DNA of 64,000 bases from Natrarchaeobius chitinivorans (lineage in GTDB: Archaea; Halobacteriota; Halobacteria; Halobacteriales; Natrialbaceae). A program made the translations under genes and the position numbers. The notes under the pieces are model-generated. The model searched no databases. It saw only the letters and a list, made by a program, of their open reading frames with translations, and had not been told where the DNA came from. The DNA is taken from contig NZ_REGA01000021.1 in assembly GCF_003841505.1 (NCBI RefSeq), forward strand, positions 1-64,000, written 5' to 3'. Positions 1-64,000 of this stretch are shown here, piece by piece. Numbering within the stretch: the stretch's first letter is position 1; each line of letters begins with the position of its first letter.

Positions 1-2
1 CC

Positions 3-176
3 CAGTGCCTCAACCAGCGCATCCCTGACGCGGCGACACTCCGAACGGAGGTCGCCGCGTGGGAAACTGACCGTAACGAGGCTACCGTCTCGATCGACTG
101 GCAGTTCACTGCCGATGATGCCCGAACGAAGTTACTCCGGCTCTATCCAACTATCACGGAGAAAAAGCAGGACTAG
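3..176 (+). CDS. IS630-family transposase, C-terminal fragment
   Basis: An open frame enters from the left edge and stops at 174-176. It encodes 57 residues ending ...TITEKKQD. The text QCLNQRIPDA, then W followed about 20 residues on by IDWQFTADDARTKLLRLYP, is the usual tail of haloarchaeal IS630-type (Tc1/mariner superfamily) transposases. The catalytic DDE residues lie upstream of the window, so intactness cannot be judged. The fragment is followed by a long hairpin rather than by an obvious terminal repeat. Family assignment is from motif memory; the frame itself is seen directly. Confidence 0.75.
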   Translation, partial: QCLNQRIPDAATLRTEVAAWETDRNEATVSIDWQFTADDARTKLLRLYPTITEKKQD

Positions 177-208
177 GCTGTCCACACTTGCGAGCGCACT
201 AGTGGCGT

Positions 209-277
209 CCCAAGCCTGCACTGATGAGCGAAATTACGCGGTGTGGTCCGATTTCGCTCATCAGTCGACGCTTGGGA
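209..277. repeat. Long imperfect hairpin downstream of the IS630 remnant
   Basis: CTGATGAGCGAAAT (221-234) is the exact reverse complement of ATTTCGCTCATCAG (251-264), with a 16-nt loop. The stem resumes outside with CCCAAGC (209-215) pairing to GCTTGGG (271-277). It could be a transcription terminator, the end of the IS630 element, or a dispersed palindrome. A related but weaker stem is at 48198-48233. Nothing else is visible between 177 and 373 except a T-rich stretch at about 340-346 that may belong to the promoter of the next gene. Confidence 0.7.
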
Positions 278-373
278 GGGTATTAGAATACTGACTCACT
301 GCCGAGATGTCGGAAAACCACCACGTACCCGACACTTTTTTGCGTTGCTCCACCGACAGCTACGGTAATACGA

Positions 374-1141
374 ATGGGCACACAGTCGTACGAGAACGTC
401 TATTCTCGAGAGAAAGCGCTTTCGAAGCTTCGCGGCCAGATACGCACCTCCGAAGAGATCGTCGCTCTCGCGGCTCCCGTCGAACTGGTGCCCGAGATCG
501 AAGACGTCCTCGCCGACGCCATCGACCGTGGTGTGCTGGTATTGCTGTTGCTCGCCAGCAACAACCTCTCCTACGAGGACGTCGCCGAGCGGGAGTTTCC
601 CGCCACAATCGTCCGATACTGGGAACAACACGGAGCGAACGTCACCTCGAGCATGGTCGACTATCACAGCGGTCTCGTCACCGTCTCACAGCTCCACGAC
701 CCCGATGCCGACGTCGGTCGGACGCTTACCTACGACGACGAGTTCTTCGGAAACATGCAACTGACGAGCCTCGTGGTGAACTTCTGGCGTCGCGGTGACG
801 AGATCTACGCGGCCGATCCGCGACCGTTGCCCCACACCTACGACAGTTTCTTCTACGCCGTCGTCGACGCCGCAAAGCGTCTTCGCGATCGACACGACCT
901 CTACGCGACGGTCGAGGTTGCGGGCGAAAATCGAGCGTACGGCGACGTCGTCGACGGCCCGGTGATCAACGTCAGACAGAACATCGTCTTTCCGATGACG
1001 AACTCGTTTCCCTCGGAGAACAACATCTTCGTCGAGTCGGACCACGGCGTCGTCTCGGTCGGCGGACCCAGCGGGACCGTCGAGGATATCGGTGCATCGG
1101 CAGTGAAACTCTACGAGGGCGAGGCGACTACCTCCGGGTGA
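374..1141 (+). CDS. TrmB-family sugar-sensing domain protein lacking the HTH
   Basis: The 255-residue protein begins at the helix that normally links the TrmB winged helix to its effector domain (REKALSKLRGQIRTSEEIV), then the LAAPVELVPEIEDVL strand-helix and a C-terminal beta-rich part. TrmB proteins are normally about 350 residues with an N-terminal winged HTH. Here there is no room for one: 373 bp upstream lies the IS630 stop, and no HTH-like frame is visible. It is either a solo effector domain or a regulator truncated when the IS arrived. DNA binding is therefore not expected. Family call is by resemblance; the missing HTH is seen directly. Confidence 0.6.
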   Translation: MGTQSYENVYSREKALSKLRGQIRTSEEIVALAAPVELVPEIEDVLADAIDRGVLVLLLLASNNLSYEDVAEREFPATIVRYWEQHGANVTSSMVDYHSGLVTVSQLHDPDADVGRTLTYDDEFFGNMQLTSLVVNFWRRGDEIYAADPRPLPHTYDSFFYAVVDAAKRLRDRHDLYATVEVAGENRAYGDVVDGPVINVRQNIVFPMTNSFPSENNIFVESDHGVVSVGGPSGTVEDIGASAVKLYEGEATTSG

Positions 1142-1176
1142 GGCGTCGGCAGGGACTCCGAAATTCGCCCGACTGT

Positions 1177-2184
1177 TCACTCGAGTGCGACCAGTCCGCG
1201 TGGCGTCTTCTCGACGAACACCTCCGGCCGGTCGATCGGGACTCGCGACCACGCGTCGCCGAAGTCGGTCGAGCGAAAGACGCCCTCGTTCGTGACCGCG
1301 TAAATCTCCCCGTCGGAGCCGGTCGTGTCGAATACGGCGCGGACGACTCCTTCGCCGGTCGGGAGTCCACGATCCTCGAGTCGGTGCCAGTCTTCGTCCC
1401 CGCGTCGCCGGTACACGTACGACTCGGCGGACTCCGGCGTGTGCGCCGTCGAGGCCCCGCTCGCACTGGAGACGATCACCGTCTCAGGATCGCCGGGATC
1501 GGGAACCACGCTCCAGCAGTAGCGATGCTCGAGTCCGTCCTGTGGGTGGTCCCAGCGCTCGCCCCCGTCGGTCGACACCGCGAAGCCGTCACCGGCAGCG
1601 GCGTAGACGAGTCCGTCGCGGTCGGGGTGGGTTGCGAGACTGTGGTTGTCACGGCGCGCCCCCGCCGGCCGTTCGATCCAGCTTTCACCACCGTCCGTGC
1701 TGAGGAGGAACGCACCCGCTTCGATACCGACGTAGAGTCGGTCGGGATCGAACGGATCCACCGACAGCCAGCGGACGTGATGTGTGTGGGGTCGTGGTGG
1801 AAAGTACCACTCCGGTTCGGAGGGGAGGTCGGCGATTCCCTCGAGGTGCGTCCACGAATCGCCGCCGTCTGCGGATCGATAGACGCGACTGGGTTCGGTA
1901 CCCACATACACCGTCTCCGGATCGTGGGGGGTGATCGTTGCTGCCGTCACGGCATCGCTTTCGAACGGCGTCTCGAGGCGATCGAACGTCGTTCCGCCGT
2001 CGGTAGTTCGGAAGAGACCGCTCTCGAACGTCCCGGCGAACGCTCGGTTCGGCGACGTCGGAGCGACCGCGACGCACTCGAGCCGTCGTCCCTTGAGGCG
2101 GGTTTCGGTCGTCCACTGGCCTCCGTCGGGATCCCCGTTACACGTTAGCAGACGGTCAGGTAAGGCGACGTACAGCGTTGCCAT
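1177..2184 (-). CDS. BNR/Asp-box repeat beta-propeller protein
   Basis: About 335 residues from ATG at 2184 (MATLYVALPDR); an in-frame ATG at 2235 would add an unlikely Arg-rich leader. Repeated Asp-box motifs of the form S/T-x-D-G-G-x-S/T-W are visible (TTDGGTTF, SADGGDSW, STDGGESW, STDGGERW, STDFGDAW), each following a strand like VYVGT or LYVGIEAG. This is the layout of sialidase/VPS10-like photosynthesis-stability propellers often annotated as glycosyl hydrolases. No signal peptide or membrane segment is seen, so a cytoplasmic protein is likely. No catalytic residues can be assigned; enzymatic activity is not claimed. It is divergent from the kinase gene at 2297. Confidence 0.8.
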   Translation of the reverse strand: MATLYVALPDRLLTCNGDPDGGQWTTETRLKGRRLECVAVAPTSPNRAFAGTFESGLFRTTDGGTTFDRLETPFESDAVTAATITPHDPETVYVGTEPSRVYRSADGGDSWTHLEGIADLPSEPEWYFPPRPHTHHVRWLSVDPFDPDRLYVGIEAGAFLLSTDGGESWIERPAGARRDNHSLATHPDRDGLVYAAAGDGFAVSTDGGERWDHPQDGLEHRYCWSVVPDPGDPETVIVSSASGASTAHTPESAESYVYRRRGDEDWHRLEDRGLPTGEGVVRAVFDTTGSDGEIYAVTNEGVFRSTDFGDAWSRVPIDRPEVFVEKTPRGLVALE

Positions 2185-2296
2185 ACGGCGTGTACGCTCG
2201 CCGGACGGAAAGCGTTCGTGATGATATCCAGTCATGTGTCATACGACAGCCAATTGATTTATAGGATGCGTATTCGGATAGTGATCTGTTATACCG

Positions 2297-3841
2297 ATGC
2301 CAATTTCCCGCTGGTCCCGATCTGACTCTCTCCACGGCCGATCGATTTCGTCGCTCGGCGTCGGATTGCTCGTCGCTTGCGGACTCTACTGGCAGCTTGG
2401 GAGCAGTCCGCCTCCGGTCTTGCTGTTCGAACTGGCGGTTCCGACGACGGTCGGACTCGGCTTTCTCTGGTACGGCGCGTGGATCCGTTCCGATCGGATC
2501 GATTGCGAGCGACCGACGATCGTCTCCGGATGCTCGGTCGCTGGCGGCGTTTTGACCGCTGGGCTTTTCCTCTGGAGTTTCGCTCTGGGCGCTCAGAGCG
2601 CATCGACCGTTCCCGAAAGCGCCGGTCTCCCGTTGTTACACGGGGCAGCCGTCGGAACGGCGTTCGGGGGCGTCGTCGGTCATCTCGCGGTGTATCGGTC
2701 CCGACACCGGCGCGAAACCGACCGCCTATCCCACGCAGTCGACGCCGCGATGGACGCCATCGCCGTCGTCGCCGACGACCGACTCGTCTTCGCCAACGAC
2801 GCGTACGCATCCCTGTACGGTCTCTCCGATCCGGGAACTCTCGAGGGGCGACTGTGGGGTGAACAGTACACGAACGAGTCGCTGGTCACCATCGAACGGG
2901 ACGCGATTCCCGCGGTCGTCAGGAACGGACGCTGGGAGGGGACGTTGACGGGCCGCCGAGTCGACGGCACGACGTTTCAACAGCACGTGACGATCAGCGC
3001 ACACGACCGCGAGGGTAGCTACGTCGTCGTCGCTCGCGACGTGACTGATCAGCTCGATCGAGAACAGCGCATACAGGTCCTCAACAGAGTGTTGCGTCAC
3101 AACCTCCGCAACGCCTTTACCGTCATCCGCGGACACGCGAACCTCCTCGGCGAGCACGACGAGACCCTCGAGCGCCGCCACGTCGACCCGATCCGCGAGG
3201 AGATCGACGACCTGCTCGCCACCGCGGACAAGGCCCGGGGTGTCGAACGAAAACTCGAGCGCCACGATCGAACGGAGACGATCGAGGCGACGGACGCGCT
3301 CCGGTCGGTCGTCGACAGAGCGAGAGCCGCGTACCCGAGCGTTCGGATCGTCTCTCGGACGGAAACGACGACCGCCGACTCGGGATCGCCGGTGGTCGAC
3401 GCCGCGGTCGTCGACGCACTCGACGAACTCGTCGACAACGCCGTCGAACATCAACTCGACGGCGACCGGACGGGACGACCCGACAGCGAACCGGTGTCGG
3501 AACTCCGTTCGGTCGACGAACCCGGCGACGTCCCGACGGTCGAACTGTCCGTCGAAGTCGCCGAGTACACGTCGACTTCCCGGCTCGAGTTTACGGTCGC
3601 CGACGACGGCGACGGGATTCCGGAGTCCGAACGGCGGGCAGTCCTCGAGGGAACCGAGACCCAGCTGGCACACGGATCGGGACTCGGACTGTGGTTCGTC
3701 AGCTGGATCACCGGAAACGCTGGCGGCGACGTGCAGTTCGCAGACCGGCCTGGCGGCGGCACTGCGGTGACGCTCTCGTTCCCACAGGAAACCCGCGGGG
3801 AAGATCAGTTCCGAACGGCTGTGGCGGAACACGCGGCGTGA
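2297..3841 (+). CDS. Membrane sensor histidine kinase with PAS domain
   Basis: 514 residues. Residues 15-135 hold four hydrophobic segments, then a PAS domain (about 147-255), then a HisKA-like dimerisation helix with phospho-acceptor H268 in LNRVLRHNLRNAFTVIRGHA. The ATPase domain shows an N box (DALDELVDNAVEH), G1 (VADDGDGIP) and G2 (GSGLGLWFVSWI). The RHNLRN form of the H box is the common haloarchaeal type. No receiver domain or partner response regulator is adjacent, so the output is unknown. A TATA-like TTTATA at about 2259 precedes the ATG. It shares an upstream region with the BNR-repeat gene but nothing indicates joint function. Confidence 0.9.
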   Translation: MPISRWSRSDSLHGRSISSLGVGLLVACGLYWQLGSSPPPVLLFELAVPTTVGLGFLWYGAWIRSDRIDCERPTIVSGCSVAGGVLTAGLFLWSFALGAQSASTVPESAGLPLLHGAAVGTAFGGVVGHLAVYRSRHRRETDRLSHAVDAAMDAIAVVADDRLVFANDAYASLYGLSDPGTLEGRLWGEQYTNESLVTIERDAIPAVVRNGRWEGTLTGRRVDGTTFQQHVTISAHDREGSYVVVARDVTDQLDREQRIQVLNRVLRHNLRNAFTVIRGHANLLGEHDETLERRHVDPIREEIDDLLATADKARGVERKLERHDRTETIEATDALRSVVDRARAAYPSVRIVSRTETTTADSGSPVVDAAVVDALDELVDNAVEHQLDGDRTGRPDSEPVSELRSVDEPGDVPTVELSVEVAEYTSTSRLEFTVADDGDGIPESERRAVLEGTETQLAHGSGLGLWFVSWITGNAGGDVQFADRPGGGTAVTLSFPQETRGEDQFRTAVAEHAA

Positions 3842-3900
3842 TCCGGTCGAACCGGACGTATCCGTCTCGGCTCGTACAGGAACCGGCCGGCCGACTCCCC

Positions 3901-4017
3901 GTCACAGCGCCAGGGGGCAACCGACCCGGTCACGGCGTCAGGAGGGAATCGTCCACGTCACAACGTCAGGAGAGATCCGTCCCCGTCACAACGTCAGGAG
4001 AGATCTGTCCCCGTCAC
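3901..4017. repeat. 28-bp tandem repeat, four units
   Basis: Four consecutive 28-bp units start at 3901, 3929, 3957 and 3985, each beginning GTCAC, with a fifth GTCAC at 4013. Units 3 and 4 differ at one base; units 1 and 2 are more diverged. The array fills the gap between two convergent genes and touches the stop codon of the minus-strand gene at 4014. It may contribute to termination, but no stem-loop is obvious. Confidence 0.85.
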
Positions 4018-4427
4018 TCGACCGCGAACGTCTCCTCGTCCATTCGGAGCCCGCCGAACCAACACTCGAGCGCGAAGAGCCCGCCGTACACCGCGACGAA
4101 GAGCGTGACGGCGGCGGTTAACAGCCCGAAGCCGCTCGGTCCCGATAGCAACGTCGCGAAGCCGACGGTGCTCGAGCCGACCGCGAGCAGTGCGAGGCCG
4201 ACGGCGGCAACGCGAGGCCAGCCGACCGTCCTCACGCCGAGCGGGAGCCGCTCGCGGACGCCGGCGGCGAACAGCGTGAGGCCGACGATGACGAGCCAGC
4301 CGATCTGCCACGCCGCTCCGGGGGCGGAAAGCCCACCCCAGAAGACGACGATACCGCCGGCGAGAAGTATCGTGACGAACCCGGCGGCGGCAAAGCCGCG
4401 ACGGACGGTATCCTTGCGTTCGCTCAT
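4014..4427 (-). CDS. Small four-TM membrane protein of unknown function
   Basis: 137 residues with four hydrophobic helices at roughly residues 11-31, 38-58, 71-91 and 97-120, a basic N-terminus (MSERKDTVRRG) and an acidic tail (MDEETFAVE). No recognisable motif. The stop codon abuts a tandem repeat and the ATG lies 100 bp from the end of uvrA, which points the same way, so it may be transcribed from uvrA read-through. Function is not known. Confidence 0.7.
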   Translation of the reverse strand: MSERKDTVRRGFAAAGFVTILLAGGIVVFWGGLSAPGAAWQIGWLVIVGLTLFAAGVRERLPLGVRTVGWPRVAAVGLALLAVGSSTVGFATLLSGPSGFGLLTAAVTLFVAVYGGLFALECWFGGLRMDEETFAVE

Positions 4428-4527
4428 GCGGTGAGACGTGGCAAGGAACGGTTTAATGGGTTCCGGTCGCGCGGGACCGACGGAGACGTCAAGTGCGACG
4501 AATACCGGTCGCCAGTCGGGACGAGAA

Positions 4528-7491
4528 TCAGTCGTCGTCCATCGGCGCTGATACCGGTTCGACGCGCTCGCCGCGTGGCCCCTCGAGGTCGACGTCGGGC
4601 AGCAGGTCCCGGAGGTAGCGTCCGGTGTAGGAGTCCTCGAGGCGGGCGATCTCCTCCGGGGTGCCGGTGGCGACGACCTCGCCGCCGTTCTCGCCGCCTT
4701 CGGGTCCGAGGTCGATGACGTGGTCGGCGTTTTTCACGAGGTCGAGTTCGTGTTCGATGACGACGACGGTGTTGCCGTTGTCGGTCAGCCGGTGGAGGAC
4801 GTCGATGAGCTTGCGCTCGTCCTCGGAGTGGAGTCCGGTCGTCGGCTCGTCGAGCAAGTACAGCGTCTCGCCGGAGTCTTTTTTCCCCAGTTCCTCGGCG
4901 AGTTTGATCCGCTGGGCCTCTCCGCCCGACAGCGTCGTCGACGGCTGGCCGAGTCGCATGTAATCGAGGCCGACGTCTTTCAACAGCTCGAGACGCCGCC
5001 GGATCTGGCTCGAGGATTCGAAGAAGTCGTAGGCCTCCTCGACGCTCATCTGGAGGACGTCGGCGATGGTCTTGCCCTTGTAGGTGACGTCGAGGGTGGC
5101 GTCGTTGTAGCGGTCGCCGTCGCACTCTTCACAGGGGACGTAGACGTCCGAGAGGAAGTTCATCTCGATCTTGACGGTGCCCTGCCCACCACACTCCTCA
5201 CAGCGGCCGCCCTTGACGTTGAACGAGAACCGGCCCTTCTCGTAGCCACGCTGTTTCGAGAGTTTGGTCTGGGCGAACAGTTCGCGGACGTAGTCGAAGA
5301 CGTTGGTGTACGTCGCCGGATTCGACCGGGGCGTGCGACCGATCGGCGACTGGTCGATCAGCCGGACGGTCTCGATCTCGTCTATCCCTTCGATCGCGTC
5401 GTGGTCGCCGGGGATGACGCTCGTGTTGTCGTTCATCTCGCGGGCGAGACCCTTGTACAGCACCTCGTGCATGAGCGTGGACTTGCCGGAGCCGGAGACG
5501 CCGGTGATCGCGGTGAAACAGCCGAGCGGAAGGTCCACGTCGACGTCGTCGAGGTTGTGCTGGCTCGCGCCGAGGATCGTCAGCACCCCGTCTGGATCGC
5601 GGCGGTCGTCGGGGACGGGAATCTGCTTTCGACCCGAGAGATAGTCGCCCGTGAGCGACTCTTCACAGGCTTTGACCTCCTCGACGGGACCGTTGACGAC
5701 GACTTCGCCGCCGCGTTTGCCCGGCCCGGGGCCCATGTCGATGACGTTGTCCGCACGGCGCATCGTCTCCTCGTCGTGTTCGACCACCAGGAGGGTGTTA
5801 CCGAGATCTCTGAGTTCCTCGAGGGTGTCGAGCAAGCGGTCGTTGTCCCGCTGGTGGAGCCCGATCGACGGCTCGTCGAGGACGTACAACACGCCGACGA
5901 GCCCGGAGCCGATCTGGGTCGCGAGTCGAATGCGCTGGCTCTCGCCGCCCGAAAGCGTCGAGGCTTCGCGGTCGAGGGTGAGATACTCGAGGCCGACTTC
6001 GACCATGAAGCCGAGTCGTGCGCGGATCTCTTTGAGGATCTCCTCGGCGATCACCTTCTCGCGCTCGGTGAGGTCGGCCTCCATCGACTCGAAGTGGGAG
6101 AGGGCGTCGCCGATGCTCATTCCGTTGATCGCGGTGATCGACGTCGCGTCGACGAGAACGGCCCGACTTGCGGGCTTGAGACGCGTGCCGTCGCAGGCCG
6201 GACACTCCGTCACCGACATGTAGTCCTCGATGTGTTCGCGGGTCGAGTCGGAGTCCGTTTCGAGGTACCGGCGCTCGAGGTTGGGGATGATCCCCTCGAA
6301 GCGCTTTCGCTTGCGTCGGGTGCCGTTTTTCGTACTGCGCTTGAAGACGACCTCGTCGTCGGTGCCGTAGAGGAACGCTCGCTGTACGTCCTCGCCCAGG
6401 TCGGCAAACGGCGTGGACAGCGAGACGTCGAAGTGCCCTGCGACCGCGTCGAGGCGGGTGCGGTAGTACGACCGGTTGTAACTCCAGGGCTCGAAGACCT
6501 CCTTCAGCGGCTTCGATTCGTCCTGGATCACGAGGTCTTCGTCCACCTCTTTCGTCTCGCCAAGTCCCTCGCACTCGGGACAGGCACCGTGTGGCGAGTT
6601 GAACGAGAAACTCCGTGTCTCGATCTCCGGGACGTCGATCCCGCAGTGGGTACACGCCAGATCCTTCGAGAACTCGGCGACGAACCGGTCGTCCTCTTCG
6701 ACCTCGTCGCCGAGCGCACCCGTCCGGCGGGCTTTCTCGCCGAGATCCGCGGCGGCCTCGGCTGGCGGATCGGGGAGGATAACCTTCATGACGCCGTCTG
6801 CCTCCTCGAGTGCCGTCTCGACGCTGTCGACGATTCGCGGTCTGTCCTCGGCGGAAACTCGGACCCGATCGACGATTACGTCGACCGTGTGATCGAAGTT
6901 CTCGTCGAGATCCGGCTTCTCGAGCGTGAGGTCGTGTTCTTCGCCGTCGACTTCCACGCGGGCGTAGCCCTCCGAGACGAGTTCGTCGAACAGGTCCTCG
7001 AACGCGCCTTTCTGGTCCCGGACGACGGGTGCGGCGAGTTTCGCCTTCGTTCCTTCGGGGAGCTCGAAGATCCGCTCGACCATGTTTTGTGCGCTCTGTT
7101 CGCCGACCTCCCGCCCGCAGTCGGGACAGTGTGGCGTGCCGACGCGGGCGTAGAGGAGACGGAGATAGTCGTGCAGTTCGGTGACGGTCCCGACCGTTGA
7201 GCGAGGGTTGTTCGCGGCGTTTTTCTGGTCGATCGAGATCGCCGGCGAGAGGCCCTCGACAGTTTCGACCTGTGGTTTGTCCATCTGCCCGAGGAAGTTC
7301 CGGGCGTACGCCGAGAGGCTCTCGATGTAGCGGCGCTGCCCTTCGGCGTAGACCGTCTCGAACGCGAGCGAGGACTTGCCCGATCCCGAAAGTCCGGTGA
7401 CCACGGTGAACGATTCGCGGGGGATCGTGACGTCGAGGTCTTTCAGGTTGTGCTCTTCTGCACCTCGAACCTCGATGTGATCCATACTCAT
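4528..7491 (-). CDS. uvrA: Excinuclease ABC subunit A
   Basis: 987 residues, the normal UvrA length. First ABC half: Walker A GLSGSGKSS (about 34-42), zinc motif CPDCG near residue 122, signature TLSGGESQRIRLA. Second half: GVSGSGKSTLMHEVL, zinc finger CEECGGQGT...CEECDGDRY, signature TLSGGEAQRIKLA and a Walker B LYLLDEPTTGLH. With UvrB it scans DNA and recognises bulky lesions in nucleotide excision repair; archaeal copies were acquired from bacteria. Start is ATG 7491 or the second ATG at 7485 (MDHIEV). uvrB and uvrC are not in this window. Confidence 0.98.
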   Translation of the reverse strand: MSMDHIEVRGAEEHNLKDLDVTIPRESFTVVTGLSGSGKSSLAFETVYAEGQRRYIESLSAYARNFLGQMDKPQVETVEGLSPAISIDQKNAANNPRSTVGTVTELHDYLRLLYARVGTPHCPDCGREVGEQSAQNMVERIFELPEGTKAKLAAPVVRDQKGAFEDLFDELVSEGYARVEVDGEEHDLTLEKPDLDENFDHTVDVIVDRVRVSAEDRPRIVDSVETALEEADGVMKVILPDPPAEAAADLGEKARRTGALGDEVEEDDRFVAEFSKDLACTHCGIDVPEIETRSFSFNSPHGACPECEGLGETKEVDEDLVIQDESKPLKEVFEPWSYNRSYYRTRLDAVAGHFDVSLSTPFADLGEDVQRAFLYGTDDEVVFKRSTKNGTRRKRKRFEGIIPNLERRYLETDSDSTREHIEDYMSVTECPACDGTRLKPASRAVLVDATSITAINGMSIGDALSHFESMEADLTEREKVIAEEILKEIRARLGFMVEVGLEYLTLDREASTLSGGESQRIRLATQIGSGLVGVLYVLDEPSIGLHQRDNDRLLDTLEELRDLGNTLLVVEHDEETMRRADNVIDMGPGPGKRGGEVVVNGPVEEVKACEESLTGDYLSGRKQIPVPDDRRDPDGVLTILGASQHNLDDVDVDLPLGCFTAITGVSGSGKSTLMHEVLYKGLAREMNDNTSVIPGDHDAIEGIDEIETVRLIDQSPIGRTPRSNPATYTNVFDYVRELFAQTKLSKQRGYEKGRFSFNVKGGRCEECGGQGTVKIEMNFLSDVYVPCEECDGDRYNDATLDVTYKGKTIADVLQMSVEEAYDFFESSSQIRRRLELLKDVGLDYMRLGQPSTTLSGGEAQRIKLAEELGKKDSGETLYLLDEPTTGLHSEDERKLIDVLHRLTDNGNTVVVIEHELDLVKNADHVIDLGPEGGENGGEVVATGTPEEIARLEDSYTGRYLRDLLPDVDLEGPRGERVEPVSAPMDDD

Positions 7492-7680
7492 GGGCGAGGT
7501 GATACTGGTGACTGAACGGTTTCGCGACTCGATACCCGATTCATCGTAATTGCGTCAGTGGCCGAAGGGACTTAACAAGCCTGAAAACGGAATAGGATGT
7601 ACTGTGCTAGCATATGACCTTCAACGGCGAGTCGAGGGCGCGTCCAAAGTGACTTCGGTCGGGAACGCTAACTGACCGGT

Positions 7681-8232
7681 ATGAGCGACGACGGTCCATC
7701 GGTTTCGGTCGGCGAATTCGTCGACTACTGTCGGACGCAGGCCGGCCTCCTCTCCGGGCGGGTAGAGACGATGAGCGACGAAGCCGACGAGTTACTCGAC
7801 GAGATCGACGAGGAGATGGCCGAGATCCGCACCCGACTCGGCGAACGAAACGTCGGCCCGGCGACGCCGTCGTCGACGGACCGTCCCACCAGCGAGGAGA
7901 TCGACGTCGACGCGATCGAGGAACTCCAGCGGGACCTCGAGGAAAAGCAGTTACTGGTCGAGGCGAAGCAAGCCCGGATGCAAGCGTTTCAGGAACTCGC
8001 CGCCGGCTACACGGAACTCGCCGAGGCGCTCCAGTCGACCGACGACGAGGTCGAGGCGATCGAACGGATCGTCGAGTTCGAACTCGAGGAGGACGCGCCG
8101 GCGTACTTCGACGAGCGGGAGACACTCTGTGAGGCGGCGGCCGAACAGTCTGAACGGACCGAAACCACGGATGAAGCCGAACCCGACGAGAACGGCGACC
8201 CCGCGGACGAGGACGGAGACTCACCTCGCTGA
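7681..8232 (+). CDS. Conserved acidic coiled-coil protein, unknown function
   Basis: 183 residues, soluble, very acidic. Heptad-like stretches at about 22-60 (ADELLDEIDEEMAEIRTRL) and 78-125 (ELQRDLEEKQLLVEAKQARMQAFQELAAGYTELAEAL) predict a helical hairpin; the tail from residue 155 is low complexity (Glu, Asp, Thr). I recognise this as a haloarchaeal hypothetical type but know no function. It is divergent from uvrA, with 189 bp between the starts, which may hold both promoters. Confidence 0.75.
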   Translation: MSDDGPSVSVGEFVDYCRTQAGLLSGRVETMSDEADELLDEIDEEMAEIRTRLGERNVGPATPSSTDRPTSEEIDVDAIEELQRDLEEKQLLVEAKQARMQAFQELAAGYTELAEALQSTDDEVEAIERIVEFELEEDAPAYFDERETLCEAAAEQSERTETTDEAEPDENGDPADEDGDSPR

Positions 8233-8298
8233 CTGGGACCGGCCCGCGTCTGACGTTCTGTCCGATCCGGCGATGGGCACTACCACACGAGATGGTAC

Positions 8299-8366
8299 AC
8301 CGACGGCGACGCTACTGATACGGCCTACCGTCACCGACGGCGACGCTGCTGATACGGTCTGCTGTC
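8299..8366. repeat. 34-bp tandem duplication
   Basis: Two 34-bp units (8299 and 8333) both read ACCGACGGCGACGCT then a CTGATACGG core, differing at a few bases. The CTGATACGG core is the same sequence that ends the second dispersed palindrome family of this window. The surrounding stretch 8233-8656 has no gene I can support; it is open in the kinase frame but its translation is Arg/Ser/Pro-rich and unlike the family. Confidence 0.7.
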
Positions 8367-8656
8367 CGTAGGTGCTCTGCGAACGCGACCTCGACCCGCC
8401 CTCCGTCCCACCGGCTGAGGGACGCCCGTCCGAGATTCGCTTCGATCGACTCTCCGAGAGCGATCCCGTGAGCCACGAAAACTCGAGTTCGTTACCGGTC
8501 CTCGAGACCTCGAGTGATGACAGGTATCAGTCCGATCGGGGCGTGATGACGGGTGTCAGTCCGGATCGGCGTGATCCCTGCCGGAAGAACAATGAGGGTC
8601 GTTTCCCAACTCCAGCAAACACTCGAATGCTGGGGGGACTGTCGTCGGTCGGATCA

Positions 8657-10291
8657 ATGAGGCTCGGGTACGCTCTCGTCTTCGGCGTCGGCGCACTCGT
8701 CTGTTTCGTGAGTCTCCGACGGACGGCGGCTATCGAACACGAGGACACGCGCCGCGGCCTCTACTGGCTGTTGCTTGCGAGCGGTGTCTGGGCAGCCACG
8801 CACGTCGGCTATCTCGTCGCCTCGAGTCCCCGACTCCAGTACGTGCTGTTTACCGGCGGGCTGATCGCCGGAATCGCCGCCGTCGGACCCTGGCTCTACT
8901 TCTGTTCGGCCTACACCGGCCGGTCGCTTCACCGAAACGAGACGATCCGTCGGATCGCGGTCGCCGTCTTCCTCGTGATCGTCGGGGTGAAAGTGACGAA
9001 CCCGATTCACGAGCAGTACTTCGTCACCGAACTCGTTACGACGCCGTTTCCCACCCTCCAGATCCACCACGAACCGCTTCACTGGGTGGTGATGGGATTC
9101 GCCTACGCGCTCTCGTTCGTCGGGTTTTTCATGCTGCTCGAACTGTTCGTCCGCGTTAGCTCCGATACGACGCCGCTTTTCGCCCTCGTCGGCCTCACCG
9201 GTCTGCCGGTCGTCTTCGACGTACTCGGCGTCGTCTCGCCGCTGCTCCTCGACATCACGTACTCTCCGCTCGGCGTGGCTGCATTTTCGATCGGGGTCTT
9301 TTACGTCTACCTCGAGCGGTTTCAGATCGTCAGAGCCACCAGCGAAACCGATCAACCGGTCGTTATTCTCGACGACCGCGATCAGGTTCGGGATTACAAC
9401 GGCCGAGCACTGGATCTCTTCCCTTCGCTCTCGGGAAGCATCGGACGACAGTTCGAAACGTTGTTACCCGACGTCGCCGACGTACTCGAGTCCGAAGAGC
9501 AGTTGCTCGAGGCCGACGTGAGCGAAGAAATCAGGTTCTATTCCGTCTCGGAGAACCCCTTTTCGGCGGATCGGACGCGGATCGGCCGTGCGGTCGTGTT
9601 CACCGACGTCACCCACCGGGAACAGTATCGCCTGCGGTTGGAACAACAGAACGATCAACTCGAACGGTTCGCGAACGTCGTTTCCCACGACCTTCGGAAC
9701 CCCCTTTCGATCGCGCAGGGGAGAACACAACTCGCCGTCGCCGAGAACGAAACCGACCACCTCGAGGACGTCGTCGAAGCCCTCGATCGAATGGAAGAAC
9801 TGATCGACGACATTCTCGTCCTGGCTCGAGACGGGGCCTCGATCGACGACGTCCAACGGGTCGATCTCTCGTCGATCGCAGGACAGTCGTGGACGATGAT
9901 CGCGGCCGAGGATGCCGAACTCGCCGTCGACATCGAGCTCGGGACCGTCCTCGAGGCGGATCCGGACCGACTGCAACAGCTATTCGAGAACCTGTATCGG
10001 AACGCGATCGATCACGGCGACTCCGACGTGACGATAACCGTCGGCGAGTTGTCCGACTCCGACGGGTTCTACGTCGAAGACGACGGACCGGGAATTCCAG
10101 CCGAGATCCGTGCGGACGTCTTCGAACCCGGGTATACGACTGCCGACGCGGGAACGGGTCTCGGCCTCTCGATCGTACGGGACGTCGCCGCGGGCCACGG
10201 TTGGTCCGTCGAGGCAACGGACGGACCCAACGGCGGTGCGCGGTTCGAAGTGACGGTTCCGAGTCTCGAACGCCCTCAGCCGACGTCCTGA
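8657..10291 (+). CDS. Histidine kinase with 7TM N-terminal domain and PAS
   Basis: About 544 residues from ATG 8657 (MRLGYALVFGVGAL); ATG 8627 would add ten residues, and the longer open frame to 8372 is probably untranslated. Seven hydrophobic helices in residues 1-225 match the 7TM histidine-kinase input module, followed by PAS (about 232-325), HisKA with phospho-acceptor H344 in FANVVSHDLRNPLS, N box NLYRNAIDHG, G1 EDDGPGIP and G2 GTGLGLSIVRDVA. It ends without a receiver domain. A ligand-sensing or redox role is not deducible. No regulator gene is next to it. Confidence 0.92.
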   Translation: MRLGYALVFGVGALVCFVSLRRTAAIEHEDTRRGLYWLLLASGVWAATHVGYLVASSPRLQYVLFTGGLIAGIAAVGPWLYFCSAYTGRSLHRNETIRRIAVAVFLVIVGVKVTNPIHEQYFVTELVTTPFPTLQIHHEPLHWVVMGFAYALSFVGFFMLLELFVRVSSDTTPLFALVGLTGLPVVFDVLGVVSPLLLDITYSPLGVAAFSIGVFYVYLERFQIVRATSETDQPVVILDDRDQVRDYNGRALDLFPSLSGSIGRQFETLLPDVADVLESEEQLLEADVSEEIRFYSVSENPFSADRTRIGRAVVFTDVTHREQYRLRLEQQNDQLERFANVVSHDLRNPLSIAQGRTQLAVAENETDHLEDVVEALDRMEELIDDILVLARDGASIDDVQRVDLSSIAGQSWTMIAAEDAELAVDIELGTVLEADPDRLQQLFENLYRNAIDHGDSDVTITVGELSDSDGFYVEDDGPGIPAEIRADVFEPGYTTADAGTGLGLSIVRDVAAGHGWSVEATDGPNGGARFEVTVPSLERPQPTS

Positions 10292-10377
10292 TCGGTCTCT
10301 ATCGGCGTATCGAACGCACTCAGCCGAAATTTGAACGCTCTCAGCCCCCGTTGTGTGGGACAGTCGATATCTTGTTA

Positions 10378-10394
10378 GACTATACCAAGGGTAT
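10378..10394 (+). promoter_or_regulatory. TATA-like box with small inverted repeat
   Basis: ACTATACC at 10379-10386 resembles an archaeal TATA element and overlaps an inverted repeat ATACC-aag-GGTAT (10382-10394). It lies about 60 bp upstream of the small gene at 10446, so a leader of about 35 nt is implied if it is used. Weak evidence; arms are only 5 bp. Confidence 0.35.
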
Positions 10395-10445
10395 TTCTTT
10401 TACGCTGTCCTCAGTACCGACCAGGACGTCCCGTCCGTCACCACC

Positions 10446-10595
10446 ATGAGCCACACAATCGAAATCACCGACGAGTTCAGAGACCGCCTCGACAGCCACC
10501 TGGAGGACGGCGAAACGTACGAGGAATTTCTCGAGGAACTCCTCACGATCTACGAAACCGAGGGGGCGTTCCTCCAGGAAGGGTACTCCGAGTGA
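10446..10595 (+). CDS. Small acidic protein, antitoxin-like
   Basis: 49 residues (MSHTIEITDEFRDRLDSHLEDGETYEEFLEELLTIYETEG...). The opening strand IEITDEFRDRLDSHL then a helix pair is reminiscent of ribbon-helix-helix/VapB-like antitoxins and of short haloarchaeal DUF families, but no toxin gene (PIN, RelE) is adjacent, so a toxin-antitoxin role is not supported. ATG 10446 is chosen because upstream residues are not protein-like. It stands alone between a kinase and a convergent dehydrogenase. Confidence 0.7.
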   Translation: MSHTIEITDEFRDRLDSHLEDGETYEEFLEELLTIYETEGAFLQEGYSE

Positions 10596-10653
10596 CGCAG
10601 GACTCGCGTATCCGGTCGGCAGTCGAGACGCCGATCCGACTGCAGACGTGAGA

Positions 10654-11418
10654 TTACCTGCTCAGGTATCCGCCGTCGATCGCCATCGCTTCGCCGGTCG
10701 CAAACGACGCCTCGTCCGAACAGAGCCACGCGATCGCGTCGGCGATCTCCTGTGGCTCGCCGAGTCGGCCCTGCGGGTGGAGTTCGCGCAACTGGTCGAC
10801 GGTTTCTTCGTCCTCGTACAGCCCCGCCTCCTCAAGCATCGGCGTCTCGATGTACCCTGGACAGACGGCGTTGACCCGGACGTCTTCCGACGCGTAGTCG
10901 AGGGCCGCGACCTTCGTCAGGCCGACGACGCCGTGTTTCGAGGCGGTGTATGCGGGTGCCCCCTCCGTTCCGACCCGCCCCAGAATCGAGGCCGTGTTGA
11001 CGATCGCGCCGCCCCCGTCCTCGAGCATCGCGTCGATCTCGACTCGCAGGCAGCGCCAGACGCCGGTCAGGTTCACGTCGATTATCCGCTGCCAGTCGTC
11101 CTCGGAGACGTCGGCCGTCGGCTCGAGTTTGCTCCCGAGGCCGGCGTTGTTCACGGCGACGTCGAGATCGCCGTACTCCGAAACGGCCGTCTCTACCATC
11201 CGCTCGACGTCAGCGTCGTCGGTGACGTCGACCTCGACGAACGTCGCATCGGCGTCCGTTTCGTTCGCGATCGTCGTCGCCGCCTCTTCACCGTTTTCGC
11301 GGTCGATATCGGCGACGACGACGTCGGAACCGTCCTCCGCCAGCGTTCGTGCGGTCTTTCGTCCGATTCCCGACCCGCTTCCGGTGACGACCGCCGTCGT
11401 CTCGTCGAATCGTGTCAT
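10654..11418 (-). CDS. Short-chain dehydrogenase/reductase
   Basis: 254 residues from ATG 11418 (MTRFDETTAVVTGSGSGIG). Classical SDR features: TGSGSGIG cofactor loop at residues 12-19, D in VVADID after strand 2 (favours NAD(H)), NNAG at about 87-90, catalytic S in NTASILG, Y and K in AYTASKHG. The C-terminal DGGYLSR closes the fold. It resembles 3-oxoacyl-ACP reductase/glucose dehydrogenase-type SDRs; substrate cannot be told from sequence. Gene stands alone. An upstream in-frame extension to 11637 exists but runs through a dispersed repeat and is not credible. Confidence 0.9.
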   Translation of the reverse strand: MTRFDETTAVVTGSGSGIGRKTARTLAEDGSDVVVADIDRENGEEAATTIANETDADATFVEVDVTDDADVERMVETAVSEYGDLDVAVNNAGLGSKLEPTADVSEDDWQRIIDVNLTGVWRCLRVEIDAMLEDGGGAIVNTASILGRVGTEGAPAYTASKHGVVGLTKVAALDYASEDVRVNAVCPGYIETPMLEEAGLYEDEETVDQLRELHPQGRLGEPQEIADAIAWLCSDEASFATGEAMAIDGGYLSR

Positions 11419-11532
11419 TGGTACACCACCCGAAGACCCACACCGTCGCCGGGGAAAAACGCACACCCAATTCACGGACACTGATAGGTCGTCGCCCGGG
11501 GGTGGAACGCGTTCCCGTCGAAAGGATCTCCG

Positions 11533-11617
11533 ACTGATACGGTTACTGTACGTCGTTACCGAAGACCGGCCACCGTCCTGCGGTCGCTCCGGTACACAGT
11601 TACAGCAATCCGTATGA
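11533..11617. repeat. Dispersed palindromic repeat, ACTGATACGG family
   Basis: Begins ACTGATACGGTTACTGTACG (11533) and ends with TTACAGCAATCCGTATGA (to 11617): the ends are inverted copies of each other (CTGATACGG...CCGTAT, CTGTA...TACAG) about 85 bp apart. Related copies are at 19883, 24490 and 34530. It lies between two divergent genes here, so it is not simply a terminator. Confidence 0.8.
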
Positions 11618-11680
11618 AGCGACGCTCGAGAGGCCACCCCGTTTCGTCACACCTAACTGCCCGCTCCGGAAAGAACGGCC

Positions 11681-12151
11681 ATGCTCGAGCGCGTTCGGAC
11701 CCTCCTGAATCCCGACTCGTCGACCGGTCGATCCGGCGAGCCAGCCGTTGGCCTGTTCGTCGACGGGCCGAACGTGTTTCGCGACGAGTTCGACGTCGAC
11801 CTGGACGACCTCCGCGACGCCGCACGCGACCTCGGCCGCGTGAGCGTTATCCGACTCTACCTCGACGAACACGCGACGCCGGGACTTATTCAGGCGGCCG
11901 AGGCGCGGGGATTCGAGGTCGTCATCACCAGCGGCGACGTCGACGTCAAACTCGCCGTCGACGCGACTGCACTGGCGAGCGAGGGAACCATCGACCGACT
12001 CGCGATCGCCTCGCGGGATACGGATTTCAAGCCGGTCCTCGAGTACGCCGGCACGGTCGCCATCGGCACTGTCGCGATCGCACCGGGCGAACTGGGGCGC
12101 TCGGACGCCCTCCAGAACGCCGCCGACGAGGCGATCACGCTCGAGTCGTAG
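11681..12151 (+). CDS. NYN-domain (PIN-like) putative ribonuclease
   Basis: 156 residues. Acidic clusters typical of NYN/LabA-like PIN-fold nucleases: FVDGPN (residues 26-31), TSGDVDVKLAVDA (86-98) and ASRDTDFKP (109-117). Members of this archaeal group (TIGR00288-like) are predicted metal-dependent RNases that act on RNA processing or decay; substrates are unknown. The first 22 residues are variable. It is monocistronic as far as can be seen, with a palindromic repeat just upstream and a complex repeat just downstream. Confidence 0.85.
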   Translation: MLERVRTLLNPDSSTGRSGEPAVGLFVDGPNVFRDEFDVDLDDLRDAARDLGRVSVIRLYLDEHATPGLIQAAEARGFEVVITSGDVDVKLAVDATALASEGTIDRLAIASRDTDFKPVLEYAGTVAIGTVAIAPGELGRSDALQNAADEAITLES

Positions 12152-12217
12152 GCTCGAGTCGTTTCCGCGCATCGCGTTCGATTTCCTTCGCTGTCGAGAT
12201 TCTCGTTCAGTTCGGTC

Positions 12218-12369
12218 GCTCACGGGTCACTTCGTTCCCCGTTCGCTGTTCCGCGGTTCTCGCTCCGAACCGCGTTCGCTCCGAACCGCGTTCGCTCCGA
12301 ACCGCGTTCGCTCCGAACCGCGCTCTCGTCGTGTGGCCAGGTGTATGTTGACTCGCAGTGGCTACTATA
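12218..12369. repeat. Degenerate long-form dispersed element with 16-bp tandem repeat
   Basis: The right end CAGTGGCTACTATA (12356-12369) matches the terminus of the element family found at 24764, 34316 and 55697. The core matches that of the element at 54780: a CGCGGTTC...GAACCGCG hairpin followed by CTCTCGTCG. The core has expanded here into four 16-bp units CGCTCCGAACCGCGTT (12261-12324). The left terminal repeat is not recognisable. It lies between the NYN gene and the nrd operon. Confidence 0.65.
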
Positions 12370-12404
12370 GCCCAGTCTCCCCCTCGTTCTCGCTTCTCCG
12401 CCCG

Positions 12405-12424
12405 AGTACAAGTACACTTGTACT
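12405..12424. promoter_or_regulatory. Perfect palindrome upstream of nrdR, candidate operator
   Basis: AGTACAAGTACACTTGTACT: 9-bp arms AGTACAAGT and ACTTGTACT around AC. It sits about 15 bp ahead of a TATA-like GCTTTATG (12437-12444). The position fits a regulator of the nrd operon, NrdR itself or another factor. It does not closely match the bacterial NrdR-box consensus. Confidence 0.5.
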
Positions 12425-12491
12425 ACACCAATTCAGTTGGGAAGGCTTTATGTGGGAGGAGGTGACACCAGATATTACGGCTGAAACACCG

Positions 12492-12508
12492 CACACCCGA
12501 TATGTGTG
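12492..12508. promoter_or_regulatory. CACAC-N7-GTGTG inverted repeat, candidate NrdR box
   Basis: CACACCCGATATGTGTG has arms CACAC/GTGTG with an AT-rich centre. The bacterial NrdR box consensus is near ACAC-AT-rich-GTGT, which this resembles. It lies 31 bp before the nrdR ATG. Only one such site is clear, whereas NrdR usually binds paired boxes. Confidence 0.4.
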
Positions 12509-12539
12509 GTCGAGAGGGAGGAGACGACCAGTCACAACT

Positions 12540-13043
12540 ATGGACTGTCCGGACTGTGGAGACGAACGAACGCGCGTCATCGACACCGAACCGAGCGCCG
12601 ACGGAACGTCCGTGCGGCGGCGGCGCGAGTGTCAACGGTGCTCGTTCAGATTTACGACCTACGAGCGTCCGGCGTGGAACTCCCTCCAGGTGAAAAAACG
12701 CGACGGAGCCGTCGAGCCGTTCGACCGCTCGAAGTTGCGTGCGGGTATCGAACGGGCCGTCGAGAAGCGACGGATAGCCGATAGAACCGTGACGAAACTC
12801 GTCGACGACGTCGAGAGAACGGTACAGGAACGAGAGACGCGTCTCGTCACCTCGAGCGTAATCGGCGAACTCGTCTCGGAGCGGTTACACGAGATAGACC
12901 GGGTCGCGTACGTTCGGTTCGTCTCGGTCTACGAAGCGTTCTCCGATCCCGAGGAGTTCCGCCGAGAACTCGACGCCGTCCTCGACGACGAAGTCGACGA
13001 TTTCGACCGATCTCAGCCAGCAGACAGTTCTTCGAACACATGA
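12540..13043 (+). CDS. nrdR: Transcriptional regulator NrdR
   Basis: 167 residues. Zinc ribbon MDCPDCGDERTRVIDTEP...CQRCSFRFTTYERP (four Cys, residues 3, 6, 33, 36), then an ATP-cone (KKRDGAVEPFDRSKLRAGI, about 54-140), the standard NrdR layout and length. NrdR senses ATP/dATP and represses ribonucleotide reductase genes. ATG 12540 is chosen because the zinc ribbon starts immediately. The stop overlaps the nrdA ATG by 4 nt (ATGA), so the two are translationally coupled. NrdR is mainly bacterial; haloarchaeal copies probably came by transfer together with the nrdAB genes. Confidence 0.93.
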   Translation: MDCPDCGDERTRVIDTEPSADGTSVRRRRECQRCSFRFTTYERPAWNSLQVKKRDGAVEPFDRSKLRAGIERAVEKRRIADRTVTKLVDDVERTVQERETRLVTSSVIGELVSERLHEIDRVAYVRFVSVYEAFSDPEEFRRELDAVLDDEVDDFDRSQPADSSSNT

Positions 13044-15472
13044 GTCAGCAATCGACCGTTCAGACACCAGACGTCGAATCGATAGTCGACCGAGCACGGG
13101 CCGGATACGAGGGGGTTCTCCCCGAGGAAGATCGAGACGACCTCGTCACCGAAATCAGACGCACGCTCTACGACGGCGCGTCAGCAGACGAGGTCTACCA
13201 GGCAGTCATCCAGGCGCTCACCGCGCGAATCGAGCGGGAACCGGCGTTCGACCGGATCGCCGCCGCAGCGTTTCGCCAGCGGTACTACCGAGAGATATTC
13301 GGCGACGAACTCACAGAGTACGAACTCGACCGGACGTACCGCGAAACGTTCGTCGAAAACGTCGAACGAGGCGTCAACCTCGACCTCCTCGACGAGCGTC
13401 TGCTCGAGCGCTTCGACCTCGACGAACTGGCGTCGTTTCTCGAACTCGAGCGCGACGAGGAGTTCGGCTACATGGCGATGGACACGCTGTACCAGCGGTA
13501 CTTCCTCAAGACCGAAGAGGGCGGCGAGCACCTCGAACTGCCACAGGCGTTCTGGATGCGGGTCGCCATGGGGCTGGCGATCGAGGAAGACGACCCCCAG
13601 CGGCGAGCGAAGGAGTTCTACGACGTCCTCTCCCGTCTCGAGTTCACGCCGTCGACGCCGACGCTGTTTCACAGCGGGACGACCCACCCGCAGCTGTCCT
13701 CGTGTTACCTGACGACGGTCCAGGACGACCTCGAGCACATCTTCGACTCCTACAAACACCACGCACAGCTTTCGAAGTGGAGCGGCGGACTCGGAAACGA
13801 CTGGACGAACCTCCGATCCGCGGGGGCGCTCATCGAGAGCACGGGCGTCGAGTCGACGGGCGTCGTCCCGTTTCTTCGCATCAGCAACGACGTCACCGCG
13901 GCGATCAACCGCTCTGGCAAACGCCGCGGCGCGGCGTGTGCGTACCTCGCCTGCTGGCACCTCGATTTCCCGGCATTCGTAGACCTGAAGCGGAACACCG
14001 GCGACGAGCGCCGTCGCACGCCGGATATGAACACCGCGGCCTGGATTCCGGATCTCTTCATGAAGCGGGTCGAGCGCGGCGAGAAGTGGACGCTGTTCAG
14101 TCCCGACGAAGTGCCGGAGCTTCACGATCTGTGTGGATCAGCCTTCGAGGAGCGCTACCGCGAGTACGAACAGCGGGCAGAGAACGGCGAACTCAGACAG
14201 TACGAGCGCGTCGACGCCGAGGACCTCTGGCGAACGATGCTCACGCGGTTGTTCGAGACCGGCCACCCGTGGCTGACGTTCAAAGATCCCTGTAACGTTC
14301 GGTCGCCACAGGACCACGCCGGAACGGTCCACTCTTCGAATCTCTGTACGGAGATCACGCTCAACACGAGCGAGGACGAACACGCCGTCTGTAACCTCGG
14401 CAGCGTAAACTACGCCACCCACGTCGCCGACGGCGAACTCGACCGCGACCATCTGGCGGAGACGATCGAGACGGCGATGCGGATGCTCGACAACGTCGTC
14501 GACCTCTGTTTTTACCCGACCGAGGAGGCCGAACGCTCGAATCAGCGCCACCGTCCCGTCGGTCTCGGTACGATGGGCTTTCACGACGCCCTGATGGAAC
14601 TGGGCGTTCCGATGGATTCCGAACGAGCCGTCGAGGTCGCAAACCGCTGGCAGGAGTTCGTCTCCTATCACGCCATCCTCAACTCGTCGAAACTCGCCGC
14701 AAAACGGGGCTCGTACCCCTCCTACGAGGGCTCGAAGTGGGATCGCGGACTGCTCCCACAGGACACCGTCGATCGCCTCGAGGACGAACGCGGTCGCGAG
14801 ATCCCGACCGAACGCGAGGAGCGCCTGGAGTGGTACGTCGTCCGGGAACACGTCGCTGAACACGGGATGCGCAACTCGAATACGATGGCGATCGCGCCGA
14901 CGGCGACGGTCTCGACGATCAACGGGACGACGCCGTCGATCGAGCCGATGTACTCGAACCTCTACGTGAAATCGAACATGTCGGGCGATTTCACGGTCGT
15001 CAACGACCACCTCGTCGAGGACCTGAAAGAGCGCGGCCGCTGGGACGAGGAGATAGTCGACCGGATCAAGTACCACGACGGCTCGATCCAGGAGATCGAC
15101 GCCGTCCCGGACGAGTTGAAAGCGCTGTATCGCGGCGCGTTCGAGATCGATCCGCGCCACCAGATCCGCCTGACTGCACACAGACAGACCTGGATCGACC
15201 AGTCCATCTCGCACAACGTCTTCTTCCCGTCGACGGACGGCTCGCTGTTGACCGACGTCTACGAACTCGCGTGGGAACTGGGGCTGAAGACGACGTACTA
15301 CCTCCGAACGCTCGGGGCGTCCCAGATCGAAAAGTCCACGCTCGACATGGACGAGTACGGGAAGAGCCAGCACCGAGGCGACGCTGGGGACGACCTTGAG
15401 TCCGACGGCGGCCGTTCGACTGACGACGACCTCTGTCGGGTCGACGATCCGACCTGCGAGGCCTGCCAGTAA
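13040..15472 (+). CDS. nrdA: Ribonucleoside-diphosphate reductase class I, alpha subunit
   Basis: 810 residues. Active-site features: first redox Cys in LSSCYLTTVQD, the N-x-C-x-E radical site SNLCTEITLN, second redox Cys in HAVCNLGSVNY, the tyrosine pair KTTYYLRTLGA and a C-terminal C-x-x-C (TCEACQ). It reduces NDPs to dNDPs using a radical supplied by NrdB. The N-terminus begins within the helices of the ATP-cone (SIVDRARAGYEGVL...); the usual beta strand with V-x-K-R-D-G is absent and cannot lie upstream because the ORF overlaps nrdR. Allosteric activity control by dATP may be lost. Third partner nrdB follows after 51 bp. Confidence 0.96.
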   Translation: MSQQSTVQTPDVESIVDRARAGYEGVLPEEDRDDLVTEIRRTLYDGASADEVYQAVIQALTARIEREPAFDRIAAAAFRQRYYREIFGDELTEYELDRTYRETFVENVERGVNLDLLDERLLERFDLDELASFLELERDEEFGYMAMDTLYQRYFLKTEEGGEHLELPQAFWMRVAMGLAIEEDDPQRRAKEFYDVLSRLEFTPSTPTLFHSGTTHPQLSSCYLTTVQDDLEHIFDSYKHHAQLSKWSGGLGNDWTNLRSAGALIESTGVESTGVVPFLRISNDVTAAINRSGKRRGAACAYLACWHLDFPAFVDLKRNTGDERRRTPDMNTAAWIPDLFMKRVERGEKWTLFSPDEVPELHDLCGSAFEERYREYEQRAENGELRQYERVDAEDLWRTMLTRLFETGHPWLTFKDPCNVRSPQDHAGTVHSSNLCTEITLNTSEDEHAVCNLGSVNYATHVADGELDRDHLAETIETAMRMLDNVVDLCFYPTEEAERSNQRHRPVGLGTMGFHDALMELGVPMDSERAVEVANRWQEFVSYHAILNSSKLAAKRGSYPSYEGSKWDRGLLPQDTVDRLEDERGREIPTEREERLEWYVVREHVAEHGMRNSNTMAIAPTATVSTINGTTPSIEPMYSNLYVKSNMSGDFTVVNDHLVEDLKERGRWDEEIVDRIKYHDGSIQEIDAVPDELKALYRGAFEIDPRHQIRLTAHRQTWIDQSISHNVFFPSTDGSLLTDVYELAWELGLKTTYYLRTLGASQIEKSTLDMDEYGKSQHRGDAGDDLESDGGRSTDDDLCRVDDPTCEACQ

Positions 15473-15523
15473 CGCTGTCGACCGAAAACGAACCACCGAA
15501 TCGATACCACACGCTTTCCGACG

Positions 15524-16516
15524 ATGCCAATACTCAACGACGACGCAGAACACGACCCGAACAAGATACTGCCGATCGACTACGACTGGGCCCGCGAGTA
15601 CTACGAGGCGGGGGTGAACAACAACTGGGTCCCCGAGGAGATTCCGATGCAAGACGACGTCTCCCAGTGGAACGGCGACGCCCTCTCCGAGGCCGAACGG
15701 CAACTCGTCGAGTGGAACCTCGGGTTCTTCTCGACGGCCGAGTCGCTGACCGCGAACAACGTCGTCCTCGCGGTCTACGACCACGTCACCGCCCCCGAGT
15801 GTCGCCAGTACCTGCTCCGGCAGGCCTACGAGGAGGCGATCCACACCGACACGTTCATCTACTGTTGTGACTCCCTCGGCTTCGAGCCGGAGTACATGTA
15901 CGGCATGTACGACCGCGTCCCATCCATCGCCGAAAAAGACGAGTTCGTCGTCGAGCTGACTCGAGTCATCGACGTCGACGGCTTTACCATCGAGACGGAC
16001 GAGGATCTCCGAAACTTCCTCCGGGACCTCGTCGGCTTCTACGTCATCATGGAGGGGATATTCTTCTACGCCGGCTTCGCGATGATGCTCGGCCTGAAAC
16101 GCCAGAACAAGATGGTCGGAATCGGACAGCAGTTCGAGTACATCATGCGCGACGAGTCGCTTCACGTCGGCTTCGGGGTCGACCTCATCGAGCAGATCCG
16201 AACGGAACACCCCGGCGTCTGGACCGACGAGTTCGGCGAGGAAGTGACCGCGTTGATCACCGAAGCCGTTTCCCTCGAGAAGATCTACGCCTACGAGGCC
16301 TGCCCCGACGAGATACTTGGGATGAGCGCCGAGCAGTTCGCCGAGTACGTCGAGTACGTCGCTGACCGGCGACTCGGCCAGCTCGAGTTACCGACCCAGT
16401 ACGGAACCGACAACCCGTTCCCGTGGATGTCAGAGCAGGTCGACCTCAACAAGGAGAAGAACTTCTTCGAAACGCAAGTGACCGAGTACCAGAGCGGCGG
16501 AAGCCTCGACTGGTAG
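15524..16516 (+). CDS. nrdB: Ribonucleotide reductase class I beta subunit, class Ic type
   Basis: 330 residues. Metal ligands are visible: E73 (FFSTAES), E104 and H107 (YEEAIH), and the second-half EGIFFYAGF and RDESLHVGFG motifs. Four residues after H107, where class Ia enzymes have the radical tyrosine, the residue is F111 (HTDTF). Glu rather than Asp at 73 and Phe for Tyr are the hallmarks of the Chlamydia-type class Ic subunit, which uses a Mn(IV)/Fe(III) cofactor in place of a tyrosyl radical. The AESLTANN and YLLRQAYEEAIHTDTF stretches look Chlamydia-like. Same operon as nrdA. Confidence 0.95.
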   Translation: MPILNDDAEHDPNKILPIDYDWAREYYEAGVNNNWVPEEIPMQDDVSQWNGDALSEAERQLVEWNLGFFSTAESLTANNVVLAVYDHVTAPECRQYLLRQAYEEAIHTDTFIYCCDSLGFEPEYMYGMYDRVPSIAEKDEFVVELTRVIDVDGFTIETDEDLRNFLRDLVGFYVIMEGIFFYAGFAMMLGLKRQNKMVGIGQQFEYIMRDESLHVGFGVDLIEQIRTEHPGVWTDEFGEEVTALITEAVSLEKIYAYEACPDEILGMSAEQFAEYVEYVADRRLGQLELPTQYGTDNPFPWMSEQVDLNKEKNFFETQVTEYQSGGSLDW

Positions 16517-16568
16517 CGGTTCCGACGTTCATACTATCGGCTGTATCAGTTCCGGATTCCGTCGACCG

Positions 16569-16892
16569 TCACCGACCCCTGAGGCGATCTAAGGGACTCG
16601 AGCGCGATCGCTCGAGTTCGTCGTTGCCCTCGAGGTCGGCTGCCGTTTCCTCCTCGGAATCGTCTTCGCTCCCGAACCTGCCGATCCGGCGGCGAATCCA
16701 GGCCCGTGGTCCGCCGATTCGGTTGACGAGATAGGTCGGGAAGTAAAGCGCGACGAGTCCGAGCGCGAAGAAGCCGACGCCGGCGACGGTTCGACCGGTG
16801 CGGAGAAACTCGAAACCGACGACGAACATGGGTCCTGCCATCGACAGGCCGGCCCCCGTCTGGAGCATCCAGAGGATACCAGGTCCCTTCAT
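16569..16892 (-). CDS. Small membrane protein with acidic cytoplasmic tail
   Basis: 107 residues with two hydrophobic helices (about 8-28 and 34-57) then a basic stretch (RAWIRRRIGRFG) and an acidic/charged tail. No family recognised with certainty. Convergent with nrdB; separated from the GTPase gene upstream by a tandem repeat. Confidence 0.7.
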   Translation of the reverse strand: MKGPGILWMLQTGAGLSMAGPMFVVGFEFLRTGRTVAGVGFFALGLVALYFPTYLVNRIGGPRAWIRRRIGRFGSEDDSEEETAADLEGNDELERSRSSPLDRLRGR

Positions 16893-16930
16893 AGTCGTCG
16901 TTCGGCCGCAGTCGTCGGCGGTCGTGGGCT

Positions 16931-17012
16931 GTTCGCGGGCGCTCTCGGCTGTGGCCCGTCCGCGGGCGCTCTCGGCTGTGGCCCGTCCTCAGCGGGCAGT
17001 GGCTGTCGACCG
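16931..17012. repeat. 26-27-bp tandem repeat, about three units
   Basis: Two nearly identical units read CGCGGGCGCTCTCGGCTGTG (16934 and 16961), and a third decayed unit follows to 17012. It fills the gap between the starts/ends of two minus-strand genes, just after the stop of the NOG1-like gene. No gene is supported between 16893 and 17067. Confidence 0.8.
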
Positions 17013-17067
17013 TCCACGGTCGGTGTCGGTTGCGGATCGGTCCGTCCGAAACGTGTGGTCACGCCGA

Positions 17068-18063
17068 TCACCCCTCGAAGGGTAACTCCGGTTCGTAGTC
17101 GATCGCGTCGACGGCTGCCCCGAGGACGTGTTCGACGTTCTCGCCGGTTTCGACGCTCATCCGATAGTCGGCGTCCATCTCGGAGAGCAGGTCGTCGTTC
17201 CAGACCTCCTCGCGGTCGACCTTGTTCGCTATCGTCAGGACCGTCACGGTATCGAACTGGGCGGCGATCGCGTCCCGAAGCTCGAGTTGGGACTCGAGGG
17301 GGTAACCACACTCGGCGCTCGGGTCGAGGACGACGAGCATGCAGTCGGCGAGGTGTTCGACGGCGCTGACCGCCTGCGATTCGATCTCGTTTCGCTCCTC
17401 GGGTGGGCGGTCGAGCAGGCCGGGCGTGTCGACGATCTGGTACCGGATGTGGTCGTGCTCGAAGTGTCCGACGCCAATCCCCCTCGTCGTGAACGGATAC
17501 GAGGCCGTCTCGCCGCGAGCACTGGTGACGTCGTTGACGAACGACGACTTGCCGACGTTCGGGTAGCCCGCGACGACGATCGTCGGCTCGTCCGGATCGA
17601 TATCGGGCAGGTCGCGCAGGTCGTTTCGCGATTCGTTGATGTACAGTAGATCGTCGCCGATCTGTTCGACGATGTCGGCCAGCCGCGCAAAGGCCTGCTT
17701 GCGGTGTTTGCGTGCCGTGTCGACATCGGTCTTTCTGAGCTTCGACTGGTACTCCTCGTGGATCTCCCGGGCCTTTCGGCTCGCCCACATCACCTCCGAG
17801 AGACTCTGGCGGAGTTCGTCCACGTCGACGATCGCGTCCGCGATCTCGTAGTAAAACGGGTGAACGTCGTCCTCGTAGGCGAAGTCCGGCCAAGCCGTCA
17901 CCACGTTCTCTAAGTTGTCCGAGATGATGTTCGCCGCGGTCTGGAGCATCGACTGCTGGGCCTCGAGGCCACCTTTGGCCCTCCCCGCCCGCGCTGCCCG
18001 CGAGAACGCCTTGTCGATCAACTCTTCCGACGTGGGCGTCGTCGGAAGGTCTTCGAAAATCAT
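17068..18063 (-). CDS. NOG1-family GTP-binding protein
   Basis: 331 residues from ATG 18063 (MIFEDLPTTPTSEELIDKAF). N-terminal helical NOG1N domain (about 6-155), then a G domain: G1 GYPNVGKSS (166-174), G2 TTRGIGVGHF, G3 DTPGLLDRP, G4 NKVD. NOG1/Nog1-like GTPases assist large ribosomal subunit maturation in eukaryotes; the archaeal form is assumed to act in ribosome biogenesis. The length equals other archaeal members, which lack the eukaryotic C-terminal extension. An in-frame ATG at 18306 lies within the neighbouring divergent gene and is rejected. Confidence 0.93.
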   Translation of the reverse strand: MIFEDLPTTPTSEELIDKAFSRAARAGRAKGGLEAQQSMLQTAANIISDNLENVVTAWPDFAYEDDVHPFYYEIADAIVDVDELRQSLSEVMWASRKAREIHEEYQSKLRKTDVDTARKHRKQAFARLADIVEQIGDDLLYINESRNDLRDLPDIDPDEPTIVVAGYPNVGKSSFVNDVTSARGETASYPFTTRGIGVGHFEHDHIRYQIVDTPGLLDRPPEERNEIESQAVSAVEHLADCMLVVLDPSAECGYPLESQLELRDAIAAQFDTVTVLTIANKVDREEVWNDDLLSEMDADYRMSVETGENVEHVLGAAVDAIDYEPELPFEG

Positions 18064-18144
18064 ACTCGGACGTAGGGGGTGCGTTCGTAAAAGGTCGTTC
18101 GTTCCGCGCCGAGCGTTTATCGTCGTTCGCGACGTGTCTCGAGT

Positions 18145-18513
18145 ATGACCGACTGGCGCGCCGTTTTCGTCGGCTTTCTCGTGATAACCGCCCTCGGAAT
18201 CGTCGGCCTGACGTTTCCCGTCGTCGGCCAGCTCGCGGCCGGGCTCGTCGGGGGGTTCGTCGCGGGCTACCTCGCCGGCGGGGGACTCGCCCGCGGGTTC
18301 TGGCACGGGCTGCTCGCCGGCGCGTTCGGCGGGATCGTCGGCGGATTGCTCATCGCGCTCGTCGTTGGCATCGCGGGCTGGGCGGGCGGTCCCGTGGGCG
18401 GGGTGATCACCGGAATCGCCGGAATCGGCATCTTCGTCACCGCTGTCCTCGTCTCGTTCGTGATGGCTGTAGAGAGCGCGATCGCCGGCGCGCTCGGCGG
18501 TGCGCTCGAGTAA
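18145..18513 (+). CDS. DUF5518-like membrane protein
   Basis: 122 residues, Gly/Ala-rich, four hydrophobic helices (about 6-27, 28-49, 56-79, 86-118). The FVAGYLAGGGLARGFWHGLLAGAFGGIVGG stretch is typical of the small haloarchaeal DUF5518 membrane family, of unknown function. It is divergent from the NOG1-like gene (81 bp between starts) and precedes atpD by 147 bp. Confidence 0.8.
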   Translation: MTDWRAVFVGFLVITALGIVGLTFPVVGQLAAGLVGGFVAGYLAGGGLARGFWHGLLAGAFGGIVGGLLIALVVGIAGWAGGPVGGVITGIAGIGIFVTAVLVSFVMAVESAIAGALGGALE

Positions 18514-18660
18514 CGCGGGAGTTCAAGCGGCGGCGGCGGTAACCGAACTGTCTGCCGTCGGGCCCGGCCGTAGTCGCCCGGTCACTGCCGGCAAGTCGAT
18601 CACGCGGCTCGAAGAAAACTGTAAACAGTTATCCGACTGCGGGCGTAAGCCCCCCACAAG

Positions 18661-19404
18661 ATGGCCAAGGACGTCAAACCCACCCGCAAGAATTTGATGG
18701 AGATCGAGGATCGCATCGAACTCTCCGAGCGCGGGCACGGGACCTTAGAGAAGAAACGGGACGGGCTGATCATGGAGTTCATGGACATTCTGGACAAGGC
18801 ACAAGACGTCCGGGGCGAACTCTCAGAGGATTACGAGGCCGCCCAGAAGAAGATCAACATGGCTCGAGCGATGGAAGGCGACGTCGCAGTTCGCGGGGCC
18901 GCCGCGGCGCTGCAGGAACACCCCGAAATCACCACCGAGTCGAAAAACATCATGGGCGTCGTCGTCCCCCAGATCGAGTCCTCTCGCGTCTCCAAGAGCT
19001 TAGACGAGCGTGGCTACGGAATTATGGGAACCTCGGCCCGCATCGACGAGGCCGCCGAAGCCTACGAGGACCTCTTAGAGAGCATCATCCTCGCCGCGGA
19101 AGTGGAGACGGCGATGAAGAAGATGCTCAGAGAGATCGAGACCACCAAACGCCGCGTCAACGCCCTCGAGTTCAAACTCCTGCCCGAACTCTACGAGAAT
19201 CAGGAGTACATCGAGCAGAAACTCGAAGAACAGGAACGCGAGGAGACGTTCCGCCTGAAGAAGATCAAGGAGAAAAAGGAAGCCGAGGAGAAAGAAGCGA
19301 AGCGAGAAGCGGAGGCCGAGCAGAGAGAAGCCGAAGCGGACCAGGACGAACTCGAGGACGTCCAGCCGGACACCTCCGCCCAGTCACCCGCAGCGAACCA
19401 GTAA
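18661..19404 (+). CDS. atpD: A-type ATP synthase subunit D
   Basis: 247 residues: [40 protein letters not shown] is the family's opening coiled coil, the centre holds [23 protein letters not shown], and the second coiled coil ([27 protein letters not shown]) is followed by an acidic tail extended beyond the usual 210 residues. Subunit D is the central rotor stalk that couples the A3B3 head to the membrane ring. No other atp gene is within this window, so it is transcribed apart from the main atp cluster or the cluster lies elsewhere. A TATA-like AGTTATCC is about 33 bp upstream. Confidence 0.96.
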
Positions 19405-19446
19405 GCAACGAACCCGTTCTCCCGACGCCGTCGACCCCCGATCCAG

Positions 19447-19887
19447 ATGGTCTGTTCAACGTGTGACACTCCCGTGATCTCGTTTTCGGTCCCCGGGGAG
19501 TACCGCGAATACGTCTCCGACTCGGTGGCGACTACCACGGCCGAATCGGGGGCTTTCGCCGCGTTCTGTCCCCGTTGTCTCACGCTCGAATCCGCCGAGG
19601 GGCATTCGGACGTGGCTGACTCACCACCGGACGAGAAACCGGACTTCAGCCGGGTTAGTGACGCCTTTCCAACCAATCCCGACCGGGCGATCCCGCTTGC
19701 GATCGCGCTGGATCTGTGTTCGTCGTTGGCGACCAACCGATCCGCCATCGAATCGCTCCTGGGTGCGGTCGAACGGGCGGGTACTGATCCGCTTCTCGTG
19801 ATCGACCGCCTCGAGGCCGACCCTTCGGTCGATCCGCAAATCGACCTCGAGCGACGATCCCACCAGCTCGAGCAACTGCTTTACTGA
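19447..19887 (+). CDS. DUF6276-like zinc-ribbon protein
   Basis: 146 residues. Two CxxC pairs (C3-x-x-C6 in MVCSTCDTP and FCPRCLTLES at about 41-44) suggest a zinc ribbon; the C-terminal half is helical (AIPLAIALDLCSSLATNRSAIESLLGAVERAG). It resembles the haloarchaeal DUF6276 proteins commonly found beside atpD. Function unknown. The TGA stop is the TGA inside the ACTGATACGG end of a dispersed palindrome. Confidence 0.8.
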   Translation: MVCSTCDTPVISFSVPGEYREYVSDSVATTTAESGAFAAFCPRCLTLESAEGHSDVADSPPDEKPDFSRVSDAFPTNPDRAIPLAIALDLCSSLATNRSAIESLLGAVERAGTDPLLVIDRLEADPSVDPQIDLERRSHQLEQLLY

Positions 19888-19965
19888 TACGGTTTGCTGT
19901 ACGTCATTGCTGGCGTACCCGCGACCCGGCGGCGGGTGCGCCGGTACATCGGTACAGTAATCCGG
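19883..19965. repeat. Dispersed palindromic repeat, ACTGATACGG family
   Basis: ACTGATACGGTTTGCTGTACG opens the element, and GGTACAGTAATCCGG closes it; TTTGCTGTAC and GTACAGTAAT are inverted counterparts. An inner GC-rich hairpin (GCGACCCGGCGGCGGGTGCG) lies near 19921. It supplies the stop codon of the preceding gene and could act as its terminator. No gene is supported from 19888 to 20127. Confidence 0.8.
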
Positions 19966-20127
19966 AAGGCACTAGCCCGTCTGTGAGTCGCGGCCGAAGC
20001 GGGGAAATCTCGGGGGAAGGTCTCTGATTTCGGGGTCGAAGTCAGCGGGGTGCCGGTCACAGGTTCGTGTCCCCGGCGTGAGCGCTCAAAAGAAGGGATC
20101 GGCTTCACACTGCTTTTCCCGACGAAA

Positions 20128-20373
20128 TCACACGGTCTGGAGGTGCTCCTCGCGGAGTTCTTCGTTCGAAAGCTCCTTGTGGTGGACCTCTTTCATGTGG
20201 TTTTGTGCCAGTTCGATCGCCTCGTCCTCGTTTTCCGATTGGATGATAAATCGACAATCGGATTCCGCCGCCTCGCAGTCGAGTTTGTGTGCGTGTGTCA
20301 TCTCTCTCACATCCGTTGGTCCGTCCGGTAGACCGGCGGCATCCAGGGCACTATTCGTGGTATTGAATGCCAT
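20128..20373 (-). CDS. DUF1059 domain small protein
   Basis: 81 residues from ATG 20373 (MAFNTTNS). The domain part is MTHAHKLDCEAAESDCRFIIQSENEDEAIELAQNHMKEVHHKEL, the DUF1059 pattern with two Cys and paired His. Function unknown; members are often stress- or metal-linked, which is not shown here. The TATA box at 20391-20399 is about 23 bp upstream of this ATG, implying a leaderless transcript and ruling against the ATG at 20391 that falls inside the promoter. Confidence 0.88.
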   Translation of the reverse strand: MAFNTTNSALDAAGLPDGPTDVREMTHAHKLDCEAAESDCRFIIQSENEDEAIELAQNHMKEVHHKELSNEELREEHLQTV

Positions 20374-20390
20374 GGTAACTACTCTGGGCA

Positions 20391-20399
20391 AGTATATAA
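20391..20399 (-). promoter_or_regulatory. TATA box of the DUF1059 gene
   Basis: On the minus strand the sequence reads GTTATATACTTG, a canonical archaeal TATA element centred about 23 bp from the ATG at 20373. The distance matches leaderless initiation common in haloarchaea and fixes the start. Confidence 0.7.
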
Positions 20400-20592
20400 C
20401 CGTTGTTCGAAAACTGATTCACGTCAGTTCTGGAGACCGCGACCCGGAGTGATTTCATCGGTACGTCGTAGCACCTGACCGAACGAGTGGGACTCGAGGA
20501 CTCGGGTCGGGTTCCGGCCGTCGGAGAGCGCAACGCTACGCCATTGATCCGTCAGCAGAAAGTACTTATTATTCATACAGAAATAGTGTGGT

Positions 20593-21273
20593 ATTAATCG
20601 ACGTCGATTGCTCGGAACTGCCGCAGTGACGGGCGTGTTCGCGGGCTGTCTCGAGGGTGGTGGAACCGCCAGTGACTCGAGTCAGGACCGGACGGGTGAC
20701 GACTCGGAGACAGGTGATGGGGACACCGACCCAGATCGGAACGAAACCGGTGGTGAGCCAGACGACGGGACAGGCGGCGAAACGGGAACCGAACCGACGG
20801 TCGTAGAACGGTTCGACTGCGGATCGGCCCACCGACCGTCGTGTGACGTCGACGCTGGCGAGTACGTCTTCGAGACCGGCGACACCGCGTACGAGACCGT
20901 TGGTACCGCAGCGTACCCGGATCCCCCAGACGAAGTCACCGAATCGACCGCCACCACGTTCGCGAAAGACCACGAGCGCGCGTATCAGCAAAACGCGGCC
21001 GTCTGTCCCGAAAACGAGTCAATCACGGACTACAACGCTACCGTTCCGACGATCGAGACGTTCGACTGGTACGACGAGAAAGTCGTCGTGCGCCTCGAGT
21101 TGATGATCAGTGACAGACGAAGGAGCCCAGGTGCCAGCGACGTCGATATCGTAGACACCCCGAGCGCCGCCGTCTACGCGATCGACGAAACGGGTGCTGC
21201 CCGCGTCGAAACGAAGCGGTATCAGGAACCGGAGGATCCGATCGAGTCCGGTGAACTCGTCGTCTGTTTCTGA
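20593..21273 (+). CDS. Predicted Tat lipoprotein, possible ATT start
   Basis: 226 residues if read from ATT 20593 as MNRRRLLGTAAVTGVFAGC. That gives a twin-arginine signal and lipobox (VFAGC, Cys 19), then an Asp/Thr/Gly-rich linker (about 24-65) and a globular domain with several Cys (FDCGSAHRPSCDV). No ATG or GTG is in frame between the stop at 20584 and the signal; TTG 20608 would remove both arginines. A TATA-like ACTTATTATT (20563-20572) lies about 26 bp before 20593, consistent with a leaderless mRNA beginning there. Product function unknown; anchored outside the membrane. Confidence 0.75.
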   Translation: MNRRRLLGTAAVTGVFAGCLEGGGTASDSSQDRTGDDSETGDGDTDPDRNETGGEPDDGTGGETGTEPTVVERFDCGSAHRPSCDVDAGEYVFETGDTAYETVGTAAYPDPPDEVTESTATTFAKDHERAYQQNAAVCPENESITDYNATVPTIETFDWYDEKVVVRLELMISDRRRSPGASDVDIVDTPSAAVYAIDETGAARVETKRYQEPEDPIESGELVVCF

Positions 21274-21277
21274 CCTC

Positions 21278-21670
21278 TTATTTCCCAGTCGGCGTCACGT
21301 TGTCGCTGACCGCCTGTTTGACCTGAAACGCCGCGCTCGCGGCCAGCCCGCGGGCGACCTCGTTTCGCTCGTCGGAGCTGATGATCTCCTCTGCAGCGTC
21401 CTCGACGTCGGGCGTGAAACCGGCGCTGACGGCGTGGCCAACGGGTGGTCTGACGGCGACCGTGACCTGTGGACCGGAGAGCCCGCTCGAGACGTCGGCG
21501 TCGACGACGTACTCGTTGGGGAGGTACTCGCGCGTGAGAGAGGCGATCCGGGAGACGTCCCGGTGGAGCAGTCGTTTCTGTGTACTCGAGAGGGTCGGAA
21601 CGTCCGCCGCGGCTCGCTTTCCGGCCTGCGTCTCTCCTGGCAGCCCTGCGTACGGCGTATTTCCGTTCAT
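21278..21670 (-). CDS. DUF5811-like conserved protein
   Basis: 130 residues from ATG 21670 (MNGNTPYAGLPGETQAGKRA), the conserved opening of the haloarchaeal DUF5811 family. Soluble, with a helix (STQKRLLHRDVSRIASLTREYLP) followed by strands VVDADVSSGLSGPQVTVAVRPP. Function unknown. It follows the arginine decarboxylase gene on the same strand with a 108-bp gap, an arrangement I recall as common in haloarchaea. It converges with the lipoprotein gene, the stops being 4 bp apart. Confidence 0.82.
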   Translation of the reverse strand: MNGNTPYAGLPGETQAGKRAAADVPTLSSTQKRLLHRDVSRIASLTREYLPNEYVVDADVSSGLSGPQVTVAVRPPVGHAVSAGFTPDVEDAAEEIISSDERNEVARGLAASAAFQVKQAVSDNVTPTGK

Positions 21671-21778
21671 GAGAAGTGTGTGGTCCCACAAACGAGTTGG
21701 TCGATGAAAAGCGTTCGCTTTCGGTGAATGCTACCGGTACGCACGACGACCGTCAACGGCTTCAGGCGTGGTACTGTC

Positions 21779-22285
21779 CTACCGTCCGGAGAGGATCGGT
21801 TCGCTCTCGCCGTAGACCGCGAGTACCACCGCCGTCGTGTACGTTCCGGGTTCGGCCTCGGCGCTCTCGCGGACGACGGACGGCTCGTCGAACGACCAGT
21901 CCCGGAGCTCCTGGCCCGCAGCCAACCCGTCGCGAACCCGACGTTCGACGTCGGCGTCGTCGCCGGTATCGGCACACTCGTAGAACAGCCCCGGTCCGCC
22001 GTCGACGGACTGGGACCACGCGAGCGCTGCCGTTACCGACGTCGTATCTCCGCTCGCTTCCTCGCCGGTAGCGGTCGCTCGAGATTCGACGACGGTCAGG
22101 CGCTCGCCGGCCGGACCGAGGTCGGGTGCGGTGCCGACGGCTTCGACAACAGTGTCTGCGGGAATAACGGACGAGACGGAGACGAGGTTGTAGTTCTCGA
22201 CGCCCGCCTCCGCGAGCGCGGCGTCGTAGGACGACATCTCCGTCGGAGCCGAGGCGACCCCCCAGACGACTCGGATCGGACTCAT
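21779..22285 (-). CDS. pdaD: Pyruvoyl-dependent arginine decarboxylase
   Basis: 168 residues. The self-cleavage site is the Ser38-Ser39 pair in NLVSVSSVIPAD, which splits the proenzyme and turns the second Ser into the pyruvoyl group. The family's E-rich substrate region and GLFYECADT follow. It decarboxylates arginine to agmatine, the archaeal first step to polyamines (agmatine also modifies tRNA-Ile2). Length matches the family (about 155-165). Likely co-transcribed with the DUF5811 gene. Confidence 0.93.
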   Translation of the reverse strand: MSPIRVVWGVASAPTEMSSYDAALAEAGVENYNLVSVSSVIPADTVVEAVGTAPDLGPAGERLTVVESRATATGEEASGDTTSVTAALAWSQSVDGGPGLFYECADTGDDADVERRVRDGLAAGQELRDWSFDEPSVVRESAEAEPGTYTTAVVLAVYGESEPILSGR

Positions 22286-22375
22286 AGCCGTTTTCGGGGA
22301 CGCGCGACGTAAGGCGTTGCGGTTCGAGATGGAGGATCTCGAGTCGCGTCGATCACTTCCTGCGAAGGGATCGAA

Positions 22376-22792
22376 TCATTCCTCGGGGCCGACGATTTCG
22401 ACGACGACGTCGTCCGGTCCCTCACAGTAAAGCGCGTAGTAGCCGCCGGCGTAGGGGTGGCGGTCCTCGTAGAGAACCGTGGCATCGGTCCGATTTCGAA
22501 CCCCCTCGGTAATCGTATCGACCTGCTCGCGCGAAGAGGCGTGGAACGCGACGTGGTCCATCCCTGGAGCGCGGCGAACGAACGGCCGATCCGGATGATC
22601 GGATCGCTGGACCACGACGTACGTCGGTCCGTTGATCCAGGACCGGCCGCCCTCGAACGACTCTTTCGGGCGGTAGCCGAGTTCCGTCAGCAGCCATCCC
22701 CAGAAGTCGACTGCGGCCTCGAGGTCGGAGGCGGAGATCTCGAGGTGGTGAATCTCGCCGCCGTGGTCGGGATCAGCGTGATCGTCGCTCAT
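22376..22792 (-). CDS. VOC/glyoxalase-family protein
   Basis: 138 residues with one vicinal-oxygen-chelate repeat pair: IHHLEISASDLEAAVDFWGWLLTELGY opens and DHVAFHASSREQVD, then YYALYCEGPDDVVVEIVGPEE closes. The metal-binding His17/His76-type and terminal Glu (VVEIVG) positions are retained. Substrate unknown; such proteins include glyoxalase I, dioxygenases and fosfomycin-resistance enzymes. Stands alone between pdaD and pan on the same strand. Confidence 0.85.
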   Translation of the reverse strand: MSDDHADPDHGGEIHHLEISASDLEAAVDFWGWLLTELGYRPKESFEGGRSWINGPTYVVVQRSDHPDRPFVRRAPGMDHVAFHASSREQVDTITEGVRNRTDATVLYEDRHPYAGGYYALYCEGPDDVVVEIVGPEE

Positions 22793-22986
22793 TACCGGAA
22801 GTTGTTAGGAAACCGACGTAAAGTCACCTACCGCCGGCGGGTATACGAACGGTCCCAGATCGGCCACCGGTTCCGAACCCATCGGCACGACTCGAAGAAA
22901 GTCGGCGTAAGAAGCACACTCCGCCGGCGCTCGAGCGAATTCGCTCGCGCGTGGCGATACGAAACGTCTCGAATCCCGAACGAGCG

Positions 22987-24219
22987 TTACTGGTAGAAGT
23001 AGCCGGCGGAGGAGATAACGTCGCTCGAGTCGTCGTTTTCGATCTTCTCGACGGCCTCTAAGAAGTCCTGGTGACAGACCTCGTCCCGTTCGTTACGGAT
23101 GGCGAACATGCCTGCCTCGGTCGCCAGACTCTCGATGTCGGCTCCGGAGTAGCCCTCGGTGTCGTCGGCCAGCGTCGCGAAGTCGATGTCGTCGCCGACG
23201 TTCATCCCGCGCGTGTGTATCTCGAGGATCTGCTCGCGGCCGTCGCGGTCGGGTTCGGGAACCTCGATGAGTCGATCGAATCGGCCCGGGCGCAAAATCG
23301 CGCGATCGAGCATGTCGAAGCGGTTGGTGGCGGCGATGATGCGGATCTCCCCGCGGGCCTCGAAGCCGTCCATCTCGGAGAGCAGTTGCATCATCGTCCG
23401 CTGGACCTCGGCGTCGCCGGAGGTCTTCGACTCCGTTCGGGTGGCGGCGATGGCGTCGATCTCGTCGATGAAGATGATGGCGGGTTCGCGTTCGCGGGCC
23501 ATCTCGAAGAGGTCGCGGACGAGACGGGAGCCCTCGCCGATGAACTTCCGGACGAGTTCCGAGCCGGCCATCTTGATGAACGTCGCGTCGGTCTTGTTGG
23601 CGACGGCTTTCGCGAGCATCGTCTTGCCCGTTCCCGGCGGTCCGTACAGCAAGACGCCGCTCGGCGGTTCGATGCCGACCTCCTCGAAGATCTCGGGTTC
23701 GGCGAGGGGCTGTTCGACGGCTTCCCGGACCTCCCGGACCTGCTCGTCGATGCCGCCGATGTCCTCGTAGCCGACCTCGGGGCGCTCGGTGATCTCCATC
23801 GACTGGGCGCGCGCGTCGGTTTCGGCGTCGAGAATCGTCTGGATCGCAAACGAGTCGTTGACGGCGACGCGGTCGCCGGCGGCGACCCGATCTGCGAGTC
23901 GGGAGGAAATCTCCGTGAGCACCTCCTGGTTGTTGCCGTGTTGTTTGACGATTACTTCCTCGTCGTCGAGGACGTCCTCGACGGTCGCGATGTACAGCGA
24001 CGAACTCTTCAGCGTCTCGTTTTCGCGCTCGACGCGGTCGACGCGCTCGTGAAGACGCTGACGGCGCTGGTCGGCTTCCTCGAGCTGGTCGGAAAGCTGT
24101 TCGTTGACCTCGACGAGATCCTCGTAGTGCCCGCGAAGCGCCTCGATCCGCTCGTCGTCCGGCAGATCGGGGTCGATATCGCGATGGGGTCGGTCGGGGA
24201 GAGACGGGCTTCGAGACAT
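22987..24219 (-). CDS. pan: Proteasome-activating nucleotidase
   Basis: 410 residues. N-terminal coiled coil (about 21-72), OB domain (74-135), AAA+ domain with Walker A GPPGTGKT (193-200), Walker B IIFIDEID, SRH arginine fingers ATNRFDMLDRAILRPGRFDR, and C-terminal HbYX tail FYQ that docks into the 20S alpha ring. It unfolds substrates, including SAMPylated proteins, for the 20S proteasome. Haloarchaea often encode two PANs; which paralogue this is cannot be said. A TATA-like TTTATC on the minus strand near 24250 implies a leader of only a few nucleotides. Confidence 0.97.
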   Translation of the reverse strand: MSRSPSLPDRPHRDIDPDLPDDERIEALRGHYEDLVEVNEQLSDQLEEADQRRQRLHERVDRVERENETLKSSSLYIATVEDVLDDEEVIVKQHGNNQEVLTEISSRLADRVAAGDRVAVNDSFAIQTILDAETDARAQSMEITERPEVGYEDIGGIDEQVREVREAVEQPLAEPEIFEEVGIEPPSGVLLYGPPGTGKTMLAKAVANKTDATFIKMAGSELVRKFIGEGSRLVRDLFEMAREREPAIIFIDEIDAIAATRTESKTSGDAEVQRTMMQLLSEMDGFEARGEIRIIAATNRFDMLDRAILRPGRFDRLIEVPEPDRDGREQILEIHTRGMNVGDDIDFATLADDTEGYSGADIESLATEAGMFAIRNERDEVCHQDFLEAVEKIENDDSSDVISSAGYFYQ

Positions 24220-24489
24220 CCTGACGTGCGTCGATAAGTCCTCGATGATAAATGTGCCTTTGGGTCGCGGACGGATTTTGCGCGACCGGCGGAGCCGAGC
24301 CCTCGTGCGGTAGGCGGGACCCGAATTTCGGTGGAACCGAACCGATCGGCTGGCGCTTACAGGGGTGTGGGTGGCTCGAGCGGGCTACCGGCCTCGAGCT
24401 ATATTCAATTGATTAGCATACCGTTCGTGATCGGACAAGCCGAGATCTCGAGAGGGGACACACCGTTGTGACGGTATCGTCGATGACTG

Positions 24490-24574
24490 TCTGATACGGA
24501 TTGCAGTACCGGTGTACCGGAGACCGGGAGCAGTCCCGCGGTCTTCGGTACTGACGTAGAGTAAACCGTATGAG
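24490..24574. repeat. Dispersed palindromic repeat, ACTGATACGG family
   Basis: Opens TCTGATACGGATTGCAGTAC and closes TAGAGTAAACCGTATGAG; centre holds GGAGACCGGGAGCAGTCCCGCGGTCTTC. It lies in the 700-bp stretch 24220-24919, which carries no gene I can support: translations there are Arg/Ser-rich and cross the two repeats. Confidence 0.75.
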
Positions 24575-24763
24575 AAGTGGTTGTAAAATCCCGAACTGTC
24601 TCCAACTCCCGTCCGCCGTCTGTCTCTTCGTGACGCGACTCGAGTCGGATAAAGCGCGCTGATCGCCACGGAGAAGTCACTTCGCGATCTCGCTATTTCC
24701 GTTCCAGACCGTGGGCTTCGGGACGTTCTGGACGAACTCACACGAGAAAGAACGGCGTGACTG

Positions 24764-24845
24764 TATAGTAGCCACTGAACGTCGTTGCACACCCGATCGC
24801 GGGAGGGATCGGCGATCGGTGTGTACATCGTTTCAGTTGTTACTA
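24764..24845. repeat. Dispersed TIR element, TATAGTA family, short form
   Basis: 82 bp. The left end TATAGTAGCCACTGAACGTC and right end GATGTAC...TTTCAGTTGTTACTA are imperfect inverted repeats; the centre CACACCCGATCGCGGGAGGGATCGGCGATCGGTGTG is also palindromic. The same element lies inverted at 34316 and 55697. It is 75 bp from the 3' end of the giant surface-protein gene. Confidence 0.85.
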
Positions 24846-24869
24846 AAGGTTTGAACTCGAAATCGGCCG

Positions 24870-24903
<34 letters not shown>

Positions 24904-24919
24904 CAGCGCAGGGTGGATG

Positions 24920-27900
24920 TCAACGATGCCGTGCTGCGAGGACACCGATAGCGAACAGCGCAAGCAGTGTAACCTGAACGCCAAAGCCAGGAATACTATC
25001 ATCACTGCCATCGTCGACGTCGTCGTCACCACCGTCGTCATCGTCGCTGGCTATGCCGTCTTCGTGGACGCCGTCTGCATCGTCTCTCTCGCTCTCGTCA
25101 CTGTCGTCAACGTCTGCGTCCTCGCTGTCGTCAACGTCTGCGTCCTCGCTGTCGTCAACCTCTGCGTCCTCGCTGTCGCCAACGTCTGCGTCCTCGCTGT
25201 CGCCAACGTCTGCGTCCTCGCTGTCGTCAACGTCTGCATCCTCGCTGTCGTCAGCGCCAGTATCGTCACCGGGTGATGGTGATGGCGATTGTCCTGGTGA
25301 CGACGAGCCATTCGGGTCCACGATCGTTACGTCGCTGGTTTCGGCGTCATCTCCGCTCGCGACGGCGATTGTACCCGTTCCATCGTCACCGGTAGTCGTC
25401 TCCCACTGCAACTCGATCGTCTCTGTGTCGCTCCCGTCCAGTTCGACATCGACGCTGTCGACCACGGTGCCGTCGAAATCCAGCAGATCGATCGTCCGCG
25501 TGGCGGTCTTCTCTCCGACGTTTTCGACGGTAACATCGACAGTCACCGTCTCACCAGCCGTTACCGGGCTGTTGGTCGAGTCAACCGAAACCTCGAGGAA
25601 TCCCGCTTCGCTCACCTGAATCGGTTCCGTATGCTCGTCTGCTACCGGAATCGACGCATACGACTCGACGAGGTCACGAACGACGAGTTCGTACTCGCCG
25701 GGCGCTAACGGTTCATTTAGTTCGAGACGAACCTGCCGGGACAGCGTCTCGTCGTCGGAGTCGGTGTGTGGATTGGCAACCGTCTCCGGGAAGACGACCG
25801 TCGCGTCAACTGTTTCGGAGTCGTTTCCGGTCGTTCGGACGAACACCGTGTTTTCGCTCACGGTCGCCGTATCGAGGTGACGTGTAAACTCGACCGTAAC
25901 TGCATCGTTGTCCACAGATCTGTTGACCGTCTCGACGGTCGGTGACTCGAGCGATTTCAGCGGGATGTCGACGTCGAACCGCGGCGGCGGAACCTCGATT
26001 TCTCCGTAGACGTCCTGACTGTAGGCGGTTTCGTAGCCGTCTTTCTCGTAGACGACGCGCCACTCTCCTTCGGGGACGTCCCAGCCGTACCAGCCAGCTG
26101 CGTCGGTTTCTTGTGGGTTCTCTTCGCCCCACCACTCTGCATCCCACTCTTCGTATTGGCCGTCGTCGTTCTTTTCGAACACCGTGGTAGTGACCCCCGG
26201 AATCGTGTTCTCCGGTTCGACTTCGTAGACGTATCCGCTGGGGTCGATCTTCCATGCTGGATTGGCGACGGGATCACATTCCTCCGCGAAGTTGCCGTAG
26301 ATGTCGTCCAGCACGTCGCTGTCCTGTGGCATCGATCCCGTCGGTGGAATGCTCTCTTCTGGTACGTTAGTCGCGACGCAGATCTCTCCGAGCGACCAGG
26401 CTGCTTCGCGATCGGTTTCGATGGTAGCTTCCCACTCGCCGTCCGCGTTCTGGGTAGCCTCTCCGATACCACCGGCAGGACCATCAACGAACACGTAGGC
26501 GTTTTCGACGTCGTCTGGTCTGTCGAACGCCAGTTCGAACTCGAAAGAGAGTCCGGCAAGCATAGTTCGTGGGAATCGGGTGTTGCTGCTCGGCGTGAAG
26601 CTGACCTGTTCGGACGTCGCTGGCAGGAATGCGTCAATGTTTCCGAGCGCGATCGGTGGGAGGTTCTGGACCTCCGCGTCGTCGTCGCTCTGTCTGAAAC
26701 GCACTTCCGTCAACTCGACCGCACCGGGATCATACGTGACCCTTGCAGGTGACGTTAGCTGACTCTCGCTTCCGTCTTCGCTGGTCGCTTTCGCCTGTAA
26801 TTCGTACTCATGGTCGGGATCCGCCGCGGGGAGATCCGCGGACATCGCCCAGTACCCGTTCGGTGCCGCGGTCGTCTCGCCAATACGGACCGAGTCGGCG
26901 TAGAGTGCAACGGTGTGTTCCGCCGGTGCCCGTCCGCTCACTTCGACTTCGTGTTCGCTCACCTGAGCTGGGGCAGTCAGCGAGATGCTGCCGATCTGGA
27001 CGTCGGCGCTTCCGAACCACTCGTCTTCGTGGCTCCCGTCGCTGAACGAGATGGTCGCGGGAACTTCGACGTCCTGACCGCTCGTCTCGGGTTCGGCTTC
27101 TACCTCGAGCCGTATCGACCCGTATCCGCCGTCGTCGATCGTTCCGATCGGGAGCGTCACCGTTCCGTCCGAGACGCTGACGTCGTCTTCGTCGACCATC
27201 GCGTCTCCGTCGTGGACGATGCTGCCGTCGACGTAGGACAGCCCGTCAGGGAGATCGAAGCTAACTTCGGCGTCGGAAACCGATCCGTCGCCGGCGTTCT
27301 CGTAGTTCGCCCGAACGACGCCCTGCGATCCGGGCAGTATCGGATCAGTGGGTCCGGTGATCGTGTTTCCGGACTGGAACCCGAACCGACCTTCGGAGTC
27401 CATTTCGATCTGGCCGAGATCCGTCGCGTTGTCGGTTTCGGTCAGCTCGAACGTGGTTTCCGTGAACTGACTGACGCCGCGATACTCTCCGACGAATCGG
27501 AGGCGATACTCGCCCTCTTCGGCCAGGTTGAACTGTACGTCGCCGTCGGTGCCATCGAACGTTCGAAGGGTGCTGTACTCGCCGCCGGATTTCTCGTAGA
27601 GTCGTGCCGTCCACGCGGAGGTGTCCTGGGCTGTGCCGTCCCACTGGGTTCCATCAGCCGTCCGAAGATCCGCCGTGACGATACCGGATGCCGACGCCAG
27701 CGAACCGTCAGGATTGGTGACCTGCAGTTCAACGCCGACGTCCCGGTCGTCCTCGTCCATGACGACGGTCTCGCAGTGAGTGCCGCTCACTCCGAGTGGG
27801 GCCGTATTCACGCAGATATCGACTTCCTCGCCGTCCGCGACCCAACCCTGGTATGGGTACTCGCCTCTTCGAGTCGCACGCCACGTCGAGATGCCGTCAC

Positions 27901-30900
27901 CGCTAACGGTTAGCCTGAGGCCGTCGGCTTCGGACCGGCCGAACGAACTGATCGTCTGTGGCTCGTCCGCACCCGGGACGCGGTAGGTGATCGACTCGAG
28001 ATCGATGCTTCGGGGACGCTCACGATCGAGGACGACGTCCTCTTCGAGCGACTCCGTTCCGACCGCGATAGTCGTCTCGGCGACGTCTCTGATCTCGTCG
28101 TCGTCGTGTTGATCGGTGATCGACAGCGAGACATCGCCGTTGGGCCGCACCGCGAGTTCGTATTCGCCATCGGAACCGGTCGTGTCCGTGTACGTGAACC
28201 CTTCCCACCTGCTCTCTCCGTATCGCTGAATAACCGTTATCTGTGCGCCGTCGACGGGATCGCCATCTACGTCCGTTACGGTTCCGCTGAGGTTGACCTT
28301 CTCACCCCAATCTTCTAACTCGAACGTGACGACGTTCGTACCGGGCTCAAGTTCGATTCGTTTCTCGGTATCGAACCGGTACGGCACAGCGCTCGTTCCA
28401 TCGATCTCGAGATCGATTTCTTCACCGGCTAGCAGCTGCCGGTGCGAGGCGATCTCCACCGGGTCGTCGGTCCCGTCGCTCGAGATCCGCCCCAGGTAGC
28501 GATCGGTCGCGACGTCGGTCGCACGAATGCGCACCCACTGTTCCGGCTGGCCATCGGGATCGACGACGTTTACGTGAAGTGTCGCCGACTCGACCGGGTC
28601 TTCGATCGATTCGTTTACGACCGAGCCGGCGCGCACGTCGTGGAACTCCTCGTACAGCACCTGATTCGTTCCCCGCTCCCGAATGCGGACTCGGTACTCC
28701 GTCCGCAGTTCCTCGCCGGTGTCGACCGAATCGAAGGTGTAGGTTCGTTCCTCATCGAACGTTCTGGTTTCGCCGTTCTGTACCTCCTCGCTCCAGATGC
28801 TCAACCGTGCGTTGCTGGGGAACTCGAGTTCCTCGGGCCAGGTTGCGTTCAACTCCACACTGGCTGCGACGGTAACCGGAAGCTCCGAAACCGGCGTTTC
28901 GACCCCCGTCGAACCGTCGGTGAGGGTTGCATCGATCTCGGACACCTGTGCGGTGTCGGCCGGAAGCGTGAACGCAGCGTCGTACCGCCCGGGATCGGTT
29001 TCGTCTTCCTCGAGTTCGATCGTCATCGTCTCGTTGACCGGCGATTCAGCCGCTGGATCGTCCCAGACGCTGTAGTTCACCGTTGCCGAGACGTCCTGGT
29101 TCGCCTTTCCGATGACCGTCACTCCGATTTCACTTTCGGGTGACACCAGGGCTCCGCTACGTTCGCCCTCCAGTACCTGCCAGACGGCTTGTTCGACGAC
29201 CAGTGCTTGCGTTTCGATCGTCGCGACTGTCGTATGCGGGCGCGTTTCACCGTCGCCGCCGAGTCTGAGGACGCGGTAATCGAACGTCGTATTCGAGCGC
29301 AGACCGGCGTCGGTCGCTTCGACGGTCTCCCTGTCGTCGATGGTCGCTCTATCAGTCCAGTCGCCACCCGGCTCGCGGTGTTGAATCAGGTAGCCCTGAA
29401 CTCCTGTTTCCGCTGTCGCAGCCTCCCAGCTCAGCGTGACGACACCGCCGTCGACGTCGGCAAGCAGCGTGACGACGTCGTCTTCAGAGAGCGTCGTCTC
29501 GGTTCCGGTCAAGGCCGGACTCTGCTGTCCGCCCGCGTCCTCGGCGTACACCTCGAAGGTGTATGTCGTATCGGACGTCAGTCCCTCGATGATCATGCTG
29601 GTTTCGTCACCCGACACGACGACGGTATCTTCTAGCTCGTCGCTCTCGATAACGTACGAGTCTACGCCCGTTTCGTGGACCGCGTGTTCCCAGTTCAGCT
29701 GGATCGCTTCCTGTCCGACGGGAACGGTCTCGAGTTCGGTTCCGGGTGCCCAGCTCGGCGGATCGACGTCGGAGACGGCGTAGAACCGACTCAGCTCGGT
29801 TCTGAATACCTTGTCGTCTGACGTCCCGTCGCCAAGGTCGTCGTGGAGACTTGTCGCTCCCGACGTGTACAGGAGCGTCGGCGTGTTCGTGTCCGCAAGA
29901 CGGATGTTGCCGGCGTGTGTTTCGGATGCAGGTTCGCCCATCGAGTTCACGTCGGCACGCATCGTGTATCCGGTGGTCCTGTCGTAGACGTACAGATGCG
30001 TGTCCGCCTCGCTCGCTCGCGGCACTGCGATCGACGACGACGATTCGAAGGCGACGAACCGGCCGTCGGGACTGAGCGAGAGTTCGCCCGTTTCGACCTC
30101 GTAGTCGGCAAACGACGTGGTTGCTACCTCGACGGATTCGGTGGTGCCCGTCTCCTCACTCCAGATGAAAATTTGATAGTCGTCACCGTCAGATCCGAGC
30201 GCTTCACTCCGTGAGAGGAAGGCGATCGTCTCTCCGGTCGCATCGATCGCAGGGGATCGCGCGTCGTCTCCCCAGAAGGAGTCCGGATCTGGGTACGGGA
30301 TCTCTTCGCCGTCTGCAGTGACGCTCACTCGTTCGACCGTCCCGGTTTCGACCTCGTACCGGTAGATGTCGTCCTGATCGTTGGTGACGCCTTCGACGAG
30401 GTTCGTTGCGTCACTGCTGAACGTGACGTACTCGCCGTTGTGGCTAATCAGTGGGTTGTCGGCGTCGTCATCGGCCGGGCTCGCGTCGATTCCCGTCGAA
30501 ACGAGCGTAATCTCGCCAGTGGTTCGGTCGGCGAGATATACCTGTGTCGCATCGCCATCTGCATCGGAGTGAAGGTTCGTTGCGCGGGTCGAGAACACGA
30601 TACGCTCTCCGTCGCGGCTTACGTCGTACTCGCTGTGAATTCTGGAGTCAGCGCTTTCTCCATCGATCTGGGTGATCTGACGCGTGGTATCGGTGGCTCT
30701 GTCGCGGACGTACAGCTGCCAACTTGATCCACTCTCCCTCTCGACGCTGTCGTCTAAGTTGTCCGAAGACGACCGGAACACGACGCTCGAGCCGTCCGCG
30801 CTGATTCGCGGGAGTCGGTTCGAGCCGTCACCTGCCACGTCCGTTCCCGCCCCATCGGGTCGACTGATCAACTCGAGTGAGTCGTCCTCGACCGAGCGGA

Positions 30901-33900
30901 GATAGATCTGTCGGAAGTGCGCCTCGTTCGGCAGGTCGAACACGTCGGCCCTGCTCTCGAAGACGACCGCGTTTCCGTCGGACGTCTGATCCGGATTCCG
31001 GGAGTGCCGGGACAACGGTTCGCCGTCGGCGGACCGATCGAGGAGCTCCGTTTCGATTCCGCCGCCTTCGGCCGCGGTCGTCACGGCAGCGAGGGCGGTA
31101 ACCGTGTTGTACTCTCCGTCGGCGTAGTATCCGTCGTAGAATACGATTTCGTAGTCGTAGGCGGTGTCGGGTTCGAGTCCGGTATCGAGGAACCATCCCT
31201 CGTCCTCATCTCCGTATCCGCGGGACTCGCCATCGGCGTAAAACTCGGCGGCCCATATTTCGCCGCCTTCCATGTCGTCGGACCACGTAACGAGCACCCC
31301 CGTGTCGTACGGCATGGTTCGTATGGACGACGGAGCCTCGAGCTCGGCCATCGTCTGGGACGTGCTGGGCCCGCTCTCGGAGACGATGCCTCGCTCGTTC
31401 ATGGCTTCGACTCGCAGATCGTACGTCGTCCCCTGCCCCAGATCTTCGATCACTGTTTCGGTCGTCTGACTCGAGGTCGTAGTGAACAGTTCGTCGTCGA
31501 CGTAGACGTGGTAGAACTTCGCTCCGTCCTCGGCGTCCCAGCCGAGATCGAGCGTCCCCGCCTGGACGTTGCTCGTCTCGAGATCGGCATTGTCGTCCCA
31601 CGAGGGGGGCTCGAGCACGCTGTCGTCACCCAGATACGTAACGTACGCATCGTCGTTACCGTCGTCTCCCGGGACAAGGTTCGGAACGTTCGATCCAAAC
31701 GGGGAGACGCGGTAGCCGACGGTCATCCCGTCGTCGCTGATCGACATGTCCCGCGTCGAGATGGTACCACCGGTATACGACCATTCCCACCGATCGCCGG
31801 CGTTGTTGTAGGCGAAGTCGGTCATGACGCCGGTCTCGGTGTCGAAATGGTACCTGTTCGTCGCGACGTACCGGCCATCGGGCGTGATCGCTGGACTCCA
31901 GCGCGGTGTGAGCGCGTTTCCGTCGTTGTCGATACTCACGAGTTCGACAGTGTCGATGGTGCTGTTGTATCGGTACGTCCCAGTGGAACTCGTCGTCGAG
32001 TCGATTTCGTCGGCGGTCAGGCTATCCGCGTTCGACTGGAACGCAACGTACTCACCGCCCGCTGCGACCGCGGGTTGCGTACTGCTTCCGTCGGGAACGT
32101 CTCCCTTGTTCGGTTTGCTCACCCACACGAACTCCGTCGTCGACAGGTCATAGAGGAAGACGTTCGCCTGTTCGTCGGGAACGTCCTCGGGCATGTCGTC
32201 GGTACGGAATTCGTCGGATTCGAAGGCGACGTGGCTTCCGTCCGGGCTGATGTCTGGCTGGAGCGTTCCTTCGGACTCGTTCACCTCGATCAGGTGCATT
32301 TCGTCTTCGCTACGGTCGTAGACGAACAGGTTGGTCCCGTCGACGGACTCGTCGACCAGATCGGTCGCTTCGGATTCGAAGGCGACGTACCGTCCGTCCG
32401 CGCTGATGCTCGGATTCAGACTGGAGCTATCTCCTTCGAATTTGTCACCGAATGCGTCCTCGTGGTAGCTGACGAGTTCGGTTTCGTTGGCTGCGATGTC
32501 GCGAACGTACACCTGATTGCGCTCGTACGAACGCCCCGTGCTGAACGCGACGTGATTTCCGTCGGCACTGACCGTCGGCTGTCTAAACGGCGTCTCGAAC
32601 GTGAACTCGTCGGGCCCGTGGACGCTGACCCGCTCTCGCTCGCCGGTTTCGAGATCGACCCGATAGATCCGCTCGAGCCGATCTTCTATCTGCCCGCCCG
32701 CGTAGACCATGTACCGTCCGTCACCGCTGAGTTCGGACTCCCACGCCCTGTCGTTTTGACCGCTCGAACTCCCGTCCTCTCTGACGCTGGCTTTCGCCGT
32801 CGCGCCGACGAAACTGGTTACGGCGGTGTCCGAGACCGTCCCGGAGACCTCACCGTCTATCTCGCGGACGATTTCGTACTCGTACTCGACGGCGGGCTCA
32901 AGTCCGGAGTCCTCGTACGCGAACTCGGTGAGGCTCTCGGCATCGAGCGTTTCGACGACGTTACCGTTTCGGGATATGACGTACGTTCCCGTGTCGGGCC
33001 CCTCCCAGGTGAGGGTCACGTTCGTCCGGCTGGCGTCCGCACTCACGTCATGCGGCCCCTCTGCCGCACTCGTCGTAAACTCGACGGTGGGCCCGTCGGC
33101 GCTTTCTTGCCCGAACCGGTCACGAACTTCGACGGTGACCTCGTAGGGTGTGTTAGCGGTCAACCCCTCGAGTTCGTACTCGAGATCGCTCAGCGCGTGG
33201 GCGTCGATCTCAGTTCCGTCGCCGTCGTAGAACACGAGTTCGTCGAAATCCTCGAACGCGATCGGATAGTCGTCGATCGTAACCGCCGCACTGCTCTCGG
33301 TCGATTGCTCTACGGTGGCGCTGACGCCGTCGTCCCACTCCGGTGGTGCAGCGTCGGCAGTGGTTCCGGACGCGGTTAACGGATCCGTCTGGTGGTCACC
33401 GAGCTGGGAGATAACCTGAAACTCGTACTCGGTTTCGGGGGCCAATATCTCCCCGGTTTCGTACGTGAACTGGTCGTTCTCGACCGTCAACTCTCCATCG
33501 TACGCAGTGAAGTTTCCGTTTTGATCCCGTTCAAACGTCGGCGTTCCTACTGGAACGCCCTCTTCTTTCTCGGTCACGATGAGGTAGTAAAACCCGGCTT
33601 CGTTGGCGGGCTCGGCTGCATCCCACGTCAGCGTTGCCGTCCGATCGGTGACCGCGGAGACCTCGAGTTGCGCTTTGTCGGGCCAGTCGAACTCGTCGGC
33701 CTCCCCGGTCTCGACGGACAGGACTGGGCCGTCAGTGCTGATATTCCCGTCCTCGTCCAGCGCCTGGACACTCACGTCGTACGACGTTTCGGGCTCGAGC
33801 CCCTCCATGGTGAGCTCGAGGCCGTCGGCCGTATGCATGATAGGTTCGGTCCAGTTTCCATCGTCGTCGAGTTCGATGACGACAAGCCGGTCGGTTCCAT

Positions 33901-34144
33901 CCGGTTGTCCATCGAGAGTGATCACTGCTTTCGTGATCCCCTCCTCGGATACTTCCGCCCCGATGTCGTTCCACTCCGGTCCGTCACCGGGGACGGGAGC
34001 GGCCCCACCTCCGTCTCTGTCCGTTGCGGCGATCGTCCCGGTGAACGCCAGGCCAATTACCACCAACACTCCAAGAATCAGAACCAGCAGATGGCCCAAG
34101 GTCGCTCGGGAATCTGGCTCTGAGGTCTCTGCACCAGTTAGCAT
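24920..34144 (-). CDS. Giant PGF-CTERM surface protein with FN3 and propeller domains
   Basis: 3,074 residues. N-terminal membrane helix (about 17-40). Four FN3 domains (50-445), then TolB/PD40-like propeller repeats (450-835; S-x-DGRYVAFES motifs), two FN3 (845-1030), a second propeller (1033-1455), two more FN3 (to about 1640), a long beta-sandwich region including a carboxypeptidase-regulatory-like domain (about 1950), a DUF11-like repeat (about 2270), an Ig-like domain, CARDB (about 2848-2945), Ser/Pro then eight-residue acidic repeats (D-D-S-E-D-A-D-V), and a C-terminal PGFG with hydrophobic helix and RHR. PGF-CTERM is cut by archaeosortase A and lipid anchored, so the protein is displayed on the cell surface. 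An adhesion or cell-contact role is inferred, not shown. Confidence 0.95.
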   Translation of the reverse strand: MLTGAETSEPDSRATLGHLLVLILGVLVVIGLAFTGTIAATDRDGGGAAPVPGDGPEWNDIGAEVSEEGITKAVITLDGQPDGTDRLVVIELDDDGNWTEPIMHTADGLELTMEGLEPETSYDVSVQALDEDGNISTDGPVLSVETGEADEFDWPDKAQLEVSAVTDRTATLTWDAAEPANEAGFYYLIVTEKEEGVPVGTPTFERDQNGNFTAYDGELTVENDQFTYETGEILAPETEYEFQVISQLGDHQTDPLTASGTTADAAPPEWDDGVSATVEQSTESSAAVTIDDYPIAFEDFDELVFYDGDGTEIDAHALSDLEYELEGLTANTPYEVTVEVRDRFGQESADGPTVEFTTSAAEGPHDVSADASRTNVTLTWEGPDTGTYVISRNGNVVETLDAESLTEFAYEDSGLEPAVEYEYEIVREIDGEVSGTVSDTAVTSFVGATAKASVREDGSSSGQNDRAWESELSGDGRYMVYAGGQIEDRLERIYRVDLETGERERVSVHGPDEFTFETPFRQPTVSADGNHVAFSTGRSYERNQVYVRDIAANETELVSYHEDAFGDKFEGDSSSLNPSISADGRYVAFESEATDLVDESVDGTNLFVYDRSEDEMHLIEVNESEGTLQPDISPDGSHVAFESDEFRTDDMPEDVPDEQANVFLYDLSTTEFVWVSKPNKGDVPDGSSTQPAVAAGGEYVAFQSNADSLTADEIDSTTSSTGTYRYNSTIDTVELVSIDNDGNALTPRWSPAITPDGRYVATNRYHFDTETGVMTDFAYNNAGDRWEWSYTGGTISTRDMSISDDGMTVGYRVSPFGSNVPNLVPGDDGNDDAYVTYLGDDSVLEPPSWDDNADLETSNVQAGTLDLGWDAEDGAKFYHVYVDDELFTTTSSQTTETVIEDLGQGTTYDLRVEAMNERGIVSESGPSTSQTMAELEAPSSIRTMPYDTGVLVTWSDDMEGGEIWAAEFYADGESRGYGDEDEGWFLDTGLEPDTAYDYEIVFYDGYYADGEYNTVTALAAVTTAAEGGGIETELLDRSADGEPLSRHSRNPDQTSDGNAVVFESRADVFDLPNEAHFRQIYLRSVEDDSLELISRPDGAGTDVAGDGSNRLPRISADGSSVVFRSSSDNLDDSVERESGSSWQLYVRDRATDTTRQITQIDGESADSRIHSEYDVSRDGERIVFSTRATNLHSDADGDATQVYLADRTTGEITLVSTGIDASPADDDADNPLISHNGEYVTFSSDATNLVEGVTNDQDDIYRYEVETGTVERVSVTADGEEIPYPDPDSFWGDDARSPAIDATGETIAFLSRSEALGSDGDDYQIFIWSEETGTTESVEVATTSFADYEVETGELSLSPDGRFVAFESSSSIAVPRASEADTHLYVYDRTTGYTMRADVNSMGEPASETHAGNIRLADTNTPTLLYTSGATSLHDDLGDGTSDDKVFRTELSRFYAVSDVDPPSWAPGTELETVPVGQEAIQLNWEHAVHETGVDSYVIESDELEDTVVVSGDETSMIIEGLTSDTTYTFEVYAEDAGGQQSPALTGTETTLSEDDVVTLLADVDGGVVTLSWEAATAETGVQGYLIQHREPGGDWTDRATIDDRETVEATDAGLRSNTTFDYRVLRLGGDGETRPHTTVATIETQALVVEQAVWQVLEGERSGALVSPESEIGVTVIGKANQDVSATVNYSVWDDPAAESPVNETMTIELEEDETDPGRYDAAFTLPADTAQVSEIDATLTDGSTGVETPVSELPVTVAASVELNATWPEELEFPSNARLSIWSEEVQNGETRTFDEERTYTFDSVDTGEELRTEYRVRIRERGTNQVLYEEFHDVRAGSVVNESIEDPVESATLHVNVVDPDGQPEQWVRIRATDVATDRYLGRISSDGTDDPVEIASHRQLLAGEEIDLEIDGTSAVPYRFDTEKRIELEPGTNVVTFELEDWGEKVNLSGTVTDVDGDPVDGAQITVIQRYGESRWEGFTYTDTTGSDGEYELAVRPNGDVSLSITDQHDDDEIRDVAETTIAVGTESLEEDVVLDRERPRSIDLESITYRVPGADEPQTISSFGRSEADGLRLTVSGDGISTWRATRRGEYPYQGWVADGEEVDICVNTAPLGVSGTHCETVVMDEDDRDVGVELQVTNPDGSLASASGIVTADLRTADGTQWDGTAQDTSAWTARLYEKSGGEYSTLRTFDGTDGDVQFNLAEEGEYRLRFVGEYRGVSQFTETTFELTETDNATDLGQIEMDSEGRFGFQSGNTITGPTDPILPGSQGVVRANYENAGDGSVSDAEVSFDLPDGLSYVDGSIVHDGDAMVDEDDVSVSDGTVTLPIGTIDDGGYGSIRLEVEAEPETSGQDVEVPATISFSDGSHEDEWFGSADVQIGSISLTAPAQVSEHEVEVSGRAPAEHTVALYADSVRIGETTAAPNGYWAMSADLPAADPDHEYELQAKATSEDGSESQLTSPARVTYDPGAVELTEVRFRQSDDDAEVQNLPPIALGNIDAFLPATSEQVSFTPSSNTRFPRTMLAGLSFEFELAFDRPDDVENAYVFVDGPAGGIGEATQNADGEWEATIETDREAAWSLGEICVATNVPEESIPPTGSMPQDSDVLDDIYGNFAEECDPVANPAWKIDPSGYVYEVEPENTIPGVTTTVFEKNDDGQYEEWDAEWWGEENPQETDAAGWYGWDVPEGEWRVVYEKDGYETAYSQDVYGEIEVPPPRFDVDIPLKSLESPTVETVNRSVDNDAVTVEFTRHLDTATVSENTVFVRTTGNDSETVDATVVFPETVANPHTDSDDETLSRQVRLELNEPLAPGEYELVVRDLVESYASIPVADEHTEPIQVSEAGFLEVSVDSTNSPVTAGETVTVDVTVENVGEKTATRTIDLLDFDGTVVDSVDVELDGSDTETIELQWETTTGDDGTGTIAVASGDDAETSDVTIVDPNGSSSPGQSPSPSPGDDTGADDSEDADVDDSEDADVGDSEDADVGDSEDAEVDDSEDADVDDSEDADVDDSDESERDDADGVHEDGIASDDDDGGDDDVDDGSDDSIPGFGVQVTLLALFAIGVLAARHR
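25111..25254. repeat. 24-bp coding tandem repeat, six units
   Basis: Six in-frame 24-bp units (GTCTGCGTCCTCGCTGTCGT plus four bases) encode the acidic octapeptide repeat before the PGF-CTERM signal of the giant protein. Units differ only at single bases, so copy number is likely to vary between strains. It acts as a cell-wall-spanning or spacer stalk by analogy. Confidence 0.9.
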
Positions 34145-34161
34145 TCAGTAGAAAGAAACAT

Positions 34162-34174
34162 TGTATATAAATAA
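34162..34174 (-). promoter_or_regulatory. TATA box of the giant surface-protein gene
   Basis: Minus strand reads TTATTTATATACA about 18-30 bp upstream of the ATG at 34144, an excellent archaeal TATA element. Transcription would start at or next to the ATG. Confidence 0.7.
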
Positions 34175-34315
34175 CGTTCAGCTTACCTAGTGGTTCCTTG
34201 TAAGATACCTCCAGGTAACCACGAGAGACGACGTGAACGGCTGACTTGGTTTGATCGGTTACTGACAAGCGTAACGCGAGCGCGCGATCAGAATCCGAGT
34301 TCATAATGTATTTTG

Positions 34316-34397
34316 TAGTAACAACTGCAACGATTTACACACCGATCGTCGATCCGTCCCGCGATCGGGTGTGCAGTGACATTCAGTGGCTACTATA
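34316..34397. repeat. Dispersed TIR element, TATAGTA family, short form
   Basis: 82 bp: TAGTAACAACTGCAACGATT at the left, TTCAGTGGCTACTATA at the right, palindromic GATCG-rich centre. It is the reverse orientation of the copy at 24764, so the two copies bracket the giant surface-protein gene as an inverted pair. No gene is supported from 34145 to 34610. Confidence 0.85.
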
Positions 34398-34529
34398 CCT
34401 CCCCACTCTGGCGGCAGAAGTCGATGCTGCCTCTCGGTTCGGTACCAGCATCCATACGGGCTGGTATCTCCATGTCCCGGTGAGACCACGACCATCCGGA
34501 CGCCACACCCGAACCGACGACAGTCCGTT

Positions 34530-34615
34530 TCATACGGACTATTGTACGCTATTTCCGATGTGACCGTGACCCATCTGCGCTCGCACACTATACCGTTGCA
34601 ATAGACCGTATCAGC
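34530..34615. repeat. Dispersed palindromic repeat, ACTGATACGG family
   Basis: Left end TCATACGGACTATTGTACGC, right end TTGCAATAGACCGTATCAGC. On the minus strand the right end reads GCTGATACGG, and its TGA is the stop codon of the gene at 34611-35618. Same stop-codon overlap as at 19885 and 49773. Confidence 0.75.
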
Positions 34616-35618
34616 TCTCGGGTTCCGGGACCGGGTGTTCGAACAGCCGCTCGCCCGTCTCTTCGCAGGTGACCGCGACGACGTCGTGTGACCGACAGCA
34701 GGACTCGACCGTCTCCTCGCCCATCACGACCTCGCCGCCGGTCGTCGGACACGTCTCGAGGAACAGCCGAAGCCCGTTGAGTAGCTGACCTCTGGCTTCG
34801 AATCGGTACGCGTCCCAGTCGTCGTCGCGCTCCTCGAGGATGCGGGCGGCCGTTACGTCGGCGACGAGTGCGGCCTGGGAGGGCCACTTCCCGATCAGAC
34901 GGCCGTCTCGGAGGAGTACTCGCGCGTCGTCGTGTCGCTCGATCTCGAACTCGTCGTCATCGGCGGGGTCGTCGACGAGGTCGTCGAAGCCGAACGCGCT
35001 CATCGCGTCGGTCGCGTCCACGGTGTCCGCGTCGATCCGATCGATTTCGTCCGTCCAGGCGGTCTCGAACTCGTCGGTGAGACAGAGGTCGTCGACGTCT
35101 TCACAGGGTTCGACGACGCCGCGCTCGAGGAAGTACGCCTCGGCCGACGGGATCGACGCCTGCTCGTTCCCGGCGGTGTCGGCTCCATCGTCGCCGTCTT
35201 CGGCTTGCGATCCCTCGAACGCCAGTTCGCGACCCTCGTCGGCTGTAGAAGCGCTACCGACTGCGGGCGACTCGGTGTCGGCCCCTGCTGGTGGCTCGGT
35301 ACTGGCCCCTGCTGGCGATGCGTCGACCGCCCCGAGTCCGCCGTGGATCTCCGGCTCCGACTCTTTGCCGAACCAGCCCAGCACCTCCGGCGGCAGATAC
35401 CGTTTCGTCAGCGTCGGCGTGCCGGGAACGAGGTAGCCACGGAGGGAGATCAGGACGAGCGACGCGCCGACGGCGACCGCGCCGGCCAGTTTCGACTTGC
35501 GAGCGACGAGCGCACCGATCGCGCCCGCGATGAGGACGTTGACGGCCGTACAGGCCCCGCATCGGTTGTCACCCGTATACTCCGGCTGGCGTAATCGATC
35601 GACGATCGCTTTTTTCAT
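34611..35618 (-). CDS. Membrane protein with variable linker, unknown function
   Basis: 335 residues. A short N-terminal CxxC motif (NRCGACTAVN), two hydrophobic helices (about 24-42 and 44-62), a low-complexity Ala/Gly/Glu linker (about 95-150), then a soluble domain with FGFDDLVDD, a strand-rich WPSQAALVADVTAARILEER and a terminal CCRSHDVVAVTCEETGERLFEHP. Cys pairs could bind metal. No family recognised. The gap to pepF holds a 28-bp tandem repeat. Confidence 0.75.
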   Translation of the reverse strand: MKKAIVDRLRQPEYTGDNRCGACTAVNVLIAGAIGALVARKSKLAGAVAVGASLVLISLRGYLVPGTPTLTKRYLPPEVLGWFGKESEPEIHGGLGAVDASPAGASTEPPAGADTESPAVGSASTADEGRELAFEGSQAEDGDDGADTAGNEQASIPSAEAYFLERGVVEPCEDVDDLCLTDEFETAWTDEIDRIDADTVDATDAMSAFGFDDLVDDPADDDEFEIERHDDARVLLRDGRLIGKWPSQAALVADVTAARILEERDDDWDAYRFEARGQLLNGLRLFLETCPTTGGEVVMGEETVESCCRSHDVVAVTCEETGERLFEHPVPEPES

Positions 35619-35672
35619 ACGACATCGATATATTGTGGAACAAACATCGTTTTTTCGGTGTCGTCGTTGACT

Positions 35673-35758
35673 CCGTCCCGAATCGCTGTGATCGTCAGCC
35701 CCGTCTCGAATCGCTGTGATCGTCGGCCCCGACTCGAATCGCTGTGATCGTCGTCGGC
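35673..35758. repeat. 28-bp tandem repeat, three units
   Basis: Units start at 35673, 35701 and 35729 (CCGTCTCGAATCGCTGTGAT plus eight bases; the last unit has two extra bases). It ends on the pepF stop codon and separates it from the upstream end of the membrane protein gene. Confidence 0.85.
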
Positions 35759-37551
35759 TACTCGAGCAGCGCTTCCATCTCCTCGAGTCGGTCGCCGTAG
35801 GTCGAAAGCGCCCGGTCGATCGGTTCGGCGGTGCTCATGTCGACGCCTGCCGTTCGCAGTAGTTCGAGGGGGTACTCTCGGGAGCCCTGCCGGAGGAACG
35901 TTCGATAATCCGCCGCGGCGGAGTCGCCGTTCTCGAGGATGCCGTCGACGATGGCCAGCGCAGCGGAGATGCCGGTTGCGTACTGATAGACGTAGAACGC
36001 ACGGTAGAAGTGGGGTATGCGCATCCACTCGCGAGCGATTCGGTCGTCGACGGCGGCCGGCTCGTAGTACGTCGCCTTGAGGTCGCCGTAGAGTTCGTCT
36101 AGTCGGTCGGCGGTGAGCGGTTCGCCCTCCTCCTCGAGCCGGTGGGCCTCGTGTTCGAACTCCGCGAACAGGGTCTGTCGAAACAGCGTCGACCGGACGC
36201 GCTCGAGGAACTCGTTCAGGACGTGTTTGCGGAACTCGGGATCGTCGACCGTCTCGAGGAGGTGGTCGGTCAACAGGGCTTCGTTGACCGTACTCGCGAC
36301 TTCGGCGACGAAGATGTCGTAGCCCGAGTAGACGAACGGCTGTTCGTCTTTCGTGAGTTCGGAGTGCATCGAGTGGCCGAGTTCGTGAGCCAGCGTGTAC
36401 ATCGAGGAAATGTCGTCCTGATAGTTCATCAGGATAAACGGCTGGGTGTCGTACGTGCCACTGGAGTAGGCTCCAGACTGCTTCCCCTCGTTCTCGTAGA
36501 CGTCGACCCAGCGGGAGTCGAGTCCCTCCGCGACGTGGGACTGGTAGGCCTCACCCAGCGGTTCGACCGCCTCGACGACGTACTCGCTCGCCTGCTCGTA
36601 GTCGACGTCGGGCCCTTCGTCACCGGTAAGCGGCATGTAGAGGTCCCACATCCGGAGTTCGTCGACGCCGAGGGCCTCTCGCTTGAGGTCGGCGTGTCGG
36701 TGGAGTGTCTCGAGGTTGTCGTGGACCGACTCGACGAGCGTGTCGTACACTTCGACCGGTACGTTCGGTCCGTCGAGAGCGGCCGCTCGAGCCGTGTCGT
36801 AGTTGCGTGCCTGTGCGAGTTTGACGTCCGCTTTGACGCTGTTTTTGTAGGCCGTCGCGACCGTGTTCCGCATCGACTCCCACTCGTCGAAGTACCCTTC
36901 GTACACTCGTCTGCGAACGTCCCGGTCGGGGCGTTTGAGCAGGTTCGTAAAGTTGCTCTGGGTGATCTCGACCGCCTCGCCGTCGTCGTCCTCGACGGCG
37001 GGAAACGACATGTCCGCGTTCGAGAGCATGGTGTAGACGTCGCCCGTCGCGCCCGTCACTTCGCCCAGGTCGGCGAGCAGTTCCTCGACCTCGGCCGAAC
37101 GGGTGTGGGGCTTCATCCGGAGGACGTCGTCGACGTAGTGGTCGTACGTCTCGAGGTCCGGCTCCTCGGCGGCCATCTCGTCGAACTCCTCGCGGGTAAC
37201 CTCCTGAATTTCGGGGTCGATGAACGACGCCGCGGAACTGGCGTCGGCCGCGAGCGACTGGGCGCGGGCGGTCAGCGCCTGGTAGTGCTGGTTCGTCGTG
37301 TCCTCGTCGCGGCGCATCCGGGCGTAGGCGGCGACCGTCGAAACCTCGCGCATGATCTCGTCGCGAAGCTGAAGGACCTCGAGAAGCGTCTCCGCGTCGT
37401 CGACGACGCGTCCGTCGTAACTCTCGAGTTCGTCGATTCGCTCTGTGACGGCCTCGTAGGCGACCTCCCAATCGTCGTCGGTCGCGTAAATGCTCTCGAG
37501 GTCCCAGGTGTACTCCTCGTCGACCTCGGAACGGGCGGGAACGGAACTCAT
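35758..37551 (-). CDS. pepF: Oligoendopeptidase F (M3 family)
   Basis: 597 residues from ATG 37551 (MSSVPARSEVDEEYTWDLESIY). The zinc motif HELGH (TLAHELGHSMHSE) is followed by the downstream Glu about 25 residues on, in EVASTVNEAL, and HFYRAFYVYQYATGISAA near the C-terminus is the PepF/M3B pattern. It cleaves short peptides (roughly 7-17 residues) in the cytoplasm, finishing proteasome products. An in-frame ATG at 37611 overlaps the upstream gene and is less likely. Confidence 0.96.
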   Translation of the reverse strand: MSSVPARSEVDEEYTWDLESIYATDDDWEVAYEAVTERIDELESYDGRVVDDAETLLEVLQLRDEIMREVSTVAAYARMRRDEDTTNQHYQALTARAQSLAADASSAASFIDPEIQEVTREEFDEMAAEEPDLETYDHYVDDVLRMKPHTRSAEVEELLADLGEVTGATGDVYTMLSNADMSFPAVEDDDGEAVEITQSNFTNLLKRPDRDVRRRVYEGYFDEWESMRNTVATAYKNSVKADVKLAQARNYDTARAAALDGPNVPVEVYDTLVESVHDNLETLHRHADLKREALGVDELRMWDLYMPLTGDEGPDVDYEQASEYVVEAVEPLGEAYQSHVAEGLDSRWVDVYENEGKQSGAYSSGTYDTQPFILMNYQDDISSMYTLAHELGHSMHSELTKDEQPFVYSGYDIFVAEVASTVNEALLTDHLLETVDDPEFRKHVLNEFLERVRSTLFRQTLFAEFEHEAHRLEEEGEPLTADRLDELYGDLKATYYEPAAVDDRIAREWMRIPHFYRAFYVYQYATGISAALAIVDGILENGDSAAADYRTFLRQGSREYPLELLRTAGVDMSTAEPIDRALSTYGDRLEEMEALLE

Positions 37552-37607
37552 AGCCGCCGATTCGGCGCGAAGCTGGTAAAGAGTGTCGAACGCACACCGG
37601 TCCGCGA

Positions 37608-37853
37608 TCAACCCCGCATTTCTGCGTCGACTGCGGTTCGGACGACGCGGGCCACGCCGAGGATTGCGAGAAACGTTCCCGCGAAGGCGATCGCGGCGAA
37701 GAGGAAGATCCCCATCAGGACCGCACCGACGTCGGGATGGGAGAGCAGGTGGGTGATGACGAACCGGTAACTCAGATAGACGACGACGAATCCTGCCGCG
37801 ATTCGGATCGACGCGCGCCAGTAGGCACCGTACTCTTCGGGCGACAGTTCCAT
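37608..37853 (-). CDS. Small two-TM membrane protein
   Basis: 81 residues, with two hydrophobic helices (about 15-37 and 42-70), basic before the first and MRG at the end. Unknown function. It ends 57 bp before pepF on the same strand, so co-transcription with pepF is plausible. Confidence 0.7.
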   Translation of the reverse strand: MELSPEEYGAYWRASIRIAAGFVVVYLSYRFVITHLLSHPDVGAVLMGIFLFAAIAFAGTFLAILGVARVVRTAVDAEMRG

Positions 37854-37994
37854 GCGCCGAGGTGTGTGCCGGGTCCTAAAAAACGCTCGTACCCGAATCC
37901 GGTTCCGGTCGATTCCCCTCGAGGTTGGTAGGTTTCGATCTGCTCTTCTCGAGCTGTCAGATTCAAATCGATCACCTTCGAGTCCGTCTCCAGT

Positions 37995-38054
37995 GTCACC
38001 GAACGCCGTCGGCAGTCACCGAACGCCGTCGGCAGTCACCGAACGCCGTCGGCA
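37995..38054. repeat. 20-bp tandem triplication of the truA 3' end
   Basis: Three perfect 20-bp units GTCACCGAACGCCGTCGGCA (37995, 38015, 38035). The third unit is the last 19 coding bases plus stop of truA, so the two outer units are downstream copies of the gene's own end. Each unit carries an in-frame stop. Confidence 0.95.
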
Positions 38055-38875
38055 ATCTGCCCGGCGACCCGCGCTCCGGATCGTCGCTCGAGCGCTCGCT
38101 GGCGAAAGATCGCTCGAGCGCTCTCCGCCGCCTGCGGGTCGGTCTCGAACTCGAGGTTCGGGTAGTCGACGGCGGTCAACACGAGCGGCTCCGGCGGTGC
38201 CGGTGGAATACCCTCGTGTCCCGGCAGCGGATCGGACGCGAGCGCCCGATCGATCGCCTCGAACGACGCCTCGTCCGCTCCGACGAGTCGGGCGAGCGAG
38301 ACGAGTCGCCGAACGAGTTCGCGGGCGAAGCCGTCCGCGACGACGGTGACGACGAGAAACTCCCCGTCTCGGGTCGACTCGAGCGTCGGCGAGCGTTCCG
38401 TGTTACGGTCGTCCGGGGTGAGGTTGTGAAAGTCGTGCGTCCCGGACAGCGCCGCACAGGCGTCGGCGAACCGGTCGTCGTCGACTGGGGTGCTCGGCCA
38501 GTCACTCGCCGCTCCCGAAGCCGGCGGCGCGTACAGGTGGTAGACGTACTCCCGGCGGGTCGCCTCGTGGGTCGCGTGAAATCCGTCCGGGGCCTCGGCG
38601 GCCGCCCACGCCCGAACGTCGGCCGGGAGTTCGCCGTTCAGCGCCCGCGGTGTGAGCCAGTCGGGTGTCTCGAGGGCGATCGTCTGTGCGAGCGCGGAGA
38701 CGCCGGCGTCGGTTCGGCCGGCCGCGGCGTACCCCTCGGGTTTTCGACTCGAGGGCTCGAGGACCGAAAGCGCCCGAAGCGCGTCGAATATCGCGTCCTC
38801 GACGGTCGGGACGTCGGGCTGGCGCTGGAAGCCGTAGTAGTCGGTGCCGTCGTAGGCGATCCGGAACGCGCGCAT
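38036..38875 (-). CDS. truA: tRNA pseudouridine(38-40) synthase TruA
   Basis: 279 residues from ATG 38875 (MRAFRIAYDGTDYYGFQRQ). The catalytic Asp lies in AAGRTDAGVSA, followed by ALNGELPADVRAWAAAEAPDGFHATHEATRREYVYHL and the C-terminal FARELVRRLVSLA. It isomerises U38-U40 in the anticodon arm of many tRNAs. A longer in-frame start at 39088 is not supported by family alignment. No tRNA gene is close. Confidence 0.96.
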   Translation of the reverse strand: MRAFRIAYDGTDYYGFQRQPDVPTVEDAIFDALRALSVLEPSSRKPEGYAAAGRTDAGVSALAQTIALETPDWLTPRALNGELPADVRAWAAAEAPDGFHATHEATRREYVYHLYAPPASGAASDWPSTPVDDDRFADACAALSGTHDFHNLTPDDRNTERSPTLESTRDGEFLVVTVVADGFARELVRRLVSLARLVGADEASFEAIDRALASDPLPGHEGIPPAPPEPLVLTAVDYPNLEFETDPQAAESARAIFRQRALERRSGARVAGQIADGVR

Positions 38876-39079
38876 CGGTTCTATCGAGGAGAGCGTCCGT
38901 GTTATACTGTCGGGAGTTCGTCGAGAGACGCGAGCGACGACGAGTGACAACTCCGTAGAGGGAAATCCCGTGTCACGCGTTGACGAGGGGCTGCCGTAAA
39001 CCGGCTCCACGATGCTCGAGGACGGCGTCATCTGTGCGTCTGACTGAACTTCAAGTGTGCACATGTTGGCGTCGACTCT

Positions 39080-39238
39080 GTGATCCAACCAGCCATCCTC
39101 CCCGTGGAAATCGACCGGCTCCGTTCAGAGAAGGTACAGTCTATCGGACGCCTTCTGTTCTCTCTCGTACTCGTCGCTCTCACTACCTGGACCGGTGTTG
39201 CCGTCTTCCTCGAGTTGGTCAACACCCTTCTGGCGTAG
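39080..39238 (+). CDS. Possible small membrane protein (52 residues)
   Basis: From GTG 39080: MIQPAILPVEIDRLRSEK, then hydrophobic VQSIGRLLFSLVLVALTTWTGVAVFLELVNTLLA and a TAG. The amphipathic start with charged residues then one long hydrophobic helix looks like a real one-TM protein and unlike the Arg-rich noise around it. No family recognised; GTG start and no clear promoter keep the call tentative. Flanking stretches 38876-39079 and 39239-39486 show no other gene. Confidence 0.5.
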   Translation: MIQPAILPVEIDRLRSEKVQSIGRLLFSLVLVALTTWTGVAVFLELVNTLLA

Positions 39239-39486
39239 GCCGCGGCGTTCATCCGCCGCAGTCGCATTTCACGCGGGATCTCGACCTCACGCGGGATACC
39301 GACCTCCCACCGACTGCTGGCCGGCACTGTCATTCCGCTCGAGTTCCAACCGACTGCTGTCTGGCAGTGACACTCCGCTCGAGTCGTGCCTGTGGGATCT
39401 GTGCTGGCTCGCCGACGCGGTGGGCCGTCCGCGGTGTGACGACGAAAGATTCGGCAAATATACCCGCAACCTACGACGCAAACCAA

Positions 39487-39495
39487 TACATATAC
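39487..39495 (+). promoter_or_regulatory. TATA box ahead of the small ORF and YeiH-type gene
   Basis: ACATATACA at 39488-39496 lies about 28 bp before ATG 39521. Transcription would begin at or near that ATG, which makes the 46-codon frame the first cistron rather than the YeiH start at 39655. Confidence 0.6.
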
Positions 39496-39520
39496 AGTCA
39501 CGAATCGATCAGGGGTTCCC

Positions 39521-39661
39521 ATGACGGACGATCGGTTCGATGGGGTGATCGAGAACGCGGTCGATCGATACGGTGACCTCGATGCCGACTGGAAGGGCGT
39601 TCTCGTAGGGGCGGTGATCGTCGCCCTCGTCGGGATCGCCGGCGTCGACATTCCATGGTGA
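39521..39661 (+). CDS. 46-residue one-TM protein coupled to the YeiH-type gene
   Basis: MTDDRFDGVIENAVDRYGDL then DADWKGVLVGAVIVALVGIAGVDIPW: an acidic amphipathic N-terminus and a single membrane helix. Its stop overlaps the downstream ATG by 7 nt (39655-39661), indicating coupling. The TATA box position implies a leaderless mRNA starting here. Could be a transporter accessory subunit or a leader peptide; also possible is that it is a detached N-terminus of the transporter. Confidence 0.65.
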   Translation: MTDDRFDGVIENAVDRYGDLDADWKGVLVGAVIVALVGIAGVDIPW

Positions 39662-40644
39662 CCGGCGTCACCAGAGTGCTCCCGGGGTTCGTCGGTCTCT
39701 GTCTCGGCGCGGTACTGGCTCGAGGCCTCTCGACCGTCGTCGGCGTCAACGAGTTGCTCCTCGCGATCGGTCTGGGTGTCCTGCTGGCGAACACTATCGG
39801 TGTTCCCGATTCGCTTCGCCCGGGGACGGCGACGCACAAGATCTGGCTCGCCGCGGGGATCGTTCTGCTGGGGGCGTCGCTGACGATCGGATCGATCGTC
39901 GAAACCGGCAGCACTGTCCTCCTGTTGATGATCGCGACGGTGACGGTCACCGTCCTGACGGTCGAGGTGATCGCCCGGAACGTCGCCGGACTGACCGAAC
40001 GGTTCGGCTCGTTGCTCGCGGCCGGTGCCGGAATCTGCGGGGTTTCCGCGGTCGTCGCCGTCGGCGGCGGAATCCGCGCTCGAGAGACCCAGATCGCCTA
40101 CGCCGCAGGCGTCGTGTTGCTGATCGATGCGATAACGATCGTCGTCTACCCGATCGTCGGTGCCCGACTCGGCCTCTCCGGAATCGTCTTCGGCGTCTGG
40201 GCGGGCGTGAGCATGCTCTCGACGGGTCCGGTGGTGGCGGTCGGGTTCGCTCACTCGGAGGTCGCCGGCCAGTGGGCGACGATGACGAAACTCGCCCGCA
40301 ACGCTCTGATCGGCGTCGTCGCACTCGGATACGCGAGTTATTACGCCCGCCGCGAATCCGGCGGATCGACCTCGGTGAGCACCCTGTGGACGAACTTTCC
40401 GAAGTTCGTCCTGGGTTTTCTCGCCCTCGTCGTGCTCGCGAGCGTCGGTGTGTTCTCGCCGGACCAGCAGGCCTCGATCGCGAACGCGGTCGACTGGCTG
40501 TTCCTGCTCGCGTTCGTTGGCCTCGGGACGGAGATCCGAGCGACACAGCTCCGCGGGATCGGACTCGGCCCCGCACTCGTCGTGTTCGCGGCGATGACGG
40601 TCGGGAGCGTGCTCTCGCTCGCCGTCGCAGTTGCTGTCCTGTAA
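39655..40644 (+). CDS. YeiH/UPF0324-family membrane transporter
   Basis: 329 residues, about ten hydrophobic helices. Family features: NELLLAIGLGVLLANTIGVP, the twice-repeated ICGVSAVVAVGGGIRA and LLIDAITIVVYP, and FGVWAGVSMLSTGPVVAVGFAHS. YeiH proteins are called putative sulfate exporters; substrate is not shown here. Preceded by a coupled small ORF. Long opposite-strand frames across this gene are Arg-rich and ignored. Confidence 0.9.
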   Translation: MVTGVTRVLPGFVGLCLGAVLARGLSTVVGVNELLLAIGLGVLLANTIGVPDSLRPGTATHKIWLAAGIVLLGASLTIGSIVETGSTVLLLMIATVTVTVLTVEVIARNVAGLTERFGSLLAAGAGICGVSAVVAVGGGIRARETQIAYAAGVVLLIDAITIVVYPIVGARLGLSGIVFGVWAGVSMLSTGPVVAVGFAHSEVAGQWATMTKLARNALIGVVALGYASYYARRESGGSTSVSTLWTNFPKFVLGFLALVVLASVGVFSPDQQASIANAVDWLFLLAFVGLGTEIRATQLRGIGLGPALVVFAAMTVGSVLSLAVAVAVL

Positions 40645-40816
40645 CCGTATACGCACAAAAGTTCGTACAGCAGCGTCCACGGCGACTGGATGGCTGCCGG
40701 CCCCGAGCCAATTGTCCAATAGATGGTCTCAAGAAGGTACTTTGCCAACACTTCGAAAATCGAAGTAAAGGAGTTATCGACGCACCGATCGGAATCGATT
40801 CGGCACACCAGCCCCA

Positions 40817-42439
40817 TTAAAACGGCGGCTGTGCGACGTCGATCGGTTCGGCGTCACCGCACCGGTGTCGGTAGAGCAACGTCGCCTCCCGCGTTCGATT
40901 GGCGGGATCGTCGATCGTCTCGAGGGTGACGTCTTCTTCGATCAGGTACATCTCGAGGTGGGTGACCGCGTCGCCGCCATCGTCTCGGTCGGCACAGATC
41001 GACTCGGCAAGCCGGACCGGGACGTCGGGGTGGTCCGGTGTCGCGACGCTGTTCATATAAAACCGTTCGCGGTACGTTCCGTACTGCGTCTGTAGCTGGT
41101 CGGACGGCCGCTCGAAGCGCAACTCGCGGTCGTTGTAGGCGTCGATCCGGTCGCCGTCGGCCGTCGTCGCCGGGAACACGTAGTAGCGGTCCGTCGTCCG
41201 CGGCTCCGGTGCGAAGATCCGCCACTCGGTCTGGTGGTCGACGAACGCATCGACACCACCGTCGACCGCGTCGACCGAACTCGCGTCCGTGTCGACGACG
41301 CCGCCGGCCGAGAGCACCGAGACGAGAACGATCCCCGCGAACACGACGGCGACGAGGGGAACGACGGCCCGGTACGGGTTCGCTGGAACCCGTTCCCCGA
41401 GCCCCGCGTCGACCTCGAGTCGCGGGACCGCGATTGCGACCTCCTCGAGCCGGGACTGGCAGCTCTCGAGTCCGGATCGAACGCGATCGATTCGGGGTCG
41501 AACCCCCTCGAGACGGGCTATCCGGGATTCGAGTCGGCGGCCCAGACTCGAGAGGTCCTCCCAGAACGACGCCTGGAGGAACAAAACGACGCCCGCGAGA
41601 GCGACGTATGCGAACGCGCCGATGCGGACGGTGAGGGCAAACGAGAGGTGAGCCGTCACGAACGCCCCGACGAGCGCCGTTCGGAGGCGACCGCGAGCGA
41701 GCACCAGGAGCCACGAGAACAACAGCATGTAGTACCACGCGAGGCCGCCGAACTGGAGCGCCGTCGGAACTGAGCGAACGAGGTCACCGAGCAGAAACGT
41801 CATGTCGTCGAGGCCGAGGACCAGCACGGCCGCCTCGCCGCTTTGCCACAGCTCGGAGCCGGATTTGTGGACGCCGTTTACGACGTACATGGTGATCATC
41901 TGCAGGAGGATCAGCCCGGACGCGACGGTGGCGACGGCGGTTCTCGGCGGTCGATCGGCGTGGACGGCGTCGACCGACCAGCGGGCTCCGAGCGGGAGGA
42001 AGATCGCCCAGAGCAACAGCCACGCGAAGAGAACGTCGGCGTAGCTCAACACGAGCGGGTTTCGGAGGTCGAGCAAGACGACGAAGACGAACGAGAGGGC
42101 GGTCGCGATCCTGGTCCGGTAGCCGACGAGCAACCCCACCGCGACGAGGCCGTGGACGACGAACAGCCCGGCCGTCACGGCGGGGTCGGGAGAGAGGAAG
42201 TAGACCGATCCGACGTCGATCGGCGCGGTCTCCCTCGCGAGGTCCGGAGGGACCAGTCCGTCCTTCGTGTAGAACGCGGTGAAGTTGCGCGATCGGAGGG
42301 CGAGGTCGGCGAGTATCAAGACCGCGAGAAAGACGCGAAAAACCGCGAGCGTCCGCGTATCGATCCGCACGCACCCTCGAACGTATCGCTTCGCACCGCT
42401 GGCCGTCCCTGCGAGCCGTTCCCACCTGCCGGTGGCCAT
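40817..42439 (-). CDS. HTTM-domain membrane protein
   Basis: 540 residues. N-terminal HTTM module (about 25-320) with several membrane helices: RTLAVFRVFLAVLILADLALR, FYTKDGLVPPD, LQMITMYVVNGVHKSG and YYMLLFSWLLVLARG. A charged linker (about 308-350) and another membrane helix (about 360-385) lead to an outside domain with WRIFAPEPRTTDRYYVFPA. HTTM shares the fold of vitamin K-dependent gamma-carboxylase; haloarchaeal members have no assigned reaction. The monotopic catalytic Lys and Cys cannot be identified with confidence. Confidence 0.88.
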   Translation of the reverse strand: MATGRWERLAGTASGAKRYVRGCVRIDTRTLAVFRVFLAVLILADLALRSRNFTAFYTKDGLVPPDLARETAPIDVGSVYFLSPDPAVTAGLFVVHGLVAVGLLVGYRTRIATALSFVFVVLLDLRNPLVLSYADVLFAWLLLWAIFLPLGARWSVDAVHADRPPRTAVATVASGLILLQMITMYVVNGVHKSGSELWQSGEAAVLVLGLDDMTFLLGDLVRSVPTALQFGGLAWYYMLLFSWLLVLARGRLRTALVGAFVTAHLSFALTVRIGAFAYVALAGVVLFLQASFWEDLSSLGRRLESRIARLEGVRPRIDRVRSGLESCQSRLEEVAIAVPRLEVDAGLGERVPANPYRAVVPLVAVVFAGIVLVSVLSAGGVVDTDASSVDAVDGGVDAFVDHQTEWRIFAPEPRTTDRYYVFPATTADGDRIDAYNDRELRFERPSDQLQTQYGTYRERFYMNSVATPDHPDVPVRLAESICADRDDGGDAVTHLEMYLIEEDVTLETIDDPANRTREATLLYRHRCGDAEPIDVAQPPF

Positions 42440-42592
42440 TGGTACACAGCCCGAAGGGGTCGGCCATATGCCTTTTCGTCGACAGCGGACTCGTATCCGA
42501 AGGAAACGAGCCCACCGATCGTGGCTGTCGGTTCACCCACCCCTGTTCCGGAACCACGACGTTGATAGCGATTCGGCCGGTACGGTGAGAAA

Positions 42593-44125
42593 ATGGCGAG
42601 CGATCAGGCTCCGACCGAGGCGACGACCGCCGACACGTACGAAGAGTTCGAAGACCGCGTCGAGCGCATCTCGAACGTTTCGAACGCTGCAGGAGTTCTC
42701 CGGTGGGATCAGGAAGTCGTGATGCCCGAAGGAGGAACGCCGGCGCGAGCACAGCAGCTGTCGACGCTGTCCTCGATCAGTCACGAACTCCTGACGGCCG
42801 AGGAAACCGGCGAACTGCTCGCCGACCTCGAGTCGGATTCGCTCCCGGAGGAGCGAGCGGCGATCGTTCGCGAGGTCCGTCGCCGCTACGACCGCGAGAC
42901 GAGCGTCCCGGGCGAACTCGTCGAGGAAATCTCGGAGACGACGGCCAACGCCCATCCCACGTGGAAACGCGCCAGGGAGACCGACGACTTCGAGGAGTTC
43001 GCGCCGGTCCTCGAGAAACTCGTCGAACTCAAGCGGGAGTACGCCGAGTACGTCGACCCCGACGCCGATCCGTACGCGGTTCTGTTCGCCGACTACGAAC
43101 CCTACATCGATCTCGAGACGGCAGAGCGCGTCCTCGATCGCCTTCGCGATCGGCTCGTCCCGTTGATCGACGCGATCGAGGACGCCGACGCCGACCTCGA
43201 GACGGCGGCCTTCGCGGGCACCTTCGACGACGACGATCAGGAGGCACTGGCCAGGGACGTCCTCGACTCGCTCGGCTACGACTGGGATCGCGGTCGCCTC
43301 GACACCGCACCGCACCCGTTCTCGTCGGGAACGCAGTTCGACGCCCGCGTCACGACGCGCTTCGACGAGGAGGACCTGCTGGGGTCGATCACCTCGACCA
43401 TCCACGAGTTCGGCCACGCGAACTACACGCTCGGCCTGCCCGACGATGGGTATGGAACCCCGCTGGGCGAGGCTCGTGACCTCTCCGTCCACGAGTCCCA
43501 GTCCCGCCTCTGGGAGAACCACGTCGGCCGTTCCCGGCCGTTCTGGGAGCACTTCCTGCCGGTCGCCCGAGAACGGTTCCCGGAACTCGAGGACGTCACG
43601 CCCGAGGAGGCCTACGAGTCGGCCAACCAGGTGTACGACGACAACCTCATCCGCGTCGAGGCGGACGAACTCACCTACCACCTCCACATCGTGATCCGCT
43701 TCGAGATCGAACGCGCGCTCATCAGCGGCGACCTCGAGGTCTCCGAGGTCCCCCAGGTCTGGAACGACAAGTACGAGGAGTACCTCGGGGTCCGCCCCGA
43801 CACCGACGCCGACGGTTGTCTGCAGGACATCCACTGGTCTCACGGCTCGTTCGGCTACTTCCCGACGTACTCACTGGGATCGGTCCTCGCCGCCCAACTG
43901 TACGCCGCCGCCGAGGACGAACTCGGTGAGCTGGACGACGACGTTCGTAACGGCGAGTTCGACGAACTCAACGGCTGGCTCCGCGAGAACGTCCACCAGC
44001 ACGGAAAACGCTACACCACACCCGAGTTGATCGAACGGGCGACCGGCGACGGGTTCACCGCCGATTACTTCCTCGAGTACGTCGAGTCGAAGTACGGCGA
44101 ACTGTACGATCTCGAGGAGTACTGA
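42593..44125 (+). CDS. M32-family carboxypeptidase
   Basis: 510 residues, normal for the family. The N-terminal helical lid (YEEFEDRVERISNVSNAAGVLRWDQEVVMP) holds the conserved WDQ; zinc motif HEFGH in TIHEFGHANYTLG, the third ligand Glu in the following SRLWENHVGRS, and GYFPTYSLGSVLAAQLY near the end. It is a Co/Zn-dependent cytoplasmic carboxypeptidase that trims C-terminal residues except before Pro, complementing PepF in peptide turnover. Confidence 0.95.
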   Translation: MASDQAPTEATTADTYEEFEDRVERISNVSNAAGVLRWDQEVVMPEGGTPARAQQLSTLSSISHELLTAEETGELLADLESDSLPEERAAIVREVRRRYDRETSVPGELVEEISETTANAHPTWKRARETDDFEEFAPVLEKLVELKREYAEYVDPDADPYAVLFADYEPYIDLETAERVLDRLRDRLVPLIDAIEDADADLETAAFAGTFDDDDQEALARDVLDSLGYDWDRGRLDTAPHPFSSGTQFDARVTTRFDEEDLLGSITSTIHEFGHANYTLGLPDDGYGTPLGEARDLSVHESQSRLWENHVGRSRPFWEHFLPVARERFPELEDVTPEEAYESANQVYDDNLIRVEADELTYHLHIVIRFEIERALISGDLEVSEVPQVWNDKYEEYLGVRPDTDADGCLQDIHWSHGSFGYFPTYSLGSVLAAQLYAAAEDELGELDDDVRNGEFDELNGWLRENVHQHGKRYTTPELIERATGDGFTADYFLEYVESKYGELYDLEEY

Positions 44126-44183
44126 AGGCGGCCGCGCGTTCGACCGCTCGACTTTCCCACGAGCGCACCGTAGTCGGACCACG

Positions 44184-44250
44184 ATGATGGTGACGACGCA
44201 CGCGCTGGCGGGACTGGCCGTCGCCGTACCGATCGCGGCGCTCTTCCACG
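44184..44250 (+). pseudogene. 5' end of an interrupted membrane hydrolase gene (DUF457/YdjM-like)
   Basis: ATG 44184 (or 44187) encodes MMVTTHALAGLAVAVPIAALFH, the recognisable N-terminus of membrane-bound metal-dependent hydrolases (LexA-binding YdjM/DUF457 type), then diverges and stops at 44262-44264. The matching remainder resumes at 47261 as VGGVFPDLDVV. About 3 kb of mobile DNA lies between, so the gene is dead. Confidence 0.75.
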
Positions 44251-44403
44251 TTTCTGGGATGTAGAGCGTCTACAAACGAGCTTCGGAGGAATCAAATAAA
44301 GTCCGAGTAGAATTCCGACGAATCTTATGCAACAATCCTTCCTCCACGAAGCAAGCTGTGCTGAACGGCGTGAAACACGTGATTTTGGAACTAGAACGCG
44401 AGT

Positions 44404-44421
44404 CCTGCGGCTTGCCGCAGG
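44404..44421. terminator. Perfect GC-rich hairpin inside the mobile island
   Basis: CCTGCGGCTTGCCGCAGG: 8-bp arms around TT. It lies just beyond the C-terminus of the transposase remnant and may be its terminator or part of the element's end. The stretch 44265-44445 is otherwise non-coding and of unclear origin. Confidence 0.5.
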
Positions 44422-44445
44422 CGAGCGACGGTGAGCGCTCTCGAC

Positions 44446-45240
44446 TCAACCACCTTGTCGGAGTGACTTACCGACCGCCCGGACGAACGTCCTGGCAGTC
44501 ACGACCGGCGGCGACCTGATCTCTCGGTCTGTCCCGAGCTTCACCAAATAATCTATCAGCCTCCAGAGATTGTACAGCAATGCTGCGAACGTGAAGCTGA
44601 ACAACCGGACGCGGTAATCCGTCGACGACGTCTTGGGGAGAAACGCCTTTACCGACTTGTACTGTTACTCGATGTCCCAACGTCGGCTGTAGCTATTGGT
44701 TACGTGGGTGATCTCGTCGGGAGCGACGTGATCACGGTTGGTCACGAACACGGCGTAGTTTCCCTCGGCATTCTCACCGGTCGCTGGCACGTACAGGAAC
44801 TCGGCGGTGTGGTGGAGTTCGCCATCGATGGCGAACGGAACGTCGTGCTTGACGGCGGCGTCGACGCCGTCCTTGCTCTTGATTTCCTTGATCACCTCGT
44901 AATCGTCTTCGTATTTCGGCACTGGTGTCAGGTACACCAGACCGCGGTCGTGGATCGGCGCGTAAAGATCGTTGTTATAGAACCCCCGGTCCAGGAGCAC
45001 CTCGTCGACCACCTCGCCTTTCGAATCGGCCGGTGCATCTTCCGGTTCCCACTCCGAATGCTCTTTAACCGGCTCGATCCCCAGGATGATCGGGACGTCG
45101 TTCCCGACGATTGTGATCGTCGCGAACGTGTATCCGTGCTTCAACTCGCCACCTTCCATGTAACCACTCACCATTGGCGGATACTCCGATTTCGGGATCT
45201 GTTCGTCTTTGTCGATCCACTAGAAATCCACATCCCAAAC
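44446..45240 (-). pseudogene. Decayed IS4-superfamily transposase, C-terminal part
   Basis: Readable protein from YPPMVSGYMEGGELKHGYTF through LLDRGFYNNDLYAPIHDRG (second catalytic D) to NSYSRRWDIE, then in the same frame QYKSVKAFLPKTSS...LFSFTFAALLYNLWRLIDYL to a stop at 44446. Two internal stops break it: TAG just before WIDKDEQIPKSEYPP (about 45223) and TAA after RRWDIE (44665-44667). RWDIE plus K-x-x-K/R is the Y(2)R-x(3)-E-x(6)-K signature of IS4-type DDE transposases. Its N-terminal half lies at 46806-47256. Confidence 0.8.
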
Positions 45241-45350
45241 TTGTGATATACCGAGAGCTTACCCACTCTGTTGGATAGCAGTCTGCAGACGACTTTCCAC
45301 AGCTATGTCAATATTCCTCTCGAAAAGTCATCAACTGGACGTTTACTGAG

Positions 45351-45746
45351 TCACTCCTCTGGGTCATTGACGCTCACAGTGACGCGATACGTTCCACCAT
45401 GTGGATCAACAGAGAGCTGATATGAACCACTCTCCTCGGCGGTGTGGGATTCGTGCGTATTACCAGCGGTATCAAAACGCGTGTCGATCACCTCCGTTCC
45501 ATTTGGATCACTGAGTGTCATTTCTCCTCGTCGATTGCCGTCCGATTCGGGGTCAACCCGGATCATTATATCTGCGCCAGCGTCCGCATCGAACGAAAGT
45601 GAACCTGGATTGTTTCGGAATTCTTCGGAAATCGCCTGATCCCCCGGCAGATCAATCATACCTTGATCGGCCAGAAATCCGACAACGACGATAATAATGC
45701 CCGTGCCACCAACCACAATGTAGGAGAGAAAATCCCGACGATCCAC
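45351..45746 (-). CDS. Exported/membrane-anchored small protein in the mobile island
   Basis: 131 residues from GTG 45746 (MDRRDFLSYIVVGGTGIIIVVVGFLADQG), chosen because a GGAGGT sits 9 nt upstream. One N-terminal membrane helix, then a beta-rich outside domain (SLSFDADAGADIMIRVDPESDGNRRGEMTL...ESGSYQLSVDPHGGTYRVTVSV) like haloarchaeal PPC/emp24-type beta-sandwich domains. AT-richer than its neighbours. It is not a transposase, so it is passenger or stranded chromosomal DNA. Function unknown. Confidence 0.75.
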   Translation of the reverse strand: MDRRDFLSYIVVGGTGIIIVVVGFLADQGMIDLPGDQAISEEFRNNPGSLSFDADAGADIMIRVDPESDGNRRGEMTLSDPNGTEVIDTRFDTAGNTHESHTAEESGSYQLSVDPHGGTYRVTVSVNDPEE

Positions 45747-45807
45747 GCTTATGACCTCCCTGACCGTCTCGATACCTGACACATAAGCACCATTACGCAC
45801 AAATCAC

Positions 45808-45818
45808 ACATATATGTT
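45808..45818 (-). promoter_or_regulatory. TATA box of the passenger gene
   Basis: ACATATATGTG reads the same on both strands; transcription to the left would begin near 45788, giving a leader of about 42 nt that contains the GGAGGT preceding GTG 45746. A GTG at 45800 would lie before the predicted transcript start and is rejected. Confidence 0.55.
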
Positions 45819-45862
45819 TCCACCGCCAGAGGTATCCTCCGTATGTTTCACGTCGGGTTCAA

Positions 45863-46805
45863 CTGCTTTGTTGAATTCCACCTGAATGTGCCGTGTTGAA
45901 TAGATGCTGAGTCACGATTACAGAAGATCACAGAGTGGTTCTATGTTCGAGATGGCGAACATGAGGATAATTTCACGGAACTGGCGATACCAGCCGAGCG
46001 CTCGCACGGTATCGCCGAGCGAGCGCTTGGTTATCGAGTAGGATGTTTCAGTCATCCACCGTTGCGTGTAGCCCTTTGCTTGATTGAGGGCGTTGTTCGC
46101 AGCTGCTTTCGCAGATGAACCGCGGTGATGAACAAGATACTCAACGTCATGTGCGGCGATCTCGTACTCGGTGTGCCAGTTGTGGAAGCCGCTGTCGGCG
46201 GCGACTGACTGCAGGTCGTCCGCCGAAACGCGGACGACCTGCGGTCCACTCTTTGTGTCGTGCTTCCACCGTGCTGCGATGTGCACGTCAAGCACAGCAA
46301 GCGATTCCACATCAGTTAATGTCGTCACTTTCAGCGTCTGTATCGTCCGTCCTGTTCGCTGGCGGAAATATGAAGATGCACGCTTCCGATCGAAGAACGT
46401 GCTATCGAGTGCGGCATGTCCAGACTGCGGGTGCTGCTGCGCTGAAACGCGCAGCAGCGCCCGCCACACCCACATTTTCAGCCGGTCGAACGACTTGTAG
46501 ATCGTCGTGTGATCGGGGATCTCGTCCCGCTCTAGGTCAAGAGCATCACGGACCTCAACCATGTACTTCAGCCGATTCGGCGTTTCACGGTAGCTGTGTT
46601 CGTCTTCAAGCCGAAAACAGTGGAGAACGACATGAACCCAGCGGGCGAACCCGCCGCCCGCGTGCTTCCCTAACGCTTGTTTAGCTAGGTCACGACACTG
46701 CTCAATGAAGTCGAGGATGCCGACTTCCATGGTAGGTTCGATTTCCTCGGATTCTCCCTTCTAAACCCGTGAATCGGTCGATAAGATCGCTTTTCAACAG
46801 AGCAG
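45863..46805. mobile_element. IS5-family insertion sequence (ISH1-like group), complete
   Basis: 943 bp bounded by 13-bp terminal inverted repeats: CTGCTTTGTTGAA (45863-45875) and TTCAACAGAGCAG (46793-46805), one mismatch. It contains a single intact transposase gene on the minus strand. The bases flanking the ends (GGGTTCAA left, ATGAGTCG right) do not match, so no target duplication is seen, consistent with later deletion or recombination next to it. It lies inside an older transposase gene. Confidence 0.85.
45918..46730 (-). CDS. IS5-family transposase
   Basis: 270 residues, full length for the haloarchaeal IS5 (ISH1 group). N-terminal domain LHCFRLEDEHSYRETPNRLKYM and DHTTIYKSFDRLKMWVWRALL; first catalytic D in HAALDSTFFDRKRASSYF; second in VAADSGFHNW; C-terminal E in QRWMTETSYSITKRSLGD (Y-x2-x3-E type). 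No internal stops or frameshift, so the element may be mobile. It expresses from within the element TIRs. Confidence 0.93.
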   Translation of the reverse strand: MEVGILDFIEQCRDLAKQALGKHAGGGFARWVHVVLHCFRLEDEHSYRETPNRLKYMVEVRDALDLERDEIPDHTTIYKSFDRLKMWVWRALLRVSAQQHPQSGHAALDSTFFDRKRASSYFRQRTGRTIQTLKVTTLTDVESLAVLDVHIAARWKHDTKSGPQVVRVSADDLQSVAADSGFHNWHTEYEIAAHDVEYLVHHRGSSAKAAANNALNQAKGYTQRWMTETSYSITKRSLGDTVRALGWYRQFREIILMFAISNIEPLCDLL

Positions 46806-47256
46806 ATGAGTCGTTCTCACTGTCGTCAGCTTCGTCTTCATCCAGGTTGATGGGGACCAGTACGTCTGAAATGACGCCTTGGTCGCGTGCTTCAAGCGCT
46901 ATTCCCTTTGCAGCGGCTTCAAGCGTGATCTTGGTCTGATTGCTGAATTGGCTCCACGCGTATGAGTGGTTCTGCTGAGTCGGTATCTTGCTCAGGCCCA
47001 ATCTCTTCAGCAGTGCCAAGCGGTCCTCAAGGTGATCTGTGACCTCGCTTTGGGCGAGGTCGTAGATCGTCCGGTAGATGTAGACCCGTGCCATCGACTC
47101 GGTATCGAACGTGACCTTGTGCTGCTGGCGGTTGTCAGTCAAGCCGTCCGTCGGAATTGAGACATCACCGATGACTTGCCAGAGGTGATCAGTCGTCTCA
47201 CAGACCGCCTTCGCGTGGTAGACGATCGCTCCCGCCAATGCGGTAGCGTCGTCGTC
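46806..47256 (-). pseudogene. Decayed IS4-superfamily transposase, N-terminal part
   Basis: Reads from about GTG 47256 as MDDDATALAGAIVYHAKAVCETTDHLWQVIGDV, through YRTIYDLAQSEVTDHLEDRLALLKRLGL, to EADDSENDSS at 46806, where the IS5 terminal repeat begins and the frame runs into it. This is the N-terminal domain of the transposase whose C-terminal part is at 44446-45240. The middle part with the first catalytic Asp is missing or unreadable. The normal 5' end of the gene also seems to be cut, since hydrolase sequence begins within about 5 bp. Confidence 0.75.
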
Positions 47257-47260
47257 CACC

Positions 47261-47766
47261 GTCGGTGGCGTGTTCCCCGATCTGGACGTCGTCGCGACGC
47301 ACCGAAAGACGCTCCACGCGCCGGTCGTCGCCACCGCCGGTGCGGTCGCCGCGTTTCCGGTCGTCGTCTTCGTCCCGATGGCCGCGACGGTCGCGGCGGT
47401 CGCGTTTCTCGCCGCGGCAGCGCTTCACTGTACGGCGACGTCGCGAGTTGCGGCCTCGGCGCGCGGCCGTGGGAGAATCCGCCGGGCGACCGCGCCGTCT
47501 TCGACCACGTCCGTGGCAGGTGGATCCCGCCCCGCCGATGGATCCCCTACGACGGCTCGCCGGCCGACCTGCTGGTCGACGGAGCGCTCGCGATCCCGCT
47601 TATCGTCTTCCTCGAGGGGAGCTGGCACCGGCTGACCGTCGCCCTGCTCGTCGTCTCGATCGGGTACACGATCACACGAAAGCGACTCGAGGACGTCGCA
47701 CGGTGGAGCGTGCGGTACCTGCCGCCGTCGATCAGACGGTACGTGCCAGAGCGATACGTCGTGTAA
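47261..47766 (+). pseudogene. 3' part of the interrupted membrane hydrolase gene, frameshifted
   Basis: Opens mid-gene with VGGVFPDLDVVATHRKTLHAPVVATAGAVAAFPVVV...AAALH, the metal-site segment (D and H residues) of DUF457/YdjM proteins. Near 47425-47440 homology jumps to the next frame (DVASCGLGARPWENPPGDRAVFDHVRGRWIPPRRWIPYDGSPADLL...) and runs to TAA 47764-47766. So besides the mobile island the gene has a one-base frameshift. Both halves together are the length of a normal hydrolase gene less about 10-15 residues at the junction. Confidence 0.8.
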
Positions 47767-47872
47767 CCGGGTGTGGACCGGAACCTCGAGGCAGACACCC
47801 CCTCCGTACTCTTCCCCCCGGCACGATATTTTCTCCAAAAATTAGTTAGCAACGAAGAACGAACGCCGTCGT

Positions 47873-48181
47873 ATGAGGCGAGTGCACGTCCTGTACGGTC
47901 TCGCGATGGTCTGGTTAGGGTGTGCGATCGCCGTCGACGGATTCCTCTCCGGAGCGCCGTCCTGGCGGTTCGGTCTGTCCAGGGTGGGAGTCGCCGGCAT
48001 CCTGCTTGCGATCGGCGGCGTGATATACGCGACCGGAGCGCTCACCCGATCGATGCCGCTTCCCGGCGACGACGGCGACGGACCGCTCTCGAGCGCGTGG
48101 CTCTGGTACGGGGGCGTGGCTCTCATGACCGCCGCCGCTGTGATCCGTACTCTCGGCGTGATCGACTCGCTCCGGTTTTAG
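47873..48181 (+). CDS. Small three-TM membrane protein
   Basis: 102 residues: helices at about 5-27, 36-56 and 76-96, with RRVHVLYG at the start and a Asp/Gly loop between helices 2 and 3. No family recognised. It stands 107 bp after the dead hydrolase gene. Followed by a hairpin. Confidence 0.7.
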   Translation: MRRVHVLYGLAMVWLGCAIAVDGFLSGAPSWRFGLSRVGVAGILLAIGGVIYATGALTRSMPLPGDDGDGPLSSAWLWYGGVALMTAAAVIRTLGVIDSLRF

Positions 48182-48197
48182 TATCGTTATAGACGTT

Positions 48198-48233
48198 GCC
48201 TGACGAGCGAAATACCAGCGGTCAGGTCTGACT
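48198..48233. terminator. Hairpin after the small membrane protein gene
   Basis: CCTGACGAGCGAAATA... (48199) pairs imperfectly with ...GACTTCGCTCATCGG (to 48243), sharing the GAYGAGCGAAAT stem with the hairpin at 209-277. It lies 17 bp beyond a stop codon, so termination is plausible; the recurrence suggests a dispersed element. Confidence 0.45.
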
Positions 48234-48306
48234 TCGCTCATCGGTTCAGGTCTGGACCGCCACTAACGAAACACCGACGGTCGTGGACGACGCAGGACCG
48301 GACACC

Positions 48307-49053
48307 ATGACAGCGACGAGACGACTCGAGGACCAGGTTGCGATCGTCACCGGCGCGAGTTCGGGCATCGGCGCGGCGACCGCTCGAGCGTTCGCGGCCG
48401 AGGGTGCGAACGTCGTCCTCGCAGCCCGCAGCGAGGATCGGTTGGTCGAACTCGCGGACGAACTCGAGGGCGAGTTCGATGCGGACGCGCTCGCGGTTCC
48501 GACGAACGTCCGGGCCGAAGACGAGGTCGACGCGCTGATCGACGAAACCGTCGACGCGTTCGGCGGGATCGACGTACTGGTGAACAACGCGGGGCTCTCT
48601 CGAGGGGGCGACGTCGAGACGATGTCGACCGACGAGTACGAGACGATGCAGGAGACGAACGTCGACGGCGTCTTCTACGCGACGCGGGCGGCGATCCCCC
48701 ACGTTCGCGAGCGCGACGGCCACGTGATCTTCGTCGGCAGCTTCGCGGGGAAGTACCCGCGCTCGTTCAACCCCGTCTACGCGGCCTCGAAGTGGTGGGT
48801 TCGCGGGTTCGCGAAGAGCGTCGCCGCGCAGGTCGGCGACGCCGGCGTCGGCGTCTCGGTCGTCAACCCGGCCGAAGTTCGCTCGGAGTTCGAGACGACC
48901 AGCGGCTCGACGTTCGCCGAGGCGTTCGACGAAGGCGAGGTGAGCGAACCCGAAGAGGTTGCCGAGGTGATCGCCTTCGCGGCCGGACAGGAGCACTCGA
49001 GCGTGAGCGAGATCGACGTCAATCGGCGGGACAAGTTCGCCGATGGCTTCTGA
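48307..49053 (+). CDS. Short-chain dehydrogenase/reductase (YdfG-like)
   Basis: 248 residues from ATG 48307 (MTATRRLEDQVAIVTGASSGIG). SDR features: TGASSGIG cofactor loop, AARSEDRL after strand 2 (Arg favours NADP(H)), NNAG at about 88-91, catalytic S in VGSFAGK and Y-x3-K in VYAASKWW. The C-terminal AEVIAFAAGQEHSSVSEIDVNR matches YdfG/serine-3-dehydrogenase-like proteins; true substrate unknown. Monocistronic. Confidence 0.92.
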   Translation: MTATRRLEDQVAIVTGASSGIGAATARAFAAEGANVVLAARSEDRLVELADELEGEFDADALAVPTNVRAEDEVDALIDETVDAFGGIDVLVNNAGLSRGGDVETMSTDEYETMQETNVDGVFYATRAAIPHVRERDGHVIFVGSFAGKYPRSFNPVYAASKWWVRGFAKSVAAQVGDAGVGVSVVNPAEVRSEFETTSGSTFAEAFDEGEVSEPEEVAEVIAFAAGQEHSSVSEIDVNRRDKFADGF

Positions 49054-49375
49054 CGTTATCGGATAGGACCCTGTGGAGATCGGTCACCCTCATGTGGCCG
49101 TCGGAGACGGCCACAGCCGAGAATCCGCGACCGGCGTCTCACTGACTGCTGTTCGACAGTATGAGTCTCCGGAGTCGGATCCGATAAGCCCCGGTTACGC
49201 CGCGTCGGGGGCCGGCACTCGCCGAATCAATCTCACGAGATCGCACCGGCCGAAGGGGCGTTCCGCTGCTCGATGTCGGTTTTCGCCGCGAGCGATCGAC
49301 CGTACCCCCTCGCCGCCCCGACCGTCGCTTTTCGGTGACTGTCCGGTACAACGATCGATTTCCACACCGTTGGAG

Positions 49376-49397
49376 TTATTTACTCGAAATCGAGTAA
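49376..49397 (+). promoter_or_regulatory. Promoter with operator-like palindrome
   Basis: TTATTTAC (49377-49384) is TATA-like, and TTACTCGAAATCGAGTAA (49380-49397) is a perfect inverted repeat with 8-bp arms overlapping it and ending 10 bp before ATG 49407. A factor bound there would block TBP or polymerase. The stretch 49054-49375 upstream has no gene I can support. Confidence 0.6.
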
Positions 49398-49406
49398 CCA
49401 ATTACG

Positions 49407-49775
49407 ATGATGTGGCAAGACTTCGTCTTCATGATTGGTAGCGGTCTCTCGATCGTCTTTCTCGCGCCGACGCTGCGTGACGCGAGCGCGCGAGTTCCCC
49501 TCGGAACGAGCCTGCCGTCGATGGCCATCGGGCTGGTCTACGCCGCGACGTTTTTCACGCTCGGGATGACCTTCTCCGCGGCCGGGTCGTTCGCCGCCGG
49601 TTCGATGTGGGCGATGATCGCGCTCGTTCGATCGCCGTCCTCGCCGGCGCTCGTCCACAACACGGACCTCTCCCTGTTCGCTCGAGACGTTCGCGTGTGG
49701 CTCGAGGGGCTCGGCTCCAGCGGACCGGTTACGGAGCAGTACGTCTTCGACGGGACGCAGGCCCACCAGCACTGA
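49407..49775 (+). CDS. Membrane protein with palindrome-controlled promoter
   Basis: 122 residues: three hydrophobic helices (about 3-20, 36-57, 60-75) then a soluble tail (LVHNTDLSLFARDVRVWLEGLGSSGPVTEQYVFDGTQAHQH). ATG 49407 or 49410. Unknown function; resembles haloarchaeal hypothetical membrane proteins. Its TGA stop is the TGA of an ACTGATACGG half-element. Converges with metX. Confidence 0.78.
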   Translation: MMWQDFVFMIGSGLSIVFLAPTLRDASARVPLGTSLPSMAIGLVYAATFFTLGMTFSAAGSFAAGSMWAMIALVRSPSSPALVHNTDLSLFARDVRVWLEGLGSSGPVTEQYVFDGTQAHQH

Positions 49776-49798
49776 TACGGCCTGTGTAACCAGTACCC

Positions 49799-49834
49799 GC
49801 TCGAGATTCGAACCGAATGGGTTCCGATTCGAGC
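49799..49834. terminator. Imperfect stem-loop between convergent genes
   Basis: GCTCGAGATTCGAACC pairs, with one bulge, to GGGTTCCGATTCGAGC around a GAAT loop, halfway between the stop at 49775 and the metX stop at 49845. A shared bidirectional terminator is plausible; no T-tract follows. Confidence 0.4.
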
Positions 49835-49844
49835 GGAAATCGCA

Positions 49845-51050
49845 TCACTCCGAAAAGAGGCTCGCGTGGACCGGTGCGAACTCCTCGGGTTCGTCTTCTT
49901 CGTCTGCGGTGTCGGTGATCGACCGGCCGGCGAGACCGGCCTCGAGCAGGTCGGCAAGCGGCGGGCCGACCTTCTCCGGTTCGACGAGGAAGGCGTCGTG
50001 GCCGTGGTCGGATTCGACGACGTGGTGGGCGACGTCGACGCCGGCGGATCGGCAGGCCTCCGCGAGCGCTTCCGACTGTTCGACGGTAAAGTGCCAGTCG
50101 CCGGTAAACGAGAGAGCGAGCAGTTCGCCCTCGAAGGCGGCGAGTGCGTCCGCGTCGGATTCGTAGCCCGCAGAGAGGTCGAAGTCGTCCATCGCGCGGG
50201 TCATGTAGAGATAGCTGTTCGCGTCGAAGCGGTCGGTGAACTTCTCGGCCTGGTAGTCGAGGTACGACTCCACCTCGCGATATGGGAAGAACGCGGCCGC
50301 GGGATCCGGGGGCTGTTCCCGGACCGTCTCCCGGCCGGCGGAGCGGCGACCGAACTTCCGGGCCATCGAGGCCTTCGAGAGGTACATGATGTGGCCGATC
50401 TGGCGCGCTCGAGCCAGCCCGTCTTCGGGTTCTGGACCGCCGTAGTAGTGACCGCCGTTCCAGTTCGGATCCGACGTGATCGCCCGCCGCGCGACCGTAT
50501 CCAGCGCGAGACACTGTGCGTCGAGACGTGATGCGGCGGCGATCGCGGCCGCGCGTCCCACGTCGTCGGGGTATCGACGCAGCCAGTCGAGGACGTTCAT
50601 GCCGCCGACGCTGCCGCCGACGACGGCGTGAAGGCGGCCGACGCCGAGCGCGTCGAGTAACTGTCGCTGGGCGCGGGTCCAGTCTCCGACCGTGACGGGC
50701 GGGAAGTCGGTTCCGTAGGGCTCGCCCGTTTCGGGGTTCGTGCTCGCGGGACCGGTCGTCCCGTAACACGACCCGGGAACGTTCGCACAGACGACGTAGT
50801 ACTCCGTGGTGTCGATCGCTTTTCCGGCCCCGACGACGTCACCCCACCACGCACGGGCCTGCCCGGCGGTCTGATCGCCGGCGTCCGGTCGTCGTGCGAC
50901 GTGGGAGCTTCCGGTGAGTGCGTGACAGACGAGCACGGCGTTGTCGCCCGTAAACTCGCCGTAGGTCTCGTAGGCTACCTCGAGAGAGGGGATCGACTCG
51001 CCGGACTCGAACCGGAACTCCCCGAGATCGATCGTGTCTTTCGTCGTCAT
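49845..51050 (-). CDS. metX: Homoserine O-acetyltransferase
   Basis: 401 residues, alpha/beta hydrolase. Features: [38 protein letters not shown] oxyanion region, nucleophile in [13 protein letters not shown], catalytic Asp in [11 protein letters not shown]-type strand and His in [11 protein letters not shown]. Transfers acetyl (or possibly succinyl) from CoA to homoserine for methionine synthesis. ATG 51050 overlaps the metY stop by 4 nt, so the two are coupled and MetX supplies the substrate of MetY. Exact acyl specificity is not settled by sequence. Confidence 0.95.
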
Positions 51051-52387
51051 GGTTGCACTCGTCCCTCCGTCGCCGTCGCGGTTTCGATTGCGTTCTCTAC
51101 GTCCGCCAGAATGTCCGCGGGATCCTCGATCCCGACGGATAAACGGATCAGATCGCGCGTGACGCCGGCTTCCTCCTGCTCGTCGGGCGAGAGTTGGCCG
51201 TGGGTCGTACTGGCGGGGTGGATGACCAGCGTCTTCGCGTCGCCGATGTTCGCCAGAAACTGGGCGAGTTCGACGCTCTCACAGAACCGCTTCCCACCTT
51301 CGTACCCGCTCTCGAGGCCGAACGCGATCATGCCGCCGTAATCGGCGAGATACCGCGAGGCGTTGTCGTGGGTCTCGTGGGACTCGAGGCCCGGATAGGT
51401 GACCCAGGCGACGTCCTCGTGGTCCTCGAGGTAGTCGGCGACGATGGCGGCGTTCTCGCAGTGTTTCTCGACGCGAAGCGGGAGCGATTCGACCCCCTGG
51501 AGGGTCTGCCAGGCGTCGAACGGCGACTGTTGGTTTCCGAGGCTCCGCAGCGACCGAAATCGGGCGGCCGCGGCGAAGGGAGCGTCGGGGAAATCACGCG
51601 AGAAGTCGACGTCGTGGTAGGCGTGGTTCTGCCCGGCGATTTCGTCGTAGCCGTGTTCGCCCCAGGGAAACGACCCGCCGTCGACGAGAACGCCGCCGAC
51701 CGTCGTCCCGGAGCCGTGGAGCCACTTCGTGGTCGACTCCCAGACGACGTCCGCGCCGTGTTCGAGCGGCCGACAGAGCGCCGGCGTCGCGAACGTGTTG
51801 TCGACGACCAGCGGGACGCCGTGGCCGTGGGCGATGTCGGCGAGGCGTTCGAAATCCGGCGTCACGAGCGAGGGGTTGCCGATCGTCTCGACGTGGACGA
51901 ACGCCGTGTCCTCGTCGATGGCCTCCTCGTAGGCGTCGTACTCGAGGGTGGGGACGAACCGCGCCTCGACGTTTCGACGCGAGGCCGTCTTCGAGAAGTA
52001 CGCGGACGTCCCGCCGTACGTGTCGGTCGAACAGACGACGTTCTCTCCGGCTTTCGCGAGGAGCAACGTCGCCGAATCCAGCGCAGCCATCCCGCTCGCC
52101 GTCGCGACCGCGCCCGCACCGCCCTCGAGCGATGCGAGGCGATCCTCGAGGGTGGTGACCGTCGGGTTCGCGATGCGCGAGTAAATGTAGCCGTCGTCTT
52201 CCAGCGCGTACCGGTCCGCGGCGGTGTCGGCGTCCTCGAAGACGTAGGAGGTGGTCTGGTAGATCGGCGGTGCCATCGCCCCCGTCTCCGAATCGGGTGC
52301 CTGTCCGGCGTGTACGCTCCGTGTCTCGAACCCGTCCCCGGGACAGCCAGACCCGGCGTCGGTCCCGTCGCTCGCGTCGTCGCTCAT
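51047..52387 (-). CDS. metY: O-acetylhomoserine sulfhydrylase (Cys/Met metabolism PLP enzyme)
   Basis: 446 residues. Residues 1-18 are a variable acidic leader, then [58 protein letters not shown]-contact D in VVDNTFATP, and Schiff-base Lys in [12 protein letters not shown]. It converts O-acetylhomoserine plus sulfide to homocysteine, forming with metX a direct sulfhydrylation route. First gene of the operon; a palindrome lies 5 bp upstream of its ATG. Confidence 0.94.
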
Positions 52388-52391
52388 GTTT

Positions 52392-52420
52392 AGTATGCAT
52401 ACTGCTCTACGTTCATATGC
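52392..52420 (-). promoter_or_regulatory. metYX promoter with 12-bp palindrome
   Basis: AGTATGCATACT (52392-52403) is a perfect palindrome starting 5 bp upstream of the metY ATG. A TATA-like GCATATGAAC lies at 52411-52420 on the minus strand, so the palindrome is between TATA and start, the usual place of an archaeal repressor site. Confidence 0.55.
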
Positions 52421-52563
52421 GTCTCAGTAACGGCAAAAACCGCTATCCGTGCTGATGGTTGACATCCCTGCACGATGCGTCGAGACAACCGGCGACAGTC
52501 GGCAGTCGATGGTTTCGCGTGGTCACTGGTCAGTCGTGATCACCGGTCAGTCGTACTCGATGA

Positions 52564-53220
52564 TCACTCGTGCTCGATGCCCTCGAGCAGCGTTCGGACG
52601 GACGACGATTCGACGTCGACGTCGAACAGTCGGGGCGAGACCGCGACGCACAGTACGAAGTCCTCCCCGTGGGCGACGGGTTCGCTCACGTGCAGCGTCA
52701 CGTCGAGTCGTCGGCCGATTTCGACGAGACGGGCCTGTCCACGGTACTGTGTGACCGGCGTCTCCGTGCCCAACACCGTGACCGCCTGCTCGTCGACCGC
52801 CTCCTCGACCGCGAGTCGATCGTATCGCTCCTGGATCAGTTCCACGAGTTCGTCCGTCGAGTACTCCCCGATCGGGTTGTGCGTCCGACCGAGGACCGAC
52901 ACCTGCGGCGTCGAGAGGACGGTGAAAACGGCGGCCTGGAGCCGCGTCAGCCCCAGTCCCTCGAGCGAGATCGCCCGATCGTACTCGGCGTACCAGTTGA
53001 CCACCTCGATCGTCCGCTCGAGGCCGAACGCACCGACGGGGTGGTCGACGACCATCTCGTCGACGACGTGCTCGTCGTAGCCGGCCTCCGACCGGGCGTC
53101 CGCTGATACCGTCGCCGGAGACGACGACAGCGTCTCCCGAAGGGGATCCATACAGCCGGCCAGCGTCGCCGTCCCCGCGGCCGCTCCCGTCGCGAGAAAC
53201 GCCCGTCGCGTGATTGTCAT
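52564..53220 (-). CDS. DUF6517-like Tat lipoprotein
   Basis: 218 residues from ATG 53220 (MTITRRAFLATGAAAGTATLAGC): twin-arginine signal with lipobox Cys 23. The mature part (GYDEHVVDEMVVDHPVGAFGLERTIEVVNWYAEYDRAISLEGLGL...) matches the haloarchaeal DUF6517 family, of unknown function, probably anchored outside. The ATG at 53277 would put 19 residues before the signal and is rejected. Confidence 0.85.
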   Translation of the reverse strand: MTITRRAFLATGAAAGTATLAGCMDPLRETLSSSPATVSADARSEAGYDEHVVDEMVVDHPVGAFGLERTIEVVNWYAEYDRAISLEGLGLTRLQAAVFTVLSTPQVSVLGRTHNPIGEYSTDELVELIQERYDRLAVEEAVDEQAVTVLGTETPVTQYRGQARLVEIGRRLDVTLHVSEPVAHGEDFVLCVAVSPRLFDVDVESSSVRTLLEGIEHE

Positions 53221-53325
53221 CGAACGAAACGCGTCGGCGATCGACGAAAAGCCGTCGGTTTCGACCGGCCACGGCACTCATCTTGCGGTCGGGCGACGGT
53301 CGTCAGACCGGCGTCGATTCGCCGC

Positions 53326-53455
53326 GCCCGACGTCGAATCGCCCGCGTCCGACGTCGAATCGCTCCGTCCGATGCCGATTCGCCCACACCCGACGTCGAA
53401 TCGCTCCGTCCGATGTCGATTCGCCCACACCCGACGTCGAATCGCTCCGTCCGCT
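53326..53455. repeat. Tandem repeat of a 41-bp unit made of two half-units
   Basis: CCGACGTCGAATCGCTCCGT starts at 53349, 53390 and 53431 (41-bp period), alternating with half-units like CCGATGTCGATTCGCCCACA; degenerate half-units begin at about 53326. It lies upstream of the MFS gene (ATG 53480), so the MFS promoter must lie within or beside the repeats. Confidence 0.85.
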
Positions 53456-53479
53456 CGAGAAAGTGAGACGGACGCCTTC

Positions 53480-54742
53480 ATGGGTTCGCAGTTCGTAGGC
53501 CGGTTCGTGGGAGCGAACTCGAGAGAGCGAGACCGGGCCGTTCTCGCCGCGGTCGTCTTCGCGGTGATGTTCTCCCAGCTGTTGCTCTATCCGGGGATCG
53601 CAACGCTCGTCGAGGCCCTGGGAGCCGACGCGGCGAGTTCGCCGTTCGCCGCAACCGCCCTCGACGCGAGCATGTGGTTTCTCGTCGCCGAGTTCGCCGC
53701 CTACGTCGCGTTCGTCGGCGTCTGGGGCGCAGTAAGCGACGTCTTCGGTCGGCGCACGCCGTTGATCGTCGCGGGATCGCTCGCTGGCGCGTGCGGGTAC
53801 GCGGCGCTCGCGGCGGTCCCGGCGATCGGATCGATTCCGTTCGAGGGGGTTCTGCTCGTCCGGGTCTTCCAGGGCGCGATGACGATCGGCGCGTTCTCGT
53901 TGACGATCACGATGCTGATGGACCTCGAGGGAGGTCACGGCCGAAACATGGGCGCTGCAGGGATCGCGATCGGACTCGGTGCGGCGCTCGGTGCGCCGGT
54001 CGGCGGGCAGTTGACCGAGATCGATCCGCTCGCACCCCTGGTAGTCGCCGCCGGTCTGCTCGTCTGCGTCGGTCTCGCCGTCTCGTTCGTCGGGGACCGA
54101 GCGCCCGGTTCCCGCCGAAGCGCTCGAGCCCTTCTCGATGGAATTCGGAAACGGCCGTCGCTTTCGATACCGTACGCGTTCGGATTCGTCGATCGGATGA
54201 CCGCCGGCTTCTTCGCGCTCGTCGGCACGCTCTACTTCCAAGAGACGTTTGGTCTCGAGGCCGGGGCGACGGGACTCCTCCTGGCGTGTTTTTTCGCACC
54301 CTTCGCCCTGTTGCAGTACCCGATGGGCGCGCTCTCCGATCGCGTCGGCCGAGCCGTTCCGATCGTCGTCGGATCGCTGTGTTACGGCGTCGGTATTCTC
54401 GCGGTCGGCGCCGCACCGTCGGTCGCGACCGCGGCCATCGCCATGGTCGCCATCGGCGTCCTCGGCGCACTCGTCTCGCCGACGACCATGGCGCTGGTCA
54501 CCGACCTCGCAGCCGAGAACGAGCGTGGACTCGCGATGGCGGGGTTCAACCTCGCGGGAAGTCTCGGCTTCCTCGGCGGCTTCCTCGTCGGCGCGACCGT
54601 CGCCGGAAACTTCGGCTACGACCTCGCGTTTCTCGTGGTCGGCGGTCTCGAGATCGCCATCGCGCTCGTCGCCGCGCCGGCGTTCCTGCGTCTCTCGCTC
54701 GACTCGAGCGAGTCGGTCGTCGACCGCAGCGAAACCGGGTGA
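53480..54742 (+). CDS. MFS transporter
   Basis: 420 residues, twelve hydrophobic helices from ATG 53480 (MGSQFVGRFVGANSRERDRAVLAAVVFAVMFSQLLLYPGI). The loop 2-3 MFS motif is GAVSDVFGRRTPLIVAG, and the second half has PMGALSDRVGRAVPIVVGS. General drug/metabolite export family; substrate unknown. The in-frame extension upstream crosses the tandem repeat and is not translated protein. Confidence 0.92.
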   Translation: MGSQFVGRFVGANSRERDRAVLAAVVFAVMFSQLLLYPGIATLVEALGADAASSPFAATALDASMWFLVAEFAAYVAFVGVWGAVSDVFGRRTPLIVAGSLAGACGYAALAAVPAIGSIPFEGVLLVRVFQGAMTIGAFSLTITMLMDLEGGHGRNMGAAGIAIGLGAALGAPVGGQLTEIDPLAPLVVAAGLLVCVGLAVSFVGDRAPGSRRSARALLDGIRKRPSLSIPYAFGFVDRMTAGFFALVGTLYFQETFGLEAGATGLLLACFFAPFALLQYPMGALSDRVGRAVPIVVGSLCYGVGILAVGAAPSVATAAIAMVAIGVLGALVSPTTMALVTDLAAENERGLAMAGFNLAGSLGFLGGFLVGATVAGNFGYDLAFLVVGGLEIAIALVAAPAFLRLSLDSSESVVDRSETG

Positions 54743-54779
54743 CGTCTTCCCGACTGGCCGTCGTATTGTCGCCACTCTC

Positions 54780-54935
54780 TAGTAACAACTGGAACTATTC
54801 ACACATTGATTGTACAGCTCACGGGTCGTTCCTCCCCGTTCGCCATGTCGCGGTTCTCGTTCGTTACACTCACTCCGAACCGCGCTCTCGTCGGACGGGT
54901 CGGCAATTGGTGTGTCAAACCTTTCAGTTGTCACT
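54780..54935. repeat. Dispersed TIR element, TATAGTA family, long form
   Basis: 156 bp with TIRs TAGTAACAACTGGAACTATT (54780) and AACCTTTCAGTTGTCACT (to 54935), inverted imperfect copies of the TIRs in the short elements. The centre is different: a CGCGGTTC...GAACCGCG hairpin (54849-54884) shared with 12218-12369. So TIRs are constant while interiors vary, as in MITE families. Confidence 0.8.
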
Positions 54936-55090
54936 CTGGTCAGATCAAAACGCGTGAACGAAGGCCCGGATGTGATAGCATGCGGTACAAAGTAATCGAT
55001 CGATAACGAAACGAACGTTCACTCGATCGGGTAATACAGTATTACTTGTGGTATGTAATCGCATGACTACGAACGAATAGAGGGTGTCCA

Positions 55091-55100
55091 TTTTTATGTA
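55091..55100 (+). promoter_or_regulatory. TATA box of the halocyanin gene
   Basis: TTTTTATGTA centred about 26 bp before ATG 55122, giving a leaderless transcript. An imperfect palindrome-rich stretch (TAATACAGTATTA, 55035-55047) lies 45 bp upstream of it. Confidence 0.6.
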
Positions 55101-55121
55101 CACATCCCCAACGAGTGACTG

Positions 55122-55598
55122 ATGACACGAGAGAACGGTATTTCACGGCGAGGTACACTGAAGCTCACAGGTGCGGCAGCAGCGACTGCACTCGTTGCAG
55201 GATGTAACGACGACAACGGTAACGGCAACGGTAACGGCGACGACGACGGCAACGGCAACGGCGAAGCCGCGATCGAACCCGGCACGGAGATCATGTTCGA
55301 CGGCCAGACCGCCGGATGGGAGGGCCTCGAGCCTTCGGAGATCGAAGGCGAACAGAACCCGACGCTCGTCCTCGAGGAGGGCGAATCGTACACCATCGGC
55401 TGGACCGAAGGCGACGGCTCGCTGCACAACATCGAGATCCGCGACGACGGCGGCGACGTCGTCGACGACCTCCAGACGGACGAAACCGACGACCCTGGCG
55501 ACGACCAGATCCTCGAATTCGAAGCCAGCAGCGAGATGGCCGAGTACGTCTGTGATCCACACGAGACGACGATGGTCGGCGAAATCCAGGTCGAGTAA
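55122..55598 (+). CDS. Halocyanin-like blue copper protein
   Basis: 158 residues. Twin-arginine signal (ISRRGTLKLTG) with lipobox Cys28, Asn/Gly/Asp-rich linker (29-47), then a cupredoxin domain: copper ligands H102 (SLHNIEI), C144 and H147 (YVCDPHETT) and M151. Membrane-anchored electron carrier of type 1 copper, replacing or complementing cytochrome c in haloarchaeal respiration. Length and layout equal other halocyanins; its redox partner is not in the window. Confidence 0.95.
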   Translation: MTRENGISRRGTLKLTGAAAATALVAGCNDDNGNGNGNGDDDGNGNGEAAIEPGTEIMFDGQTAGWEGLEPSEIEGEQNPTLVLEEGESYTIGWTEGDGSLHNIEIRDDGGDVVDDLQTDETDDPGDDQILEFEASSEMAEYVCDPHETTMVGEIQVE

Positions 55599-55696
55599 CG
55601 GAGTCCGATAGATTCGAACCGTTGTACGGTCCCCGTCTCGACGGCCGGCGAGACTTGCGGACCACCTATTGCAATTGCTGAACGTCGCTGTCGTAA

Positions 55697-55780
55697 TATA
55701 GTACCAACTGAAACGATTGACACACCGATCGCCGATCCGCCTGGCGATCGGGTGTACAATGACGTTCAGTGGCTACTATA
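55697..55780. repeat. Dispersed TIR element, TATAGTA family, short form
   Basis: 84 bp from TATAGTACCAACTGAAACGA to TTCAGTGGCTACTATA, with palindromic GATCGCC centre; near-identical to the copy at 34316. Another partial end CAGTGGCTACTGT follows at 55790. The stretch 55781-56093 otherwise holds no gene I can support. Confidence 0.85.
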
Positions 55781-56093
55781 ACTGACTTGCAGTGGCTACT
55801 GTCGACTTCCGTTCGCCCGACAGCGGTGCGATCGATCATCTCTCGTCTCGATCGTTGCGTTCGCTGTTCGTCTCGACTGTTGCGTTCACTGGTTTCTCTC
55901 TCGGAGGCGGATTCCAACTCCTCGGCCCGAGTTCGTTCTCGAGATTTAGGCGTCGGTTCGGTTTGTCGTACTACTGATTAACACACCCGAGAATGCAGTG
56001 GTTCGTGTTAACACCCATCTACGAATTTGTATGACACAGCCCCTCTACAGTAGAATCCCAACCCACAAGTAGTCCTGAACCTTGAGTGTGGAT

Positions 56094-57137
56094 ATGAACG
56101 TTAATAGAGATATATTACTCTTCGTTGCCCTCGCGATCGCCTGGGGGACCGCCTTCAGCGCGATCGAGATCGGGCTCGAGGCGCTGCCGCCGATACTCTT
56201 TGCTGCGCTTCGATTCGACGTCGCCGCGGCGGTGTTCGCCGCGGCCATCGCCGTCCGGCGAATCGAATGGCGGCCGAAGACGAGCGCCGACTGGATCGCG
56301 ATCGCCGTCGGCGGCGGACTGCTCGTCGGTGCTCACTTCGCGTTGCTCTTTCTCGGCCAGTCGTACGTCTCGAGTGCGATCGCCGCGATCGTGATGAGTC
56401 TGATCCCGATCGTGACGCCGCCGCTCGCACTCGCGGTGTTGCCTCGAACGCGGGTCCGGGCACCGGCCGTCGTGGGACTGCTCGTCGGACTCGCGGGAAT
56501 CGTCGTCCTCGCCGTTCCCGGCGGCTCGCTCGACGGACACGCCATCGGCATCGCGTTGTTGCTCGCGTCCGCGCTGGTCTTCGCGATCGGATCCGTTCTC
56601 CTCGAACGAACGCGAGGAACGTTGCCGATCGTCTCGTTGCAGGCGTGGGCGATGGCCGTCGGAGCCGGCGTCTTACACGCGCTGAGTTTCGTCCACCCCG
56701 GCGAGCACGCCACCTCGATCTCGACAGCCCTGACGCCGGCGACGTTCGGGGCGCTCGCCTACCTCGGTATCGTCTCGACTGCGGGCGGCTTTTTCCTTTA
56801 CTTCGTCCTGCTCGAGCGCGTCGGTGCGACGGAGCTCAGCCTCATCAATTACGTGACGCCGGTCGTCGCAGTGCTTGTGGGCTGGGCGCTTCTCGGTGAG
56901 TCGATCACCCTCACGACGATCGCCGGCTTCGCGCTGATCGTCGCCGGCTTCTCGCTGTGCAAGATCGAAACGCTGTGGCGGACCCTCGGGCCGATGGTCG
57001 GACGCGGACCGACGCGACCGCTCGAGAAACCGAACGGCGTCGTCGTGGCTGGTAACGTCTATCAGGTTCGGGCCAACACTCGCGAGGACGCCCCCGGGAC
57101 GGGCGAACCCGCGGCTCGTGGCCAGTGTGCGGACTGA
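56094..57137 (+). CDS. EamA/DMT-family transporter
   Basis: 347 residues from ATG 56094 (MNVNRDILLFVALAIAWGTAFSAIEIGLEALPPILFAALRF). Ten hydrophobic helices in two EamA halves: the family PP-x-L-FA-x-LRF motif in each, and the second with LLERVGATELSLINYVTPVVAVLVGWALLGES. A hydrophilic tail of about 45 residues (EKPNGVVVAGNVYQVRANT...) is unusual. Exporter of amino acids or metabolites; substrate unknown. Upstream in-frame TTG 56082 would add only four residues. Confidence 0.92.
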   Translation: MNVNRDILLFVALAIAWGTAFSAIEIGLEALPPILFAALRFDVAAAVFAAAIAVRRIEWRPKTSADWIAIAVGGGLLVGAHFALLFLGQSYVSSAIAAIVMSLIPIVTPPLALAVLPRTRVRAPAVVGLLVGLAGIVVLAVPGGSLDGHAIGIALLLASALVFAIGSVLLERTRGTLPIVSLQAWAMAVGAGVLHALSFVHPGEHATSISTALTPATFGALAYLGIVSTAGGFFLYFVLLERVGATELSLINYVTPVVAVLVGWALLGESITLTTIAGFALIVAGFSLCKIETLWRTLGPMVGRGPTRPLEKPNGVVVAGNVYQVRANTREDAPGTGEPAARGQCAD

Positions 57138-57263
57138 TGAACCGCTGATGACGGCCGTTTCGGATCGCTTCGACGGTCCGTTCGACGCGTGACCGCCGTC
57201 TCGATCCGGCATCAAAAGTACCATACCGCCTCGTCACCCAGTGGTCGTATTCAGGTGGTTAGT

Positions 57264-58376
57264 GTGACCAAAAAACGAGAATATCAGGACGACTACCCCG
57301 ACAAGACGCTGTACATCCCTGGCCCGACCGAGGTCCGCGAGGACGTCATCGAGGAGATGTGTCAGCCGATGTTCGGCCACCGGATGGACCGCATGACGGA
57401 TCTCTACACGACCATCGTCGAGGACACGAAGGAGTTTCTCGGCACCGACAACGAGGTCATCGTCCTCACCGGATCGGGGACGGAGTTCATGGAGAGTTCG
57501 ATCCTCAATCTCGTCGACGAGAACGTCCTCTGTACGACCTGTGGCAGCTTCAGCGAGCGCCAGGCGGACGTCGCCGAGCGTCTCGGTAAGACCGTCGACA
57601 CCCTCGAGTACGAGTGGGGAACGGCGGTCAAACCCGAAGACATCCGCGAACGTCTCGAGTCGAGCGACACGGAGTACGACGTCGTCACGTGCGTGATGAA
57701 CGAGAGTTCCACCGGCGTCCGCAACCCCGTCGAAGAGATCGGCGACGTCGTCGCCGACTACCCTGACACCTACTTCGTCGTCGACGCCGTTTCGGCCCTC
57801 GGCGGCGATTTCGTTGCTATCGACGAACACGACATCGACGTCGTCTTCACGTCGGTCCAGAAGGCATTCGCCATGCCGCCGGGACTCGCCGTCTGCGTCG
57901 TCAGCGACGAGGCCTACGAGCGCGAACTCGAGAGCGATTCGGCCTCGTGGTACGGCGGCTTCCAGCGGACACTCGATTACTACGACCGGAAGGGCCAGAC
58001 CCACTCCACGCCGGCGATTCCCGTCATGCTCGCCTACCGCAAACAGATGAAGTACATGCTCGAGGAGGGCCACGACGCCCGGGACGAACGCCACCGCGAG
58101 ATGGCCGAGTACACCCGCGAGTGGGCCCGCGAGCACTTCGGGCTGTTCCCCGAGGAGGGCTACGAATCACAGACCGTGAGTTGTATCGAGAACACTCAGG
58201 AGATCGACGTCGCCGAAACCATCGACGCCGTCTCGGCGGAGTACGATTTCGTCTTTGCCAACGGCTACGGCTCCGCGCTCGGCGAGAAGACGTTCCGCAT
58301 CGGCCACATGGGCGAACACGACCTCGAGTCGATCGAAGCATTGACCGACGCCATCGAAGACGTCGCCGGACTGTGA
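57264..58376 (+). CDS. Class V aminotransferase (alanine-glyoxylate / serine-pyruvate type)
   Basis: 370 residues from GTG 57264 (MTKKREYQDDYPDKTLYIPGPTEV). Fold type I: GPTEVREDVIEEM and HRMDRMTDLY opening, PLP phosphate site LTGSGTEFMESS, D in VVDAVSALGGDF, Schiff-base Lys in TSVQKAFAMPPGLA. Family members transaminate glyoxylate or hydroxypyruvate with alanine, serine or aspartate (photorespiratory/serine pathway); exact substrates cannot be told. Not in an operon with the neighbouring genes. Confidence 0.93.
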   Translation: MTKKREYQDDYPDKTLYIPGPTEVREDVIEEMCQPMFGHRMDRMTDLYTTIVEDTKEFLGTDNEVIVLTGSGTEFMESSILNLVDENVLCTTCGSFSERQADVAERLGKTVDTLEYEWGTAVKPEDIRERLESSDTEYDVVTCVMNESSTGVRNPVEEIGDVVADYPDTYFVVDAVSALGGDFVAIDEHDIDVVFTSVQKAFAMPPGLAVCVVSDEAYERELESDSASWYGGFQRTLDYYDRKGQTHSTPAIPVMLAYRKQMKYMLEEGHDARDERHREMAEYTREWAREHFGLFPEEGYESQTVSCIENTQEIDVAETIDAVSAEYDFVFANGYGSALGEKTFRIGHMGEHDLESIEALTDAIEDVAGL

Positions 58377-58602
58377 AGTACCTCGGGGTCAAGCCCCGAG
58401 GCACTCTCGCTGTACCTCTGTAGGCTCGAGGGTGTCGACAGGCTGTGAGCGCCTCGAGGACACGGTAACTGGAAGACAGACGGAGTCGCCAGTCTCGTCC
58501 GTCGTGTCCGTCAACGACGCGAGCGTGCGGGCGGTTCGCGATCCCGTCGGCGTCGGGACAGCAATCCGTTTACAGCAAAACAGCAGTCCGCATTACTCGA
58601 GT

Positions 58603-59325
58603 TCAATCGGTTCGAGGCGACTCCTCGCCGAGAGGTGCGCCGATTCCTGGCGTCGGTTGCTCGATCGCGTCGATCACCTGCTTTCGACGGTGGATCGCGC
58701 GGTAGCCGCGACGAAGGAGTCGATCGAACCGCGAGCGGGCGATCCGGGCGTCGACCCGGCCGTCCCTGATCGCCTCGACGACCGACGCGGGCGTGAGCCG
58801 ATCGGCGTCGACGAGTGTGTACGCTCGCCCGACCTCGAACGGGTAGTGGGCGTCGCTGCCACCGACAAGGGGGAGATTCCGGCTCTCCGCTAACTCCTCG
58901 ACGAGCGGTCGCGACCGGGGGTGTTTTCCGTTGATCTCGATCGCGTCGAACGGGACGTCCTCGAGTTCTCTCACCGTGCTGTTCCGGAACGGGTGAGCGA
59001 CGATTGCGGCACAGTCGCGTTCGTGAGCCAGCGCGACCGCCTCTCCCGGCGTGAGCGCCCCGGGTTTCGTCGCCGGGGGCGGATCCGGTCCGACGACGAG
59101 GACGTGACCGCGGTCGGTCGTGATCTCGATTCCGGGGATCGTCTCGACCGGCCCCGGCGGATCGAGTTGCGTATAGTAGTCGTGATTCGTCGTCGCTACT
59201 CCCTCGAGCCCTCGCCGGCCGGCGGCCGTCGCGAGCAACCGGACGCCAAGCGGGTCGAACCAGTTCCCTACTCGTCTGCGGTCGTGGAAGAACCGCGTGT
59301 GCGCGTGAAGATCGATGGTGTACAC
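58603..59325 (-). CDS. PHP-domain phosphoesterase
   Basis: 240 residues from GTG 59325 (MYTIDLHAHTRFFHDRR). Metal motif I IDLHAHT, motif II TTNHDYYT, motif III AHPFR and motif IV GGSDAHY are all present, so a catalytic PHP site is intact. Such domains hydrolyse phosphoesters (histidinol phosphate, nucleoside 5',3'-bisphosphate, DNA 3' ends); substrate unknown. C-terminal FDRLLRRGYRAIHRRKQVIDAIEQ helix. Divergent from the lipid kinase gene, 54 bp between starts; the long upstream in-frame extension overlaps that gene and is rejected. Confidence 0.88.
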   Translation of the reverse strand: MYTIDLHAHTRFFHDRRRVGNWFDPLGVRLLATAAGRRGLEGVATTNHDYYTQLDPPGPVETIPGIEITTDRGHVLVVGPDPPPATKPGALTPGEAVALAHERDCAAIVAHPFRNSTVRELEDVPFDAIEINGKHPRSRPLVEELAESRNLPLVGGSDAHYPFEVGRAYTLVDADRLTPASVVEAIRDGRVDARIARSRFDRLLRRGYRAIHRRKQVIDAIEQPTPGIGAPLGEESPRTD

Positions 59326-59379
59326 GCGAGTGCATACGCCGGGACGGCGCTTTTGCGCTGGGCCGGCGTATCCCACGGT

Positions 59380-60345
59380 ATGGGTTCGACCGGGGCGGAC
59401 CGAACGCGGCCGGATCGAAATCGCGTTCTGATTCTCAATCCCGAAAGTGGCGATCGAACGCACGTCGACGACGTCGTCGAACTGGCGGGTGACCACGGCT
59501 TCGAGGTCCGTCGGACCCGTGATGGCGGCGACGCGACGCAACTGGCTCGAGAGACGGCTCCCGACGCGGACCTCGTCGTCGCGGCTGGCGGCGACGGAAC
59601 GGTAAACGAGGTCGTAAACGGCGTCGTCGCGGCAGAGGCCCTCGAGTCGACGACCGTAGCCGTCGTCCCTGCCGGGACGGGAAACAACTTCGCGGCGAAC
59701 GTCGGCATCGAGAGCATCGAGGCCGGATTCGAGGCGGTAGAGCGCGACCGTCGGCGACGGATCGACCTGGGTGTCGCCGACGGGCGCACGTTCGTCAACT
59801 CATGTGTCGGTGGCGTCACCGCCGAGGCGAGCACCGAAACCTCCTCGGAACGGAAAAGTGAACTCGGCGTACTCGCGTACGTGGCGGCCACGTTCGAGGT
59901 AGCCCGGTCGTTCGACTCGCTCCCGTTGCGGGTGGAGACGGCCGCGGGATCGGACGGCGAACGGCGGCAAACGTGGAACGGCGAGGCGCTGTTCGTCCTC
60001 GTCGGTAACTGTCGTCGGTTCGCCGGCTCGCGAACCGCACAGGCACACGTCGAGGACGGACTGTTCGAAGTGACGATCGTCGAAGACGCTCCGCCGACGA
60101 ACATCCTCGGCGAAGTCGCCCTCGAGCGACTGTTCGGTCGCGACAGTGTACACATCGTTCGACGACGGACGCCGTCGCTCACGATCGAGAGTCGACGGGG
60201 TCCCGTCGAGTACAGCCTCGACGGAGAGCTTCTCGAGACGGACCGACTCTCCCTCGAAACCCGTGCGAGCGCTCTCGAGGTCGTCGTCGGGGAACGGTAT
60301 CGGTCGAACCCGGACGCTCGAGGCGTGAACCGTCCCCGCACGTAG
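59380..60345 (+). CDS. Diacylglycerol/sphingosine-type lipid kinase (YegS-like)
   Basis: 321 residues from ATG 59380 (MGSTGADRTRPDRNRVLILNPESG). DAGK catalytic features: NPESG-D start, nucleotide loop GGDGTVNEVVNGV (about 72-84), PAGTGNNFAANVG, and the C-terminal EYSLDGELLETD strand. Phosphorylates membrane diacyl/dialkylglycerol or a related lipid; archaeal substrates are ether lipids, not shown here. Extreme N-terminal extension of the frame to 58921 is Arg-rich and ignored. Confidence 0.9.
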   Translation: MGSTGADRTRPDRNRVLILNPESGDRTHVDDVVELAGDHGFEVRRTRDGGDATQLARETAPDADLVVAAGGDGTVNEVVNGVVAAEALESTTVAVVPAGTGNNFAANVGIESIEAGFEAVERDRRRRIDLGVADGRTFVNSCVGGVTAEASTETSSERKSELGVLAYVAATFEVARSFDSLPLRVETAAGSDGERRQTWNGEALFVLVGNCRRFAGSRTAQAHVEDGLFEVTIVEDAPPTNILGEVALERLFGRDSVHIVRRRTPSLTIESRRGPVEYSLDGELLETDRLSLETRASALEVVVGERYRSNPDARGVNRPRT

Positions 60346-60489
60346 CGATATCCCGATGAGACCGCGACTCGTCTGTGACCCGCCGACACAGCGGGCCACC
60401 AGGCCGACGACGCCGTCGAACGACGAGACTCGACGGCGACCGCTCGTGGAAGGCGATACTGGTTTCAGGGGCCTCGACGATTGTGGAGT

Positions 60490-61050
60490 ATGACCACGTC
60501 ACAGGAGGAATACGAGCACGAAAACGCCGGACAGGACGTAATCGCCGTCGACGAAGACGACACCGAACTCGAACTCGTCAACCGACTCGAGGCCCACACC
60601 GGCGACGGCATCCGGCATCGGGCCTTTACCTCGCTCGTCTTCGATCAGGAAGATAATATCTTACTCGCTCAGCGATCCCCCGACAAGCGTCTCTGGGGGA
60701 CCTACTGGGACGGCACCGTCGCTTCCCACCCCGTCGAAGGGCAGAGTCAGGAAGAGGCGACCCGGCAACGACTCGAGGAGGAACTCGGGATCACCCCGGA
60801 CCAGTACGACGACGTTCGGGTAACCGACCGCTTCGAGTACAAGCGCTACTTCGAGGACAGGGGGGTCGAACACGAGGTGTGTGCTGTCCTGAAACTGACG
60901 CTGTCGGATCGCACGGTCGAACCGAACGAAGACGAGGTCGCCGGCCTGCTGTGGGCACCCTACGAACGACTCCACGCCAATCCGGCGTGGTACCGACAGC
61001 TTCGACTCTGTCCCTGGTTCGAAATCGCGATGCGCCGTGACGCTCGGTAG
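60490..61050 (+). CDS. IDI-type NUDIX protein (isopentenyl-diphosphate isomerase 1-like)
   Basis: 186 residues from ATG 60490 (MTTSQEEYEHENAGQ). Metal ligands of type 1 IPP isomerase are all present: H36 (AHTGDG), H43, H80 (VASHP), E127 and E129 (VEHEVCAV); the NUDIX-like helix is EEATRQRLEEELG. But the catalytic Cys (V-C-G-H-P in Escherichia coli, Cys67) is replaced by A78 in TVASHP. So a canonical Cys/Glu proton-shuttle isomerase is unlikely or works differently. If active it interconverts IPP and DMAPP for archaeal lipids. I keep the name as family only. Confidence 0.8.
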   Translation: MTTSQEEYEHENAGQDVIAVDEDDTELELVNRLEAHTGDGIRHRAFTSLVFDQEDNILLAQRSPDKRLWGTYWDGTVASHPVEGQSQEEATRQRLEEELGITPDQYDDVRVTDRFEYKRYFEDRGVEHEVCAVLKLTLSDRTVEPNEDEVAGLLWAPYERLHANPAWYRQLRLCPWFEIAMRRDAR

Positions 61051-61103
61051 CGGCGGGCAATCGGGGATCGGTCGGTAGCCGTCCGTCAGACTCCCGCCGT
61101 CCG

Positions 61104-61205
61104 CTGTTATTCTGTCGTCAACTGTTGCTCCGTAGGCCACTGTTATTCCGTCGTCAACTGTTGCTCCGTGGGCCACTGTTATTCCGTCGTCAACTGTTGC
61201 TCTCG
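61104..61205. repeat. 36-bp tandem repeat, about 2.8 units
   Basis: CTGTTATTCTGTCGTCAACT and two copies begin at 61104, 61140 and 61176 (36-bp period), nearly identical. The array fills the space after the idi-like gene; no gene is supported between 61051 and 61329. A TATA-like GGCTTATTACC follows at about 61266-61276. Confidence 0.9.
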
Positions 61206-61329
61206 CTCCCGACTGATCATTGGTATCGTGTGGCGCTCATTTTTGTCACGTGATAACATGCAACAAGGCTTATTACCGTTCTCTTCGTAGCGTCCCCTGA
61301 GGGCCGACGGAATCGGTCCGTGTGACGAA

Positions 61330-61647
61330 ATGAGTTCCACACCATCGGAAGCCGAGACGCACGAAGTTGCGCTCTCTCGAGAAGAACAATGGGTCGTCCA
61401 CCACGTTCTGGCAGCCCGCGTCGACGACGCGCTCGACGCGGACGAGACACCGCCAGCGTGGGCACTCGCGGCGTTCGACGCGATCGAATCCGACGAGAAT
61501 CCGGAGACGTTCACCCACCGACAGGTTCGTCGAATCGCGAACGAACTGAGCGGCTATCTCGACTCCGAGACGACACCGGAACAGGATCTCGTCCACGGGT
61601 CTTCCGTCCTCGAGCGGTTCGAGGATCGCCTCCACGCGTCGTCGTGA
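61330..61647 (+). CDS. Small helical protein, unknown function
   Basis: 105 residues, soluble, all-helical (VALSREEQWVVHHVLAARVDDALD, AFDAIE, FTHRQVRRIANELSGYL, SSVLERFEDRLHAS). Resembles short haloarchaeal DUF proteins. A leader of roughly 30 nt follows the TATA-like box. No function assigned; convergent with the next gene. Confidence 0.75.
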   Translation: MSSTPSEAETHEVALSREEQWVVHHVLAARVDDALDADETPPAWALAAFDAIESDENPETFTHRQVRRIANELSGYLDSETTPEQDLVHGSSVLERFEDRLHASS

Positions 61648-61662
61648 AATCCGTTCGAATTT

Positions 61663-61980
61663 TCACGGTCTCGTCGTGGCCCAGACCGCGGTCACGGCGA
61701 GCAACACCGCTGGAACCAGCGGCAGAATCAGGAGCGCGAAGCGGTAGCCGACCTCTGGCGGCCACAGGATGATCGTGACGGGGGCGACGACGAACGCCAA
61801 CACGATGACGCCGACGAGCACCCACCCCCGCCAGTCGAACTCGCGGTCGGTGCTCGCGGGGTCGGCCGGCTGCTCGATCCAGTCGTCGTCGGAATCGTCC
61901 GCGTCGTCCCGACGACGGCCGTCCTCGTCGTCGAACGCCGAAGGATCGTGAACGTAGCCGCCGTCGTCGCTCGAGGTCAC
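61663..61980 (-). CDS. Small membrane protein with acidic N-terminus
   Basis: 105 residues: acidic first 45 residues (Asp-rich), then two hydrophobic helices (about 51-70 and 77-100) separated by WPPEVGYRF. Known as a common haloarchaeal hypothetical type; no function. Confidence 0.75.
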   Translation of the reverse strand: MTSSDDGGYVHDPSAFDDEDGRRRDDADDSDDDWIEQPADPASTDREFDWRGWVLVGVIVLAFVVAPVTIILWPPEVGYRFALLILPLVPAVLLAVTAVWATTRP

Positions 61981-62047
61981 AGTGGGGGTTGATCCTGGGA
62001 GATGAAAGCCGTCACGGTTTTCATAGAGCGTGACCGAGCCGTCTTTT

Positions 62048-62137
62048 CGCGAGCCCGCTTCCCCTCGAGTCTACCTAATTCGTGAGCCCGCTTCCCGTCG
62101 AGTCCACCCAATTCGTCGATCCGTCTCCACGCGAGTC
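62048..62137. repeat. 33-bp tandem repeat, two and a half units
   Basis: CGCGAGCCCGCTTCCCCTCG (62048) is repeated with changes at 62081 (33-bp period), and a decayed part unit follows to about 62137. It sits in the gap upstream of the nuclease-like gene. Confidence 0.75.
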
Positions 62138-62208
62138 ATCTACCCCGCGGGCTCCGGCGCGAGGGCCACCGCCGGAACAGTATTGGGTCCGGTAACGCAT
62201 TCGGACGT

Positions 62209-63465
62209 ATGAGCAGTGCGACGCGATCGCTCTCGGAACCGCAGGTGCTCGCCCACACCAAGCGGCGGCTGTTTCCGACGGAGGACGTCGAATCGGATCG
62301 CAGCTCTCCCTCGTACGTGGTCGCCGACACGCAGTTCTCGCAGGCGGAGTGGCTCCCCGGTCGCCCCATCGATCCGGCGATCCGGAACTGTCTGGCACCG
62401 TTTAACCACGTCAGGATCGGCGGCGGCTATCCAGATCTCGTCGGCGTTGGACCTCTCGAGGCGGACCTGCTCACCGTCGACCGCGTCGGCGACGAACCGC
62501 CGCTGATCGCCGTCGAGGCGAAAGGGTACGCGAGCGACGGCGTCGACACCCGCCGCGGGATCGTCCAGGCCTACGATCGGCTCCACGAGGCCAACGCCGC
62601 CTACCTCGCCGCACCCGCGGACGCGATCGCCGAGACGGATCGAACGCTCGCGCGGGAACTGAACGTCGGCGTCCTCGGCGTCGACTCCGCGGGAGACGTC
62701 GACGTGCTCGAGACGCCCCGCATCGTCGGCAATCGAACGACGACCGAGGCGACGGCGCTTCGCTTTCAGGCGGGGGCACAGGGGGTCGCGAACGCCTCGT
62801 TCGGGCTCAATCACCCCAAAAACTACCTCGGCTATCCGCTTGCCCACTACGCCGACGGCGACACCGGGACGCTCCTCGCGGAGTACGACGTGGTCGGTGC
62901 GGTGACCGACGCCAGACGCGGGGCCGAATTCCTGGGATTGATCGAGGACGGACCCCGGGTCGAGTTGACCTCGCTCGGCCACGAGGTCGTACGTTTTGCG
63001 AGAAGCCGCTGTGGCTCGGTGACGGCCGCCCTCGAGGAGTTCCAGGAGTGGTACCGATCCAGAACGCGATTCGTCGACCTGGCACCTGAGTGGGGCCAGC
63101 TCGCCCGCCGAATCGTCTTCGAGTATCCCGCCACGGAGTTGCTCGTCACCGAACTCCAGACCATGCACGACGACTGGCAGCCAGAGCCCACCCTCGTGGA
63201 TCTGGTCGAGCACATGCACGAACTCCATCCGACGTTCGCCGTCGAGTTGTTCGTCCGGAGCGACGAAGCCGTCCGCGGACGCGTCCTAACCGAAGACGGA
63301 CGCCTCCGGTCGGCGGCGCTCGAGGACGGCTCCGTCTACCACTCCCCGACCGTCTTCCAGCTCAAGGCGATGCTGTATCACACCGGGATTTTGACCGAAC
63401 GCGGGAGCGAGCCGAACCGGCTCGAGCCGACCGAGGACGTCTGGGCGCTTCGCGAGCCGGTCTGA
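62209..63465 (+). CDS. PD-(D/E)xK nuclease-like protein
   Basis: 418 residues. Restriction-fold core: P75-D76 in GGGYPDLVGV, then E103-A-K105 in LIAVEAKGYA, then the downstream Q120 in GIVQAYDRLHEANAAYLAAP: D...E-x-K with the QxxxY helix. The rest (about 150-418) is mixed helix/strand with a winged-helix-like GAEFLGLIEDGPRVELTSLGHEVV, compatible with DNA recognition. It precedes an Eco57I-like methylase gene by 133 bp on the same strand, so a restriction or defence role is inferred, not shown. No known specificity. Confidence 0.7.
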   Translation: MSSATRSLSEPQVLAHTKRRLFPTEDVESDRSSPSYVVADTQFSQAEWLPGRPIDPAIRNCLAPFNHVRIGGGYPDLVGVGPLEADLLTVDRVGDEPPLIAVEAKGYASDGVDTRRGIVQAYDRLHEANAAYLAAPADAIAETDRTLARELNVGVLGVDSAGDVDVLETPRIVGNRTTTEATALRFQAGAQGVANASFGLNHPKNYLGYPLAHYADGDTGTLLAEYDVVGAVTDARRGAEFLGLIEDGPRVELTSLGHEVVRFARSRCGSVTAALEEFQEWYRSRTRFVDLAPEWGQLARRIVFEYPATELLVTELQTMHDDWQPEPTLVDLVEHMHELHPTFAVELFVRSDEAVRGRVLTEDGRLRSAALEDGSVYHSPTVFQLKAMLYHTGILTERGSEPNRLEPTEDVWALREPV

Positions 63466-63598
63466 CCGTTCGAACGGGGAGTCTGACCGATCGGACAAAG
63501 GACTATACCGTTCCGTTGATCTACTCCATACCGTGACGAGACGGCACGTTCGAAACGAAACGGACGAGCGACGGACGGTCGCTCGACCGCCGTAACCG

Positions 63599-64000
63599 AT
63601 GTACACCCCGACTAGCCGCGACGGAATCCACGCGTCGTTTTCCGAGTACTTCCTCGAGGATCGCCTCCAGGAAACGACGGCGTGGGCAGAGATCGACGAG
63701 GACGAACTCCGGACGGCCCACGACGAGGTCGCCGCCGTCTGGGGGCGAGAGCGGCCGGCTGCACCAGGGTACGACCGCGCCGAACTCGAGGAGTCGCTCG
63801 TCGAGCCGATTCTTCGCGCGCTCGACGTCCCGTTCGTCCGCGTCGGCCGCGAGACTCCCTCCGATCGACCGCGGCGGCGGCCCCAGTACGCCCTCGGAGG
63901 GCGATGGGAGGTCGCCGCCGAAAGCGCGGTAACCGCACCCGAACCGGCCGACGAGTCCGACGAGCCGTTCGGTAACGCGGTCGCCGTCGCCGACGTGAGA
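63599..64000 (+). CDS. Eco57I-like restriction-modification methylase, N-terminal part
   Basis: ATG 63599 opens a frame of 134 codons that runs off the right edge without a stop. MYTPTSRDGIHASFSEYFLEDRLQETTAW, then WGRERPAAPGYDRAELEESLVEPILRALD and PQYALGGRW, matches the N-terminal domain of haloarchaeal Eco57I-type (type IIG/PglX-like) proteins as I remember them. The methylase motifs (GxG, NPPY) lie beyond the window. Partial, so the family call is tentative. Confidence 0.6.
   Translation, partial: MYTPTSRDGIHASFSEYFLEDRLQETTAWAEIDEDELRTAHDEVAAVWGRERPAAPGYDRAELEESLVEPILRALDVPFVRVGRETPSDRPRRRPQYALGGRWEVAAESAVTAPEPADESDEPFGNAVAVADVR

Follow-up and report, generated by a model that had tools for sequence, protein, structure and literature searches.

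The locus and its two genes

The DNA analysed, referred to below as the window, comprises the first 64000 bases of a contig of 76579 bases from a haloarchaeal draft genome of 4.57 Mb. At its right edge lie two open reading frames on the same strand. Gene A is complete within the window and gene B runs past its end, starting at position 63599. The first-pass annotation had described this arrangement as a PD-(D/E)xK protein beside an Eco57I-like N-terminus, and both reading frames are indeed present. The features of the two genes are as follows:

62209..63465, + strand: gene A (P0001), open reading frame of 418 aa; conserved haloarchaeal PD-(D/E)xK protein with no named family
62221..62733, + strand: predicted N-terminal nuclease domain of gene A, about residues 5-175, from the helix/strand order of the model and VIA-align 2 matches
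62434..62436, + strand: putative catalytic D76 of P75-D76 in gene A, invariant in 70/70
62515..62523, + strand: E103-A-K105 of gene A, invariant in 70/70
62566..62568, + strand: Q120 of gene A, on the following helix; Q in 69/70, E in 1/70
62770..63462, + strand: C-terminal half of gene A, residues 188-418, of winged-helix type and a probable DNA-binding part, from a separate model and fold matches
63599..64000, + strand: N-terminal part of gene B (P0002) inside the window; the gene, of 1319 aa, ends at 67558
63884..63886, + strand: Q96 of gene B, at the site of the D of P-D in relatives, from the motif tables
63992..64000, + strand: D132-V-R134 of gene B, at the site of (D/E)-A-K in relatives, from the motif tables

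The genes are separated by 133 bp. A promoter and terminator scan of this gap, designed for bacterial promoters, found nothing. Co-transcription of A and B in this genome is possible, given their common strand and short distance. On the extended contig (locus L003), gene B occupies positions 5600-9559, equivalent to 63599-67558 in window coordinates. The window closes with nine bases (63992-64000, GAC GTG AGA) that encode D-V-R, the degenerate catalytic site of gene B, which the first-pass annotation overlooked.

Upstream of gene A, a 105-aa DUF7853 protein is encoded at 61330-61647. The left flank of gene A is not the DCC1-like gene common in many other genomes of the family, and because of this difference the left side has probably been rearranged here.

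Gene A as a protein family

The residues on which the PD-(D/E)xK assignment had been based were found in the 418-aa translation as P75-D76, E103-A-K105 and Q120. Their conservation was assessed in an alignment of 70 rows, consisting of 49 of the 80 named loci, 20 distant loci and the window's own protein. The alignment excludes L100 (7001-8239, + strand), a Haloarculaceae relative with an in-frame stop. D76, E103 and K105 are unchanged throughout, at identities down to 36%, and Q120 is kept in 69 of the 70 rows, so that the motif, judged by its conservation, is not a chance one. The PD...(D/E)xK pattern typical of the superfamily is thus conserved in 70/70 and falls on the expected fold in the model. 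The stretch N201-H-P-K-N205 in the C-terminal half is likewise invariant.

The relatives fall into a main branch, with 61-84% identity to gene A (49 rows), and a second branch with 36-46% (20 rows). Within the main branch, mean pairwise identity is 0.67 in the recognition-like half, compared with 0.69 in the nuclease. Scanned singly, the 70 members gave no Pfam family at E < 0.001, the best match being DnaT (E 0.0015, 7 members). Neither an NCBIfam nor a PADLOC family matched, and sequence comparison returned no PDB chain at E <= 1. A literature search combining haloarchaea with PD-(D/E)xK nucleases, a motif name that is hard to search, matched no paper. Relatives in 12 plasmid records are annotated solely as hypothetical protein. 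Distant paralogues, at about 42% identity, are carried by plasmids and also lie close to mobile or nuclease genes.

Predicted fold of gene A

The AlphaFold model of the whole protein has a mean pLDDT of 84.6 and a pTM of 0.60, and its N-terminal half shows the expected order of helices and strands. Modelled alone, the C-terminal half reaches a pLDDT of 89.1 and a pTM of 0.85. In VIA-align 2, a Z under 8 may mean merely a common arrangement; the best matches of the whole model are 3dnx (Z 9.8) and PaqCI (Z 8.5 over 277 residues), followed by Nt.BspD6I (Z 8.2), which aligns with the C-terminal half. The entry 3dnx is titled as a protein of unknown function; presumably it belongs with MmcB. Over residues ~2-174 it matches the PD-(D/E)xK enzymes 2vld (Z 7.7, 97 aligned, 2.7 A), EndoMS 5gke (Z 7.3) and BsmI 9f38 (Z 6.8).

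Five proteins, among the matches listed, align with the C-terminal half from end to end: Nt.BspD6I (Z 7.3, 153 aligned), FokI (7.1, 159), BrxA (6.5, 151), PaqCI (6.3, 163) and SspB (5.8, 161). All of these matches are to DNA-recognition or DNA-binding parts, none of them reaches Z 8, and short winged-helix matches score alike, up to Z 7.4. With Foldseek, nothing in the PDB was found at E <= 0.001 for the whole protein or for its C-terminal half, and two viral proteins matched gene A at this threshold; the viral matches are named MmcB-like DNA repair. The fold evidence is weak, since the matches score within, or close to, what the tool regards as common. The models hint at a domain order in which a nuclease comes first and a winged-helix part second, as in PaqCI.

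Distribution and neighbourhood of gene A

In the sample of the order, gene A is present in 139 of 243 genomes and missing from 104. It occurs in 44 of the 46 own-family genomes of that sample and in 95 order genomes outside the family. Across the whole family, where a stricter limit was used, it was found in 117 of 125 genomes and was missing from 8. A search of 294 genomes of the phylum gave 37 matches, all within the own order, so an occurrence of gene A elsewhere was rejected. The idea of a viral gene was also abandoned: 61 stretches of viral contigs matched a pattern, and none was confirmed as a relative. Within the genomes searched, and by sequence, gene A is an unnamed family confined to Halobacteriales and without a fixed partner.

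The neighbours of gene A vary between genera, as seen in 81 loci (the own contig and 80 named ones). The neighbourhood table excludes L099, where the gene caller, a codon-usage script that was trained on seven genes of this region and misses genes in lower-GC genomes, found no gene A. A recurrent frame exists in Natrialbaceae: a DCC1-like gene on the left, gene A, a variable slot, HalOD1, phosphogluconate dehydrogenase and further metabolic genes. The slot is occupied by gene B in L003, L035 and L044 (the latter two taken as genomes G223 and G140) and is empty in L061 and L062. The other Natrialbaceae loci listed have different genes there, among them a transporter and an HNH nuclease.

Several other neighbours were observed. 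A 494-aa HNH_2 protein lies antisense near gene A in 10 loci (L036, 8268-9749, - strand, and nine related loci) and shows a below-cut-off likeness to phosphorothioate-dependent restriction endonucleases. In Halorubrum, gene A stands directly before an AddB/AddA-like pair in L090 and L092, with two genes between them in L109; the pair consists of an 878-aa PDDEXK_1 protein and a 967-aa UvrD/PDDEXK protein. With 20 query proteins, relatives of gene B were found in 4 of 101 neighbourhoods of gene A, namely L003, L035, L044 and L158. The last of these belongs to a distant gene A paralogue (46% identical); some 2 kb away from it lies an EAK-kind gene of the type IIG family (L158, 2-3976, + strand).

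Gene B and its degenerate nuclease site

The Eco57I-like reading of the N-terminus had called for extension of the sequence past 64000, and this extension yields a complete gene B up to position 67558. The protein matches the Pfam families Eco57I (E 4.2e-24), N6_Mtase (7.6e-9) and TaqI_C (2.7e-7), as well as the PADLOC model DrmMI (E 6.8e-48) and several type IIG models, including REase_MTase_IIG. The adenine methylase motifs DPAMGTGRF and NPPW lie in the same chain, as in type IIG enzymes, and the corresponding patterns DPxxGxGxF and NPP[WY] are kept in all 32 relatives tabulated. Tests for a DISARM or BREX component were negative. Against the NCBIfam BREX-1 PglX model the protein scores 48.6 bits, below the cut-off of 500, and none of 10 neighbours, nor gene A, matches any PADLOC model at E <= 0.001. 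These neighbours are all the genes, A apart, that were called within 3.1 kb upstream of the start of B and 6.3 kb downstream of its end.

Type IIG enzymes, as the first-pass annotation pointed out, usually carry their own nuclease. This holds for gene B as far as the domain is concerned; the active site, however, has been lost. Relatives read RPDY...VADAKRW...YQI or similar, whereas the own protein reads RPQY...VADVRRW...HRM. PD, (D/E)xK and Q are thus replaced by PQ, DVR and R, and the catalytic D, K and Q are gone. Judged from its residues, the chain has no working PD-(D/E)xK site, and the fused nuclease looks dead.

The loss is shared within a clade. A tree built without the N-terminal part gives a B clade of 21 (91/83), made up of 20 own-family members and G055; the reading frame of G055 has only a short N-terminal part and is excluded from the motif counts. 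In the B clade, both the lysine and the helix glutamine are kept in 0 of 20 members, and the aspartate is lost in 7 of 20, including the own protein. The (D/E)xK position reads DVR in 11 members, PVG in 2, AIC in 2, and DIR, NVY, DVS, HST and QTC in one each; the glutamine position holds R in 19 and G in 1. In the other 12 relatives, the lysine is kept in 11 (G114 has DTE) and the glutamine in 12. G101, the sister of the B clade, retains DAK and the helix Q, with PE for PD. A smaller motif table of 20 proteins gives the same picture as the 32-protein table. Since the 20 members with a lost site share a tree, their losses are not to be counted as 20 separate events; with G114 and the unscored G055 taken into account, a total of three changes of nuclease label is required on the tree.

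Reading frames of 1241-1397 aa and intact methylase motifs are present in 20 of 20 clade members. Selection was estimated as dN/dS by the Nei-Gojobori method with an own script. In the N-terminal part, values of 0.38-0.58 were obtained for six pairs of the B clade versus 0.05 and 0.09 for two motif-intact pairs, a contrast that spans unequal divergence (dS 0.1-0.36 versus 0.8 and 1.7). In the methylase part, the clade gives 0.26-0.46 and the motif-intact comparison, with one pair only, 0.26. These estimates are read as relaxed, not absent, constraint. Because the fused nuclease site is lost and the methylase motifs are intact, gene B probably descends from a type IIG enzyme and now stands as a solitary methylase; a nuclease partner encoded elsewhere is conceivable.

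Within genus g2, gene B is present in 16 of 29 genomes. The clade occupies four kinds of place, and the sets of genomes sharing a place correspond to branches of the tree. Apart from HalOD1, gnd and DCC1-like, the gene names used for these places were read from sequence starts:

HalOD1-gnd: own genome, G223, G197, G511 and G140; gnd next to HalOD1 was not seen in G223 and G140
Short-chain dehydrogenase gene: G184, G047, G154, G524, G533, G527 and G530; leuS lies beyond in four
Thiamine-diphosphate enzyme-like gene: G211, G526, G532, G525 and G523
LysE-like gene: G055, G518, G519 and G520

Association of genes A and B

The proximity of the two genes had suggested a restriction-modification or defence pair that would be conserved in other genomes. 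Close relatives of gene B were found in 21 of the 125 family genomes at E <= 1e-110. Only three of the 21, or 3 of 125, have A next to B: the own genome G000, G223 and G140. Both genes are present in 20 of 125 genomes, one of them with a broken A fragment, and chance predicts about 19.7 (21 x 117/125). Gene A is found in 117 genomes regardless of B, including 97 without a close B. The pair reading fails because gene A is nearly everywhere and the number of genomes with both genes is what chance gives.

Individual genomes show the same separation. In G533 gene B is present and no A passes the limit applied, and G519 has B with only an A fragment containing a stop. In the two congeners G197 and G511, gene B keeps the HalOD1-gnd flank, gene A is on another contig with the DCC flank, and both genes are open. 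The reading of A and B as one system was rejected because co-occurrence is at chance level, the slot is variable and two congeners have the genes apart. The side-by-side position goes back to a gene A that is almost ubiquitous in the family and to one place inherited by B.

A methylase elsewhere in the genome was considered as well. A search for small methylases in the own genome gave two matches to PF01555 and none to PF02086. One is a 401-aa PF01555 methylase-like protein with the motif DVPYW on contig C14 (G000, 2897-4099; L214, 1141-2343, + strand). It is present in 45 of 46 own-family genomes and in 0 of 197 others in the order sample. As the partner of gene A it was rejected, being confined to the family, whereas gene A occurs in 95 order genomes outside it.

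Possible roles of genes A and B

The reading preferred here, and considered probable, is that the two genes are independent and form no restriction-modification system: gene A as a near-core nuclease without a fixed partner, gene B as a solitary methylase with a dead nuclease. Gene A would be a near-core haloarchaeal endonuclease or nickase, in which a metal-dependent PD-(D/E)xK domain is followed by a winged-helix DNA-binding half. The former would cut DNA and the latter would aim the cut. Gene A most likely cuts or nicks DNA, and its target may be a sequence, a lesion or a branched structure. The fused nuclease activity of gene B would have been lost near the base of the clade in its own family. 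What then remained would be a solitary methylase, kept at a small number of fixed chromosomal sites that include the slot between A and HalOD1-gnd. It would still methylate DNA, most likely at adenine and without restriction.

For the task of gene A, a housekeeping role as an endonuclease of DNA repair or replication, in the manner of NucS/EndoMS or MmcB-like proteins, is a real possibility, if one slightly short of an even chance. It agrees with the near-core status of the gene in the family and with the matches of the nuclease domain to the NucS/EndoMS-type structures 2vld and 5gke and to viral MmcB-like proteins. The AddB/AddA-like nuclease-helicase pair directly following gene A in two Halorubrum loci leans in the same direction; the type IIS likeness leans the other way. 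However, absence from 8 of 125 family and 104 of 243 order genomes means that the gene is not essential, repair neighbours are limited to a few genera, and a PD-(D/E)xK fold does not tell function.

It is more doubtful that gene A acts as a solitary type IIS-like restriction enzyme, from which the host is guarded by a methylase elsewhere or by site avoidance. The predicted order of nuclease and winged-helix half resembles that of PaqCI (PMC10201449), the C-terminal half resembles the recognition parts of FokI, Nt.BspD6I and PaqCI and also BrxA and SspB, and the distant paralogues on plasmids and near mobile or nuclease genes fit such an enzyme. Nevertheless, the C-terminal matches lie below the noise line of the tool, and conservation in the recognition-like half matches that in the nuclease, which sets it apart from diversifying target domains. 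Methylases of the B family, the only one searched for, are absent from 97 of 101 neighbourhoods, and the family-confined C14 methylase cannot be the general guard of gene A.

A bolder combination of these elements is offered as a speculation that is rather unlikely to hold. Halobacteriales would possess a near-core restriction-enzyme-like nuclease with a recognition half and no methylase, type IIS-like in build and used for genome maintenance or control of foreign DNA. In this lineage, its mirror image would stand beside it, the type IIG protein B, with the methylase kept and the nuclease lost.

Instead of working as a solitary methylase, gene B may be an inactivated gene heading for loss as a whole, which is unlikely. 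The rather high dN/dS of the methylase part (0.26-0.46), the short N-terminal part of the G055 reading frame and the precedent of silent haloarchaeal type IIG genes reported in PMC5867850 are compatible with decay. Against it stand the full-length reading frames and intact methylase motifs in 20 of 20 members of a deep clade, together with the lineage-fixed locations.

A split restriction system, with B for recognition and methylation and A as a nuclease acting in trans in place of the one lost from B, is highly improbable: the same-strand adjacency in three genomes, the dead nuclease of B next to the intact active site of A, an A match in 20 of 21 B genomes (one only a broken fragment) and a split pair proposed in Haloferax (PMC4389544) are outweighed by the occurrence of B without an intact A in G533 and G519, of A in 97 family genomes without a close B and in many other families, by the separation of the two open genes in G197 and G511, and by a later study that did not confirm the Haloferax effect (PMC5867850).

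At least 20 type IIG-family proteins have lost the nuclease site and kept the methylase motifs, at four kinds of place. The B clade may serve as a natural series for how a restriction system becomes a solitary methylase inside one chain; its sister in G101 still has (D/E)-A-K and the helix Q, with PE for PD. Gene A marks an unnamed, testable family of putative nucleases, present in over half of the sampled haloarchaeal genomes. A general caution also follows: neighbourhood need not mean partnership when one gene is nearly everywhere.

Comparison with known systems

The closest known counterpart of gene A in domain order is the type IIS enzyme PaqCI (PDB 8epx), in which, by the published description, the nuclease precedes the recognition domain; FokI has the opposite order (PMC10201449). 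Like PaqCI, gene A appears to have an N-terminal PD-(D/E)xK domain followed by a recognition half (Z 8.5, 277 residues). It differs in having no fixed methylase neighbour, the rmsd of the alignment is high (9.8 A), and there is no sequence likeness to PDB chains. NucS/EndoMS (2vld, 5gke) and MmcB-like proteins share the fold of the predicted nuclease domain alone, with no sequence match, and gene A has in addition a predicted winged-helix half of about 230 residues.

A related pair has been described in Haloferax volcanii, where joint action was proposed for the PD-(D/E)xK fragment HVO_A0006 and HVO_A0237, a truncated type IIG methylase (PMC4389544). According to a later report, an effect of HVO_A0006 on methylation was not found and HVO_A0237 does not contribute to methylation (PMC5867850). 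What this pair has in common with A and B is that one haloarchaeon encodes both a small PD-(D/E)xK protein and a methylase of the type IIG family. However, HVO_A0006 is a detached type IIG N-terminus beside transposases, whereas gene A belongs to a separate conserved family with a winged-helix half; gene B, unlike the truncated HVO_A0237, keeps its N-terminal region in degenerate form.

Gene B shares with type IIG enzymes of the Eco57I/TaqI_C kind (REase_MTase_IIG) an N-terminal nuclease-type region, a methylase and a TaqI_C-like specificity part in one chain. In contrast to these enzymes, the own protein lacks the catalytic D, K and Q, and K and Q are gone in all 20 clade members scored. Two persistent methylases are also reported in PMC10609329. 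HG4, an orphan m6A methylase of Natrialbales with the motif CATTC, may be the same as the C14 PF01555 methylase. HG5, a PglX-like methylase of Haloterrigena with the motif CTGGAG, resembles gene B as a persistent m6A methylase of PglX/type IIG kind in the same family. Haloarchaeal restriction systems are described as patchy in distribution (PMC6471742), and the B clade, with its lineage-fixed places, differs from them in this respect.
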